Source: Prosthecobacter debontii
GTDB lineage: Bacteria; Verrucomicrobiota; Verrucomicrobiia; Verrucomicrobiales; Akkermansiaceae
Length of the DNA: 64,000 bases
Assembly: GCA_945869465.1 (NCBI GenBank)
Contig: CAMBPB010000006.1
Span: 19,896 to 83,895 of the forward strand
Reading direction: 5' to 3'
Positions 1-64,000 of the stretch are shown piece after piece. The notes beneath the pieces are model-generated. The model did no database searches. It had not been told where the DNA came from and saw only the letters and a program-made list of their open reading frames with translations. Position numbers and translations under genes: made by a program. Numbering within the stretch: position 1 is the first letter of the stretch; each line of letters starts with the position of its first letter.

Positions 1-1
1 G

Positions 2-1207
2 CCGTTTTTCGTTTGGTCGATGCTGGTCACCGGCTTCCTGCTGCTGCTGGCATTCCCGCCGCTGGAGGCGGCCGGCATCATGCAGTTGATGGACCGGGTG
101 GCGCATTCCTCGTTCTTCATGCCTTCCGGTTTGTTCACCAAGGCCGAGGGCCTCGCCGATCTTTCCGGCGGGGGATCGCCATTGCTCTTCCAGCACTTGT
201 TCTGGTTCCTCGGTCATCCGGAAGTCTATGTGCTGCTGCTTCCCGCCTTTGCCTGCGTAGCGGAAATCATTCCCGTCAATACCCGCAAGCCGCTGTGGGG
301 GTATAAGTCGATGGTCTATTCGTTGCTGGTGCTCGGGTTCCTGTCATTCGTCGTCTGGGCCCACCACATGTACATGACCGGCATGGGTGCCGCGGTCTCC
401 ACCTTCTTCCAGACCACCACAGTGCTAATCTCAATCCCCTCGGTGGTCATCATCACCTCGATGCTGATCTCACTGTGGGGTGGCTCGATCCGCTTCACGC
501 CGCCGATGCTTTGGGCCTGCGCGTTCATCCCGATGTTCGGTATCGGCGGCCTCACCGGCTTGCCGCTCGCCTTCAACTTGGCGGACCTCCACCTGCATGA
601 CACGTATTATGTGATCGGCCATTTCCACTATGTGGTAGCGCCGGGCATTCTGTTTGGCTTCTTCGCCGGAGTGCTCCATTGGTATCCGAAAATCACCGGG
701 CGGTTCATGAGTCGGACGCTCAACCACCTGCATTTCTGGCCAAGCCTGATTTGCATGAACCTCATCTTCTTCCCGATGCTTCTGCAAGGGATGGCCGGGT
801 TCCACCGCCGCTGGTACAATGGGGGAGACGCCTATCTGGACAAGGCCACCGCCGCCGCCGCTAACGGATCCAACGTGTTTGCCAACGCCGCGGCCAGCCA
901 CATCGACATGAACATCCTGATGTCATGGGGGGCATGGACTTTGGCTCTGGCACAGATTCCATTCATCATCAACCTGTTTGGATCATTGAAGTTCGGCCGG
1001 AAGGTGACCAGCGACAATCCGTGGCATGCCACGACCTTGGAGTGGGCCACCCCGACGCCTCCGGGCCACGGCAACTTCACTTTCGATCCAGTGGTTTACC
1101 GCGGACCCTATGAATACAGCCGCCCGGATCGTGATGAGGATTTCCTTCCGCAGTGGAACGAACCGATTCGTACCGACTCCGCGGATAAGCCATCATCCGG
1201 CCACTGA
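2..1207 (+). CDS. ctaD: Cytochrome c oxidase subunit I, 5'-truncated by window edge
   Basis: ORF open to the window start; contains [22 protein letters not shown] and [13 protein letters not shown] motifs typical of haem-copper oxidase subunit I. Confidence 0.97.
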
Positions 1208-1247
1208 TTTTTCCTTTGATCACTTCTGATCACCAGCAACTTTTCCC

Positions 1248-2861
1248 ATGGAAATTCCCTACATCGTCACTCCCCGGAAGGACACCGGCCTCTTCAACTC
1301 GAAGATCGCGATCTGGTTGTTCCTCGCCTCCGAAGTCATGCTCTTCGGCGGATTCTTTTCAGCCTATGTCTTTCTCCGGATTGGAGCGGACTACCCGTGG
1401 CCCGAGCGCACCCTTCCGGTGCTGCCGGGTTTGATCAACACCTTCGTGTTGATCGGTTCCTCGATGACAGTGGTTTTCGCCTGGGCTTCCCTGAAGCTGC
1501 ACCAATGGCGCAGGTTCCAGCTGTTCATGGGCATCACGGTCGCTTGCGCCGTTATTTTCATGATCCTCAAGGGCATCGAATACAACGTGAAGTTCCAGCA
1601 CCAGGCGGTGCGGTTGAAGGATTATTCGGTGGTCGAGGGCCACTTGGGTTACGAGAAAGTCGGCGAGGAATATGAAAAGGATCATAACGGCCACAAGATC
1701 GAGGAGAACCGGATTCTGGTAGAGGCCACGCGCGTCACTTTCAACACCGTCCGGTTTCACAAGTCATGGGTCGAGGAATTGATCAGTCAGGCCGAACATC
1801 GGAAATCCAAGATCGTTCTGGCGGAGGATCTATCCGCCATCATCGATGAAGGCCAGCCCCCGAAAACCCTCGCCAAAGCCGGTGATGCACTTTCCTTGGA
1901 GTTGCTCGAACGCCTCCAAAAGGCACATCTCGACGCCCGCGCGCACAACGGAGCACTCCGCACCGCCGCCCTGCGTGGCGAGTGGAAGAAAGCGAATGCG
2001 GCCAATCCCGGAAAGCGGGGATGGGAGATCGCTTCTGGTGTTAATATCGACGTTGAGGCGCTCGCACCCAAACTTCTAACCGAAATTGGCACGGTGGCAT
2101 TCACGGTGGAACCCGCCGCCCGTTTCGATTTCCAGCCGCGCGATGTCCGGGAAGCGGAGACCCAATCACGCCTCCGCGATGACACTTTGGTGGACGGCAA
2201 GCTGCTCGCCAGTCCGATGGTGTTCCACTACGTCGATGCAATCGATTTCCAGCACCTTGCCATGAAGGCGGTGGAGAAGGGCCAGGACCCGATGGTGGCC
2301 ATCGAAGATTCCTGGCTCATCAAGAACCATCCCTTCGCCAAGGAAGCGTGGGAATGGAACAAGGGTGAGGTCGCCAAGCTGGAGAAGAAGCTTATCGAGA
2401 AGTATGGAATGGACGGGAAGACCGGAAAGCCCAACCGCGAACCGACTCTCAAAGAGCGTTATCGCATCGGTTGGAAGGACTTCGTCGCCAAGGCGGACGG
2501 CGTCGGCCGTGAGAAAGAGACCATCGCGCTGAAGGAGGAATTCATGGGCCCGGATTACAAGGGGCGCGAGGCGAAACACACCTTCCCGCATCTGTCCCTG
2601 CCGCGCGAGCAGGTGGGATTCGCCTCCAAGTTCTCACCGGCCTGGAATACCTACTACGCGATTTACTTCACCATCACCGGCCTGCACGGCCTGCACGTGA
2701 TCGGCGGCGCGCTGGTCTTGGCCTACTATCTGTTCTTCGGCAGGAAGATGTATGAATCGAATCCCGAATGGCTCGCCAACCGGGTGGAAATCGGCGGCTT
2801 GTTTTGGCACTTCGTTGACTTGGTTTGGATCTTCGTTTTCCCCATCCTCTATTTGATGTAA
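1248..2861 (+). CDS. ctaE: Cytochrome c oxidase subunit III with large hydrophilic internal insertion
   Basis: N-term SKIAIWLFLASEVMLFGGFFSAYV and C-term YYAIYFTITGLHGLHVIGG...FWHFVDLVWIFVFPILYL are subunit III hallmarks; about 330 hydrophilic residues separate them in one frame. Confidence 0.93.
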   Translation: MEIPYIVTPRKDTGLFNSKIAIWLFLASEVMLFGGFFSAYVFLRIGADYPWPERTLPVLPGLINTFVLIGSSMTVVFAWASLKLHQWRRFQLFMGITVACAVIFMILKGIEYNVKFQHQAVRLKDYSVVEGHLGYEKVGEEYEKDHNGHKIEENRILVEATRVTFNTVRFHKSWVEELISQAEHRKSKIVLAEDLSAIIDEGQPPKTLAKAGDALSLELLERLQKAHLDARAHNGALRTAALRGEWKKANAANPGKRGWEIASGVNIDVEALAPKLLTEIGTVAFTVEPAARFDFQPRDVREAETQSRLRDDTLVDGKLLASPMVFHYVDAIDFQHLAMKAVEKGQDPMVAIEDSWLIKNHPFAKEAWEWNKGEVAKLEKKLIEKYGMDGKTGKPNREPTLKERYRIGWKDFVAKADGVGREKETIALKEEFMGPDYKGREAKHTFPHLSLPREQVGFASKFSPAWNTYYAIYFTITGLHGLHVIGGALVLAYYLFFGRKMYESNPEWLANRVEIGGLFWHFVDLVWIFVFPILYLM

Positions 2862-2908
2862 CTCGTTCTTCCGCACCGTTTGAACTGAATACCCGCAATT
2901 CCACGTCC

Positions 2909-3250
2909 ATGGCCAACTCTCCTGAAGAAATCAAAAAATCGGTCCGCACCTATCTCTTTGTCGGCGGAGTCCTGTTTTTAGGAACCATCATCACCTACCT
3001 CGTCGCAACGGTGCCGGCTCTCGACGTCGGCAAACACGGGTTCGACAAGTGGGACTGCGTGTTGGGACTGATCATCGCTTCGATCAAGGCCTCCCTGGTA
3101 GCCGCAATCTTCATGCACCTCAACCATGAGAAAAAGGCCGTCTATTGGCTTTTCGGCTCCGGTCTCTGCGCGGTCATCAGTCTTGCGGGCTTGACCGCCC
3201 TCGCGTTGGGCGATCCGATCTTCGACACGTTCTTTTATAGCGGCCGCTGA
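2909..3250 (+). CDS. Cytochrome c oxidase subunit IV family protein (small membrane subunit)
   Basis: MANSPEEIKKSVRTYLFVGGVLF...IIASIKASLVAAIFMHLNHEKKAVYWLF; typical IV-family pattern, directly after subunit III. Confidence 0.85.
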   Translation: MANSPEEIKKSVRTYLFVGGVLFLGTIITYLVATVPALDVGKHGFDKWDCVLGLIIASIKASLVAAIFMHLNHEKKAVYWLFGSGLCAVISLAGLTALALGDPIFDTFFYSGR

Positions 3251-3308
3251 AAAATCCGTGCAATCGCCCGGCTTGATGCGATTTTATTCCTGAATCCAAT
3301 CCACGCTC

Positions 3309-3509
3309 ATGTCACTCAAGAACTTCCATCTCGTCTTTGTCTCCGTCAGCACCCTGCTGTTCGTTTTTATGACGCTTTGGGCTTTCGTCCTCTCGCCGGA
3401 ACGCTCGGCAATGATCACCGCGCTGGGCTGGGTGGGAATCGCCGGCGCTTGCCTGATGTTGGCGTATGGCGTTTATTTCTACCGCAAAGCCCGGAAAATC
3501 CACATCTGA
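3309..3509 (+). CDS. Small two-TM membrane protein in cox cluster
   Basis: 66-aa ORF with two hydrophobic segments, collinear with flanking cox genes. Confidence 0.65.
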   Translation: MSLKNFHLVFVSVSTLLFVFMTLWAFVLSPERSAMITALGWVGIAGACLMLAYGVYFYRKARKIHI

Positions 3510-3549
3510 GCCGCAGCCATTTTTCATTCCCTCATTCCTTTCAAACACG

Positions 3550-3768
3550 ATGTTTCCTTCCGCTATTCTCGCCTGTTCGACTTGTCGCGTGACCATGATC
3601 GCCGGTGGCGGCGATGCCGCCGGGTGGTCGATCTTTTTCCTGTTGGGAGTGATTCTCGCGGTGCTTGGCGGGATCGGCCTGTTCATGTTCCGGATGGCGC
3701 GGCGCGAGAAGGAACATTTGGATCCATCGCTCTCCGACGATTATGTCCCATCGGATCCAACCCGATGA
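3550..3768 (+). CDS. Small single-TM protein with N-terminal CxxC
   Basis: MFPSAILACSTCRVTM...WSIFFLLGVILAVLGGIGLFMFRMARREKE; collinear in cox cluster; internal ATG chosen over the longer overlapping ORF start at 3466. Confidence 0.6.
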   Translation: MFPSAILACSTCRVTMIAGGGDAAGWSIFFLLGVILAVLGGIGLFMFRMARREKEHLDPSLSDDYVPSDPTR

Positions 3769-3781
3769 AACTTCGGTGGAG

Positions 3782-3804
3782 TTAGAACTTAAGATTTAGA
3801 ATTT
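3782..3804 (+). repeat. AT-rich 23-mer upstream of coxII start
   Basis: TTAGAACTTAAGATTTAGAATTT, ends 6 nt before ATG at 3811. Confidence 0.9.
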
Positions 3805-3810
3805 ACAACC

Positions 3811-4575
3811 ATGAGTCCTTCCAAATTCAGCGGCATCCCGGAAAACTACTCCCTTCACGGCGGGCAGGTCGATCACATGATCGATGTGGTCCACTGGTTC
3901 ATGATCGCCCTGTTCGTCGGGTGGACGCTGTTCTTCCTCTACTGCATCTTCCGGTTCTGGCACAAGCGGCACCCGAAAGCTTCCTATCACGGGGTTAGGA
4001 GCCACCTTTCCAGTCATTTGGAAGTGGGTGTGATCATCGTCGAAGCGGTGCTGCTGCTGGGATTCGCGTTTCCCCTCTGGGCCGAGCGGGTTGACAGTTG
4101 GAAGGAAGTGCAAAGCCTCAACCCGGCCCGCGTCCGGGTGGTCGGCTGGCAGTTTGGCTGGACCTATCACTACCCCGGTGCGGATGGCAAATTTGGCCGG
4201 GTGGATTCCGCCCTGATTTCCGGCTCGAACGATCTCGGAATTGATTACGAGGATCCCAACGCGCTGGATGACTTCACCAGCCCGATTCTCAAACTCCCGG
4301 TGAGCCGTCCGGCCGTGCTCAACATCGGCACCAAGGACGTGATTCACAATTACCATATCATTCCGATGCGGATCCAACAGGATGCCATTCCCGGCCGGGA
4401 AATTCCGATGTGGTTCACGCCGGTGAGGACGTTGGAGACCTTCGTCGTTTGCGGGCAGCTTTGTGGCGAAGGCCATGGCAACATGGTGGGCAGCATGGAA
4501 GTGGTCGCCGCCGACGAATATGACTCTTGGTTCAAGGGTCAGAGCGAGGGAGCCCTCAAGACGAACAAGAAGTGA
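3811..4575 (+). CDS. ctaC: Cytochrome c oxidase subunit II
   Basis: Two N-terminal TMs, VVGWQFGWTYHYPG and CuA motif CGQLCGEGHGNM. Confidence 0.95.
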   Translation: MSPSKFSGIPENYSLHGGQVDHMIDVVHWFMIALFVGWTLFFLYCIFRFWHKRHPKASYHGVRSHLSSHLEVGVIIVEAVLLLGFAFPLWAERVDSWKEVQSLNPARVRVVGWQFGWTYHYPGADGKFGRVDSALISGSNDLGIDYEDPNALDDFTSPILKLPVSRPAVLNIGTKDVIHNYHIIPMRIQQDAIPGREIPMWFTPVRTLETFVVCGQLCGEGHGNMVGSMEVVAADEYDSWFKGQSEGALKTNKK

Positions 4576-4598
4576 TCCCGTGGTTGGGAGGGGGATTC

Positions 4599-5162
4599 TC
4601 AAGCCTTCCTTGCCAACAGCAGATAGGGAGCCGGTTGCAGTGTGCCGAGCATCCCGTATTTTGCGGTGCGCCATCCGTAGGCCGCCCGGGAACTCAACCA
4701 CGCTTCCACCGCGGCCGCTTCCACGGCACCGGCGGGATGACCCGGATAACAGACCACCGACAGGACCCCGCCGGATTTCAATAATCCTTGCGTCGCTGCC
4801 AGTGCCAGCAGGGTTTCCTGACTCTCGGTGGTCATTGCGTGGTCATCGCCCGGCAGGTAGCCGAGATTGAACATCACTGTGGAGATCGATCCCGCTTCCG
4901 CGTGCTCCGCCATCCGCGAGTGGCTGGTCTGATAGAAATCGACCCTGCAACCCAGGCCCGCCGCGTCCACCCTGGATCGGGCGGAGCGGATGGCTTTTTC
5001 CTGCGGATCGAACGCCAGCACCCGGCCCTTTTCCCCGACGCATCCCGCGAGGAAGACCGTGTCGTGTCCATTGCCGGCGGTGGCGTCAATGACGGTGTCT
5101 CCCTCTTCAATCGCATCACGCAGGATCACTTGGGCAAGATGCGTGGGGCGCGGCGGATTCAT
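4599..5162 (-). CDS. Class I SAM-dependent methyltransferase, YtqB/MnmM-like
   Basis: ILRDAIEEGDTVIDATAGNGHDTVFLA...VMFNLGYLPGDDHAMTT resembles the rRNA methylase/MnmM family. Confidence 0.85.
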   Translation of the reverse strand: MNPPRPTHLAQVILRDAIEEGDTVIDATAGNGHDTVFLAGCVGEKGRVLAFDPQEKAIRSARSRVDAAGLGCRVDFYQTSHSRMAEHAEAGSISTVMFNLGYLPGDDHAMTTESQETLLALAATQGLLKSGGVLSVVCYPGHPAGAVEAAAVEAWLSSRAAYGWRTAKYGMLGTLQPAPYLLLARKA

Positions 5163-5186
5163 GGTGGGGTGATGTGATGGGGCGGC

Positions 5187-7007
5187 TCAGAGTCCCTTGG
5201 CCGCGCGGCCTTTCTGGATGAACTCCTCACGCAAGCGGTCCTTTTCCTGCCCGCCAATGTCCTGCAAGGTCAGGCTCTTGTCGTATTCAACGGTATAAGC
5301 ATATCTGAGCGTGGTTGCCGCCGGTCCCGCACCCGGCTTGACTTCGATATCCCACATCAGCAGGCCCTTGGGTTTGTCAAAACGCTGATAGTCGGCGTCC
5401 TTGCTCAACGGATGGGAACTCTCGCCCATGCCGACCCGCAGGGTGTCAACGTCCCCCGTGTTTGGCGTGCGATCCCGCAGGATCAGGCGGACGGGCGTCT
5501 CCTTGAAGTTATCGACCACGATTTCATAGGTGAATGAAAACTGCCGGTTGCCGCCTTGCACGATTTCCGAGCGATCCACCAGGGAACGCCGCGCCCGCAG
5601 TTGGCTGTCAACGCCGAAGCTGATTGCGAATCCCTGGCCGGAGGCAATCGTCGGGATGTCCGTGCGGCCGGTGAACACGCCGTCGAGAAACACGTTGACC
5701 TTGCCGCCTAGCAGATCACGTCCGGTGTTGTTGCCAAGCGAGGCCTCGCGAAACACGCTGGAGGTAAGCACCGGCGCCGCCACATGATAGAACTTCGATT
5801 TCATGCGTCCGGACAGCACCGGCACCATTTGCGCGTCGCGGCGACTTTGCAGGCTGACCGGGCGTTCGATGGCATAGACGACGCTGCCCTGTTCGGATTT
5901 GCCACCTTCCAAAGCGCGCAGGTTGCCGATGCGTTCGTTGAGTTCCATCAGTTGCACGCTGGCGGCGGACTCGTTGGCGGAGAAGTTGGCGCGCAGCATC
6001 TCGTCGATCGAATTGCCGCGGAATTGCCGGGCCAGTGCCTCCTGGCGCAAGGTGAGGGCCTGCGAATACTTCGTTTGTGCGACGGTCCGGCTTTCCTCCT
6101 GCGCCGCGCCCTGCTGCACCCGGACAAATAAGGGCGAGAGTTGCGGGTTATAGGCCCCGACCGACGGTGACGCGGTGGACAATGCCAGCTTGACGTGACT
6201 CCAATCCTCGCCGCTCACCTGATGGACAATCGCGTTGAATTCCATGGCGACCTCGCCCTTGGCGGTGTCGCCGCGGAAGTTATAGGATGGATTCCAGCCG
6301 CAGTCGTTGACCAGATAGTTCAACTTCAGCGAGGCCGGACCGGCGGCGGTTTTCTGCAGGTAAATGACGGCCTCGTAGGAGACCGGAGGGCCTGCGGCGA
6401 GCGTCTTGCGCCGGTTTTCGAGCAGCTTGAGTTGCTCGGCGCTGTCCTCGATCTCGAGGTCGAGCTTCATGATTTCCTGCGAGGCTTTTTCGTATTCTTC
6501 GAAATGGAGCTGGGTGAGTTTGCGGAGTTCATCGGCTTGCAGCACGCCGTGAGTCATCTCCTGTTGGGCGGCCGGAGCCACAAAATTGGAGCCCAGACGC
6601 TTGAGAAATTCCTGCCGGATGCGGCGCAGCGAGATTTCATTGCCAGCGACCGCCGAATTGCGCCGCAACTCCTTGATCGATTGCTCCAACTTGGCCACCT
6701 CGCTCAGCGCCCGCGCGGCTTCGTCGGGGGTTTTGGTGCGGAACGCCACTGAGCGGATCTCGACCCCCTCCGCCTGGTCCGCATAAACGGAATCGGGATC
6801 GGTGGCCGAGGGCAGGTCGGAGACCACCACTTCCATCGGAGCTTCCGGTCCGGCAGGAATCTCCACCTCCCGGGAGACCAATGCCGAACCCTGATAAACG
6901 GTGACTTCCGACAGCTTGCCGGTTAGCACCGCTGGGGTTTGGGCGGTGGCGCAACAGGTCGCGACACTCCCGGTGATGATGATACGGCGCAACATGCTTG
7001 TTGTCAT
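5187..7007 (-). CDS. DUF4139/DUF4140 (mucoidy inhibitor MuiA-like) protein
   Basis: N-term KLSEVTVYQGSALVSREVEIPAG, coiled-coil middle, C-term KETPVRLILRDRTPNT and GLLMWDIEVKPG. Confidence 0.85.
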   Translation of the reverse strand: MTTSMLRRIIITGSVATCCATAQTPAVLTGKLSEVTVYQGSALVSREVEIPAGPEAPMEVVVSDLPSATDPDSVYADQAEGVEIRSVAFRTKTPDEAARALSEVAKLEQSIKELRRNSAVAGNEISLRRIRQEFLKRLGSNFVAPAAQQEMTHGVLQADELRKLTQLHFEEYEKASQEIMKLDLEIEDSAEQLKLLENRRKTLAAGPPVSYEAVIYLQKTAAGPASLKLNYLVNDCGWNPSYNFRGDTAKGEVAMEFNAIVHQVSGEDWSHVKLALSTASPSVGAYNPQLSPLFVRVQQGAAQEESRTVAQTKYSQALTLRQEALARQFRGNSIDEMLRANFSANESAASVQLMELNERIGNLRALEGGKSEQGSVVYAIERPVSLQSRRDAQMVPVLSGRMKSKFYHVAAPVLTSSVFREASLGNNTGRDLLGGKVNVFLDGVFTGRTDIPTIASGQGFAISFGVDSQLRARRSLVDRSEIVQGGNRQFSFTYEIVVDNFKETPVRLILRDRTPNTGDVDTLRVGMGESSHPLSKDADYQRFDKPKGLLMWDIEVKPGAGPAATTLRYAYTVEYDKSLTLQDIGGQEKDRLREEFIQKGRAAKGL

Positions 7008-7175
7008 GGTAGAAACACGTTAGGAAAATCGGTGGTGATGTCAACCATTCCCTGGTTTCCCCCGAAATCCGCGCTTCTCCTCGCTGCGGTGAAAGACCAC
7101 CTGTCCGCTTCTCGAGGCGGGCGTTGGCGCACGACTGGTTGAAGGAATGGCAATAGACGGCCTTGAACTGGGAAC

Positions 7176-9860
7176 TTACGGATCATCGCTTCCGAGCGGC
7201 GAAACGACACCGTCCGGAGCGACCCGACAGCGGATCATCCGGGTGGCGCCGCGTTTCACGATGGCGGCGCGGGTTCCGTTCACGTGGACGGGCTGATCCT
7301 GTTTCCCGCGGATCATGAATTCGACCTCGTAAGGATTTTCCCAAGGCATTTTCAGCTTGGAGAGACGCCCTGCCGCTGTGATGTGGAAGGCGTCGCCCCG
7401 CCGCTCCAGCGAGAGGTTGATTCCATCGGTGCCGACGGCAAAGCCGTGCTCGAGATCGATGACGCCGCCGCCGGTGAAACGGGCGGCGGCGGCAAGGCCG
7501 GTGAAAATGCCCGAACATTCGCCCCAGCTCGGGTGGGTGCGCATGGCGGACTGGTTGTGGCCCTCGTGGTTGATGTTTTCGGGACCGAGGCCTAATCCGT
7601 AAAGATTTACGTGCGGATAGATGCCGTTCCCGATATGGCGCGCGTGGTGGATCAGCACGGTGCTGGCGCGCGCCGCGGAAATTCCGCGCTCGACGAGGTC
7701 CTGACGGCCGAGTTCGAGTCCATACCAGAGCAGTGGCTCAACTAACTCGCACTGTCGCGCATCAAGCCATGTGGCGGTGTCCACATTGTCCGCCGTGCAG
7801 CCGCCGAAGGGGTTGGCGGTGTAAATGTAATGCGGGTCCCAGCTCGCCTGCGAGAAGCTCAGATAGTCCACGACCTTGGCTCCGGCTTCAAGATGGGCTT
7901 TGTCGCGGGTGATTTGATAGAGTGCTTTGAATCCCTTGGCCGCCCATTCCGTGCTCAGGTTGCCGCGGATCGGAAGACCCTGCTGAGGATCCTCCGTGTA
8001 GCTGAACGGATTTTGGCCGCACGAGCTGTAAACTTCGAGGTCGATCCAGCGCTGCTGCGGGATGATTTCCTTCATCAAGTAGGCGGCGATGCGCTCGGCA
8101 CCGGCACGATAACGCGTCTCGCCGGTCACTCCCGCCATCTCTGCGAGCAACCACATCATGGCCGCCGGTTGGGCGCTGTAGTGCAATTCTGCGATCATTT
8201 TCATGTCCGCCGTGTAGTAGGACGGGATCGCGCCGCGCTCGTCGATGCGTGCCACCAAGCCGTCGGCGAACGGGCGCAGGTATTCGACGATGCGCGGATC
8301 TTTGCCACACCGTTGATGATATTCTAACAAGTGTGCGGCGGACTTGCTCATGGCGACCACGTTGTAAACCGGTGCGGTGCGGTTGAAGATGCCTTTCGCG
8401 GAGGGAGACGGACCGGAACTGCTCAGCGCCCACTGTTTGCTCGCCAGATGATAGATCAGAGGAAAAAACCCGGCATCGTTGCGGGGAGCCTCGAGGGCGA
8501 GGTTGACGATGCGTTGCCCGCGTTCCTTTAGCTGCGGCATGGCGAGTTTTTCGCCCCAATAGACCATGCCGCTGGCATCCCGGATGTTGTTCCAGAACTC
8601 GCAGTTCCACAAGGCGTCACCGAATCCCAGCACTCCCAGCGGCGACACCATGCCTCCGACCGGCTTTCCGTTCATCTCGAAATCGACGAATACGCCATGG
8701 TTCTCGTAGCCGGAGACCGGCGCCTGGATCGCGGGCGGCAAGGGCTTGGAAACCACTTCGTAAATGGTGCGGACATACTCGGCGAAGGGCATCGCGAGAT
8801 GCGGTTGGTCGCGGAACTGCTGATGCCCGTAACGCTGCCAGATGTGGCGGGTCGCGACCTGATAGGCAGTGCCCTCCGGCATGTCGGCACCGGCAAGCAG
8901 GTCGTATCCGTAGCGGATCCCGGGTTTTGATAGATGGCGGATCATCGATGCATCGTTGGTCCGTTGGTAGCGGACGTGATGCGACACCACAAAATCCATC
9001 ATGCCATAGGAAAAAACCGGCTGTTCGGTGAGACCGGACCGGGCGTTCAAATCGAGCGCCGTGGGCATGGTGTAATACTCGTCGATGATGGGCACCGAGT
9101 ATGGATTGCGAGCGACCTTTTGCGTGCGCCGGGCATCGGGCGACGGGTTGGCGTAAGCGTTGATCAGCGTCAGGTCGGGCACCATGCAGGCATACAGGCC
9201 ACCTTTCTGGAGCACGATGGCGGGCGAGTGGAATGCATGATCGCCGATCACCTGGTCGATGGCCGGGCCCGCGCGCGGGTCGTCCTTCTTGGCCGTCGGG
9301 CTGTGCACGAAATCCGGGGCACCCGGCGGCAGGAACTCCCAGGTAGAGAGGAAATAATCTAGCAGCGGCTCGCCAAGGGTCGCGGAGACATCGATATGAA
9401 CGCTCGTGCCGTCGCGGGCGATGGTCAGGATTTGTTCCGCGACGATGCGGCCTTCCACCCGACCGCTCATCTTGATCTTCACCTGCTGGTCGGTCCGGGA
9501 TGCCAGCGAGAAGCCGCTGAGGATTTCATTGGCCTGGTAACGGTGCGGGGTCACCGAGCGATCGAACAGCTTGTTGGCGGCGGGGGTTTTCGTGATGTCG
9601 GGCCGCAGCGTGCGGCAGACCGGTTGCCATTTGCCAGATGCGTCCGCCGCCAGCAGCGTGACGCTGACCGGTTGTGTGGTCTCCTGCGCCAACACGACGC
9701 CGATCCTGCCGTTGGCGACGTGGAGCTCCCCCGGTTTTTCGACAATTTTCCACTCGGCGGAGGCCGGCCGGGCAAGGACTAGGAAACCCATGGCGGTGAG
9801 CAAACCAGCCGGCCAGCGCGCACCGGCGATCGAAGTCACATAGGGAAAAATGGATTTCAT
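7176..9860 (-). CDS. Large secreted protein, possibly glycoside hydrolase-like (alpha/alpha-barrel)
   Basis: Long ORF; MKSIFPYVTSIAGARWPAGLLTAMGFLVLARPASA signal peptide; Trp/Tyr-rich repeating helical body. Family not securely recognised. Confidence 0.7.
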   Translation of the reverse strand: MKSIFPYVTSIAGARWPAGLLTAMGFLVLARPASAEWKIVEKPGELHVANGRIGVVLAQETTQPVSVTLLAADASGKWQPVCRTLRPDITKTPAANKLFDRSVTPHRYQANEILSGFSLASRTDQQVKIKMSGRVEGRIVAEQILTIARDGTSVHIDVSATLGEPLLDYFLSTWEFLPPGAPDFVHSPTAKKDDPRAGPAIDQVIGDHAFHSPAIVLQKGGLYACMVPDLTLINAYANPSPDARRTQKVARNPYSVPIIDEYYTMPTALDLNARSGLTEQPVFSYGMMDFVVSHHVRYQRTNDASMIRHLSKPGIRYGYDLLAGADMPEGTAYQVATRHIWQRYGHQQFRDQPHLAMPFAEYVRTIYEVVSKPLPPAIQAPVSGYENHGVFVDFEMNGKPVGGMVSPLGVLGFGDALWNCEFWNNIRDASGMVYWGEKLAMPQLKERGQRIVNLALEAPRNDAGFFPLIYHLASKQWALSSSGPSPSAKGIFNRTAPVYNVVAMSKSAAHLLEYHQRCGKDPRIVEYLRPFADGLVARIDERGAIPSYYTADMKMIAELHYSAQPAAMMWLLAEMAGVTGETRYRAGAERIAAYLMKEIIPQQRWIDLEVYSSCGQNPFSYTEDPQQGLPIRGNLSTEWAAKGFKALYQITRDKAHLEAGAKVVDYLSFSQASWDPHYIYTANPFGGCTADNVDTATWLDARQCELVEPLLWYGLELGRQDLVERGISAARASTVLIHHARHIGNGIYPHVNLYGLGLGPENINHEGHNQSAMRTHPSWGECSGIFTGLAAAARFTGGGVIDLEHGFAVGTDGINLSLERRGDAFHITAAGRLSKLKMPWENPYEVEFMIRGKQDQPVHVNGTRAAIVKRGATRMIRCRVAPDGVVSPLGSDDP

Positions 9861-9958
9861 GGATTTTTTTGCTGGTGTTCCGCTGCTCAAATTCCGCGGA
9901 CAGGGCGGGTTCAGGTTGCGACGTGCGACCCATGGATGACGACTGGCTTTTTCCGATT

Positions 9959-10399
9959 TCACGGCTCAGGCTGGCGGGCTATCGGCAGCGCATAAAAATC
10001 GAATGGGTTTTCTGATGTTTTGCCCGGTCCGGACCGATGCGGCGGTTGGAGATCGGGCCAATTCGATACCAGGCGGACCACGCCGCTCCCGCACAAGAGG
10101 ATTCCATCCCATGCGACCGCCGTCTCCACCCGGCTGCCGACCCCCACCATCGCCTTGGCCTTGCCATCCAGCGTGCCGCGTTGGTCGATCTGATCCCGCA
10201 GCCGCGCCAGCAAGGTTTCGCCCGCCTGCGCGCCGTGGTTCTTCGTGAGGGTTTCCCATGCCTGCGGCGGCGTCTCCGGCACCCGGGCCAGCAGATCCAG
10301 TCCCTTGAACTGGGAAAATGTTTGGTCCGTGGTGATCATTTGAAACCCGCAACGCATGGCGAAGGCCGCCAGCCAGATGTTAACATCCGGCAGCTTCAT
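9959..10399 (-). pseudogene. VapC-like PIN-domain toxin remnant with in-frame internal deletion
   Basis: MKLPDVNIWLAA (PIN start) runs directly into FAMRCGFQMITTDQTFSQFKGLDLL (PIN end); the middle of the domain is missing, and the tail reads through into unrelated sequence. Confidence 0.75.
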
Positions 10400-10637
10400 G
10401 GCTCCATTCCATCTCTTGTTTCAGCAGCACTTCCGCCACTTGGTTGGCACTCAATTCCGTGCCTGCCTTTTTACAGTGAATCAATGGCAGCATCACCCGG
10501 TGCCGGGACGCTTCGCTTTGCGGACTGGGCTGCGACAGACCGCGGCGGAAAATCCCGGTGGCCACGTCGCGAAGCTTCCGGCCTTCGTGCGCAGCCGGCA
10601 ATTTCTGTGGCCCGCTTCGTCGGTGCGGCTTAAGATT
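10380..10637 (-). pseudogene. VapB-like antitoxin remnant, N-terminally truncated
   Basis: In-frame ...QKLPAAHEGRKLRDVATGIFRRGL...LPLIHCKKAGTELSANQVAEVLLKQEMEWSHEAAGC; stop upstream at 10638-10640; overlaps the VapC-like start by 20 nt. Confidence 0.65.
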
Positions 10638-10876
10638 TCAGCGGAAGCGCCGGCCGCGAAGAAGCCACGCAAGAAAGTCGGCATGCACACCGGTGGTTGG
10701 AAGAATCGCCTTCAAGTCCTGGTTGCAGTAAGCAGTGGGCCGCGACTTATCACCCATGACTCGCGAGAAGGAGATTATGAATTTGAAATCATCAGCTTTA
10801 CCTAAAGGCATTGCAGTTAGCCCCGAACCGTGGAGTTTCACCGAACGATTGCGTGGCGGGATCAGGATCTTTGAAT

Positions 10877-13180
10877 TTAGGGTACAGTCACGGAGATGGT
10901 CTGGGAGACCGTCTGCCCATCAAGATCGATGGCGGTTACCGCGATCGTGGTTGAGCCGGCGGCGACTCCGGTGATGTCCACGTTGGTGCCATTGATCAAG
11001 GCCGTTGCAACAGCTTCATCCGCGCTGACCGCCTCATAGCGAAGAATCGGCACGGCGAGCACGGAGTTGACCTTCACCAGCAGGTTTGTATCCATTGTTG
11101 CAGGCGCCGAGGCGGCATCCATCGGCATGTCGTCCAAAGTCCTGGAGTTTCCGTCCACCGTGAGAGTATAGTCGCTGCGGGGCAGGGCGCCGATCTGGTT
11201 GACCAGAGTCATGCCGGTTCCCGCGACCCGTCCGAAGACGGTGAAACCGCCGTTCTGATAGTCGAGGTTCGGGGCGTTGCTGTCATTGAGATTCACGAAA
11301 AACTCACAGGTTGCGCTGTTTGGATCTCCGGGAGATTTGGCCATGGCTACGGTCCCGGTGAGGTTGGCGATTCCGGGTTCGTTTTGCGCCGCCGGAAAGG
11401 TCACGATCTTCGAAAAGCCCGATCCACCGTGGGTGTAGCCGCCGCCTTGGACTACGAAATTGGGAGGGCTGCGGTGGAAGAACGATCCGTCGTAACTGCC
11501 ACTTTCGGAGTAATTCAAAAAGTTATTCACCGTCTTGGGCGCGGCGAGCGGATAGAGAATGATGTCGAACGGTCCCTTGGTGGTGGTGACCCGCCGCGCG
11601 TCACTCGTGTCAGGATCGGAGAATTTGCCGGTGATGGGAACCGAAGATGTGTTTCCACCCGTCACTTCAACCGCATCAAAAGCCGCAGCAACCACCGGAG
11701 CGGCGGGCGGGCGGACAATGCGGAGAACGAGATTGCGCTTCACCACCCAACTGCCATTGAACGTGGCTTTCAACTTGACGATTTTCACGCCTTCACGGGT
11801 GGTCAGCCCGCTGATGGTTTTGGTTGCGTCGTCATATGACAGGCCGCTGGGCAGGTTGCTGACCGTTAGGGAGACCAGCTCCGCCGGATTGGAAATGCCG
11901 ATCTGATGCACAAACGACGTATTCCAGAATATCGGCGGATTGAGATCGCTGGTGATGCCCTCGCGGGTTTTCAATTGGATCACCGGCGCGAACGATGAAA
12001 AGGAGAATTGATTGAGGCCCCGCACCCGGATGTCATAGAGCGTGCCGGGTTTGAGGCCCGTCAGGTTGAATTGTTCGACATTCGCGGCCACGGTTCCGAG
12101 CACGTTGTAGGCCGTGGTCCCAGCTTCACGTCCCTGGATCTGGTATCCGGCTTCAAGGGTGGAGTTATCTTCCCAGGTCAGGCCAATGGTGGTGTCGTTG
12201 ATCACCGTTCCGAGTGGATTGGTGGGCTTTGCAAGGCTGGAGGTGGTCACCGAAGCGATTGCCGAGAAATCCGTGTAGACCTTTACCGCGCTCACGGTCC
12301 GGAAGGCCCGCAGGCGGAAATCATAGGGTGTGCCCAACGAGAATCCGTTGATCGGGGTGGTGGACGAGACGTTGGCTCCGACCTCGCCGAGGCTTGCGAA
12401 CTCGTTGGTGCCCGTCCGCCACTGGATTTCGTAACCCTCTTCCACTGAGGAACGGTCCTTCCATTTGAACGAGATGGCTCCCTCGCCATCCGCCTTGGCG
12501 ACAAACTTGGTGGGAGGTTGAAACGCTAGGGTGGTCCCCGTGGCGATGTTGCTGTAGGCGCTGTAAACGACCGGCTCGCCCTTGAATGCCCGGGTTCTGA
12601 AGGAGTAGGCGGTGGTGGGCAGGAAGCCGGCCACCGGAAAACTGAACGTGACGGACGGATTGACGTTGACAAGGAGCTGCCACGCCTCCGTCCCTATCCG
12701 ATACTCAACCTGATAGCCTGTCTCGGATGTCGAATTGTCATCCCAAGCCAAGCGAAAACTTCCGTCGTTCACGACGGCGGCCGTGCAATTGGTCGGTGGA
12801 TTGAAGGTGGAGGTCGGCAGCGAGTTCACTGTGACCACCGAGGTGTAACCCGAGAAACTCTCGGCTCCCGTTTCGCCGTTGTATGCCGCCAAGCGGAACG
12901 ACAGCGTGCTTGCGGGCAGTTCGTTGGTGATGACGACGTAGGATGTCAGGTTGGCGTAGGGCAACAGCAGGAACCGGGCCGGAGCGGCCACCGTCCCGAG
13001 CGAGACCCGGATGTCCCAGCCCTTTTCATTGGTTGCATTGTCCTTCCATTCCATGAGGAACGAATTCACTCCGAGAGTGGTCACCCGCAGGTTGGACGGA
13101 GCGGCGGGAGGTGGCAGAATTTGAGCGGAAACGGATCCGATGAATCCCAGAAGGCATGCGGCAATCGTTCGATAAATCAT
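10877..13180 (-). CDS. Secreted fibronectin-III multi-domain protein with cyclophilin-type peptidyl-prolyl isomerase domain
   Basis: Signal peptide MIYRTIAACLLGFIGSVSAQ; repeated FN3 motifs (PTN...L.W.DNS..E.GYQI..R); TTKGPFDIILYPLAAPKTVNNFLNY...GSFFHRSPPNFVVQGG = cyclophilin core. Confidence 0.9.
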   Translation of the reverse strand: MIYRTIAACLLGFIGSVSAQILPPPAAPSNLRVTTLGVNSFLMEWKDNATNEKGWDIRVSLGTVAAPARFLLLPYANLTSYVVITNELPASTLSFRLAAYNGETGAESFSGYTSVVTVNSLPTSTFNPPTNCTAAVVNDGSFRLAWDDNSTSETGYQVEYRIGTEAWQLLVNVNPSVTFSFPVAGFLPTTAYSFRTRAFKGEPVVYSAYSNIATGTTLAFQPPTKFVAKADGEGAISFKWKDRSSVEEGYEIQWRTGTNEFASLGEVGANVSSTTPINGFSLGTPYDFRLRAFRTVSAVKVYTDFSAIASVTTSSLAKPTNPLGTVINDTTIGLTWEDNSTLEAGYQIQGREAGTTAYNVLGTVAANVEQFNLTGLKPGTLYDIRVRGLNQFSFSSFAPVIQLKTREGITSDLNPPIFWNTSFVHQIGISNPAELVSLTVSNLPSGLSYDDATKTISGLTTREGVKIVKLKATFNGSWVVKRNLVLRIVRPPAAPVVAAAFDAVEVTGGNTSSVPITGKFSDPDTSDARRVTTTKGPFDIILYPLAAPKTVNNFLNYSESGSYDGSFFHRSPPNFVVQGGGYTHGGSGFSKIVTFPAAQNEPGIANLTGTVAMAKSPGDPNSATCEFFVNLNDSNAPNLDYQNGGFTVFGRVAGTGMTLVNQIGALPRSDYTLTVDGNSRTLDDMPMDAASAPATMDTNLLVKVNSVLAVPILRYEAVSADEAVATALINGTNVDITGVAAGSTTIAVTAIDLDGQTVSQTISVTVP

Positions 13181-13242
13181 GGGCTTGGCGCGGATTATGG
13201 CACCATTTTTGCACCGCGCAAAGATTTTTACCGGGGTCGGTT

Positions 13243-14226
13243 TCAATGCTCGCGAAGCCAGATCGCGGCCTGGGTGGCGAAGTAGGTGAGGATCATCGAG
13301 GCCCCCGCGCGCTTGATGGCGAGGAGTGATTCAAGGACGATGGCACGTTCGTCGAGCCATCCCCCAGCCGCCGCGCTTTTGAGCATGAGATACTCGCCGC
13401 TGACCTGATAGGCGGCGACCGGCAGCAGCGTGGTTTCGCGGACCTTGGCGATGATGTCCAAATAGAGCCCGGCGGGTTTCACCATCAATATGTCCGCGCC
13501 CTCGGCCCCGTCGAGCAGGGTCTCGCGGACGGCCTCGCGCGAGTTCGCGGGGTCCATCTGATAGGTCTTCTTGTCGCCGGCCTTTGGCGCGGAGTCGAGT
13601 GCACCGCGGAACGGCCCGTAAAAGGCGGAGGCATACTTCGCGGTGTAGCTGAGGATCGAGACATGGGTGAAATCCTCACCATCGAGCATGTCCCGGATTG
13701 CGGCGACCCTGCCGTCCATCATGTCGGACGGCGCGACGATGTCGGCTCCGGCGCGGGCATGGCAAAGCGCCTGAAGGCAAAGCACATCGACGGTTTCGTC
13801 ATTGAGAATGGTCAATTCGCCATGTGCGCCCCGGTGGACGATACCGTCGTGACCATCGGAGTTGTAGGGATCGAGCGCGACGTCGGTGATGACGCAAAGC
13901 GTGGAATGGGCGGCTTTGAGGGCTCGGATGGCGCGGGGGACGAGGCCGTTGTCGTGATGGGATTGCTCCGCGAGCGGCGACTTGAGGGCATCCTCGATCT
14001 TTGGGAAAAGCACCACGGCGGGGATGCCGAGCGCATGGGCCTCGCCCGCCTCGCGGACCAGGCTGTCCAAACACCAGCGGGTGACACCCGGCATCGAATC
14101 GATCGCCGTATCCACCGGGTCTTCGTGCAAGAACATCGGCAAAATGAAATCGGCGGGGGACAGCGTGGTCTCGCGGACCATCGAGCGGATCGCAGGGGTG
14201 CGGCGGTTGCGGCGGGGACGGTTCAT
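13243..14226 (-). CDS. hemB: Delta-aminolevulinic acid dehydratase (porphobilinogen synthase)
   Basis: RNRRTPAIRSMVRETTLSPADFILPMF...SYTAKYASAFYGPFR...DILMVKPAGLYLDII. Confidence 0.97.
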   Translation of the reverse strand: MNRPRRNRRTPAIRSMVRETTLSPADFILPMFLHEDPVDTAIDSMPGVTRWCLDSLVREAGEAHALGIPAVVLFPKIEDALKSPLAEQSHHDNGLVPRAIRALKAAHSTLCVITDVALDPYNSDGHDGIVHRGAHGELTILNDETVDVLCLQALCHARAGADIVAPSDMMDGRVAAIRDMLDGEDFTHVSILSYTAKYASAFYGPFRGALDSAPKAGDKKTYQMDPANSREAVRETLLDGAEGADILMVKPAGLYLDIIAKVRETTLLPVAAYQVSGEYLMLKSAAAGGWLDERAIVLESLLAIKRAGASMILTYFATQAAIWLREH

Positions 14227-14279
14227 GGGGAAGAGGTTGGTGAATGGTTGCTGAGACGAGGGTTTCTAACTATCAACCC

Positions 14280-14669
14280 TCAACCCTCAACTTGCATCGC
14301 GATGGCATTGGCGGCGGCGTAGTCGCGGGCGTGGGTGAGGCTGATCATGATTTCGGCGATGCCGTTATCTTTGGAGAAACGTTCGGCGGCTCCGCAGAGG
14401 TGCAGTTTCGGCGCGCCGGCCGGATCGTGGAGGATTTCCAGATCCAACCATCCGGCGTGGCCGCCGATGCCGGTCCCGAGCGCTTTGGAAACGGCTTCCT
14501 TGGCGGCGAAACGCGCGGCGTAGTGCATCGCGGCGTCTTTCCGTGATTCGCAGTAATCCCGCTCCGCGGTAGTGAACAGGCGGGCGAGGAACGGCTCGCC
14601 GTGGCGTTGGATAGCGGAGCTGATGCGCGCCACTTCCACCACGTCGATACCGATGCCGAAAACGCGCAT
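14280..14669 (-). CDS. acpS: Holo-[acyl-carrier-protein] synthase
   Basis: GIGIDVVEVARISSAI...RFAAKEAVSKALGTGI. Confidence 0.95.
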   Translation of the reverse strand: MRVFGIGIDVVEVARISSAIQRHGEPFLARLFTTAERDYCESRKDAAMHYAARFAAKEAVSKALGTGIGGHAGWLDLEILHDPAGAPKLHLCGAAERFSKDNGIAEIMISLTHARDYAAANAIAMQVEG

Positions 14670-14671
14670 GA

Positions 14672-15418
14672 TCAGGCGGAGTAACAGGCCATGAGATCCT
14701 TCATTTCGCGCACTGCGACACTCATGCCAACGCGCATGGCACGCGAAACGATGGTGTGGCCGATGTTGAGCTCCGCGAGGTGGGGAATGGTGAGCAAGCG
14801 GGTGATGTTAGAGTAATTGATGCCATGACCGGCATTGACTTGGAGGGCCGAAGCATGACCCTCCTTGGCGGCGGCGATCAGGCGCGCCAGTTCGGTTTCC
14901 ACGGCATCGCCCACGGCGTTTGCGAAACCACCGGTGTGTAATTCGAGCATGTCCGCGCAGGTTTTGCCCGCAGCTTCGATCTGCTTGGAATCTGGATCGA
15001 CGAACAGGCTGACCTTGATCCCAGCATCCTGCAAGCGGGCCACCACCATCCGGATTTTGTCAAAACCGGCCAACACGTCGAGACCGCCCTCGGTGGTGAT
15101 TTCCAGCCGCGATTCCGGCACCAGACAGACAAAGTCCGGCTTGAGCTTGAGTGCCATGCCGACCATTTCCTCGGTCACTCCCATCTCGAAATTGAAGGGC
15201 AGCGGCACTTCCGCGCGGATCCGCATGGCATCCGCCTGCTGCATGTGGCGGCGGTCGCTGCGGACATGGACCGTGAGTGAATCCGCACCGCCGGCGAGCG
15301 CGTCATGCCCGGCCTCCAGCGGGCTGGGTTCGGCATGCGGAGATGCCGACATTCTCGCATAGCGGGCCTGACGCAGGGTGGCGACATGATCGAGGTTGAC
15401 TCCGAGAAGCAAGGGCAT
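14672..15418 (-). CDS. pdxJ: Pyridoxine 5'-phosphate synthase
   Basis: LLGVNLDHVATLRQARY...SLTVHVRSDRRHMQQ...LQVNAGHGINYSN...LNIGHTIVSRA. Confidence 0.97.
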   Translation of the reverse strand: MPLLLGVNLDHVATLRQARYARMSASPHAEPSPLEAGHDALAGGADSLTVHVRSDRRHMQQADAMRIRAEVPLPFNFEMGVTEEMVGMALKLKPDFVCLVPESRLEITTEGGLDVLAGFDKIRMVVARLQDAGIKVSLFVDPDSKQIEAAGKTCADMLELHTGGFANAVGDAVETELARLIAAAKEGHASALQVNAGHGINYSNITRLLTIPHLAELNIGHTIVSRAMRVGMSVAVREMKDLMACYSA

Positions 15419-15472
15419 GCCCGTCTATAAAGATTCAGCGGGCGCCGGGCAAGTCTCTCTTGTCAGCGGAAA

Positions 15473-15901
15473 TCACGGGGGGGCCAGCAACGTGAAGGGC
15501 CAGATCGGGATGTTTCGCAAGATCCAGAAAACCATCACAATTCCGAAGAGCCACCAAGCCCCGCGCCGACCGATTTGAAATCTCACGGGCAGGGCGGTGC
15601 CTCGCATCCAGCCGATGAGTTCCAGCCCAAGCCCAAGCAATGCGGCGGAAACCAGCACCATGCCCACGGGATTGAAGCGAAATGCCTCGCCAAAACGCCC
15701 GTGCAGCGAGGCATGGGCGGCACGCGTCATGCCGCAGCCCGGGCAGTCGAGCCCCGTGAAACGATGAAATAAACACCCCGGAAACCAAGAGGCGGACGGG
15801 CCGTGGCGGTAGAGCAAACACGCCAGCAAACACGCGCTCAACCCGCCGAGTGCCAGCACCATCGCCCGGTTCCTGCGCATCGTTTCATGGAGGGGTGGCA
15901 T
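15473..15901 (-). CDS. DUF2752 family membrane protein
   Basis: FTGLDCPGCGMTRAAHASLHGRFGEAFRFNP. Confidence 0.85.
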   Translation of the reverse strand: MPPLHETMRRNRAMVLALGGLSACLLACLLYRHGPSASWFPGCLFHRFTGLDCPGCGMTRAAHASLHGRFGEAFRFNPVGMVLVSAALLGLGLELIGWMRGTALPVRFQIGRRGAWWLFGIVMVFWILRNIPIWPFTLLAPP

Positions 15902-16015
15902 GGTGTGAGAATGATCCCGATGTCCTTGCCAGTTCCGCTCTGCTCCGTAAACCTCAATTTCCCGGCCAAATCAGCATTGCCACGCCGCGGTTGGCCGATA
16001 GCCTCCGTCCCCACC

Positions 16016-17209
16016 ATGATCGTCGCACCCAAAATCCGCGGATTCATTTGCACCACCGCCCATCCGGATGGTTGTGCCAAACACGTCGCCGAACAAATCG
16101 CCGTGGTCAGGAAACGCGGCCCCATCGCCAAGGGCCCGAAGAAGGTGCTCGTGATCGGTGCCTCGGCGGGTTACGGTCTGGCCTCGCGCATTGCCGCCGC
16201 GTTCGGTTCGGACGCGGCGACCCTCGGCGTGTTTTTTGAAAAAACCGGTGAGGCGGATCGCACCGGGACTGCGGGTTGGTACAACTCCGCCGCCTTTGAA
16301 AAGGAAGCCGCCGCCGCCGGACTTTACGCCCGTTCGTTCAATGGCGACGCGTTTTCCGATGCCATGAAGGCGGAGGTGATCGCCGCCATCAAAGCCGACC
16401 TCGGCCAAGTCGATTGTGTGATTTACAGCCTCGCCTCGCCGCGCCGCACCCATCCGAAATCCGGGGAAGTCTTCAAGTCGGCCCTCAAACCGATCGCCCG
16501 GAGCTACACCAATAAAAATCTCAACACTACCACCGGCGTGGTCGGTGAAGTCACCATCCAACCCGCCGAAGGGGATGACGTCGCCCAAACGGTGGCCGTC
16601 ATGGGCGGTGAGGATTGGGAAATGTGGATCGACGCCCTGCTCGCCGAAAACCTCATCGCTCCAGGCACCCAAACGCTCGCTTACTCCTACATCGGGCCGG
16701 ATCTCACGTGGCCGATTTATAAAAACGGCACCATCGGCAAGGCCAAGGAAGATCTCGAACGCGTGCAACGCGAACTCGATGCCAAGCTCGCCCCGCTCGG
16801 CGGCAAGGCCTGGGTTTCGGTCAACAAGGCGCTCGTCACTCAGGCCAGCTCCGCCATTCCGGTGGTCCCGCTCTATATCTCCCTGCTTTACATGGTGATG
16901 AAAGCTGACGGTTCACACGAGGATTGCATCGAACAAATGGACCGCATGTTCCGCGAGCGCCTTTACAACGATGGCGATCCCCAACCCGACGAGGCCGGCC
17001 GCATCCGTCTCGACGATTGGGAAATGGCCCCCGCCGTGCAACAACTCGTGATCGATCGCTGGCACCAGGTGAACACCGAAAACCTTAAGGAACTCGCCGA
17101 TTTCGACGGTTACCAAGCGAGTTTCCTGCGCCTCTTCGGCTTTGGCTTGGAAGGCGTCGATTATGCGGCGGAGACCGATGCCGCCACTGCGGTGCCCTCA
17201 CTCGCGTGA
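16016..17209 (+). CDS. fabV: Trans-2-enoyl-[ACP]/CoA reductase FabV
   Basis: MIVAPKIRGFICTTAHPDGC...VLVIGASAGYGLASRIAAAFG...AYSYIGPDLTWPIYKNGTIGKAKEDLE. Confidence 0.95.
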   Translation: MIVAPKIRGFICTTAHPDGCAKHVAEQIAVVRKRGPIAKGPKKVLVIGASAGYGLASRIAAAFGSDAATLGVFFEKTGEADRTGTAGWYNSAAFEKEAAAAGLYARSFNGDAFSDAMKAEVIAAIKADLGQVDCVIYSLASPRRTHPKSGEVFKSALKPIARSYTNKNLNTTTGVVGEVTIQPAEGDDVAQTVAVMGGEDWEMWIDALLAENLIAPGTQTLAYSYIGPDLTWPIYKNGTIGKAKEDLERVQRELDAKLAPLGGKAWVSVNKALVTQASSAIPVVPLYISLLYMVMKADGSHEDCIEQMDRMFRERLYNDGDPQPDEAGRIRLDDWEMAPAVQQLVIDRWHQVNTENLKELADFDGYQASFLRLFGFGLEGVDYAAETDAATAVPSLA

Positions 17210-17995
17210 GGATTTGTCGTCCCCTGAATGCAGCTCCACGTCAAAATCCGAGAATCTGCCGGTTTGCCGCCCGACAAGCCAGAGCAGGACAATTCCAACC
17301 AGTAGGCCGCCGGTCAGAATGACCCAGAACAACGGTTTTACGAACTCCGGCAGATTCACGTTCATTCCGAACAATCCGCCTAGCGCCACCAGCGGCAGGA
17401 AAAACCCGGCGAGCAAGTTCAGGCGGAAGGCGATCCGGTTCAAGCGGGCTGCGGAAAGCGCCTGTTCCTCCGCCCGTTCCGCCCGCCAGAACTCCAAGGT
17501 CACCCGGCCGTCCGTGTTGAGCAGATCCGCCGCCCGCTCGAGTTCCTTCGCCCGGTCCCGGTAGCCCCGGATTTCCCGGTCGTCCGGATCGATCACCAAC
17601 ACCTGCTCCAGCGCTTGCACCAGGTTGCGGCTGGTCCGGGTGAGGGGGCCCGAATGCCGCAACAGCGTAAAAATCTCCACCGCCGTGTCCGCCTCGTCGA
17701 TCACCTCCTCATGGCCGTCGATCACCTTCGCATAGCGGTCCATGAGCTCACCCAAAAGACTGAGCCCCTCCCCGGACGCCTGCATCCAAGTGCCATCATG
17801 GCGTTTCCAAAAAAATAACGCCTCGCGCTCGGGAATCCCCGGGCGCGGCACTTCGTGGGCGATCAGCAACAACTCGCCCGCACCCTCGATGCAGCGTTGA
17901 TGTCCCGGCCGGGTGCTCAATTGCTCGCGCAGCTCGGGCTCGATTTCGAAATGCCCGGGCAATTTCAAGGGTTCCGTGACAGCCATGAGCGGCAT
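17198..17995 (-). CDS. CorA-like divalent cation transporter
   Basis: C-terminal LVALGGLFGMNVNLPEF (GMN motif) between two TM helices, upstream helical domain. Confidence 0.85.
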   Translation of the reverse strand: MPLMAVTEPLKLPGHFEIEPELREQLSTRPGHQRCIEGAGELLLIAHEVPRPGIPEREALFFWKRHDGTWMQASGEGLSLLGELMDRYAKVIDGHEEVIDEADTAVEIFTLLRHSGPLTRTSRNLVQALEQVLVIDPDDREIRGYRDRAKELERAADLLNTDGRVTLEFWRAERAEEQALSAARLNRIAFRLNLLAGFFLPLVALGGLFGMNVNLPEFVKPLFWVILTGGLLVGIVLLWLVGRQTGRFSDFDVELHSGDDKSSRE

Positions 17996-18216
17996 GCTAG
18001 CGGTTCGATCACTCCCGAAAAGCCGGAATCCTCATGACCGGCGGAAATCGAAGCGCTTGGGGGGAGGAGGGCTTCAAGTTTCGCCGGCTTTGCAAATCCG
18101 GGGGGAGGGGATGTCGGGGGGGGACGCCGCCTGAATTTCCGGCCGGAACCGACTGAGAATCCCGCCTTGCCCCGCACCGCCGCGCCTGCTTCGATCCGCC
18201 CCCCAACAAGCATCAC

Positions 18217-19818
18217 ATGGCCAACAAAGACGTCACCGATCCCGCCCGAATGGAGAAAATCGTTTCTCTGTGCAAACGCCGCGGATTCATTTTCCAAGCC
18301 GGCGAACTCTACGGCGGCCTCAACGGCTGCTGGGATTACGGCCCGCTCGGCGCAGAACTGAAACGCAACCTCAAAGACTTCTGGTGGCGCAAGACCGTGC
18401 AGGAGCGTGATGACGTGCTCGGCATGGATGGAGCGATTTTGACGATGGAACAGGTGCTCGTTTCCTCAGGGCATGTGGGCGGGTTCAATGATCCGATGTG
18501 CGACTGCCTGCTCTCAAAAGCCCGCTTCCGCGCCGATCAAATTCCGGCCCAGGACGGCACAGCGGTTTGGTTCTCAAAAGCGGAATTAGCTGGAATCACT
18601 CCAAGCAACCTTGAAAAGGAATTCGCAGTTCTGATTCCGGATTCCAGCGACTCCAGCATTCGAAAAGCTAAGAAAACAGCATCCCTATATTACCGAAGTT
18701 TGCTGAGCCCGTCACAGTCAGCCATGTTACAGGAATTGACCCAGCAAGTGGGAGATCATCTGAAACCTATTGAAGAACGCCGCGAACCCGTCTCCGGAAC
18801 GACCCGCTTCAATCCTGAAAACGGCTCACTCCTGAGCGATCCACGTGATTTCGAGCTGATGTTCAAAACCAACATGGGGGCCACTGGTGGAGATATCGCC
18901 TACCTCCGCCCGGAGACCGCGCAGTCGATCTTCGTGCAATACAAGAACGTGCTCGACTCCAACCGGATCAAACTCCCCTTCGGCATCGCGCAGATCGGCA
19001 AGTCGTTCCGCAACGAGATCAACCCGCGCAACTTCATCTTTCGCTCGCGCGAGTTCGAACAGATGGAGATCGAATACTTCTGCCACCCGGACGATGGCAT
19101 GCGGCTCACCGACGAGTGGTTGGAGGCACGTCTGAGTTTCTACGAGGAAATCGGCATCCCGCGCGAAAAACTCCACATCCTCGATGTGCCGGATGGCGAC
19201 CGCGCTTTCTACTCGAAAAAAACCTACGACATCGAATACGAATTCCCCTTTGGCATCCAGGAACTCGAAGGCGTGGCCTACCGCACCGACTACGACCTCA
19301 AAGTGCACGAAAAAGGCGCCGGCAAATCGCTCGTTTACTTCGATGAGGAGACCAAGGAGAAATTCATCCCGCATGTCGTCGAGCCCTCCGCCGGTTGTGA
19401 TAGAACCATCCTCGCACTCCTCTGCGAGGCCTTCGACGAGGAAATCCTCACCGATGACAAGGGCAAGGAGGACATCCGCACCGTGCTGCGCTTCAAGCCC
19501 ACCATGGCTCCCATCAAGCTCGGCATTTTTCCGCTGCTCAAGAAAAACGAGGAGCAGGTCCGCATCGCCCGCGAAATCCAACAGAAACTGCAGAAGTGGA
19601 TGACCGTTTTCTACGACGACGGAGGTGCCGTCGGTCGCCGCTACCGCCGCCAGGACGAGGTCGGCACGCCTTATTGCGTGACCGTGGACTTCGATACGCT
19701 CGGCGAAAACGGCGACGACCTCAAAGGCACGGTGACCATCCGCCACCGCGATTCGATGGCGCAGGAACGCATCAAGATCGAGGCGCTGCTGCCTTGGCTG
19801 CTAGACCGAGTGAGATGA
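18217..19818 (+). CDS. glyS: Glycyl-tRNA synthetase (single-chain type)
   Basis: KIVSLCKRRGFIFQAGELYGGLNGCWDYGPLGAELK...YLRPETAQSIFVQYKN...SFRNEINPRNFIFRSREFEQMEIEYF. Confidence 0.97.
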   Translation: MANKDVTDPARMEKIVSLCKRRGFIFQAGELYGGLNGCWDYGPLGAELKRNLKDFWWRKTVQERDDVLGMDGAILTMEQVLVSSGHVGGFNDPMCDCLLSKARFRADQIPAQDGTAVWFSKAELAGITPSNLEKEFAVLIPDSSDSSIRKAKKTASLYYRSLLSPSQSAMLQELTQQVGDHLKPIEERREPVSGTTRFNPENGSLLSDPRDFELMFKTNMGATGGDIAYLRPETAQSIFVQYKNVLDSNRIKLPFGIAQIGKSFRNEINPRNFIFRSREFEQMEIEYFCHPDDGMRLTDEWLEARLSFYEEIGIPREKLHILDVPDGDRAFYSKKTYDIEYEFPFGIQELEGVAYRTDYDLKVHEKGAGKSLVYFDEETKEKFIPHVVEPSAGCDRTILALLCEAFDEEILTDDKGKEDIRTVLRFKPTMAPIKLGIFPLLKKNEEQVRIAREIQQKLQKWMTVFYDDGGAVGRRYRRQDEVGTPYCVTVDFDTLGENGDDLKGTVTIRHRDSMAQERIKIEALLPWLLDRVR

Positions 19819-20131
19819 AAACGAGCGTGATAGACGCCGCTGCGGCCGAGGCGGCGTGGCGAAAATGGCTGGAAAAATAGCAGCTTGTCGCGCGCCAAGG
19901 TGCCCGCGCCAACTTCGCGTGATATCGGTTGGCCGCCAACGTTTCGCCAGCGTCACTTCCCGCCAGCGTGTAACTCAAAAACAGTGTGCGGGCACGGACC
20001 AGGCGCAGCAACGGACACGACATGACTGAGGGCGGGGGGCGGGGCGGCAATGCCTCATCCCTAACTCTATGTGAGGCGTGGAGAGCGGGGTGGGGGACCG
20101 CCTCAGAGTGGATTCCCGCGGGTTTTCAAGG

Positions 20132-21646
20132 TCATTCGCCCTGAATGAATTTCACGAGATCGGCGCGGGTCTTCACCAGATCGGGCGGATTCAGATAGAA
20201 CATGTGACCGCCGTCATAGAAAGTCTCCGTGATGTTGCGCTTTGCGCCGGCCGGCAGATCCAGCAGATGGCGGAGCGAATAGGACACGCCTTCCGGCGGG
20301 GTGGCAAGGTCGGTACGGCCGCCCATCACCAGCACCCGGAGGTGCGGGTTGTCCCGCATCGCCGCAGCCAGTCGATCGCCGACGTTGACCACCTCGTTGT
20401 TGGCGTTCCAGCGCCACGGCTGGACCTTGCCCGTTAGAATCTCATAAGGCTGGTCCTCCTTGTATCCCAACTCGCGCCCGAGGTAATCCATCATTGCGGT
20501 GGAAAAGGCACCGAAGGCCAGCGAGAAGGAAGGATCATACTCCGGTGTCGGTGAGGATTTGCTGGTGGAATCCCATGCGACCCGCGCATCGAAGCGACCC
20601 AAGACCTTGCCCTCGGCGCGGAGCAGTTCGCCGCGGAAAAAGTCCAGGCCGATGCGAAGATCGTAGGTCAGCCACGCGTCGGCGGAAATGCCGGTAAGGC
20701 GCGCCAATTTGCCGGCGATCACCTTGCGCGTTTCCGCGTCCAGCGAGTTTCCCTTGAGCAATGCGCCGGCATATTCACCGAAGGCGTACTCGGTGCTCTC
20801 CTTGATCAGCGCATCACGGTCGCCGGTGATTTTCTTGTGGAAATGCGCCGTGCCGGTGAATGACGGCAGATAGACCATGGAACTGACGTCGTTGCCCGAT
20901 GCGGACCGGAGCGTGGCGAAATCCAGCAGCGACGAGAGCAGCACCACGCCATTGAGCTGCATGCCGTAGCGGGATTGCAAATGGTGGGAAAGCCCGGCGG
21001 CGCGGATTCCGCCATAGGATTCGCCGAGAATGTATTTGGGCGACGACCAGCGGTCGTGCTCGCCGAGCCAGCGCCGGATGAAGTCGCCGACCGACTCGAT
21101 GTCTTCCTGGAGACCATGGAAATCAGCGGGTTTGGTGTCGTTTTCCGCCCGGCTGTAGCCGGTGGAAACCGGATCCACGAACACCAGATCGCAGACGTCC
21201 AGGATACTCATCGGGTTGTCCACCACGCGGGTCGGCGGTGGCGGCGGGGCGGTTCCGTCACCGGGCAGCTTGACGATTTTCGGCCCGAGCACGCCGATGT
21301 GCAGCCAAACCGCCGACGAACCGGGCCCCCCATTGAACGCGAACAGCACCGGGCGATTCGACGTATCATTCACATCCGTGCGCTCATAGCTGACGTGGAA
21401 AATCGAGGCCCGCGCCTTGCCGTCGTCCTGCTTGAGTTGGAGTTTTCCCGTCGTGACTTTGTAAGGGATCTTTTTCCCGCCGATCTCGACCGAGGCTTCC
21501 CGGACGATCGGTTCGACGACCTTGAGCGTTTCCTTGTCCTTCTCGGTGGATTTTTCTTTCGGCGGCGTGTCCGGCTTTTTCTCCGGTTCCGGAGCGGCAA
21601 CGGCGGTGAAGTTGAGGCAAAGCAGCAGGAGAAGGGTGAAGCGCAT
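20132..21646 (-). CDS. Peptidase S10 family (serine carboxypeptidase-like)
   Basis: PVLFAFNGGPGSSAVWLHIGVLGP, DPVSTGYSRA, ILGESYGGIRAAGLSH; signal peptide. Confidence 0.92.
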   Translation of the reverse strand: MRFTLLLLLCLNFTAVAAPEPEKKPDTPPKEKSTEKDKETLKVVEPIVREASVEIGGKKIPYKVTTGKLQLKQDDGKARASIFHVSYERTDVNDTSNRPVLFAFNGGPGSSAVWLHIGVLGPKIVKLPGDGTAPPPPPTRVVDNPMSILDVCDLVFVDPVSTGYSRAENDTKPADFHGLQEDIESVGDFIRRWLGEHDRWSSPKYILGESYGGIRAAGLSHHLQSRYGMQLNGVVLLSSLLDFATLRSASGNDVSSMVYLPSFTGTAHFHKKITGDRDALIKESTEYAFGEYAGALLKGNSLDAETRKVIAGKLARLTGISADAWLTYDLRIGLDFFRGELLRAEGKVLGRFDARVAWDSTSKSSPTPEYDPSFSLAFGAFSTAMMDYLGRELGYKEDQPYEILTGKVQPWRWNANNEVVNVGDRLAAAMRDNPHLRVLVMGGRTDLATPPEGVSYSLRHLLDLPAGAKRNITETFYDGGHMFYLNPPDLVKTRADLVKFIQGE

Positions 21647-21734
21647 GGCGGGTGGGTGAAGCGGTGGTCTCAGAGAATCAAGAGTGCCTGACGGCGAGAT
21701 TCAAGCGCCACCACGTCGGTGGTCCATTCAAATT

Positions 21735-22775
21735 TCAACCCTTGCTCATCGCCCCGATTTCATCGCGGACCATCTTGGCAAACTCCGGCGGCCCCAGCAC
21801 TTTGGCCTGACTCCCGAAACTCAGCACCCAGCGCAGGACCTCCTCCAATCGTCCGACTTCAAATCTCACCTCTACCCGCGTGCCTTTGGCATTCAGCGCC
21901 ACACACTCCTGCGTCGGATGCCAACGGCGCTCCTGGCCGAGCCTTGCCGCGTAATTTTTCAGTTCCACCCGCACCAAATGCCGGGTCGTATCGCCCTCCA
22001 CATTCCAAACGCCAAACGATCGCTTCAAATGCTCGCCGCCGTTAAAGCCAGGCGGACGTTCAAAGCGTTTGTTTGAAACCTTGATCCGATTCATCCGCGG
22101 CAACGCAAAAGTCCGCAAGGCGTCGCGCGCCAAGTCGTGGGCGATCAGGTACCAACCGCCATCGACCTCGCCGAGATGCAGGGGTTGGACCCGCCGGGGT
22201 TCGGCACTTTCCGCTCCCAGTTTTCGGTAATAAAATGTTGTAACAAGTTGTTGAAGAATTGCTTGGGCGATTTCCCCAAGGCGTTTGAGGTCACGCGGAT
22301 CCTGTTCCAAGACCTTGCGCGAGAACGCCTCGTCGAGATCATTCCAGGCGAACTGGATCTTTCCCATCATGCCGCGAGTCAGGCTGCTGAAGGCCGTCCG
22401 CAACACCTCGGCCAAGGGAGTTCCGCGGACGGATTGCAGGGCGTTGCGAGCCAGAAACAATCCCGCCAGTTCTTCGGCGGTGGTTTGGAACACCGGGAAA
22501 TCGGACACATCCTTGGCGTAGGAATAGCCGTGCAGCGCGTCCACATAGACGATGGGCAGGCCGAGTTCGTCGCGCATGAAACTGACGTCGCGCTGGATCG
22601 TTTTGCGTTCGACCGAAAGTTTTTCCGCCAGCACCGTGCAATTCGGATACGCGCCGCTCTTGATCGCCGAGTGAATCTCATAGATCCGGAAGAGCGGGCG
22701 TCGCGTGATTCCAACACGCTCACTTGCATCGTCCAGCAACTTGGCCAGGTCGTTTTGAATCCGGTTCATTTCCAT
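21735..22775 (-). CDS. HTH + WYL domain transcriptional regulator (YafY-like)
   Basis: N-term wHTH CTVLAEKLSVERKTIQRDVSFMRDELGLPIVYV; WYL-like GWYLIAHDLARDALRTFALPRM. Confidence 0.88.
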   Translation of the reverse strand: MEMNRIQNDLAKLLDDASERVGITRRPLFRIYEIHSAIKSGAYPNCTVLAEKLSVERKTIQRDVSFMRDELGLPIVYVDALHGYSYAKDVSDFPVFQTTAEELAGLFLARNALQSVRGTPLAEVLRTAFSSLTRGMMGKIQFAWNDLDEAFSRKVLEQDPRDLKRLGEIAQAILQQLVTTFYYRKLGAESAEPRRVQPLHLGEVDGGWYLIAHDLARDALRTFALPRMNRIKVSNKRFERPPGFNGGEHLKRSFGVWNVEGDTTRHLVRVELKNYAARLGQERRWHPTQECVALNAKGTRVEVRFEVGRLEEVLRWVLSFGSQAKVLGPPEFAKMVRDEIGAMSKG

Positions 22776-22953
22776 GTGAGTCTGTGGGGGTTGAGCCGAG
22801 TAATCCAGACTTGATGCCCTCGAACCCCATGATTTATTACTTGTTACAATATATGTAATGCGGAATCAAAAGGGTGAGGTCAATGGCATGGGATCCGCCG
22901 GCAGGATTCGAGTTCGGGTTCTGTCCCGCAGCGCGTCAATCGGCGCGGGAATC

Positions 22954-25900
22954 TCAAGCAGCCGTGTTGGTTTTCGACAAAACGTCAGGTGCGGCAGTCG
23001 ATTTGCGCACCCGCTTCATCGCGCCCATTGCTCCGACCAACAGGCAAAGCAGGATCGCCAGCCAGGCGAAGCCGCTGTTTGTGCGTTTGAGTTGGAGTTC
23101 GATGGCCATCGGGTGCTCGCCGTCCACTTGCACGCTGCGGCCGAAACTCAGCACGGTGCCGCGTTCCGGCATCGTGACTTCGAGCGCGGCGGGTGCGGGT
23201 TCGGCAGCGAGTTGTTGGGTGACGATGCGGTTGGCGATCTCCTTGAGCGCGGAGTTTTCATCGGCGGAGTTGCCTTCGAGGAAACGGTCGAATTGTTTGG
23301 GATCGTAGTTGTAGGCGCCGCGCAGCACCGGGTTGACCTCGGCGGCGCGGTCGAGCTGCGCGTTTTCCGCCTGTGGCGGAGCGGCCAGGCGGTTGTCGAG
23401 ACCCACCCGCTGGCGGCGGGTGTTCAGGCCTAACACCGCCTGCTGGGTCTTGAGCTGGCGCAGCTGGACGCGCGCGTCCTCGCCGGACGCCGCGTCGAGC
23501 TGGCCGTTGCGCGTCGCGTTGCCGAGTGCGAGGCCGGCCTTTTCCTGATCGCCCGCCTTGAGCCAGGCGTTCGCCTGATCCAGCAGGGCCACTGCGCTTC
23601 TGGCGCCGCTCGCGCGTTGGCCGGTCACGAATGACTGATAGTCCTCGAGCCGGAACGAACCGACCGACTGCTGTTGTTTCAGATCGAAATCCCCGCCGTG
23701 ATCGGCGAGCCGCCAGCCTTCCGGGACCAGCACCTGCCATGTTAGATTTTCCAGCGGCACGTCGAGCACCGGCCCTTCGAGCCGTTTGCCGCGCACCATC
23801 GCGGCGGAATAGACAAAGCGCACGACGGTTGGCTGCCCGACTTCCGGCGACGGAAAGACATGGAACAACCAGGCCCCGCCCTCGCGAACCAGCGTGGCAC
23901 CCTCGTCGTTCACGAACACGTTGAACAACTCGGCCTTGTCCGGCAGCGTGAGCCGCAGCGTGCCTTTGCCGACGACCCGCATCTTCATGCGCACAGCCGT
24001 TAGAGCATCGCCGCCCGGCGCGAGCAAGGTGGTGAGCGAACCCTCGGAAACCCGCAGTTTGCGCAGATCGGCGAGTTTGTGGCGTTTTAAAATGACCGGC
24101 AGCGGCCCCTCGGGATCGGCGACGCGGAAAGCCATGGTCGGCGCGACTTTGCCCGCCGCGCGGCCGAGTGTCGATTGAACCACCGCCCAATCCGTGCGCT
24201 GCCAACCGCGCGGCAGCGCGCCGGCTTCGAGTTCGAGCCGCCCCCCTGCCCTGACGGCGGCGAAGTAGGAAATCGGCCGGACATTTTCCAGCACCACTGG
24301 CTCCACCGACTCCTCGCCGCCGTCCTTGCCTGGACGTTGATACTCGAGTTCCACATCGGTTTCACCGGCGAGCCCGCGTTGGAAACGGATTTCATACAGT
24401 CCGGGTTCCCCCTCGACCGGAATCAGATCCGAAACCGCGGAGCCGGTGGCGCGCACGGTGGCGGCGGCGGTGGGATCGAGTCCCGCAATCCGCACCCGCT
24501 GGGACTTGACCGCAGCGTTTTCGATTCGATAGCCGATATGCACCCGCGAAAGCAGCTGCCCCTCGCGGATTGTGGCATCATGGAAAACCCGCGCCGTCAC
24601 CCAAGGTTCGAGGCGGCTGATTGATAGACCGAGCGCCCAATCGCTTTGCAACAACCGATAGGGCAAGGCGCCGGGCCGGGCCGCGGCGCGCGCGGATTCT
24701 TTCGGTCCGTCGGCAAGTTCGTGGGGATCGAGTTGCAACACGTATTTCCGCTCCACCGCACGCACCTGCAAGCCGCGCTCGGGAACCACCGTGAGCACGC
24801 CGGTTTCGCGGGACGCGTCGCGCAGGCTGAGGCGCGGCACCATCCATTTCTCCTGCGCTCCGGTCGGCTGGCCGGTGAGGGTGAGACTGAACTCACGGCG
24901 TCCCATCGTCTTGCCTGATAGATGAAAGGTCACCACCCGCTTGCCGTCGATTTTGCCCTCGGTCCAGTGGCTCAGGCCCTCGCCGGTGGCGCTCTCGATC
25001 TCGAGGTCCTCCGGCACGTCTAGCGCGAGGCGGAACACCCCGGAGCGCGTGATTGTCACCACCAGGTCGGTGGCCACCACCAGGCGGTCCTCACCTAACG
25101 AAACGAGCTGCCATGACTCTGCCCGCAACTCGGGAGCCACCTCGGTGACCTTGAGCTTGGCCTTCACCGCGCTCGCGCCGTAGCGGAACGCATGCTGGAG
25201 CAGCGCCAGCGGCTGGCCGTCCTTGGTGTGCGGCAGCAGCCGGTTGTTGAAATCCTCGGGATTGACCCGCGAAAGGCCTTCCACTGCGACGGCTTCCGGC
25301 TGCACTTCCTCGCCAAACGCGATTCCTAACAATCCGACCTCTCCCGCCGAGCCTTCCACACGGACCGGTTCGAGTTCCAGCTCCAGCGGCAGGGAGCCGG
25401 CCCCGCGCTGGGTTTCGATGGTGAACGAAAACCCCTGATTCTGGGCGGGCTCCACGCTCACCCGCAGTTCGAGTTTCGCCGGATCGAAGCGCCACGCGCC
25501 GACCGGACCATCGAGCACGTCGCTGACGGTGAAGCCGGCGGGGATCTTCATCGTTAGAGAAGTCACCCGGCCCTGCGCGGGGCGGATGTTCACTGCGTGC
25601 CGGCCGTTCACTACGCCCGGCCCGGGGAGAAACAAATTGGAAACCTCGGCGAAAAACTTCGATTCTTCGGTGTCCGCGTCCCGTTGTTTCGGGCGCGCCC
25701 TGATGATCACCGGATCCACCGGCCCGAGCACTAACATGGCTCCGCTGTGGTCCGGCTTCAGATCCGCGAGCGGCTGGATTTTCGCGGCGCCCGGACAGAA
25801 AAACTCCCAGCCGCCCTGATCCCAACGTAGCGTCACGCGCCGCATCGCGGCCGGAGCGCCAGGCACCTCCCAGCCTTGCAAGGGATCCGTCAGGGGCATT

Positions 25901-28900
25901 TCAAACACCGCCTTGCCAGTCAAACGCCCCGCCTCATCGGCGATCAAGCCATAGGCGTTGCGGCCCTCGCTCCGCATCTTGACGATTCGCAGCCCCTCGC
26001 CCTCAAAGCGGCTCAACACCGCCGGTTCACGCAGTAACAGGAATCGGTCCCCTTCTTCCGCCCGCAACGTCACCTCCACGGAACCGTAAAGCCGCCCGTC
26101 GCGAATCTGCCAGTCGTGGATCATCGATTCCGCGGGTTTCATGCCCGGGATTTCCGCGGCTTGCGCGTTCCATGGCATCAGCAAACCCAGCGCCACGGCA
26201 GCGACCACGGCTTCCACGGGTCCCGGTTTCCGCAGCCCGTCAATGGTTTGATAGATCCGGGGAGCCAGCCAGACCAAGCCCACCAGCGCGACGATTCCGC
26301 AGAACAACGGCGCGCCGCCGCGAACCGATAGAAACGAGGCAACCACCAGGGCAAGTCCGCAGCCGAGCCACCACCGGTCCCGCCGAAGCAAGCCGCGCAG
26401 CGCCACCACGGTCCCCAGCAGGAAGCCCAACCAGACGCCCCAGCCGGTGCGGGCCAGCCACACCGGAACATTGCCGATTTCCACTGCCACCTCGCCATCC
26501 GCCGCCACCACGGGCGCGGCGTATTCCAACACCGCCGAACTCCCGCGAGCGGTCGCTCCGGCCGACACGCCGAGTCCCGCCGCCAGCACGACAAACAGCA
26601 GCCCGAGCGCCAGCACTAGGATTTTTCTAACACCAAATGGGTTTCCCCTGCCCAGCGTGATCGCCGCGAGCCCGGCTAACAACAGCATCGCGGCGCCACC
26701 GCGGCGTTTCGCGAGCCACTCCCAGCCGCTCTCCGCGAGCACCGGTTTCACGAGATCGGCCGTGCCGCCGCGCGGGACGAGCTGGCGGCCCTCGTCGCCG
26801 GTGATCATCCACTCGCCGATCACCACCGGCGCGTCGAGTCGGGGCGCTACCAACCGGAGGTGCATGGCCTTGTCAGCACGGGCGCCATAGAGCAGGGAAA
26901 CCTCCACCGCCTGATTCGGATCCGCCTGCGAGGGCAGCGGCACCAATGTTTCCCCACCGTCGGCACGGGCGTTCACCGCCTCGCCATTGACCTTCGCCTC
27001 CCACAACACAGCTCCCTTTGGAAACACCATGCGCAAGGCGCTGCGACCGCGGGTCTTCACGAAAATCCGGGCGTCCGTCACCCACTGGCCGTCGCGCGAG
27101 ACGCGGCTGGTGAGCTTTTGAAAATCCACCACCTGACCGACGGTTTCGCCGGGTTCGAACCATTCGATTTCCATGCCGATCTTGAAGTCCCGCGCCGTGT
27201 ATTGCCACGCGCCCAAGGTGGGAGCGCTGCTCAGCAGGCGGAACTCGGCGGGTAGCTCGGTGGAATCGATCGCTAACAAAGCACCCTCGCTAACAGACTT
27301 GTGGTTCACCTGCAGCGGGCTCACCACCTGCACAAATCCCCTCTCGCCCTGGACCCCGAGCGGGCTCACCTCGCCGGGTGATAGCTTGCCGCCGTGCGAA
27401 CTCATCGGCTGTTCGAATGTTAGGAGAAGCGTGCCAGTGCCGAGCACCGGCCGCGACAGCGGCACGATCACCGTGTTGCCATCACGCCGCCAGTCGCGGC
27501 CCACGCTCTGGCCGGTGACGTCGATGTTGCCGATCGCCTCGGGCACCGAGATCTTCCATTCGGTCGCGGGCGATCCGACCACGAAGAAGTTGATCAGGAC
27601 GCTGCCATAGACCGCTCCCGCCTTGAGCGAATAGAGGTGAAACACGTCCGCCTGGATGTCCTGGCCGAGCGCTTCCACGGCGAGTCCCACCGTCCACGCG
27701 TCCTCGCGCAAACGGAACGCCTGCTGCAAACCCGGGGTTTTCTTCGGGAAAAACGTGATCGGCACTTCGGCGACGCCGGAGGTCTTGACGGCGGTTAGAC
27801 GATAACCGGCAGCCGCCACCGCGCCGATGTATCCGCGGCGCGATTTAACGCCCGGGAAGCCGAGCGGCTGAAGCGCCCACGGCCCGGCCTTGGCCGCTTG
27901 GTTTTTCTCAAGGCGCACGCTGACGAGTTGGCGGTTGATCACGGGTTGTTTGAAGAGGATCTTGAGCTTGCGTTTCCCGTCCTTGATGTCGCCCGCCACC
28001 GCGTAGTCCGCGACTTCGGCACCGGTCACGGCCGCCACCGCGTGGTCGGCGGGGATTTCCAGCTCCCACTCGCGCAACGGCGCTTCGCGGATGTCCAGTT
28101 CCAAGTCCGTGGCAATCCGGCGGTCGGTCTCGGCCAGTTCGTAAATCGTCACTTCCGTTAGGCCGACCTCCGGCAGCACTTGGTTGGAGTTGACCGCGTA
28201 GCCGTATTCTGCCGAGGGAAACCGATAGACAAACACCTGCCGCAGCTTTTCATCCACGCCGCCGGGGAATTGGCCGGGCGCGAGCTGGATCAGACCCTTT
28301 GCATCCGCCACTTCGATTCTCACCGCGCCGTCATTGGCCACCCGCAGCCAGCCGCTGTGACGCAGCGCGCCGATTGGCGCCATGCGCAGCGACTCCGCCT
28401 TTACGGGGAATCCACCCAGCGCCACCTGCGCTTCGATGACCACCCGGGCCGCGCCTTCGAGGGGCCGGCTCAACTTCACTTCCAGCCGCCGCTTGCCGTT
28501 TGTTTCCCTAACCGCCCAACCGAGCACCGGCTCGCCGGCCACCGACAGCACCTCGCCCGGGCCATCGAGTGTTAGTATCAGGTCGGCGAGTTTGCCTTGC
28601 AACACCCGCAGGTCCACCACCGTCATCTGCCGCAGCAGGCCGCTGCCAACTCTAACATCCGTGGTTTCCGTGCTGGAGAAAAACAGCGCGCCATCGGCCA
28701 CCTTGTCGGCCGTGTGCCAGCCCATCGAGGTCAGCCCGCTTGCCGGGAGGAACCCGCGCCAGAGTTTGTCGGCAAACTCCGGCACCACCGGCAGGGACTT
28801 GTCAAACGCCACGCCGCCGGCCAGACCGTCGATGGTCACCGGCACTACCACGCCGGCGGGCAGGCTGAAGGCCAGCGTCCGCCAATCATCCTTACGGGTC

Positions 28901-29886
28901 ACCGGCACCTCGAAAGCCAGCTCGATGGGAAACTCGCCTTCGCGTTCGGCGACCAGATCGTAGATCCAGGCAGCGTCCTTTTTCCGCAGGACCACGTGCC
29001 AGCCATCGCCGGATACCCCTTCGGTAAGCGCCGCGCCGCCGGCTAACAACTCAACGGCGGAACCATCGCCCAGGGAGCGCGCGGTGCCCGTGAGACGGAA
29101 GGAAACACTGCCACCATTGTCCGACACCTTGCCTGCTAGAGAGGTGTCCATGACCTCCAGCCCGCGGGCGTCGGTGCCGGCGGGTGAGACAGTCATTTTC
29201 ACCATGGCGGCCGCGGTCCCCACGAATTTGGCGCCCGCCGAAACATTCTCAAATCCCTCGAACTTGGCGTTCCGCGCGCCTTCCACCGGCACCAGTCCAT
29301 CCGCCTGGGTCATTTTCAAGTCCACGCCGCGATCGATCGCCATGGTCACTACCAACGAAAACCCGGTGGCATTTCCCGGCCCCACCAGTAACAATCCGGC
29401 ATTTTCCTTTTCAACCTTCTGGCGGGTTTTCACCAGCACTTGAAACACGGCGGAAATCTTGGGTTCCACCTCGACCGGGCGGACATCGAGAAACCGTTCG
29501 CCGTTTTCCGCAACCCGCACCGACCAATCGCGCAGCCCGGTGCCGGTGACTTCCGTCACCTCGCCCGGTCCGTTGAGAGCCAGCGTGAGGATTTCGGCTT
29601 TGCCTTGAAGCACGCGGAAGGTGATTTTCTGTTCGCTGGTGATGGTCTCCAGCCCGACGCGGGCAATCACTTCCGCCGATGCCGAGAAAAACACCGGGGC
29701 CTCCTTCGGTGCCTTGGACCACGGGATGAGCACGACGCGTTCATCGGGTTCCTGGGCGTGGAGGAAGGGGGCGAGGAGCATGGCGATAAGGAGAGTGGAC
29801 ATTCCATTCCACAGCCTTTCCTGCCTTTGCTCGGGACAGGAATGTCCCGGCTCCTCATGGTCGTTCCGTTCGCTTGTGGTTTTCAT
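22954..29886 (-). CDS. Giant (about 2300 aa) internally duplicated secreted/membrane protein of unknown function
   Basis: Single continuous ORF; signal peptide MSTLLIAMLLAPFLHAQ (possible start 29802); hydrophobic helices around 26150-26700 followed by an AQAA signal-like site; C-terminal TM FAWLAILLCLLVGAMGAMKRVRK; beta-rich repeats. Confidence 0.85.
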   Translation of the reverse strand: MKTTSERNDHEEPGHSCPEQRQERLWNGMSTLLIAMLLAPFLHAQEPDERVVLIPWSKAPKEAPVFFSASAEVIARVGLETITSEQKITFRVLQGKAEILTLALNGPGEVTEVTGTGLRDWSVRVAENGERFLDVRPVEVEPKISAVFQVLVKTRQKVEKENAGLLLVGPGNATGFSLVVTMAIDRGVDLKMTQADGLVPVEGARNAKFEGFENVSAGAKFVGTAAAMVKMTVSPAGTDARGLEVMDTSLAGKVSDNGGSVSFRLTGTARSLGDGSAVELLAGGAALTEGVSGDGWHVVLRKKDAAWIYDLVAEREGEFPIELAFEVPVTRKDDWRTLAFSLPAGVVVPVTIDGLAGGVAFDKSLPVVPEFADKLWRGFLPASGLTSMGWHTADKVADGALFFSSTETTDVRVGSGLLRQMTVVDLRVLQGKLADLILTLDGPGEVLSVAGEPVLGWAVRETNGKRRLEVKLSRPLEGAARVVIEAQVALGGFPVKAESLRMAPIGALRHSGWLRVANDGAVRIEVADAKGLIQLAPGQFPGGVDEKLRQVFVYRFPSAEYGYAVNSNQVLPEVGLTEVTIYELAETDRRIATDLELDIREAPLREWELEIPADHAVAAVTGAEVADYAVAGDIKDGKRKLKILFKQPVINRQLVSVRLEKNQAAKAGPWALQPLGFPGVKSRRGYIGAVAAAGYRLTAVKTSGVAEVPITFFPKKTPGLQQAFRLREDAWTVGLAVEALGQDIQADVFHLYSLKAGAVYGSVLINFFVVGSPATEWKISVPEAIGNIDVTGQSVGRDWRRDGNTVIVPLSRPVLGTGTLLLTFEQPMSSHGGKLSPGEVSPLGVQGERGFVQVVSPLQVNHKSVSEGALLAIDSTELPAEFRLLSSAPTLGAWQYTARDFKIGMEIEWFEPGETVGQVVDFQKLTSRVSRDGQWVTDARIFVKTRGRSALRMVFPKGAVLWEAKVNGEAVNARADGGETLVPLPSQADPNQAVEVSLLYGARADKAMHLRLVAPRLDAPVVIGEWMITGDEGRQLVPRGGTADLVKPVLAESGWEWLAKRRGGAAMLLLAGLAAITLGRGNPFGVRKILVLALGLLFVVLAAGLGVSAGATARGSSAVLEYAAPVVAADGEVAVEIGNVPVWLARTGWGVWLGFLLGTVVALRGLLRRDRWWLGCGLALVVASFLSVRGGAPLFCGIVALVGLVWLAPRIYQTIDGLRKPGPVEAVVAAVALGLLMPWNAQAAEIPGMKPAESMIHDWQIRDGRLYGSVEVTLRAEEGDRFLLLREPAVLSRFEGEGLRIVKMRSEGRNAYGLIADEAGRLTGKAVFEMPLTDPLQGWEVPGAPAAMRRVTLRWDQGGWEFFCPGAAKIQPLADLKPDHSGAMLVLGPVDPVIIRARPKQRDADTEESKFFAEVSNLFLPGPGVVNGRHAVNIRPAQGRVTSLTMKIPAGFTVSDVLDGPVGAWRFDPAKLELRVSVEPAQNQGFSFTIETQRGAGSLPLELELEPVRVEGSAGEVGLLGIAFGEEVQPEAVAVEGLSRVNPEDFNNRLLPHTKDGQPLALLQHAFRYGASAVKAKLKVTEVAPELRAESWQLVSLGEDRLVVATDLVVTITRSGVFRLALDVPEDLEIESATGEGLSHWTEGKIDGKRVVTFHLSGKTMGRREFSLTLTGQPTGAQEKWMVPRLSLRDASRETGVLTVVPERGLQVRAVERKYVLQLDPHELADGPKESARAAARPGALPYRLLQSDWALGLSISRLEPWVTARVFHDATIREGQLLSRVHIGYRIENAAVKSQRVRIAGLDPTAAATVRATGSAVSDLIPVEGEPGLYEIRFQRGLAGETDVELEYQRPGKDGGEESVEPVVLENVRPISYFAAVRAGGRLELEAGALPRGWQRTDWAVVQSTLGRAAGKVAPTMAFRVADPEGPLPVILKRHKLADLRKLRVSEGSLTTLLAPGGDALTAVRMKMRVVGKGTLRLTLPDKAELFNVFVNDEGATLVREGGAWLFHVFPSPEVGQPTVVRFVYSAAMVRGKRLEGPVLDVPLENLTWQVLVPEGWRLADHGGDFDLKQQQSVGSFRLEDYQSFVTGQRASGARSAVALLDQANAWLKAGDQEKAGLALGNATRNGQLDAASGEDARVQLRQLKTQQAVLGLNTRRQRVGLDNRLAAPPQAENAQLDRAAEVNPVLRGAYNYDPKQFDRFLEGNSADENSALKEIANRIVTQQLAAEPAPAALEVTMPERGTVLSFGRSVQVDGEHPMAIELQLKRTNSGFAWLAILLCLLVGAMGAMKRVRKSTAAPDVLSKTNTAA
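29776..29852. repeat. Composite palindromic repeat, copy A
   Basis: gagcatggcgataaggagagtggacattccattccacagcctttcctgcctttgctcgggacaggaatgtcccgg. Confidence 0.85.
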
Positions 29887-29974
29887 TTGATTGGTTCTAA
29901 CAATATTATTGCGGCACGTGCGTAAACGCCGTGTCAATTCGCTGGCGCTCCCTCCACTCCCCTCCCCTTTTGTA

Positions 29975-30466
29975 TTATTCTTTCTTCGGCTTCCCGTCTG
30001 CTTGCGGGGTTGCCTGCTCCGCCTGCTCTTTCGTTAGAACCGAGAGTCGGGTGATCGGACGTTCCGGAAATTTGGAACCTGCCTGGGTGACGTAGTCGTG
30101 GTTCCATTGCAAACGAACCAGATCGCCGGGCTTGAGGGCGAGGATGGCATCCCGAATGGCGGCGGGCACCTTTGGGTTCTTCAGGTTGTCCTCGATGAGC
30201 ACGAGAAAGCGCGCCTGTTTCGGATCGCCGTATTCTCCGGGTTTTTCGTAACTCAGGTATCTGACGATGTCGAAAGTGGCGAGTTTGCCGGATTCCCCGC
30301 AGCGGTCCGGGCAGAGGGAGGTCCTGCCCATGCACTGATGATCCTTCAAACCCGTGAAGCGGGCGACGGTTTCGTGTGCGGATAACAACTCGCGCTGTTT
30401 TTCCGGGGCGGGTTCCTGGGCAAACGTGATGCCGGAGAGCATAAGGGCGATAAGGAGCGTGGACAT
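29975..30466 (-). CDS. Small secreted protein of unknown function
   Basis: MSTLLIALMLSGITFAQEPAPEKQ signal peptide; C-terminal basic-domain-like GDLVRLQWNHDYVTQAGSKFPERPITRLSVL; longer in-frame starts run through a palindromic repeat. Confidence 0.65.
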   Translation of the reverse strand: MSTLLIALMLSGITFAQEPAPEKQRELLSAHETVARFTGLKDHQCMGRTSLCPDRCGESGKLATFDIVRYLSYEKPGEYGDPKQARFLVLIEDNLKNPKVPAAIRDAILALKPGDLVRLQWNHDYVTQAGSKFPERPITRLSVLTKEQAEQATPQADGKPKKE

Positions 30467-30512
30467 TCCTGTCCACCGTCTTCCCTGCCGGTGCTCGGGA
30501 CAGGAATGCCCA
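30437..30512. repeat. Composite palindromic repeat, copy B
   Basis: gagcataagggcgataaggagcgtggacattcctgtccaccgtcttccctgccggtgctcgggacaggaatgcccac; near-copy of A. Confidence 0.85.
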
Positions 30513-30602
30513 CTCTTCTTAGGCTTCGCAACGATTCGGTGGGATGCGGTTTTCATTTTGATAGGGGGAGATGGCGGCGGGCAGGATGCCCGCGCCACCT
30601 GG

Positions 30603-33600
30603 TTAGAGCGATTCGATCATGTGTAGCACTTCGGCCACGCGGCCGTTGTGGCCGTAGAACTGTTTGACGTTGGCGCGGGGCGCGGCGAGTTGTTTGAAGT
30701 CGATGGCTTCGGCGAGCGGGCCGCCGCGGAGTTTTTCGGCGGCGAGCATCGCGAGCACGGCCAGTTGCATGGGAGGCGTGGCGCGATCGAAGGCCGGGGC
30801 ATTGGCGTCGTGAGGAATCGTCCAGGTGCGCTCGACCATTTCACCGCGGGTGGTGTCGTGGAAACGCACGCTCACTTCGCCGAGTTCGCCGTTGCCTCCG
30901 GGGAGCGGCTCGACTTGATAGACGGCGACACCGGCCTCCTCGGCGGCGAGCTCGGCGGCGTCCACCGCGTCGTTGCGGAAGTCCTCGGTTTTCAGACGGT
31001 CCTTTTCGAAACCGATCAGTTTGTAGCGTCCCACGCGCTCCGGATTGAACCGTACCTGCACCTTGACGTTCTCCGCGGCGGGCCGGAAGGCACCGGCGAG
31101 CTGCTTGGCGAAGTTTGCATCGGCACCCTTGCCGACCACGTAATAGCGGCCGTTGCCGTTGCGGGCGAGCTCGCCTAGCAGTTCATCGTTGAGTCCGTCC
31201 GCGGCGATGCCTGCGATGTCGAAGGCGATGCCTTTCTGGCGCAGGGCTTTGACTTTTTCCGCGAGGCGCGCGGGATCGGCGTTGCCGAGGTTGGCCGCGC
31301 CGTCGGTGAACAGCACGATGCGGTTCTGCGCGCCTACCAGTTTACGGCGATCCGCCAGTTGTTCGCCGAGCTTGATGGCTTCCTCCAGATTGGTGCCGCC
31401 TTCGCTGGCGGATTGGTTGACGAGTTCGGCAAGTTTTCCGGCTTTTTCGCTCGTCCAGCCATCGGCCAGCAGGCGCGGCGTTCTGGAAAACCCGATCACC
31501 GTGACCAGGTCATTTTTGGTAAGCAAGCCGGCGAGTCCAGCCAGCGCCTTGTCCATCGCCGCGCGGCGGTCCTCGCGCACCATCGAGCCGGACTGATCGA
31601 CTAACAAGGTGAGCCGCAGCGGTTGCGAGGCGGCACGTCCGGCGGCCGCGGTCTTCAGCGCGACCCGCACCAGGTTGCGGCCGGGAATGACCGGATGGGC
31701 GGATTGTTCGATGGCATGGGCCACCGGTTCGCCGGCGGTCGGCGCGGGATCGCCGTAATCCACGGCATTGTAGAACTGCTCGACCTTGATGCCCGCCAGA
31801 TCCGGCCGCTCGCCCTTGGCCAGCGCGGCCTGTGCGATTTTGAACGAGGCGTCGCTGATGTTGAGGGAGAAGGTGGAATAGGGGTCTTCGGTGGCGACGA
31901 TTTCCTCCATCAACTCGGCGAGATTGGGCTTGGGCTTTTCCGGTTCGGGCGCGGCAGATGCACCCGACAGTTTCAGTTTCATCTGTTGGAGAAGCGCCTG
32001 GTCTTTCTCGAATTCTGTCTTGGCATCCACGAAATCCTGCGCGTCGAGTCCGCGTTTGATCGCCTCTTCGCGAGTCTCGTCCTTCATCGCCTGAACGGAC
32101 TTCAGCCGATTGCTGGCAAGATCGAGTTGGGCTTCCATCGTTGCTTTGAGATTTGCCGTCCCTTCGTCGAGTTGGCGCTTCATGGTCGCGATTTTTTCAT
32201 TCGCGGAGCGGACCGTCGAATGATCATTGCCAAGCCCCTTGATCGTGAGATTCTCTAGCTGACGCTTCGCCTCCAGATACTGGGGATAGAGGTTTTTGAC
32301 GATATTGTCTGGCAGAGCAAGACCGCTCGCATAGGTCATCAATTGATCGTTCTCATACTTTTTCATGCTGGCGATCTGGCTCTCCAACTGGGACTTGTCC
32401 TGCTCAAGCTGATGGAACGTCAGCAATGCGTTCCTGGCACCTTGGTCCTCGTCCACTCCGGAGCTGCCGAAAAACGAGTCGGTTCCCTTGTAGATGATGC
32501 CTTTGGTGCGGACAATGGTCGCGAGGACCTTGCGGCGCTCCTCGACTTTGTCTTCCTGATCTTTGATGGCTTTGAGAACTTCCTCCAAACTAGCGGCAGG
32601 TTCTTCCCTCTTATCGACGATCCTTCCTCTGATCGGAGAAAGGTTTTCGATCCGATCTTCTGCGGTCAATGCGGGGTTCGATTGAATGGCGTCGGATAAC
32701 TCCTTGGTTTTTGCTCCCGGTTCAAGGGCGGCAAGGGCGTCGTGTGTGGCGATTTCGGGTATAGCGGGTGTCGGCTTCTTGGTTTCGGCAACATCCCGAT
32801 TAAACAGGCGACCCAACACGGGAATGTCCCCCATCTGGGGAGCTTTCGCAGCGGATTCCTGTTCCTGTTTCGCTTCATCGGGCGAACTCATTTCATCGTC
32901 AACGTTGTTCGGAGCGGACAGAACGGTATCGATGTTCGCCTTGGCGACCGCTTGATCGCCGCTGCGAAGGCCGCTGGTTGCACCCGGAAGCGTGGTGGCG
33001 GGTTCGGGAACGGCCGCCGCGGCGAGTTGTGGCTGCCCGGCCGGTGCGGCAGGTGGTGGGGGTGGTGGTGGGGGTGGTGGTGGTGGGGGGGGTGGACTGG
33101 CGCGGGCGGACGATTTGTGCTGCTCGCTCCTAGCCGAAAGATGTTCCTCCTCGCCCTCGGCGGCGGAATCCCGTTGGTTGGCGGCAAGTCTCTTTTGTTC
33201 TTGGGCGAGCTTGTGCATCGGGGGCACGATGCGAGGCCGGGCTTGGCGGCTTTCGGAGACTCCCCCCCAGCCGGAACCGAAACCGTCACCACTCCCAACA
33301 TCCATGGAGGGAGTCACAACATCGACATCCGGGATGGGCACCGCCGTGGGCGATGCGGTATTGGCGGCAATTGCTTTTGCCATGGGTGAAACCGGGGCAT
33401 CCGACTTATCGGCTGGGGGTGCGGGAGAACCCGCCGGAGCCGCAGCCAAGGCGGGACGGCTGGCGGCAGGTGCCGATGGTTTTCTATCCGAAACCGACGA
33501 TCTGCCGTTGACGTCATTTTTCGCGAGTTGGTCCGTCGCATCCGCCCGGGAGGTCCGACCGGCGGGTCCATTGCCAGGTTGCTCAAGGTTGGGAACATTC

Positions 33601-34136
33601 ATCGGCTTGGGAGTGCCCTCGATGAGTTCGGGAGGAAGGTTGGTGGCGAGGGGCACACCGCGAGCGGTGCCTTCTATAGATCTGTCATCTCCACTTTCCG
33701 CCATGTAGGATATAGTCTTTTCAGGCTCGCGAATGGTTTGTGGTCTAATCCAAATCGGGTTGACCATCTGTAGAACAACCACGGCCAGAACGACACAAGC
33801 CGCGATGGCCAACAACGCTCTGCGACCGCTGCGTCGTATGCGAAGTTCCTTTTGCGGATCGAGGCGGATGGTTTTCTCCGCCCCGAAGATCTCATCGAGT
33901 GCCTGGCGTTTTTCCGGCGGGAGTTTCCATCCCTCGTCGGGTTGGGTGGCTTCGGCTTCGGTGAGCAGGCCGTGGAGGGCGCGCATGCGGCGGCGGAAGA
34001 CGAGCAACTCGGGACGCTCTTCGCAGAGGCGCTCCAATTCCGCCGCTTCAAAGGCGGAGGCCTCGCCAAGCACCCAAGCCACGATCCGGGCTTCAACCGG
34101 TTCGTCGCCAACGGCAGTAAATGGAGAGTCGTTCAT
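30603..34136 (-). CDS. VWA (YfbK-like) membrane protein with anti-sigma-like N-terminus, poly-Pro tract and coiled coil
   Basis: TLLVDQSGSMVREDRRAAMDKALAGLAGLL (MIDAS), DPYSTFSLNISDASF..KVEQFYNAVDYGDP and C-terminal DUF3520-like part; N-terminal EARIVAWVLGEASAFEAAELERLCEERPEL, then a TM helix. Confidence 0.9.
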   Translation of the reverse strand: MNDSPFTAVGDEPVEARIVAWVLGEASAFEAAELERLCEERPELLVFRRRMRALHGLLTEAEATQPDEGWKLPPEKRQALDEIFGAEKTIRLDPQKELRIRRSGRRALLAIAACVVLAVVVLQMVNPIWIRPQTIREPEKTISYMAESGDDRSIEGTARGVPLATNLPPELIEGTPKPMNVPNLEQPGNGPAGRTSRADATDQLAKNDVNGRSSVSDRKPSAPAASRPALAAAPAGSPAPPADKSDAPVSPMAKAIAANTASPTAVPIPDVDVVTPSMDVGSGDGFGSGWGGVSESRQARPRIVPPMHKLAQEQKRLAANQRDSAAEGEEEHLSARSEQHKSSARASPPPPPPPPPPPPPPPAAPAGQPQLAAAAVPEPATTLPGATSGLRSGDQAVAKANIDTVLSAPNNVDDEMSSPDEAKQEQESAAKAPQMGDIPVLGRLFNRDVAETKKPTPAIPEIATHDALAALEPGAKTKELSDAIQSNPALTAEDRIENLSPIRGRIVDKREEPAASLEEVLKAIKDQEDKVEERRKVLATIVRTKGIIYKGTDSFFGSSGVDEDQGARNALLTFHQLEQDKSQLESQIASMKKYENDQLMTYASGLALPDNIVKNLYPQYLEAKRQLENLTIKGLGNDHSTVRSANEKIATMKRQLDEGTANLKATMEAQLDLASNRLKSVQAMKDETREEAIKRGLDAQDFVDAKTEFEKDQALLQQMKLKLSGASAAPEPEKPKPNLAELMEEIVATEDPYSTFSLNISDASFKIAQAALAKGERPDLAGIKVEQFYNAVDYGDPAPTAGEPVAHAIEQSAHPVIPGRNLVRVALKTAAAGRAASQPLRLTLLVDQSGSMVREDRRAAMDKALAGLAGLLTKNDLVTVIGFSRTPRLLADGWTSEKAGKLAELVNQSASEGGTNLEEAIKLGEQLADRRKLVGAQNRIVLFTDGAANLGNADPARLAEKVKALRQKGIAFDIAGIAADGLNDELLGELARNGNGRYYVVGKGADANFAKQLAGAFRPAAENVKVQVRFNPERVGRYKLIGFEKDRLKTEDFRNDAVDAAELAAEEAGVAVYQVEPLPGGNGELGEVSVRFHDTTRGEMVERTWTIPHDANAPAFDRATPPMQLAVLAMLAAEKLRGGPLAEAIDFKQLAAPRANVKQFYGHNGRVAEVLHMIESL
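33051..33095 (-). repeat. CCA/CCC proline codon repeat (15 consecutive Pro)
   Basis: Plus strand aggtggtgggggtggtggtgggggtggtggtggtggggggggtgg read as 15 Pro codons on minus strand. Confidence 0.95.
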
Positions 34137-34240
34137 GAAGAGATAGTGGATTGTGGATGAAGGGTGCCGAGTGAGCAGTGAGCAGAGGAAGAGAGATTGC
34201 GCGGTTCAGGGTCTTTTCTGATCTTGAAGTCTTGTGTCTT

Positions 34241-34822
34241 TCAGCCATCGGCTGATTCGATGCCGAGGCGGCGGAGGGAGTCGGCTAGATTTTTGAGGGC
34301 GTGGTGGAGTTTGTAGCCGACGTTGCCGATGCTGAGGCCGGTGCGTTGGCTGATTTGCTCGTACTTGAGATTTTCGTGGTATTTGAGGCAAATGAGAGCG
34401 CGGTCGGCGGGGTCGAGTTCGGCGAGCAGGAGCTGGAGGGTGCCGAGGGCTTCGAGGCGGCCGAGGGATTGCTCGGGATCGGGCGCGTCGCTGGCCAATT
34501 CGTGGATGAGGTCGGTGGAGGTTTCGCGGCGGTGGTCACGGAGGTGGTTGAGGGCGAGGTTGCGGATCGAGCGGAAGAGCCAGGCGCGGGGATTGACGAC
34601 CTCATCCCAGTGGGCGTGGAGTTTGAGGAAGGCTTCCTGGACAAGGTCTTGTGCGGTTTCCCGCTGGCCGAGCAACCCGTAGGCGAAACGGAGCAATGGC
34701 GATTCCTCCGTTTCGAAAACCTGTCGGAGTGTCGGTTTATCCTCCATGGGGGCTCGAAACGGGATCACCGGATTGCGTCCGGTTTTAGCCATTGGATGGG
34801 CGGTGGCGGTCATTGTTTCCAT
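34241..34822 (-). CDS. RNA polymerase sigma-70 factor, ECF subfamily
   Basis: LLRFAYGLLGQRETAQDLVQEAFLKLHAHWDEVVNPRAWLFRSIRNLALNHLRD and region 4 ALICLKYHENLKYEQISQRTGLSIGNVGYKLHHALKNLADSLR. Confidence 0.95.
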   Translation of the reverse strand: METMTATAHPMAKTGRNPVIPFRAPMEDKPTLRQVFETEESPLLRFAYGLLGQRETAQDLVQEAFLKLHAHWDEVVNPRAWLFRSIRNLALNHLRDHRRETSTDLIHELASDAPDPEQSLGRLEALGTLQLLLAELDPADRALICLKYHENLKYEQISQRTGLSIGNVGYKLHHALKNLADSLRRLGIESADG

Positions 34823-34908
34823 GATGCTGCGCGCGCTGGATCATGCTTTTCACTGATGAAGACACAGACCGGCGGATTTCATTAGGAAAAAATTCGTGAA
34901 TTTTCGTG

Positions 34909-34940
34909 TGGAGCGGCGGCACGTATCCGCCGATGCGGAT
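34909..34940. repeat. Palindromic element, copy 1
   Basis: tggagcggcggcacgtATCCGCcgatGCGGAT. Confidence 0.75.
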
Positions 34941-35115
34941 GGAGAGTCGATGGCATGCGTTTCGCTCGGCTCATGGTCAACCCATCCTCAAGGGCGACGC
35001 GCTACGGTGATTGTTTGCCACAAAACGTCATCTGCGGTAGCAGATTTCCGGTTCGCCGGGGATAGACTCGGTCCCGACGGGACCATTCATAAGAACCCGG
35101 CACACGCTGCCGGGA

Positions 35116-35146
35116 GGAGCGGCAAAACATGTCCGCCGATGCGGAT
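35116..35146. repeat. Palindromic element, copy 2
   Basis: ggagcggcaaaacatgTCCGCcgatGCGGAt. Confidence 0.75.
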
Positions 35147-35148
35147 AC

Positions 35149-36672
35149 TCACTCCCACTCGATGCTTGCGGGCGGCTTGGTGGAGATGTCGTAGAGCACG
35201 CGGTTGACGCCCTTCACCTCGTTGAGGATGCGGTGGCTGGTCTCGCGGAGAAGCTGATCGGGAAGATCCACCCAGTCGGCGGTCATGGCGTCTTCGGAAA
35301 TCACGGCGCGCAGCGAAATCGCCCACTCGTAGCTGCGTTCGTCGCCTTTGACGCCGACGGTTTTCACCGGGATGAGCCCGGCATAGGCCTGCCAGACGCG
35401 GTCATACCAACTGTGCTCCTTGAGTTTGCCGATGAAGATGGCGTCGCACTCGCGGATGATGCGCAGCCGGTCCGGGGTGATCACCCCGGGGCAGCGCACG
35501 GCGAGACCGGGGCCCGGGAACGGGTGGCGGTGGAGGATGTCATGCGGGATGCCGAGTGAGGCACCGAGCGCGCGGACCTCGTCCTTGAAAAACTCGGCCA
35601 GCGGTTCCAAGACTTTCCCCTGGGCCTGCAATTCCAGAATACGGTCAACCCGGTTGTGGTGGGTCTTGATTTTTGATGCCTTGGACTTGGCGTTAGAAGC
35701 GCTCTCGATGACATCCGGATAGAGCGTGCCCTGGGCGAGCATTTCGGCATTGCCGACCGAGTCCCAGAAGACATCGATGAAGAGGTTGCCGATGATGACT
35801 CGTTTTTTCTCGGGATCGTCCACGCCGTCAAGCGCTGTTAGGAAGCGTTCGGCGCAATCGACCGTTTCGATAGGCACGCCCATGCGGTGGAAATTGCTGC
35901 GGACCTCCTCGCCCTCATCCTTGCGCATTAGTCCGTGATCGACAAAAATTGCGCGCACGTTCGCGCCGGCCTCGTGCAGCAGCACCGCGAGCACGGTGCT
36001 GTCCACGCCGCCGGAAACGCCGCAGACAATTTGTTTGCCGCGCACTTTCTCGCGGATGCCTTCGATGACCTCGCGTTTCAAATCGTCGATGCGGAATGGC
36101 AGCAGGTGTTTGGCATGGAGCAGGAAATTGTGCAGGATGCGCAAGCCCTCATGGCTGTGAGTAACTTCCGGGTGGAACTGGATGCCAAAAAAGCGCTCGT
36201 TCCATTTCAGGGAAACCGGCGTTCCGTGTTGGTTGCTGGCGATCACCTTCGCACCTTCCGGCAGCACCTTCACGGTGTCCGAGTGGCTCATCCACACTTG
36301 TGACGAGGCGGAAACCCCTTCGTAAAGCCCCTGGCATTCCGCCGGGAAAAGATTCGCCGGACCATATTCACGCCGGTCGCTGGCCTCGACGGTGCCGCCG
36401 AACTTGATGTTGAGAAGCTGCATGCCGTAACAGACGCCGAGCACCGGCACGTTGAAGGCCTGGAGCGCCTCGAAATCGAGGTCCGGCGCGTCCACCTCGC
36501 TGGTGCTGCGCGGTCCGCCTGATAGAATAATGGCCCCGGGTTTTCCGATGTTAGGAAAATCCTCGATGGCATGGAGTTTTGCGAAAAATCCCAACTCGCG
36601 CACCCGGCGGACAATCAACTGGGTGTATTGCGAGCCGAAATCGATGACGGCAACGTGATTCTGGTCGTGCAT
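35149..36672 (-). CDS. guaA: GMP synthase (glutamine-hydrolysing)
   Basis: [71 protein letters not shown]. Confidence 0.98.
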   Translation of the reverse strand: MHDQNHVAVIDFGSQYTQLIVRRVRELGFFAKLHAIEDFPNIGKPGAIILSGGPRSTSEVDAPDLDFEALQAFNVPVLGVCYGMQLLNIKFGGTVEASDRREYGPANLFPAECQGLYEGVSASSQVWMSHSDTVKVLPEGAKVIASNQHGTPVSLKWNERFFGIQFHPEVTHSHEGLRILHNFLLHAKHLLPFRIDDLKREVIEGIREKVRGKQIVCGVSGGVDSTVLAVLLHEAGANVRAIFVDHGLMRKDEGEEVRSNFHRMGVPIETVDCAERFLTALDGVDDPEKKRVIIGNLFIDVFWDSVGNAEMLAQGTLYPDVIESASNAKSKASKIKTHHNRVDRILELQAQGKVLEPLAEFFKDEVRALGASLGIPHDILHRHPFPGPGLAVRCPGVITPDRLRIIRECDAIFIGKLKEHSWYDRVWQAYAGLIPVKTVGVKGDERSYEWAISLRAVISEDAMTADWVDLPDQLLRETSHRILNEVKGVNRVLYDISTKPPASIEWE

Positions 36673-36681
36673 GGAAAATTG

Positions 36682-36704
36682 AAATTCTAAATCTTAAATT
36701 CTAA
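36682..36704 (-). repeat. AT-rich 23-mer upstream of guaA start
   Basis: Reverse complement TTAGAATTTAAGATTTAGAATTT, 22/23 identical to 3782-3804, 9 nt before guaA ATG. Confidence 0.9.
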
Positions 36705-36717
36705 ATTCTAAACAAAC

Positions 36718-38172
36718 TCAGCTGATCGGCTGATAGTTGGTCGGTTCCTCGGTGATGACCACGTCATGAACGTGGCTCTCGCGCAGGCCGCCGGCGGTGA
36801 TGCGGACGAAGTTGGCGCGTTCTCGGAGTTCCGCCAGATTCGAGGCGCCGATGTAGCCCATGCCGGACTTGAGGCCGCCCATGAGTTGGAAGATCACATC
36901 GGATAGAGGCCCCTTGTAAGGCACCCGGCCTTCGACCCCTTCCGGAACGAGTTTGCCGGAACTGTTCTGGCCGTAGCGGTCACCCGCGCCTTTCTGCATG
37001 GCGCCGATCGAGCCCATGCCGCGGTAGGTTTTGAATCGCCGTCCTTGGAAGTGCACCGTCTGGCCCGGGCTCTCGCGGGTTCCCGCCAGCAGCGATCCTA
37101 ACATCACGAGGTCGGCCCCGGCGGCGAGTGCCTTGACGATGTCCCCGGAATAACGGATACCGCCATCGGCGATCACTTTCACGCCATGCTCGCGGCAGAT
37201 ATCGGCGACATTCCGGATCGCGGTGAACTGGGGCATGCCGACGCCGGAAATCACCCGCGTGGTGCAGATCGATCCCGGACCGACACCGACTTTCACGGCG
37301 TTAGCGCCGGCCTTGACCAGATCGCGCGCGCCCTGTTCGGTGACCACGTTGCCTGCCACGACCGGCACATTTGAAAGAGAGCGGAGCTGCCCGATCACTT
37401 CCATGACATGACGGGTATGGCCAGTGGCGGCGTCGATGAACAACGCGTCGGCTCCGGCTTCGATCAAGGCCCGGCCGCGGTCGATGCAATCGGGTCCCAC
37501 GCCCACGGCGGCCCCGCAGCGGAGGCGGCCGTTTTCGTCCTTGGCGGAGTTGGTGAAGGTGATGCGTTTTTCGATATCGGAGCCAGTGATCAGGCCCGCC
37601 AGCCGTCCGTCCGGGTGGACCAGCGGCAGTTTCTCGATGCGGTTTTGATAGAGAATGCGGCGGGCCTCCTCCAGACCGGTCGTCGGCGGCGCGGTGACCA
37701 GTTTTTCCAGCGGCGTCATCACGTCGGCCACCTTGGCATCCTGGCGTTCGAGATAACGGATATCGCGACCGGTGACCATGCCTTCGAGCAGGCCATTGGC
37801 ATCAATCACGGGAAAACCGGAGAACCCATTTTTCGCCATGATTTCGCGCACATGATCGACCGAATCCTCCTTGCGAACGGTGAGCGGTTTGAGAATGACC
37901 GCGTTTTCCGAGCGTTTCACCCGCGAAACCATCGTCACCTGTTCATCAATCGGGCAGGCCCGGTGGATCACGCCCATGCCGCCTTCGCGGGCCAAGGCGA
38001 TCGCCAAATCGTGTTCCGAAACCGTGTCCATCGCCGCCGAAACCACCGGCAGGAACAAGTGAATGCCCGCCGTGATGTGGGTCGAAAGATCCGCGTCACC
38101 GGGCAGAACCGAGCTCATCGTCGGCACCAGAAGCACGTCATCGAATGAAAGTCCTAGGGAAATCTCTGCCAT
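36718..38172 (-). CDS. guaB: IMP dehydrogenase
   Basis: [29 protein letters not shown] pair; [49 protein letters not shown]. Confidence 0.98.
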
Positions 38173-38322
38173 GCGGGAATCAATCGAGGTGCCCCCCAAC
38201 GCGCAAGTCTGAATCCGCAAAAAGACCGCCCCGGGGTGGAGATCCGGCGCAAAATCCCGAAAACCCGTTCTCGACAGGTTTGAAACCCCTGCTTAGTTTG
38301 CGCCCCTCTTCCACCAAACACC

Positions 38323-39168
38323 ATGATTCGTAAATTCATCCCCGGCGCCCTGGCCCTCGGCCTCATTGCCACCTCATCCGCCCAGAAACCGGCCGCAGGC
38401 CCCGCAAAAACGGAAGCCACCACGCCACCCATCGAAGTGCCCGCCAAGCCGAAACTCGATCCCGCCGTGATCAAGGCGGATTCGTCCTATGCGCTCGGTT
38501 TTCGCACGGGAAGCACCTTTGCCCAGCAATTCGGCCGCTTCGGCGTGAGTGCGGCCGACATCCAGGAGGAGAATTTCCTCAAGGGTTTCATGGTTGCGGT
38601 CAAGGGCGACAAACCTGAGTTGGAGGAAGCCAAACTCCAAGCCGCCATGCAGGCGCTCGGTGATCTTCTGCAAGCCCGCGAAAAGGAAACCGCCGCCGCC
38701 AACTTGCAAGCCGGCAAGAAATTCCTTGAAGAAAATGGCAAGCGCGAAGGGGTCATCACCACCAAAAGCGGCCTGCAATACGAGATTCTCGCCAAGGGCG
38801 GCGATGTCAAATACGTCGCTCCTAAAGAAGGTGCCGAGGACAACAAGCAATTCATGGTCCATTATAAGGGCACTCTCATCAGCGGCAAACAGTTCGACGC
38901 TTCACCTGAAGGCGAGCCCGTTCCGATGACCCTCCAAGTGGTTGAAGGTTTCAAGGAAGCCCTCACCACCATGCCGGTCGGTTCCAAGTGGAAGCTCTTC
39001 ATGCCCAGCAGCCTTGCCTACGGCGAGGAGCGCCGCAGCGCGGACATCGCACCGAATAGTGCGCTGATCTTTGAATTGGAACTCGTCAAAATCCAGGATG
39101 CACCGCCAGCTCCGGCGGCGGGTGGCTTGCCATTCCCGATGCCTCAGGGCGGACCGGGCGGCAAATAA
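38323..39168 (+). CDS. FKBP-type peptidyl-prolyl cis-trans isomerase (FkpA/Mip-like), secreted
   Basis: Signal peptide; FKBP_N-like helical region; TKSGLQYEILAKGG...FMVHYKGTLISGKQFDAS...LAYGEERRSADIAPNSALIFELELVKI. Confidence 0.95.
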   Translation: MIRKFIPGALALGLIATSSAQKPAAGPAKTEATTPPIEVPAKPKLDPAVIKADSSYALGFRTGSTFAQQFGRFGVSAADIQEENFLKGFMVAVKGDKPELEEAKLQAAMQALGDLLQAREKETAAANLQAGKKFLEENGKREGVITTKSGLQYEILAKGGDVKYVAPKEGAEDNKQFMVHYKGTLISGKQFDASPEGEPVPMTLQVVEGFKEALTTMPVGSKWKLFMPSSLAYGEERRSADIAPNSALIFELELVKIQDAPPAPAAGGLPFPMPQGGPGGK

Positions 39169-39190
39169 GCCTGCTATTCGAAGATTCTCC

Positions 39191-39228
39191 AAAAGGGCGG
39201 CCGGATTCAACCGGCAGCCCTTTTTTTG
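39191..39228 (+). terminator. Putative rho-independent terminator after FKBP gene
   Basis: Inverted repeat aaagggc-ggccgg attcaa ccgg-cagccctttt followed by a T run. Confidence 0.75.
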
Positions 39229-39286
39229 CCGCACGGATCTAGCAGCAAGAACTACCGATGGCCCCGGAAGGGAAATGATGGAACCC

Positions 39287-39964
39287 TCAGGCCTCTTGTT
39301 TTTGTTTCTGAAGTGACTCCTCCTTCGACACTCGCCGGCATTCCGCCACGAAGTGATTGCAAGCTTCCCTGCACAGCAGCGGAATCGCCTCGGCTTCAGA
39401 AAGGCCGCCCGGAATGCCGTTGTAGCGGCTGGCGTCACTGTCCTCCAGCGGGGTGTTTGCAGCGATTTTCCAGAGGATCCGTTTTGCGCACTGATGCGCC
39501 GGACCGCAAACCTCCTGCACGAGTCGCTGCGCCCCAGCGTCGCTGATGGTGCGGGCGAAGCGGTACATTCCGGTCTGGCGATCCAGCTTGTCGCGCAGGT
39601 TTTCGACTTCCAGCGTGCCGCTCCGGCGGGCGAATATCAAGCCCACGGCGGCCGGGTAAAATTGGTCCAAGGCCTGCCGCAAGTCTTCCTCGGTTTCCAA
39701 CGCCATCACCCAGCCGTGTTTCAAATTCGTCTGCCCCTTGGTGAACCGGTAGCTGCCATCCTCCGCATACGTCGAGAGATCCCGCGCTGCGCCCGGCCCT
39801 TCGTGAAAGTCCAATCCACCATACGCCGGCTGGGTCGATAGCTCGGCATCGGACTCGTGGCAAAGGAGATAAGGATGTCCGTAAACATTCGCTTGAATCT
39901 CCAGTTGGCCAATCCGGTGAAGACCGGACCGAAGCAAATTCCGCAGTTCGAGGGCGATTGACAT
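39287..39964 (-). CDS. DR2241-like protein (putative 4Fe-4S binding), CbiX partner
   Basis: CGPAHQCAKRILW...PLLCREACNHFVAECRR cysteine cluster near the C-terminus; directly downstream of a CbiX gene, as in the DR2241 architecture. Confidence 0.7.
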   Translation of the reverse strand: MSIALELRNLLRSGLHRIGQLEIQANVYGHPYLLCHESDAELSTQPAYGGLDFHEGPGAARDLSTYAEDGSYRFTKGQTNLKHGWVMALETEEDLRQALDQFYPAAVGLIFARRSGTLEVENLRDKLDRQTGMYRFARTISDAGAQRLVQEVCGPAHQCAKRILWKIAANTPLEDSDASRYNGIPGGLSEAEAIPLLCREACNHFVAECRRVSKEESLQKQKQEA

Positions 39965-39996
39965 TTTTTATAAATTAACGTTAATAATATTCCTAA

Positions 39997-40824
39997 TTAT
40001 TTAATTTCGTGCGTCTTATGGATCTTGTCGAAGTCGCATATCTGGTCCAAAATGACATCTGCCAGCAAGCGTTCGGTTCCGATGGCGGAACTGTAAAAGA
40101 GGGTTTTGCCACGGAGGTGGTGGGGGTTGTGGCGGAACACATCACGCTGGCTGGCGGCCGCGCCCACTTCGTTTTCGATGCCGAGCAGCACCGGAATATC
40201 CTGGTAGGAATGCAGGCCATCGGAAATGAAAAACGGGACCACGATCACATTGGGCGTCGGGGCCATTTGATCCCAGTGGGCAATAAACGGAGGCTCTTCC
40301 ATGTAGGCATCGAGCACCGCGGCATAGCCGGCACCGGACGCGGCGATCAGTTCGGCCTGGTCGCGGATGGCCTTCGTCGAGTTTAGGTTCAAGCCGGTGC
40401 CGTGGCCGGTGATGATCAGGGTGGTTTGAGCGGGATCGACCCCCGCTGCCACCTCCTTGGCGCGCCGCAGGATCAAGCCGGTCATGGACGGATGGACGCC
40501 GACCGGCAGGCAGTAGTGCAGGGTTTTCCCGCGCACGCGAGTGCTGGGGCCGGTGAGTTCCAGTTCCCGCGGGATGACGTCCTGGGTGAAGTAGCCCTCG
40601 CTGATGAAATCCGGGACCACGTAAACCTCGTCGGAATCGATCATGTAGAGCGCCTCGCGCATCGACGGCTCTTCCTTCCAGAAACAGCAATGGACCTCCG
40701 CGAACAGTGCGCGGCGGCGGATTGCATCGGCGTGTTCAAAGTAGGGCGCGGACGAGTCCGGATTCTCCGTGGAGCCGTGACCGACAATGAGCAAGGCGCT
40801 GTGAGGCTTCGACGCGATGGGCAT
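39997..40824 (-). CDS. CbiX/sirohydrochlorin chelatase-like protein (two CbiX-type halves)
   Basis: ALLIVGHGSTENPDSSAPYFEHADAIRRR...VYVVPDFISEGYFT...LIITGHGTGLNLNS...VIVVPFFISDGLHSYQDIP. Confidence 0.88.
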   Translation of the reverse strand: MPIASKPHSALLIVGHGSTENPDSSAPYFEHADAIRRRALFAEVHCCFWKEEPSMREALYMIDSDEVYVVPDFISEGYFTQDVIPRELELTGPSTRVRGKTLHYCLPVGVHPSMTGLILRRAKEVAAGVDPAQTTLIITGHGTGLNLNSTKAIRDQAELIAASGAGYAAVLDAYMEEPPFIAHWDQMAPTPNVIVVPFFISDGLHSYQDIPVLLGIENEVGAAASQRDVFRHNPHHLRGKTLFYSSAIGTERLLADVILDQICDFDKIHKTHEIK

Positions 40825-40903
40825 GACGGGAATCTGGCGACATTGCGCCGGATTGCAAGTCCCGGAGAGGCATTGGAAGCCGGACCCGGGTGACTCACGC
40901 GTA

Positions 40904-42484
40904 TCAGGCGTCAGCCAGTCCCTCGGCGAGACTGTTTGCGATGGCTTTGATCGCTTCACCGGATTGTTTTTCGACCAGCGGGCGCTCGAGCATTTGCTCG
41001 TAGATCTCGATGTAACGGCGCGCCACTTCGTGATGGCTGAATTCGCGGGTGCTCTCCTGCATGATGCGGCGGATCTCCCGCTCGCGGGTGGCGATGGGCA
41101 GCGCGTGAAACTCCATCGCCTGGTCGATGGACTGGCGGAAGCTCGCGGAAGAATAGTGGTCGAAACTGAAACCATTGCCCGTCGATAGATCCACATCCAG
41201 CGGCCGGATCGTATCGTAAAGTCCGCCGGTGGCATGCACGATCGGCAGCGATCCGTAGAGCGGCGAGGTCATCTGCGGCAACCCACAGGGCTCGAAGAGC
41301 GAGGGCATCAGCATGAAGTCCGAAGCCGCATACGCCAGGCGGGACAATCGTTCCTCGAAATCCACGATAGAAACCCGCTCGTGAAAATCGAAGGCGGCGA
41401 CGATTTTTTCGATCCACTGCTGGTGTGGTCCGTTAGCCACCACCACGACCTGCAGATTTCGCTCCCAATAGTCCGAAACAAGCTGGTGCAGGATGTCGGT
41501 TAGGAGCTGGGGGCCCTTTTGCACCGGATCGAGTCGCGAGGGCCAGAAGAAGATCGGGGCGTCGGGATCGATTTTGAGTTGAAGCTCGCGCTGGAGTGCC
41601 AGTTTGTTGGCGGCCTTGCCCTCGCAAACATCCGCGAGCGTGAAATTACGCGCCAACGAAGTGTCGGTCGCCGGATCATAGGAAACATCCGGAGCGTTGA
41701 GGATGCCTGCGGAACAACCGGAGGCATACTTGTGTCGCAACTCGGCGCGCACCGAATCCGGCACCACCGAGTGCCAGCCCTCGACGATTTCCCACAGGAA
41801 ACGCGGACTCACCGTGTTGATATAGTGCGCGGCGAAGATTCCCGAGGTCAGCAGATCCACCGGCACGTGGGACCGCGCGTGATCGTAGCTGTTTGGCGCG
41901 CCGCAAAAATAGAGGTTCATCCAGAACTCGGCGGCATCGATCCCCGCCTCCTCGATCCGCGCCAGCGACACCTGCCGCGTGTGGATGTTGTGCACCGTGA
42001 ACAAACTCTTGATCCCCCGCCGCCGCGCCATCGCCGGGATCAACGCGGTCATCCAGTCATTGCAATGGATCAGGTCCGGACGGACCTGCGGGACGATGTG
42101 GTTGATCACCTCCCGCTGGAACACCAGCGCGATGCGCATCGATTCGTCGGAATGGTTGCTGTAAACCTGCTCGCGATAGTAAAAAATCCGGTCCTCCGCG
42201 AGGTGGATGTGGGTGTCTGGCAGCACCTCGTGGTATTTCCGCAACTCCTTGTCGTGCAGGTCGAAAATGTCGCCCTGAAACATCCGCCGGTAATTGGGCA
42301 TCGCCACATGCACGTCGGCGCCCAGTTCGAACAAGGCCGACACCAAGGAGGCGGAAACATCGGCCAATCCGCCCGCCTTTGCCGACATGCGCTGGGTCAT
42401 GTTGCCCATGCCCGGCGGCAGATAGGTGATCTCCGGGGTGACGATCAGGATGCGGGGTTTGGCTGGCTTCTCGTTGGCTGACAT
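40904..42484 (-). CDS. glgA: Glycogen/starch synthase
   Basis: KAGGLADVSASLVSALFELGADVHVAMPNYR; LIHCNDWMTALIPAMARR; LMPSLFEPCGLPQMTSPLYGSLPIVHATGGLYDTI. Confidence 0.92.
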   Translation of the reverse strand: MSANEKPAKPRILIVTPEITYLPPGMGNMTQRMSAKAGGLADVSASLVSALFELGADVHVAMPNYRRMFQGDIFDLHDKELRKYHEVLPDTHIHLAEDRIFYYREQVYSNHSDESMRIALVFQREVINHIVPQVRPDLIHCNDWMTALIPAMARRRGIKSLFTVHNIHTRQVSLARIEEAGIDAAEFWMNLYFCGAPNSYDHARSHVPVDLLTSGIFAAHYINTVSPRFLWEIVEGWHSVVPDSVRAELRHKYASGCSAGILNAPDVSYDPATDTSLARNFTLADVCEGKAANKLALQRELQLKIDPDAPIFFWPSRLDPVQKGPQLLTDILHQLVSDYWERNLQVVVVANGPHQQWIEKIVAAFDFHERVSIVDFEERLSRLAYAASDFMLMPSLFEPCGLPQMTSPLYGSLPIVHATGGLYDTIRPLDVDLSTGNGFSFDHYSSASFRQSIDQAMEFHALPIATREREIRRIMQESTREFSHHEVARRYIEIYEQMLERPLVEKQSGEAIKAIANSLAEGLADA

Positions 42485-42660
42485 CAGACTCTGGGTAAAG
42501 GTTATGGTTCCACTTGGGTCGAATCTGGAGACAACCGCAGACGTTCGCCACCTGATTCTTGCTGGAAACCGGGATTATTTTTGCAAAGCTCCGGTTCCGC
42601 GCGCCGCCGCGGACGCATTCGCCAAATCGATGGAGAAATCGCCCACTGCCTTGGTTCTCC

Positions 42661-43284
42661 CTAATCTCCGCACCCGGCGAGATGCCTTATGCAGATTTGG
42701 GACCAAGTTTCCAAGCGCTCGAACCAAGGGCCGTCCAGATCTGATAGTGCCGTGAATCCGAGATCGGCCAGCGCATCCTCGCGGGATGACACGGCGTCGG
42801 ATTTCAGATCCACCAGGTGCACGATTCCGAGATGCACCCGCCCCACCGCATTCGATTCATCGTTCAGCAGGGCGATGATCCGGTGTTGGTGGTCTTCCGG
42901 CAGATCCAACTCCTCTTCGATCTCGCGGGTGACCGCCGCATGATAGGCATCCGGCCCGGTTTTCCCGCCGGCCATGTCCACCGGATTGACGTGACCACCC
43001 ACCCCCACGGAAATTTTCGCGTGCAGCCGGCTTTCGCCGCCCGCCTTGCCACGGGTGTAGTGGAGAATGCGACCGCCGCAGCGAAACACGCAGTAAGGAA
43101 TCAGTTGCTTGTGGGACGGATCCTCCTCGGCCGTCGCACGATCCATGAAAAAGTGGCTGCCGGGATCCAATAATCTTGCGACCGCCGCCTGCAAACCCTC
43201 CGTCCGGAGCCCTTCGAACGCGCCGATTTCATCCAACAGCGCGCGCGGCACCACCAATACCTGTTCTCCAGCATACTTCGACAT
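42661..43284 (-). CDS. NUDIX-type hydrolase-like protein
   Basis: KISVGVGGHVNPVDMAGG...YHAAVTREIEEELDLPED resembles a degenerate Nudix box. Confidence 0.75.
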   Translation of the reverse strand: MSKYAGEQVLVVPRALLDEIGAFEGLRTEGLQAAVARLLDPGSHFFMDRATAEEDPSHKQLIPYCVFRCGGRILHYTRGKAGGESRLHAKISVGVGGHVNPVDMAGGKTGPDAYHAAVTREIEEELDLPEDHQHRIIALLNDESNAVGRVHLGIVHLVDLKSDAVSSREDALADLGFTALSDLDGPWFERLETWSQICIRHLAGCGD

Positions 43285-43698
43285 GCGGCGGAGGATAGTG
43301 GCCCGCCCCTTTCCGCCAAGCACTTCTTCTCGGACTGAACAATCAGGATTTCCTGAGATTAAGTCATCGCGTGATATCAAGTGGCCGGTTTTGTGACATG
43401 CTCCTCCGGTCAGCCAATCACCTCCGGTCACTGACGCCTCCCCTGCCCCCCACCCCACCACTCTGAACCCACCCGGCCCGCAAGGATCCGCCGCCTTCCA
43501 GTGGGGAGTCGCCCCTTCCTCTGCCGCCAATTCCACCTATCTCCACCCAAGCTCACGGTGGTCTGCGGCATGATCTTCCTGCTCCGCCGCAGACGCTGAA
43601 TCCCCCGTCTTCCGGGGATTTCAGGAAATCGCACAGTTACCCAAAAAATCGTCTTGCCCATCCGGAACTCCGCCGGTAAACCTCCGCCCCACCCGCAA

Positions 43699-43771
43699 GG
43701 GGCGTTAGCTCAGTTGGTAGAGCACTTGCATGGCATGCAAGGGGTCAGCGGTTCGAATCCGCTACGCTCCA
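43699..43771 (+). tRNA. tRNA-Ala(GGC)
   Basis: Cloverleaf: acceptor GGGGCGT/ACGCTCC, D-arm GCTCAGTTGGTAGAGC, anticodon arm CTTGC-ATGGCAT-GCAAG, T-arm GGTTCGAATCC; CCA not encoded. Confidence 0.95.
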
Positions 43772-44058
43772 CTTTTTAAAAATCTCCTGCTCCCATAAGG
43801 GTTACAGCGGATCGGGCCAAGACAGGATTCGGTGACTGTGTCCTAAATGTTTTCTAACGCATCCGTTCCGATTGCCGGTCGGGTTTCACCCTGGTGTTGC
43901 TCATTCCCCGCATGACTCGCCGAAACTCGATGTTCCACGATGCAGGGGTCGAGGGGACCGCGAATCCGCTCGCCCGATTCCACCGGCCGATCCCACCGGA
44001 CTACCCTGTGACCCGAAGGACCGGCAGGCATGGGAGGGAGCCGGCCACGGGGCATGTG

Positions 44059-44613
44059 CTATTTCTTCAAACCGGCCAGAGGAGCGGGTGTTCGCGTGAC
44101 GCCTTGGCATTTTCCACTGCCCGTGCTGCTGCCTATCAGGCGGCCGGACGCGTCCCGCTGGGTGCCGGTGAGTGATCCCGAGGGGCTGGCTTTCGTGGTC
44201 TGGCTGCCGGTGAGTCGGCCCGAGGCGTCGCGATATTGGGTGTTGGTGGCCGAGCCGCTGCCAGTCCGGGTGTCGGCGCTGCCAGCCAAGCGTCCGCTGG
44301 CGTCGCGGTAGGTGGTGCGCGACGAGGCTCCCGCGGTGGGTTGCGTGGTGGCGGTGCCGGTCAGCCTGCCGCTGGCGTCGCGATAGTTGGTCTGCGTGCT
44401 GCCGCCGGGGTTCGGGTTGGTGGTGGCGGTGCCGATGATCCGGCCCGAGGCGTCGCGCGTGGTGGCTTGCACGGTTCCGCCCGCGCTCTTCTGGCGGTCG
44501 ATGGTCTGGACGAGCCGGCCGGAAGCGTCACGGACCAACTCCCGGCAAGTCTGCGCGGTGAGGGTGCAGGCCAGGGCGAGCGAGAGCAGGACGGGGAGGA
44601 TAAGTGCCTTCAT
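44059..44613 (-). CDS. Secreted tandem-repeat protein (25-aa RDASGRLxG repeats)
   Basis: Signal peptide MKALILPVLLSLALACTLTAQ followed by five exact 25-residue units and a sixth partial unit. Confidence 0.85.
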   Translation of the reverse strand: MKALILPVLLSLALACTLTAQTCRELVRDASGRLVQTIDRQKSAGGTVQATTRDASGRIIGTATTNPNPGGSTQTNYRDASGRLTGTATTQPTAGASSRTTYRDASGRLAGSADTRTGSGSATNTQYRDASGRLTGSQTTKASPSGSLTGTQRDASGRLIGSSTGSGKCQGVTRTPAPLAGLKK

Positions 44614-44813
44614 GAGAGTGAAACGTAAGCCGGACGCTGCTCATTCAAGCAGAATGCCGAAATCATCGGCTTCCCTATTTAAAATCCATCATCAAAAAAT
44701 CCAAAATTTCTTTTACCCACCCCCGCTATTTGTCCCACCCCCCGTGGTAAAAACAGGGATTCCGAATTGCTGAAAACGCCGGAATTCAGCCCGGCACCAC
44801 CCCACCCTTCCGA

Positions 44814-45068
44814 ATGAACCCTCCCGAGACGCGCCTCAATTACGACCAGCTCCAAACCGGGGTGGCCGCGGCAAACCGGCATTTCGCCCTGATCGGATCC
44901 AGCGATGGCAGCCAAGGTCTCACCCTCATCGGCCTCCAAATCTTATGGGGGGCGCAGGAAATGCCGTGGCACGGCAGCCGCTTCCGAAAGTTGGAAAACC
45001 TGGCCGACCACGCCCCTAAGAAACGCCGCCGCAAGCAGCCTTCCTCCAAACTCGTTGCCATCCATTGA
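44814..45068 (+). CDS. Hypothetical protein
   Basis: 84-aa ORF just upstream of the next plus-strand gene; plausible but not family-supported. Confidence 0.45.
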   Translation: MNPPETRLNYDQLQTGVAAANRHFALIGSSDGSQGLTLIGLQILWGAQEMPWHGSRFRKLENLADHAPKKRRRKQPSSKLVAIH

Positions 45069-45087
45069 ACTCAAACCACTCCCCGCC

Positions 45088-45990
45088 ATGGACTTCTTCA
45101 ATCGATTCAAAAAAAGCCAACCGGCGGCGGATGACGACTGCCAACACCTGTCAGCCTTGGGAGATGACGAGGACGCATGGGATCGTCTCGACGACGCCGA
45201 ACTGAAACAGGTCGTTTTGGTGAAATTCATCGAGTATGGCGCAACCCAAGATGGCTCCCGGATCGCCGGACTTTTCGCGCTCTATCGCTACTTGATGCGA
45301 CGTCTCGACGTGGACGAGCGCCGGGAAATGCTCACCGAGTTCAGCGAAATGATCGAGCAACACGAAGGGCTGGGCCACATGGGCCTGATGATGTTTCTCG
45401 CTGCGGACACGGATCCCGGCATCCGCTCGTCCGCCGCGCTGAGCCTGTCGGTGCTGTTTGATCCCGCCGACGGGGACGAACTGGCCGGACCGCGGTTCGT
45501 GATCCACACGCTCGTCCATCACGACGGCGGCGCACCGGAACAAGGCGCTGCCTTGGGCGGAGTTCTGCTGCTAGGCGACAAGCGGATCATGCCGCTGCTG
45601 GCGGAAGTGTGGGACGAATTGTCCGAGGAGGCGCAGCTGCAAATGACCGCCGCCAAATCCGGGTTTGTCAGCGAGGGAGTGGTCGAGTTCTGGCTCGACC
45701 GCCTGGAAGCGGGCTGCAGCGAGGCGGTTTTCGGCTCTGCGGTCGCGGCCATCGCCAAGATGCCTGTCATCGCCCAAGTCCCCTACGTGCTGGATATGGA
45801 ACGCCTGCTGCCCGCCTACGCCGGCGGCGAGCCGATGAAACTGCTGCGCCGGACCTCCTTCGCCGACTACCTGGACGAAATCCGCCCGCGTTTGGAGGCG
45901 CTGGAGCAGAGGGAGTCGAAGCCCAAGGTCATTCCCCGCATCTTCCAGTTCTGGAAGGAGCCCGAAGCCTTCCGGGGAATGGTCGGGTGA
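45088..45990 (+). CDS. HEAT-repeat-like hypothetical protein
   Basis: Helical repeats (GLGHMGLMMFLAADTDPGIRSSAALSLSVLF...; EGVVEFWLDRLEAGCSEAVFGSAVAAIAKM); ATG at 45088. Confidence 0.7.
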   Translation: MDFFNRFKKSQPAADDDCQHLSALGDDEDAWDRLDDAELKQVVLVKFIEYGATQDGSRIAGLFALYRYLMRRLDVDERREMLTEFSEMIEQHEGLGHMGLMMFLAADTDPGIRSSAALSLSVLFDPADGDELAGPRFVIHTLVHHDGGAPEQGAALGGVLLLGDKRIMPLLAEVWDELSEEAQLQMTAAKSGFVSEGVVEFWLDRLEAGCSEAVFGSAVAAIAKMPVIAQVPYVLDMERLLPAYAGGEPMKLLRRTSFADYLDEIRPRLEALEQRESKPKVIPRIFQFWKEPEAFRGMVG

Positions 45991-46083
45991 AAAACTGACT
46001 TCATCCGCACATTTCCGCTTCTCTCCCTGTCAGATTTCCATCAGCTATTTAAATTGCGCCACACCCGTTTCATCACCCTCTTC

Positions 46084-47205
46084 ATGAGCCTTCGCATTTT
46101 CCACACCGCCGACAACCACATCGGCCTTTCCTTCAACCAATATCCGGAAGCTCGGGAACGCCTGATTGAGGAACGCTTCGCCTCGCTCGAACGGATGGTC
46201 GCCACGGCCAACCTCCGCGCCGCCCACTTCTTCGTGGTCGCAGGCGACCTATTCGACAAGACCACCGTCACTAGGGCCCAGATCGAGCGGGCGGTGACCA
46301 TCCTCGGAAAATTCGAGGGCGAGGCGGTGCTGGTCCTCGCGGGTAATCACGATTTCTGTGAGGGACCGGATAGCAAACTCTGGAAACAGTTTCGCACCGC
46401 GGCGGACGGCAGCCGCGTGCTCGCCCTGACCGAGTCGGGCGCCACGGACTTCGAAAGCGACGACTACAAGGTCCGCTTCTACGCCTGTCCCTGCCCTAGC
46501 AAGCACGGCAGGGAGCACACGATCGGCTGGGTGGCGGACGCGGAAAAGCCAGCTGACAGGCTCCACATCGGCATCGCCCACGGCAATGTCGAGGGCCTGG
46601 GACTCGATGCCGACCAACGCTATTTCAACATGGCCGACAGCGACTTCCGCAACGCCGGCCTCCATACCTGGCTGCTAGGGCACATCCACGTTCCGGCTCC
46701 CGCGCCCGGTAACACCGGCAGGCCGCTTTACTTCATGCCCGGCATCCACACCCCGGACTCGGTGAAGTGCAGCCACCCCGGCCACGCATGGTGGATCGAG
46801 ATGGACGCCGACGGCACTTGCCGCCACGAGCAACTCACCACCGGCGCCATCCGCTTCGTCCGCCTGAACCCCGATCTGCACCACGCCAACGACATCCGCG
46901 AACTGCGGTCAAAGTGCGAATCCCTGGACGCGCCCAACACCATCCTCGACCTCCAACTCACCGGCCGCCTGCGCGAAGAGGAAATCGCCGAGCTCAATGC
47001 GATGCTGGCCACCATCAGTTCTGCATTCCTGAATTTCTCCCAGGAGCGCAACATCGCCGCCGTGCTCGACGCCGCCGCCATCGCCAGGCGATTCCCCGAA
47101 GGCACCCTGCCCAGCACCCTTCTCCAAGCCTTGCTAACCGACGATGCCCACCCCGGCGATGCCCATCTGGCTCTCGACATCATCGAATCCCTCCAAAAGC
47201 CATGA
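46084..47205 (+). CDS. SbcD-like metallophosphoesterase / DNA exonuclease subunit
   Basis: IFHTADNHIGLSF, VVAGDLFDKTT, LAGNHDFCEG, IGIAHGNVEG, LGHIHVPAP metallophosphoesterase motifs. Confidence 0.88.
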   Translation: MSLRIFHTADNHIGLSFNQYPEARERLIEERFASLERMVATANLRAAHFFVVAGDLFDKTTVTRAQIERAVTILGKFEGEAVLVLAGNHDFCEGPDSKLWKQFRTAADGSRVLALTESGATDFESDDYKVRFYACPCPSKHGREHTIGWVADAEKPADRLHIGIAHGNVEGLGLDADQRYFNMADSDFRNAGLHTWLLGHIHVPAPAPGNTGRPLYFMPGIHTPDSVKCSHPGHAWWIEMDADGTCRHEQLTTGAIRFVRLNPDLHHANDIRELRSKCESLDAPNTILDLQLTGRLREEEIAELNAMLATISSAFLNFSQERNIAAVLDAAAIARRFPEGTLPSTLLQALLTDDAHPGDAHLALDIIESLQKP

Positions 47206-49637
47206 AACTCCTCTCCATCCGCCTCCATCCCTTCGGCGGCACCGCCAACCGCACCTGCACGCTCCAAGATGGCATCAACGTGCTCGAAGGACCTAACGAG
47301 TTTGGCAAAAGCACCCTGAGCAACGCCCTCTGGCACGCGCTCTTCACACCCACCAACCTGACCCCGGTCAACCTGCGCAACACCATGGGCCGCTGGTATC
47401 CCAAGCCCGGCGGCGACCATGCGCGGATCACCGTCCAGTTTCAGGCCGATGGCCAAACCTGGACTCTCCATAAAACCTGGGGTGCCGGAGCCGTCTCCAG
47501 TCTCCAGGCGGATGGCGCCGCCGGCATCGCCGATCCCGCTAAAGTCCAAACTCAGCTCGCCACCTTGCTACGCCGCAACGAAGCCACCTGGCGGCACGTG
47601 CTCTTCACCAGCCAGGCGCAACTCGCCGCCACCATGGAACAACTCCGGGCCAACTCCGGAAAAATGGACGATGTCCAAACTCTCCTCGCCGGCCCCGCCG
47701 CGATCCCCGGCGACATCCCGCCGGACAAACTCACCGCCGCCCTTGACGCCCGCATCACCCAGCACTTCGGCCGCTGGGACATCGGCTCGAACGGCCCTGA
47801 AAAGGGCCGCGGCATCGACAATCCCTGGGCGAATGGCGTCGGTCCCCTGTTGAGTGCCTGGTATGCCATGGCAAAAATCCGCCGCACTCTCGACGAGGTC
47901 ATCCAACACGAGCAGGCCGTGGATGACATCAACGCGCAAATCCACCGCATCGCCGGCGACATGTCCGCCGATGAAGAATTCGTCCGCACCGGCCGCGTCC
48001 TCCGCGATGGCCTGGGCAAACGCGCCGGTCTGGAGGAGCGATGCCAACGCCTCACCGGCGAATTGCGCCTCCTCAGGGAAATCATGGTTGCCTGGCCCGG
48101 TGCCGCCCAAGTGATCCAAGCGAAGCAAACCGAGCTCACCAGCGTCAGCAAAGACCTCGAATCCACCGAGGCCGAACTCAAGAACGCCCGGAAACGCGGA
48201 CAAGCCGAACAACTGCGGGTCGCCCACGGCCTCCTCACCCAAGCCAAGGAGGAATGGCGACGGGCCGCCGCCCAGCTCGCGGAATCCAAAACCATCGCCC
48301 CCGAGTTGCTGGCCGAACTGAAGCGCCTCGAAAAGGAAATCGACAGGCTCCGCATCAACATCGCCGCCCAAAAACTCACCGCCAAGTTGGAGAGCGCCAG
48401 CTCCCAATCCGTGACCGTACAGCGCGGCACCGGCGAACCGGAAATCATCACCCTCTCACCCTCCGCTGCATGGGAAAACCAAGCCGAGGGCATCTTCCGC
48501 CTGGAGTATCAGGATCTCAAACTCAGCGTCGAGAGCGGCACCGGCGATGTGAACGCGCTCTTCACCGGTCTCGAAACCGCCCGCACCCGACAGTCAGAAA
48601 TCCTCCAAACCCTCGGCCACGAAACCCTCGCCGCCGCCCAACTCGCGGACGCCGATCACCAAAAGCGCGTCACCGAAGAGACCACTCGGAAAGGCCTCTA
48701 CCGCACCACCTTGCAGGGACGCAGCGAGGAAGATTGGGCGGCAGACATGGCCGCTCTCGCGAACCTTCCGGAAACCCGCTCCGTGGACGTGCTCGAAAAC
48801 GAGAAAAACCGCCTGCTAGGCCGCAAGGCGGCGCTGGATCTAGAGATCCGCCAGGAGCGCGAAAAGATCCTGAAGTGGACCAACGACCACACCGACCTCG
48901 ATACCCTCACCGACAAGATCCTCACCCAAACCGCCGAGTCCAACCAAGCCAGACAAGACCTCGCCGGCCTGCCCGAGTTGCCGGATGGCTTCGCCTCCAT
49001 CTCCGCCTATCTGGCCTTGCTCACGCAGAAGGAAACCGCCCGTGAACAACAGGACGAACTCCTCAAGAATCTGAAAATCGAGCAAGGCCGACTGAGCGGA
49101 GCCGCACCTGCCAACACCGCCGAGGAACTCCACGCCGATCTGGAAATCCAACAACGCGAATTCGAGCGCCAGCATGCGGACGGCCAAGCCCTGCTGCGCA
49201 TCCGCGCAAAACTGCAGTCCGTCATCGCCAACCGCGGCATCGACGATCCCATGCAGGGCCTCACCTCCGCCGTCTCAAATCATTTCCGAAACCTCACCGG
49301 CGGCCGCTATCAAGAAGTCACCCTGAACGGCACCACCCCCACCCGGGTCGGCGGCGCACTCACGCTCGAAACCACGCTGCTCTCCCAAGGCACCCTCGGT
49401 TCCCTCGCCCTCGCCACCCGCCTGGCCCTCTCCGAACTCTACCTCAAGGACATGCCCGGCTTCTTCCTCCTCGACGACCCCTTCACCGACATGGACAGCA
49501 CCCGCCGCGCCGCAGCCGTCAAGGCCATCGGAGCCTTCGCAGAAAACCACCAAGTCCTCTTCTTCACCTGCCACCCGGAACACGCCGGGGAGTTGCAGAG
49601 TCTTGCGGGCGCAACAACCCTTCAAATGACGACATGA
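47202..49637 (+). CDS. SbcC/YhaN-like SMC-type ATPase
   Basis: Walker A GPNEFGKSTL, long coiled coil, signature LSQGTLGSLALATRLALSELYL, Walker B FFLLDDPFTDMD; start overlaps the SbcD-like stop by 4 nt. Confidence 0.88.
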   Translation: MKLLSIRLHPFGGTANRTCTLQDGINVLEGPNEFGKSTLSNALWHALFTPTNLTPVNLRNTMGRWYPKPGGDHARITVQFQADGQTWTLHKTWGAGAVSSLQADGAAGIADPAKVQTQLATLLRRNEATWRHVLFTSQAQLAATMEQLRANSGKMDDVQTLLAGPAAIPGDIPPDKLTAALDARITQHFGRWDIGSNGPEKGRGIDNPWANGVGPLLSAWYAMAKIRRTLDEVIQHEQAVDDINAQIHRIAGDMSADEEFVRTGRVLRDGLGKRAGLEERCQRLTGELRLLREIMVAWPGAAQVIQAKQTELTSVSKDLESTEAELKNARKRGQAEQLRVAHGLLTQAKEEWRRAAAQLAESKTIAPELLAELKRLEKEIDRLRINIAAQKLTAKLESASSQSVTVQRGTGEPEIITLSPSAAWENQAEGIFRLEYQDLKLSVESGTGDVNALFTGLETARTRQSEILQTLGHETLAAAQLADADHQKRVTEETTRKGLYRTTLQGRSEEDWAADMAALANLPETRSVDVLENEKNRLLGRKAALDLEIRQEREKILKWTNDHTDLDTLTDKILTQTAESNQARQDLAGLPELPDGFASISAYLALLTQKETAREQQDELLKNLKIEQGRLSGAAPANTAEELHADLEIQQREFERQHADGQALLRIRAKLQSVIANRGIDDPMQGLTSAVSNHFRNLTGGRYQEVTLNGTTPTRVGGALTLETTLLSQGTLGSLALATRLALSELYLKDMPGFFLLDDPFTDMDSTRRAAAVKAIGAFAENHQVLFFTCHPEHAGELQSLAGATTLQMTT

Positions 49638-49693
49638 ATCCGATACATATTCCAACCTTGATTTGTTGAAAAAAAACGATCATTTTTTTCAAC

Positions 49694-50299
49694 ATGAAAG
49701 CGGCCCGAACCCCCATCTCCCAAGGCCAGGTCATCCTCCGCCGCGTGGCGGAGAAGGGTCGTGGCTGGGCCTTCACGCCACATGACTTCGCCGATCTCGG
49801 TGATCCTCGTGCCGTGGGGGTGACGCTCGGCCGTCTTGTTCGCGACGGAAAAATCCGCCGCATCTCGCGCGGCATCTACGATTGCCCTCACGATCATCCC
49901 TTGCTCGGGAAAACGGGAGCCACCTCGGATGACGTCGTCGCGGCGGTCGCCCGGGGCCGCCATCTCCGGCTCTTGCCATCACCCCAGGTGGCCGCCAACC
50001 AGCTTGGTCTCAGCACCCAGGTGCCGGCCCGTTTGATTTACCAATCGGATGGTGCGCCGACTACTTTGAGCTTGGGCAATCGCCAGATCGTATTCCGGCG
50101 GAATACGGGACGGAACCTCGCGCTGGCGGGTCGCGCCAGTGGCTTGGTCGCACAGGCCTTGCGGGATTTCGGCAAGGGGAATGTCGCCCCGGACACCATC
50201 CGTCACCTCCGCCGCCGCCCAGATGCGGATGACGCCGGAGGTGGATTGGGGAGCCGTGGCGGTGAGGATTGTGGGGCTGAGGTAGCGCTCTCTTGCTAA
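49694..50299 (+). pseudogene. DUF6088/AbiEi-like antitoxin, probably 3'-truncated
   Basis: N-term wHTH ILRRVAEKGRGWAFTPHDFADLGDPRAVGVTLGRLVRDGKIRRISRGIYDCP typical of the family; C-terminus diverges into repeat sequence after RHLRRRP; no toxin partner adjacent. Confidence 0.65.
50230..50276 (+). repeat. 47-bp direct repeat, copy 1
   Basis: tgacgccggaggtggattggggagccgtggcggtgaggattgtgggg. Confidence 0.95.
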
Positions 50300-50513
50300 G
50301 AGAGCAGGCCAATGAAGTGGGAAAGAACCGACCAAGAGGTTACCGTTTCGCAGTTCTTGGGCTTCTTTTTCGCCCCACATTGGCTGCTGCCCCGGCGGTG
50401 CAGCGCCACCTTCTTCAGCGTGTGACGGCGAGGCGGCGTATGAATTTCCCATTTCTCACCGTGCATTCATTTTCCGTGTATTTGGTGTATTCCGTGGTTC
50501 TCCATCTTCCCGT

Positions 50514-50864
50514 TTATAGCCTCCGGCGGAAGAAGGTAAAGTGGGCGGTCCGGGCCGGATCGCGCCCTACCAAGGCTCGGAGCGGGACGCTCCGGCAATG
50601 GCCTGTGGCGAGACGCCGCAGCCACGGGCTAGAGCTGAGCTTGTGCCACCTGATGCCGGAGTTGGATTGGGGAGCCGTGGCGGTGAGGATTGTGGGGTTG
50701 GCCCATGTAAAAGTGATGCGCCATTTCGAGGCGCGGGCATTGGCGTCGATGGAGTATCTCTTGGTGCCGTGCAGTTTGTGGTAATGAAGAACGACGGCTT
50801 CTGGACTGGCTTCAACAATCGCTGTGAATTCGGCAAGGGTCGTGGCGGGCGGCGGTGATTTCAA
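50514..50864 (-). pseudogene. HigB/RelE-like toxin fragment
   Basis: ATTLAEF...LHYHKLHGTKRYSIDANARASKWRITFTWA resembles the C-terminal half of HigB-type toxins; N-terminal half absent and tail runs into the repeat. Confidence 0.5.
50651..50697 (+). repeat. 47-bp direct repeat, copy 2
   Basis: tgatgccggagttggattggggagccgtggcggtgaggattgtgggg; 45/47 identical to copy 1. Confidence 0.95.
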
Positions 50865-51145
50865 ATCAGGAGTGACGCTTCCAGGTTCAGCACTTCCGCA
50901 GTTTTCCTAACGTGGCCGGTGTTGAATTTCCTCTCACCGCGAAGAAGCCGGGAAGCGGTGGAGCGGTCGATGCCGATGAGCTTGCCCCACTCGGTGGCGG
51001 TCATGCCGATGTTTTCGAGATGGGCGGCGAGGAACTCGTGCGGCGGCAGCGAGGGGGGGATTCGTGCGATCAAACCACCTTCAGGCGCCGGACGGGTTGG
51101 TGAAGAAGCGCTGGCTGCGACGCCCGCAGCCTTTGCGACGGTCAC
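50861..51145 (-). CDS. XRE-family HTH (HigA-like antitoxin) protein
   Basis: FLAAHLENIGMTATEWGKLIGIDRSTASRLLRGERKFNTGHVRKTAEVLNLEASLLI; GTG start overlapping the EamA stop (GTGA). Confidence 0.75.
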   Translation of the reverse strand: MTVAKAAGVAASASSPTRPAPEGGLIARIPPSLPPHEFLAAHLENIGMTATEWGKLIGIDRSTASRLLRGERKFNTGHVRKTAEVLNLEASLLI

Positions 51146-52053
51146 AGACCCGCCGCTAACAAGCGTTTCCGCCGCGCGAGCTCGCGCAGGATCAGCGGGT
51201 GCAGGAGATTGGCGGTGATGATGGCGCCGGTGCCGACGAAGAACGCCGGGTGGAGCTGGCGATGTTCGCCAAACAACAGCGCCGCGGCGATGATCCCGTA
51301 AACCGGTTCGAAATTGTTCGCCAAATTCACCGTGTAGGCGCTGAGATGCCTCAGGAGCTGGATGTGAAACGCATAGGCGAACACCGTGCAGGCCCACGCC
51401 AGCAACAACAGCCAGAGCCAATCGAGTCCCTTCCACTCGAACATCGTGACAAAAGCGCCGGGCCCGTCGAGCCACGGCAAACACCCCAGGCAGATCAAAC
51501 ACGCCCCCACCATCTCCCAGATCATCATGACCAGCGGATCCATCCGCCCCTGATTGACGAGCCGTCGGTTGAGCACTGGAAACACCGAGGCCAGCATCGC
51601 CCCCAGCAACGCCACCGCCAGCCCCGCCAGGCGCCCGCGCTCGAATCCGGCGACCAGCAGGATTCCCAGCACCACTAACAGCCCAAGCGCCACTTCCAGC
51701 GGCCGGACCCTCCGCCGATCGAAGAGCGGTTCGGAAAACGCCGTGAAAAACGAGGTGGTCGCCATGCCGGCGAGGCAGATCGAAATGTTCGCCAGCTTGA
51801 TCGCGCCGAAAAAGCACATCCAATGTCCACCGACGATGCAGCCAATCCCCAGCAAGCGCAGCATCCGCCCCGGCGGCGGCAGCGGATCACGCCGCAACAC
51901 CAGCGCCATCAGCAGCGCTCCGCCCAACGAGGCGAGAAACGTCCGCCAAGCCACCAGCGCCGGCGCGGAAAGCGTGATCAAATGCCCGAAGATCGACGTG
52001 GTGGCGAACACCACCACCAGCAAATGCAACTGAAGATAGATCAAACGCGGCAT
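51142..52053 (-). CDS. EamA/DMT superfamily transporter
   Basis: About ten TM helices in two repeats; GAIKLANISICLAGMATTSFFTAFSEPLF; VNLANNFEPVYGIIAAALLFGEHRQLHPAFFVGTGAII. Confidence 0.92.
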   Translation of the reverse strand: MPRLIYLQLHLLVVVFATTSIFGHLITLSAPALVAWRTFLASLGGALLMALVLRRDPLPPPGRMLRLLGIGCIVGGHWMCFFGAIKLANISICLAGMATTSFFTAFSEPLFDRRRVRPLEVALGLLVVLGILLVAGFERGRLAGLAVALLGAMLASVFPVLNRRLVNQGRMDPLVMMIWEMVGACLICLGCLPWLDGPGAFVTMFEWKGLDWLWLLLLAWACTVFAYAFHIQLLRHLSAYTVNLANNFEPVYGIIAAALLFGEHRQLHPAFFVGTGAIITANLLHPLILRELARRKRLLAAGL

Positions 52054-52179
52054 GCGAACGCACCCTCAATATCCCGACACCCCCCGGCAACGGAAAACGG
52101 CGGCAAGCCAATTTTTGTGCCGGATTCCACGCGCAACGAGCCGCAGGCCGCGGTGGCAATCCATGCGTCAGCTTCATCA

Positions 52180-54759
<2,580 letters not shown>

Positions 54760-55150
54760 GGCGATGGTGTTTGCTAGAACTTAGAACGTTTGGCGGGAGC
54801 TTGCAACGAGGGACTTGCGGGATTCCTGATCCGGGATGACAGGTTGGCGTTCCTGTTCGTCGCTACGCCGCCGGAACCGGTTTTCTTCATCCTCGGCAAC
54901 CACCACGCGATCCAGAAACTCATCCAAGCCACGCCCCAAGTTTCGTTAGGATCTCCGGGGGAAAATCAAGCGAACCGGGCCAAAGCAGGACGGTTTGGAA
55001 AAAAACGCGCGTCGAGAACTCCAGGGGGACTTCCGCCGCGCGCTTTTCATTTTGCGGTGTGCTTCGGCGGGATTTCATCCAAATGCGTCTTAAATCCATC
55101 TCGTACTAGACCAACCCGCTTGTCTGACCTTAACTGGCAGCCCGCAGCCC

Positions 55151-55714
55151 ATGAGCCTCCTTTTCTTCAAACGTGTCCTGGCCAATCCTGTCAGGGTTGG
55201 CTATCTGGTGCCGAGTTCCCGGTTTCTGACGCGTCAGACCGCCAAGCTGATCAATTTCTCAAAAGCCCGGACCGTCATCGAACTCGGTCCCGGGGAAGGC
55301 TGCCACACGCGGCGCATTCTGCGGCGCATGGATGCAGGGTCCCGGCTCATTCTGATCGAACTCGACGATCATTTCGCGAGGCACTTGGAAACCCAGTTTG
55401 CGCATGACGCCCGGGTCCTGGTGGTTCACGCCAACGCGCTTCATCTTGCCGAGACTCTGGGGAAACTCGGGGTTTCCGAGCCCGACTACATTGTCTCTGG
55501 CATTCCGTTCACCATCATGGACCGCGAATTGCGCGAGCAGTTGCTTGCCAACATCGCCCGCGCCATGGGGCCGAAGAGCCGGTTCATCACCTATCAGGCG
55601 ACCATCCAGATTTCCACCCACGGGCTTTTCGACCTCGTCCGGCGTGAACATTGCCTGTTCAATATCCCGCCGCTTCACGTGATGGAGCTCCGGAAAGCCG
55701 TCGTCGCATCGTAG
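55151..55714 (+). CDS. SAM-dependent methyltransferase, phospholipid N-methyltransferase-like
   Basis: [30 protein letters not shown]...[16 protein letters not shown]...[20 protein letters not shown]. Confidence 0.85.
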
Positions 55715-55724
55715 GATCCATGCC

Positions 55725-57506
55725 ATGAGCGAATGGATTCTGGGAATCGACTTGGGAACCACCCATTCCGCAGTGGGCACGGTGGATTGCGGGTTCCCCA
55801 TCCTGTTAGCCAACGAAGACGGCCGCCGGATCACGCCCAGCGCGGTGTGGATCGGCCGCGACGGAACCCTCGAAGTGGGGGCCAGTGCCTTGCGCCGCAG
55901 GACCTTGGAACCGGACCGGGTGGTCACCAGCATCAAACGCCTGATGGGCCGCCGCGCCGCTGAGCTGGAGGAGCATTTTCCAGTGCCGGTGGCGACGGGA
56001 AACGACGGCCTGCCAAGGGTGTTAGGCAGGACGCCCGAGGAAATCAGCGCGGAAATCCTCCGGGAAATGAAACGCATCGCCGAGTGGCGGATGGGCGCGG
56101 AAATCACCAAGGCCGTGATCACGGTGCCGGCGTATTTCCATGACGCCCAGCGCGCCGCCACCAAACGCGCCGGTGAACTCGCCGGACTCGAGGTGGTGCG
56201 GATTCTCAATGAACCGACCGCCGCAGCACTCGCCTATGGCTTGGACAAACTCGGCGACCACGCCCGGGTGGCGGTTTACGATCTCGGCGGCGGCACTTTC
56301 GATCTATCGATCCTTGAAATGCACGACGGGGTGTTCCAAGTGCTGGCCACTCACGGCGACACCCGTCTCGGCGGCGATGATCTGGATGCTTTGATTGTCC
56401 GCCGCGTGCGGGAACGGGCCGGAATCGACGAATGTGGCGGCGTGCTCCGCGTCCGCCTGATGGAGGAGGCGGAACGGGTGAAGCGCGTTCTATCAGATGA
56501 GGACGAGGCGGTGTTCCGGGTGCCGTTTTACGATGGATCTCACAGCATCGAACAAACTTTTTCCCGCGCCGATCTGGAATCCATCGCCGCGCCATGGATC
56601 CAGCGCACGCTGCGGCATTGCCGGCAGGCACTCGCCGATGCGGTGCTCAAGCCGGAAGACCTGGACGCGGTGGTTCTGGTAGGCGGCAGCACGCGCATCC
56701 CCGCGGTGCGCCGGGCAGTGGCGGGTCTTTTTAACCGCGAGCCGGATGTTTCCCAACATCCGGACGAAGCGATCGCACTCGGCGCGACCATTCAGGGCGG
56801 CGTGATGAGCGGCGCCCTGCGGACGGTGGTTCTGCTAGATGTAACGCCGCTCAGCCTTGGCGTGGAAACCTTCGGTGGCCTGATGAACGTGCTCATCCCG
56901 CGCAACACAACCATCCCGTGCAAGGCCGGCGAGATGTTCACCAACGCCGCCGACGACCAAGTGGCGATGCGCGTGCGGGTGCTCCAGGGCGAACGCGAAA
57001 TGGCGCGCGACAACTGGGAACTGGGCAATTTCGACGTGGCCTTCGCCACCGCACCCAAAGGCCAGGCCCGGCTGGGAGTGCAGTTCAAAATCGACGAAAA
57101 CGGGATCCTCGAAGTGCTCGCCCGCGATGTTTCCACGGGTGCCGACACCGTGGTGAAGATCGGCAATGCCGCGGTGAACGTCGATGACGCGGCGGTCGAA
57201 ACCATGGTGAGCGAATCCGTGGAACACGCGTTCACCGACATGGCGGAGCGGGTGTTCACCGAGGCGAAACTCAAGGCGGAGGAATTGCTGCCGGCGGTGG
57301 ATGCCGTGCTCGGCCAGGGTCTCGCAATGGACAACGAACGCGGCGAAATCGAGGCGGCGGCGGATGCCGTGCGCAAAGCCCTAACTACCGGATCCGGCAA
57401 CGCCTTGAAGGCCGCCGTCCAGCGCTTGGATTCCGCCACGGAGGCCTTGGCGGCCCGCCTCGTCGAACAGGCGATGGACGAGGCGATGGAGCGTGGGATG
57501 GCTTGA
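55725..57506 (+). CDS. Hsp70-family chaperone (DnaK/HscC-like)
   Basis: [86 protein letters not shown]. Confidence 0.95.
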
Positions 57507-57619
57507 GCCCTGTAATTTCAAGATCCGCAGCGACAGGTCCGAGTTCATAAAAGAAGCACGGAGAAATTCAGTTTTGCCAATCTTTGACGCTTTGATTTTA
57601 ATCTCACAAAGATTTCCCA

Positions 57620-58270
57620 ATGCCCATGAGTCCAACACTCCCGCAAGACACCCCGACAGTAGTACCGTCAGACTCGCTCCCGCCGCACGGCCTTTTTATC
57701 GTCATCGAAGGCATCGACGGCACCGGCAAATCCACCCAGGCCAAGCGCCTCGGCGAGTGGTTCGTTTCGCAGGGACGCGAGGTGATGCTGAGCCGCGAAC
57801 CGACCGACGGTCCGTGGGGCAAGCGCCTTCGCGAGTCAGCCGCCACCGGCCGCCTATCGCCCGCGGACGAACTCCAATATTTTCTCAACGACCGCCGCCA
57901 GCATGTTGAAGAAACCATCGCCCCGGCGCTCGCCGCCGGCAAAGTGGTGATTCTCGACCGTTACTATTTCTCGACCATGGCCTATCAGGGAGCGCGCGGT
58001 TTCGATCCCACGGAAATCCGCCGGCTCAACGAGGAGTTCGCGCCGGTGCCGGATCTGTTGCTGATCCTCGATCTCGATGTGGACACCGCGCACCAGCGCA
58101 TCGGAGTTCGCGGCGACGCCACCAACGAGTTCGAGAAACGTGAGAGCCTGGAACGCTGCCGCGAAATCTTCCTCTCGCTCAAGGACGAACCGTTCGCGCG
58201 GGTGATCGATTCCAACGGCTCTCTGGATGAAGTCAGCGAGCGGATCCGGCAAATCGTCGGACCGGTCTGA
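57620..58270 (+). CDS. tmk: Thymidylate kinase
   Basis: LFIVIEGIDGTGKSTQAKRLGEWF; SREPTDGPWG; VVILDRYYFSTMAYQGARG. Confidence 0.96.
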   Translation: MPMSPTLPQDTPTVVPSDSLPPHGLFIVIEGIDGTGKSTQAKRLGEWFVSQGREVMLSREPTDGPWGKRLRESAATGRLSPADELQYFLNDRRQHVEETIAPALAAGKVVILDRYYFSTMAYQGARGFDPTEIRRLNEEFAPVPDLLLILDLDVDTAHQRIGVRGDATNEFEKRESLERCREIFLSLKDEPFARVIDSNGSLDEVSERIRQIVGPV

Positions 58271-58290
58271 CTCGTCCGACAAGTGAACCG

Positions 58291-58872
58291 CTACTTCTTC
58301 ATCACGTCGCTGGCCTCGACGCCCTTGCTGTTAGACCGGCGCTTGCTGTCCCAGCTTTGGATCTGTTGTTTTTGGACGGCCTTGTTGGATTCGTCGATGT
58401 TCTTCAGGTATTCGCCCTTCTCCAGCACTTTGCGGTTGGAGGGCTTGGGACTGGCGGCGCCGCCGGATGATTGCGGAACCTCCTGCGGAATGTTCGCTTG
58501 CAACACCGTGTTGCCGCGATGGAAGGCATAACGGGTGGCCTCTGCCGCGTAGATCGCCTCGGCCTCGCGGTGTTTTTTCGCCTTCGTCAGCGCCGCGCCC
58601 ATGAGAAAACGCGCCTTCATTCGCCACGGCGAATCCGCCGGCACCGCCCCGGCGGCGGCAATCGCCTCGTCCTGCCGGTCCGCAAGGTGGAGACTCAGCG
58701 CCTTGAGGTAGGCTGCGTAGCCAGGCTCCCCGGCATCCGGCGGCAGCGCGGCGAACGCGGCCGCAGCCTCGGGGTATTTTCCCGCCTTCAGCAGCGCCGC
58801 GGCATCGTCAATGGGAGCGGCGTGCAGAGGGCCGGCAATCGCCAGCAGGAACACAAGAGCGGAACGTTTCAT
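58291..58872 (-). CDS. Secreted TPR-like hypothetical protein
   Basis: Signal peptide MKRSALVFLLAIAGPLHA; helical repeats DDAAALLKAGKYPEAAAAFAALPPD. Confidence 0.7.
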   Translation of the reverse strand: MKRSALVFLLAIAGPLHAAPIDDAAALLKAGKYPEAAAAFAALPPDAGEPGYAAYLKALSLHLADRQDEAIAAAGAVPADSPWRMKARFLMGAALTKAKKHREAEAIYAAEATRYAFHRGNTVLQANIPQEVPQSSGGAASPKPSNRKVLEKGEYLKNIDESNKAVQKQQIQSWDSKRRSNSKGVEASDVMKK

Positions 58873-59073
58873 GGCGGTGGCAAGGGTGATGCTGAGACTC
58901 TAAGACTGAAAATCCGGGACGGCGGGTTACGGCTTGTGACAGCCGTATGAAATCGCGGGTGATAGGGCAAGGTGGATCACGAACGCGATTGTCCCTTGCC
59001 GACTCCTGATTGCCCCTTGCGATCACGGAATCGGGGATGTAGTTTATTACCCGGCCAAAAGGCCCCTAAAATC

Positions 59074-59418
59074 ATGAAGACGACCCCCATCCTAGACCCC
59101 CGTGCCAGTGATCTTATTTCCCGCGTGAGCGAGGACGTTTCCCTACTGCGCCAGGATATCGGCAACCTTGTCTCCCACACCGCCCACCATACGCTCCCGA
59201 CTGGCGTGCGCGAACTGGCGGACAACGCAAAACACCGCTTGGCCGACGGAAAACTATTTACCGCGGAGCAGCTTCGCGCGCTTCGCAACCAAGTGAACCA
59301 ACCTGCGGCGGCTTGGCTTGGCGGGGCGGCATTGCTTGGCTTGGTGGCGGCGGGAGGCTACCTCCTGTTCCGCGGTCATGGAAATGGCCTCAGCGACATC
59401 ACCCGCGAACACTCGTGA
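59074..59418 (+). CDS. Small membrane-anchored protein (DUF883-like)
   Basis: N-terminal helix with SEDVSLLRQDIGNLV and C-terminal TM AWLGGAALLGLVAAGGYLLF. Confidence 0.6.
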   Translation: MKTTPILDPRASDLISRVSEDVSLLRQDIGNLVSHTAHHTLPTGVRELADNAKHRLADGKLFTAEQLRALRNQVNQPAAAWLGGAALLGLVAAGGYLLFRGHGNGLSDITREHS

Positions 59419-59428
59419 ACAACTCCGG

Positions 59429-61312
59429 CTACGCCCAACAAGGTCGCTCGGTTTCGAAATGCATCGGCTCGCCGCTCCGTGGATGGTGGAACGAAAGTTT
59501 CCACGCGTGAAGCTGGAGCGGCGGAGCTTCCACATCGAGCGTCTGCGTGTCGCCTAAGCGCCCGTCCGGCAGATAGGCGGGATCCCCCGCGACCGGATGG
59601 CCCAGGTGCCACAGGTGAATCCGGATCTGATTGGTGCGGCCGGTGAGAAGCCTCGCTTCTAACAAAGCCGTGCCGTCCGCGCGGCGCTCGATGACTTCAA
59701 AATCCGTTCGCGATGCTTGGCCGGATTCCTCGTCGATCCAATGGGTGCCGAGTCGCTGCGGTTCGGCAGAAATGGGAGCCTCGGAGAAAAATCGATCGTT
59801 TGTCGGATGGCCGGTCACCCGCACCAGATAGCGTTTGTCCACGGTGCCTTCGATAAACTGGCGTTGCAGCAGGCGGCAGAAATGCCGGGTGCGGGCGAAC
59901 AGCACGATGCCGGTGGTGTTCGCATCCAGGCGGTGCACCGGCCGCGGGACATGCGGAGGATCGCAGGCGAGGTTCATCAGGTATTGCAGCGTGTTGCGGT
60001 GGAAACGCCCGCTGGCGTGCATCGGCAGCGGCGCGGGTTTCCTAACGACTATCAGGGCCTCGTCCTCATGCAACACCCGGATGTCGGTGGCCACCGGCGG
60101 CTCGACATCAGGCGGAAACACCTGCACCACCCGCTCCCCCGCCCGCACGATGTGGTCTTTCGAGCGGACCACGCCGCCATAGTTCACAAACCGGCCTGCC
60201 TCACAGCGGGCTTCCCATTCAGCCGGAGAAACCTGCGGAAACAAATCGATCAGCACCTCCAGCAGCGCTCGCCCGTCATGGCCGGCCGGGATGTTCACTG
60301 GCCGGCGGTTTTCCAGCGGAACCGAGCCCGGCAGCGGAGCGCACACCTCGCGTAATCGGGCTTCCCTGGAGGCGATGCGCCCGGCTAACAATTCAGGCTC
60401 GCTCTTGAAACAATGCGGGCAGCTCCTGCCCTGCACAAATCGCGGATCCTCCTGATCGGTCGCGTCCAGCGGGGCCAGACAGGCGAAACACACCGCGTGA
60501 TCCGACTCACACAGGGCCGGGTCCACACCCACGCGCTGGTCGAAGACGAAACAATCGCCGTCGTAGTGCGCGCCGCCGCATTCCTCGAAGTATTTCAGGA
60601 TGCCGCCGTCGAGCTGATAGATTTGCCGGAAGCCCTCCATCTCCATGAACGGCCCCGCCTTCTCACAGCGGATGCCGCCGGTGCAGAACATTACCACCGG
60701 CTGGTCCTTCAGTTCCGCGGGCAATCCCCTAACAAACCCGGGGAACCCGCGAAAGGTTTTGATGTCGGGATCAATCGCGCCCTTGAATGTACCGAGTTTC
60801 ACCTCGTAATCGTTGCGCGTGTCCAGCAGCGTCACCGCCCTCCCCTCGTCCAGCCAGCGCTTCAGTTCCTTCGGCGCGATCTTCGGCGAGGTGTAATCCG
60901 CCGGACGCACCGCCTCCACGCCGAACGAGATGATTTCCTTTTTCAAGCGCACCAACATGCGGTTGAACGGCTGGCTGTCGCTCAGGCTCACCTTCGGTGC
61001 CAGATCCTCAAGGCCCGGGATCAATCGCAATCTCGCCAGCAGTCCGGCGATCGAGTCCGCCGCTCCGGCGACGAACAAATTGATGCCCTCGGTGCTCAGC
61101 AGGATCGTCCCTTTCAAGGACCAGGCCTTGCATGAAGCCTGCAATTCCTCGCGCAAGGCCTTGAGCCCGGTGAGTTCGGCAAAACGATACGTCGAAATAT
61201 TGGTGACCGCGGACACGGCGGAACGACAGCACGCGAACCAACCCGGAGCAAGCGACACTTGCAGCAAGAACCGGGTGGGCAGCATCTCCAAACCATGGCA
61301 GGCTGCGGCCAT
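59429..61312 (-). CDS. Fusion: TrhO-like rhodanese (tRNA uridine hydroxylase) + RluA-family pseudouridine synthase
   Basis: N-half [55 protein letters not shown]-half [55 protein letters not shown]. Confidence 0.93.
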
Positions 61313-62141
61313 GAATGATTACGAACGCATCGCCGGGGCCATCCGCTTCCTGGATGAGCACCGGGCAGACCAACCGGACCTCGCCACGTTGTCGGCGCGG
61401 ATCGGGCTCAGCCCGTCGCGTTTCCACTACTTGTTTTCCGCTTGGGCGGGAGCGACGCCGAAGGATTTCCTGCAATGCCTCACGCTGTCCCACGCCCGGG
61501 AATTGCTGCGCCGCGGTGAAAACGTGCTCGCCGCCGCGCTCGACTCCGGGCTTTCCGGACCGGGGTGCCTGCACGATCGGTGTGTCAGTCTGGACGCCGC
61601 CACACCGGGCGAAATCAAGGCGCGCGGCGCGGGCTTGACCCTTCACGCGGGAGTCGCGGAAAGCCCCTTCGGATTCTGCCTGATAAGCGAGACGCTGCGC
61701 GGCATTTGCCATCTCTCATTTTTTGAAGAGGGCGGTCGCGAAAAAGCCATCGCCGCAATGCGCTCCGAGTGGCCGCTGGCGACTGTGGATTTCAGTGACG
61801 ATCACGCCGCCCGCCTCATCGAAAAAATCTTCGCCATCGGGGCCAACCCGTCATCGCCATGGAAACTCTTTGTCCGCGGCACGCCTTTCCAACTCCGCGT
61901 CTGGCGGGCCTTGTTGCGGGTCCCGCCGGGAACCCTCGTCAGTTATGGCAAACTCGCCGCCGCCGCCGGCAACCCGAACGCTTCCCGCGCCACCGGATCC
62001 GCGGTGGGCGGTAACCCGATTTCCTTCCTCATCCCCTGCCACCGCGTGATCCGCGAAACCGGCATCTCCGGCCATTACCGCTGGGGAGTTGTTAGAAAAC
62101 GCGCGATCCTGGCATGGGAAACCGGACGCATGAACCCGTAA
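61311..62141 (+). CDS. Ada-like AraC-HTH + methylated-DNA-[protein]-cysteine S-methyltransferase
   Basis: N-term AraC HTH (LATLSARIGLSPSRFHYLFSAWAGATPKDFLQ), C-term FLIPCHRVIRETGISGHYRWGVVRKRAILAWE. Confidence 0.93.
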   Translation: MNDYERIAGAIRFLDEHRADQPDLATLSARIGLSPSRFHYLFSAWAGATPKDFLQCLTLSHARELLRRGENVLAAALDSGLSGPGCLHDRCVSLDAATPGEIKARGAGLTLHAGVAESPFGFCLISETLRGICHLSFFEEGGREKAIAAMRSEWPLATVDFSDDHAARLIEKIFAIGANPSSPWKLFVRGTPFQLRVWRALLRVPPGTLVSYGKLAAAAGNPNASRATGSAVGGNPISFLIPCHRVIRETGISGHYRWGVVRKRAILAWETGRMNP

Positions 62142-62167
62142 TCCGCAGGTTCGTCGTTCCAGCGCAA

Positions 62168-62193
62168 AAGGCCGGGAGTCGCCCCCCGGCCTT
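62168..62193. terminator. Bidirectional hairpin between convergent genes
   Basis: aaggccggg agtcgccc cccggcctt inverted repeat between 62141 stop and 62219 stop. Confidence 0.6.
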
Positions 62194-62218
62194 ACATTGA
62201 ACGATGGACCGGCGATTG

Positions 62219-63784
62219 TTACGGCTGTGACACCCCGGCGCGGAGGAAATCGCGCGAATCTCCATCGGTGACGGTGCCGGGGCTGCGGAAGGTGCGGTAA
62301 ACCCAGCCCGTGAGCGAGGGCAGTCCGGTCTGGATCGCCGTGGCATCGGCGCCGGTGATTTCCGTGACTCCCATCGTGGTGAAGTCCACCAGATCGTCGG
62401 AGCCCTGAATCTGATAGACAATGCCATCGACAAGGTCGGAAACAAGATCCCCGGGGCCGTTGAAGACCGCTCCAGCGCGCACGGGCAGCGTGAGGGTGAG
62501 CACCTTGCTGGTATCGATGAGGGTTGCGGTGCGGCCCACCACTTTGGCATCGTTGGCACCGCTCAGTGGATTGCCGTCGAAGGCGAATTCATCAAGGTTG
62601 GTGCGGCCGTCCTTGTCAGGATCGTCACCGGCGCCGGCCTCTTTGCCGGCGGTGCCATCCAGGCCCTTGGCCACGGCCCAAGCCGCATACGGGTCCGCAG
62701 GCGGGCTGACACCGATCACCTCCCCGAAGGTCGTGGACACCCGGATTTCGTCAGCGAACCATTTGCCGCCGGCCAGCGAGATGGTGTCGAACTTGGATTG
62801 GTCTAGGTCAGGCTTTGTCCCGGACCAGTTGGCCGAGGAGAGGTTGGGCTGGGCGGCGATGGCCGTATTGAACGCCGCCTCGCTCAACGTATCGGTTGCG
62901 AGGAATCGTACGACGGAAATAACATCCGGTGACCCGTCGTGCCACTCGATCTTGCCGATGATGATGTTGCGCGCGCCGTTCGGTTGGACACCGGAAACGT
63001 GGTGCAGCAGCATCGTATCCAGACCTTCGACCTGGGGAGTCGCAGCAACTAGACCCGCCGCAGCCCATGGGGCGGAAAGGTAAGAGGCTGAGGTGCCTGA
63101 ATTGACCTCAATACCCATCACGTCATAATTCGTGAACGTGCCGGTCGTTTCACCGGGCGATCCGGTGGCGTTGTCCCAAAACTGCGGATAGACCTTGTTT
63201 GCGTTGCGGACCGAGCTGCCCAGTCCGCCACCGCCGCCGATCGCCTCGCCAGTCGAGACTTGCCCGCGATCTTCTAACAACGGCCCCTTGCCGAGAGCCA
63301 GTTTCATGCCTCCGGGGTTCGCGACATACCCTCTCACCGAGACGAAACTGAACCAAGTCGTGGCACCCTCGACGAAAGTCGCTGTCACGCTTGGGTCGAG
63401 GGTCCGCCAAACCAGCATGTGATCAGTGGTGTTGCTGCCGCCCATGCCGAAATAGCCGCCGCTCGTTGGCAAATTCGCGACCGTGCCGTCATAGTCCAAG
63501 ACGACCGGGCCGGTATTGTTGAGATTGACCCCGGACTGGCTTCCCTGGCTATAGACGGTGATGGGGGAGGTATTGGTCGAAAAAGTGGACCAGGTGCCAG
63601 TCATCCCGGTGCCTCCGCTCTGACCGTTAAGCGCAAAGCCATTTGCGGATGGCCCTGCCGGTGTCCCGGAGGTGTAGCCGAATCCTTCGTAAAGCAGGAG
63701 CGTGGCTTGTGCCATGCCGGCCATTCCCAGGCCAGCAAGCGTATGTGCGATCCATCGAGTTTTGGGGTTTGTGTGTGCATGCAT
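62219..63784 (-). CDS. Secreted hypothetical protein with lectin-like fold and Ca-binding-like motif
   Basis: Signal peptide; LLYEGFGYTSG start typical of secreted Verrucomicrobial proteins; GDDPDKDGRTNLDEFAFDGNPL motif; C-terminal domain common in secreted proteins of this group (from memory). Confidence 0.7.
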   Translation of the reverse strand: MHAHTNPKTRWIAHTLAGLGMAGMAQATLLLYEGFGYTSGTPAGPSANGFALNGQSGGTGMTGTWSTFSTNTSPITVYSQGSQSGVNLNNTGPVVLDYDGTVANLPTSGGYFGMGGSNTTDHMLVWRTLDPSVTATFVEGATTWFSFVSVRGYVANPGGMKLALGKGPLLEDRGQVSTGEAIGGGGGLGSSVRNANKVYPQFWDNATGSPGETTGTFTNYDVMGIEVNSGTSASYLSAPWAAAGLVAATPQVEGLDTMLLHHVSGVQPNGARNIIIGKIEWHDGSPDVISVVRFLATDTLSEAAFNTAIAAQPNLSSANWSGTKPDLDQSKFDTISLAGGKWFADEIRVSTTFGEVIGVSPPADPYAAWAVAKGLDGTAGKEAGAGDDPDKDGRTNLDEFAFDGNPLSGANDAKVVGRTATLIDTSKVLTLTLPVRAGAVFNGPGDLVSDLVDGIVYQIQGSDDLVDFTTMGVTEITGADATAIQTGLPSLTGWVYRTFRSPGTVTDGDSRDFLRAGVSQP

Positions 63785-64000
63785 AAGACCCCTTTTCTCC
63801 AATTCAATATTACCGTCAATCGAATTTTGTAAAACCCCCGCTAAATTTCGCAGACTTTTCCAAAATTGGCGAAACGGGACGTCGAAGATCTTTGCGCCTC
63901 CATCTTGCTCTGCCTCCGCATGCGGGCTTGCCCAGCGGGACCGAACGAGATACCGCCTGTCCATGATTGGACTGGAAACCATCGGCCTGCCGCTGCTAAC

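Follow-up and report, generated by a model that had tools for sequence, protein, structure and literature searches.

A predicted giant envelope protein of two paralogous halves encoded beside an ECF sigma factor and a VWA protein in Verrucomicrobiota and Planctomycetota

Background

The reverse strand of the window analysed here (the whole stretch of 64,000 nucleotides of Prosthecobacter debontii DNA) carries a giant gene at 22954..29886, and the question raised by this locus is what its 2310-aa product is: whether the two halves are copies of one protein, whether they stay on one chain, and with which partners they act. The giant had zero matches over the curated cut-offs of Pfam and NCBIfam and no match among PDB sequences; scattered weak Pfam/NCBIfam matches were obtained for C-half members, in a few members only. 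A preliminary description had read the gene as the duplication and fusion of an uncharacterised beta-sandwich protein. Many sigma factor systems of PVC bacteria are uncharacterised, and the giant is a specific candidate for the sensory input to one of them.

Methods

The family profile was built from 16 orthologues (15 of them near-full-length sequences from related genomes, 36-80% identical) and compared with itself by HMM-HMM alignment, reversed and column-shuffled profiles being used as decoys. AlphaFold2 models of each half were built with 16 natural orthologues. The operon scan was a single genome scan and covered 80 loci, from Akkermansiaceae, Luteolibacter, Haloferula, Opitutaceae, Rubritalea, Rhodopirellula, Stieleria, Aporhodopirellula and others. 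The loci with interrupted frames (L010, L020/L040, L113 and L117) were excluded from the split-gene evidence; the in-frame stops or frame changes inside their giants may reflect either assembly error or decay. A 5138-aa ORF in L134 was rejected as an artefact of masked bases (N) translated as Ala.

Results and Discussion

Layout of the giant gene

The length of 2327 aa given in the preliminary description holds only for the TTG start at 29937 (ORF 22954-29937, reverse strand), and with the ATG at 29886 the protein has 2310 aa. Met29 at 29802 is perhaps, and on the sequence probably, the true start; residues 1-28, upstream of it, overlie a repeated palindromic element (see below). The ORF is conserved (matches in 32 of 59 relatives), and the fused relatives span two phyla. 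In the order of the protein, with all coordinates on the reverse strand, the predicted N-terminal signal peptide (residues 29-44, 29755..29802, MSTLLIAMLLAPFLHA) is followed by an extra module (residues ~59-240, 29167..29712), which is a copy of the module at 395-575, and by the N-half beta-sandwich array (residues 273-1050, 26737..29070), for which AlphaFold gives strands throughout. Five membrane helices predicted from hydropathy and AlphaFold (residues ~1062-1219, 26230..26703) then lead to an internal signal-peptide-like segment with an AxA site, NAQA/AEI (residues 1222-1243, 26158..26223; the slash marks the putative cleavage position here and below), the C-half beta-sandwich array (residues 1277-2074, 23665..26058), a strongly conserved helical region (residues ~2080-2227, 23206..23649) and a C-terminal membrane helix with a basic tail (residues 2272-2290, 23017..23073). 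The hydropathy profile thus recovered, besides the N-terminal signal-like segment, the elements that had been described before: the helix cluster (~1060-1220), the second signal-like segment (VEAVVAAVALGLLMPWNAQAA) and the C-terminal TM (2272-2290).

Homology of the two halves and the repeated module

In the alignment of the family profile with itself, residues 273-1050 paired with 1277-2074 (probability 99.8, E = 3.5e-28) over ~744 columns (~770 in other counts) at a near-constant offset, and the decoys gave E values of at least 0.19. Profiles were required for this result, as a self-BLAST of the single giant sequence found no internal repeat. It could be argued that the halves are unrelated and merely carry common beta-sandwich domains of similar composition, since the fold search also returned integrins, complement and further generic proteins with beta-sandwiches and the single-sequence identity between the halves is only ~20%. 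However, the colinear match is lost in the reversed and shuffled decoys, and single-length relatives are colinear with both halves; this explanation is already disfavoured, and we regard it as highly improbable. The claim of two paralogous halves was thus borne out computationally.

The motif recurrence noted earlier within the N-half, between residues 91-125 (RVLQGKAEILTLALNGPGEV..., 29512..29616, reverse strand) and 427-461 (RVLQGKLADLILTLDGPGEV..., 28504..28608, reverse strand), scored 89 against at most 40 for shuffled sequences, and the self HMM alignment maps residue 91 to 427 and 120 to 456; by sequence it is a repeat at the level of the module. The likeness between an N-half and a C-half motif (596-645 and 1609-1656) was not significant between single sequences, with a score of 39 against 42 for the best shuffle and with 17 of 714 windows doing as well, but its residues are matched exactly in the family HMM alignment (598/1611, 610/1623 and 625/1638). 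Extra offsets of ~170-176 residues (429 to 600, 600 to 770, and 1610 to 1434) show that each half is a tandem array of ~170-aa modules; judged from these alignments, such a module, present several times per half, is the smallest repeated unit, and the proposed duplication needs to be refined in this respect. In many distant relatives the match to the N-profile begins only at residue ~214 or later; the first module (~59-240), which nearly duplicates 395-575, was therefore probably gained later in this class.

Predicted fold

Both halves were modelled by AlphaFold2 as all-beta arrays, with mean pLDDT of 76 (N) and 73 (C); the packing of the domains is unreliable at pTM 0.36-0.37. The N-half model ends with the five membrane helices, and the C-half model with the conserved helical region, a short beta piece and the single membrane helix. 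For both halves, the top-ranked Foldseek matches in the PDB were ribophorin I/Ost1 and integrin alpha, and the shared neighbours agree with the beta-sandwich fold proposed in the preliminary description. The global TM-scores are low, and we therefore take these matches as support for a shared beta-sandwich class and not for membership. Ribophorin I/Ost1 (8b6l chain O, 6s7o chain E, 6ezn chain A), the best match, also has beta-sandwich domains in a membrane-anchored protein, but the global TM-score is 0.13 (query) with 8-14% identity; the giant profiles gave no relevant PDB sequence match to ribophorin I, and no link between the giant and glycosylation was found. The thigh and calf legs of the integrin alpha ectodomain, the second group of matches, likewise form a long beta-sandwich stack on a membrane anchor; their TM-scores are 0.08-0.13, and no PDB sequence matched the giant. 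An integrin alpha would have a beta-propeller headpiece and homologous legs, whereas the model consists of consecutive beta arrays, and the resemblance is likely to be a fold-level analogy only. Matches of the N-half profile to DARPin/ankyrin sequences were set aside as chance, because they cover 41 residues of a region predicted to form beta strands.

Relatives with separate halves

Half-length relatives of 1162-1289 aa (L034-L039) are present in genomes of the same order, and their fit to the N-half (E = 1e-35) is about as good as that to the C-half (E = 2e-34). They are gene A, the first gene of a compact operon, and the next gene, B, belongs to the same family. B is fused in most genomes (~2400-2970 aa with a TM cluster in mid-protein in L035/L136 and L132; a double-length neighbour of gene A also in L149-L153), while in two genomes there are three consecutive paralogues of ~1200 aa (A, B1 and B2). 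In these two, B is split into proteins of 1201 and 1190 aa with an ATGA overlap (L036), or of 1470 and 1309 aa separated by a stop codon, a ribosome-binding site (GAAGGAG) and an ATG (L037/L133), and the second protein opens in both cases with a signal peptide of its own (MTCPRSFFPSLLAGVLIPWGAWA and MKSFAWLLVMAPLGSMA). Homologous halves are therefore encoded by adjacent genes in relatives, as the idea of a fusion had led one to expect. The A-B1-B2 proteins share with the giant the module array, the signal peptide and the C-terminal TMs, with B1 and B2 either separate or fused; they differ in forming separate clades and in having no adjoining sigma factor or VWA genes. By sequence, the split genes constitute a paralogous operon and are not direct orthologues of the N and C halves.

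In a quick maximum-likelihood tree, N, C, A, B1 and B2 each formed a group of its own with full support. Support for the deep branching order of these clades was only 90-91% in this quick tree, which leaves the descent of the halves relative to A, B1 and B2 uncertain. The N and C clades (100% support each) both contain Verrucomicrobiota and Planctomycetota, so that on this tree the N/C duplication predates the split of the two phyla as sampled, unless the gene moved between them. Taken together, the self-alignment, the folds and the adjacent homologous genes support the reading of duplication and fusion, with the N/C event placed at an early date. The evolutionary account that we propose for the giant runs from module duplication through gene duplication to a fusion that kept the signal peptide.

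The putative internal signal peptide

The segment GPVEAVVAAVALGLLMPWNAQA/AEI, ahead of the C-half, occupies the place at which the split relatives carry their free signal peptide. An AxA motif follows the last hydrophobic segment before the C-half in 66 of 77 fused relatives, which share ancestry and do not amount to 77 independent tests (typical junctions are TKA/QDF, ARA/QEV, AQA/QEL and AHA/ADS). The same rule, applied to control membrane segments of the same proteins, found AxA in 172 of 532; it is thus a loose rule, passed by 32% of the controls. The motif persists while the flanking sequence varies freely. Five membrane helices lie ahead of the internal signal in the giant, and three in the separate B1 and A proteins; an odd number of TMs would have returned the chain to the cytosol, a condition for an internal signal peptide. 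The conserved AxA and the internally kept signal peptide suggest that cleavage probably turns the product into two envelope proteins. Should this cleavage occur, the giant would be a cellular polyprotein processed by a housekeeping signal peptidase, and its two subunits would necessarily be made in equal amounts.

Alternatively, the giant may stay a single uncut chain, the internal segment serving as a sixth membrane helix in mid-protein and both arrays remaining on one polypeptide. The segment is just mildly hydrophobic, 11 of the 77 members have no clear AxA by the rule used, and the fusion is nearly universal in the giant family, which could mean that a single chain was selected. Since AxA is far commoner here than at the other membrane segments of the same proteins, and the split relatives carry the equivalent of this segment as a free N-terminal signal peptide, we consider an uncut chain rather unlikely.

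The operon with an ECF sigma factor and a VWA/YfbK protein

The gene at 34241..34822 (reverse strand) encodes an ECF sigma-70 factor (TIGR02937, 90.5 bits against a cut-off of 42.9) with Sigma70 region 2 and region 4 and without regions 1 and 3. It is followed by the gene of a membrane VWA/YfbK-family protein, a candidate membrane anti-sigma factor (30603..34136, reverse strand), which consists of a cytosolic N-region of ~105 aa, one TM, a VWA domain and YfbK_C. In Pfam, YfbK_C scored 79.1 bits and vWF_A 37.3 bits (cut-off 25 for each), and the VWA domain, which is above the Pfam cut-off, contains the MIDAS-like DxSxS motif as DQSGS together with GGT and TDG. A long proline-rich, coiled-coil-like linker extends from the TM to the VWA domain of this protein, and a 32-residue stretch (residues 423-454) is weakly similar to secretins. 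Its YfbK_C is the only one in the source genome.

In all 70 loci with sufficient upstream sequence, the VWA/YfbK gene is on the same strand as the giant and directly upstream of it, and in all 58 loci that reach far enough the VWA/YfbK gene is preceded by the ECF sigma factor gene; any other neighbour is shared by at most 10 of the 80 loci. Among 12 more distant Verrucomicrobiota loci, the three genes are kept in 8; the VWA gene is nearby and not adjacent in L139, and no VWA neighbour was found in L145, L148 and L154. One distant relative has two consecutive VWA/YfbK genes in the interval from the sigma factor to the giant (L142:9173-13630). A gene for a 207-aa protein stands between the VWA gene and the giant (29975..30598, reverse strand) in 3 of the 80 scanned loci and is not a constant part of the operon. 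The downstream genes at 20132-21646 (serine carboxypeptidase-like) and 21735-22775 (WYL/HTH regulator) are not conserved beside the operon elsewhere. A description of this operon was not found in the open-licence literature, and the ECF papers checked there make no mention of VWA or von Willebrand. Neither the operon nor the conserved internal signal-peptidase motif was part of the preliminary description. A family of ~2300 aa without a name, from two phyla, is now placed in a defined sigma factor and VWA operon.

The N-region of the VWA protein (~105 residues) and its one TM are conserved, a layout that is that of a membrane anti-sigma factor. This region had no match to the Pfam anti-sigma models, and 1 of 13 members gave a weak match (E = 0.026) to NCBIfam anti-sigma models. 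As in class I systems of the RseA, RsiW type, the gene adjoins that of an ECF sigma factor and encodes a single-TM protein with a small cytosolic N-region; the present operon differs in its VWA/YfbK periplasmic part, its fixed giant third gene and an anti-sigma domain that Pfam does not recognise. The protein resembles the YfbK family (PF12034, PF12450) in having vWF_A, VWA and YfbK_C above the curated cut-offs, and differs from it in the added cytosolic N-region, TM and long linker and in its fixed place beside the sigma factor and the giant. The system is a variant form of ECF sigma/anti-sigma signalling, in which the third partner is unusual and very large, and the sigma factor, the VWA protein and the giant most likely form one envelope-signalling unit.

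Proposed mechanism

We propose that two paralogous genes, each for an exported, membrane-anchored stalk of ~170-aa beta-sandwich modules, were fused in ancient times into a chain comprising a signal peptide, the N-array, five membrane helices, an internal signal peptide, the C-array, a helical region and one membrane helix. The internal signal peptide would have been retained as a working signal-peptidase I site, so that one chain from the ribosome would become two envelope proteins in the cell, like those of the separate-gene relatives. Both subunits would stand in the periplasm or an equivalent space, co-made with the ECF sigma factor and a membrane VWA protein that would act as the anti-sigma factor. 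The giant would then most likely be an envelope sensor or scaffold whose arrays contact the VWA domain outside the membrane and thereby control the release of the sigma factor. This overall picture of an ancient fused envelope pair, cleaved, within a sigma/VWA operon and serving as sensor or scaffold, seems to us somewhat better than an even bet. Its most specific form, a polyprotein from which signal peptidase yields two paralogous subunits that pair and act through the VWA protein on the sigma factor, is put forward tentatively and falls short of even chances; if true, the polyprotein would add to ECF signalling a third component that is conserved in both Verrucomicrobiota and Planctomycetota.

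The giant might instead be a structural or adhesive product that the sigma factor simply switches on, with no sensory action on the VWA protein. Among solved structures, its nearest folds are elongated beta-sandwich legs, for instance those of integrin alpha, and a target gene is often included in sigma factor operons. However, the order sigma factor-VWA-giant has been preserved in two phyla, where no further neighbour is fixed, and a signalling partner fits this at least equally well; we hold such a role to be unlikely, though less so than an uncut chain.

Distribution and a repeated element

A match to the giant was found in 32 of 196 evenly sampled Verrucomicrobiota genomes, and in none of the 17 listed genomes of another genus of the same family. 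The fused gene occurs across Verrucomicrobiota and Planctomycetota, downstream of the sigma factor/VWA pair. A repeated element, GGACATTCCTGTCC, lies at 29834-29847 (reverse strand), 30461-30474 (forward strand) and 30498-30511 (reverse strand), one copy extending to GGAATGTCC. The giant and the 207-aa gene both overlap this element at their 5' ends, which accounts for their similar starting residues (GHSCPE.RQ.R..GMSTLLIA). With 10 occurrences in the genome at no more than 1 mismatch, against 0 for the reversed control, the element looks by its sequence like a REP-type repeat.
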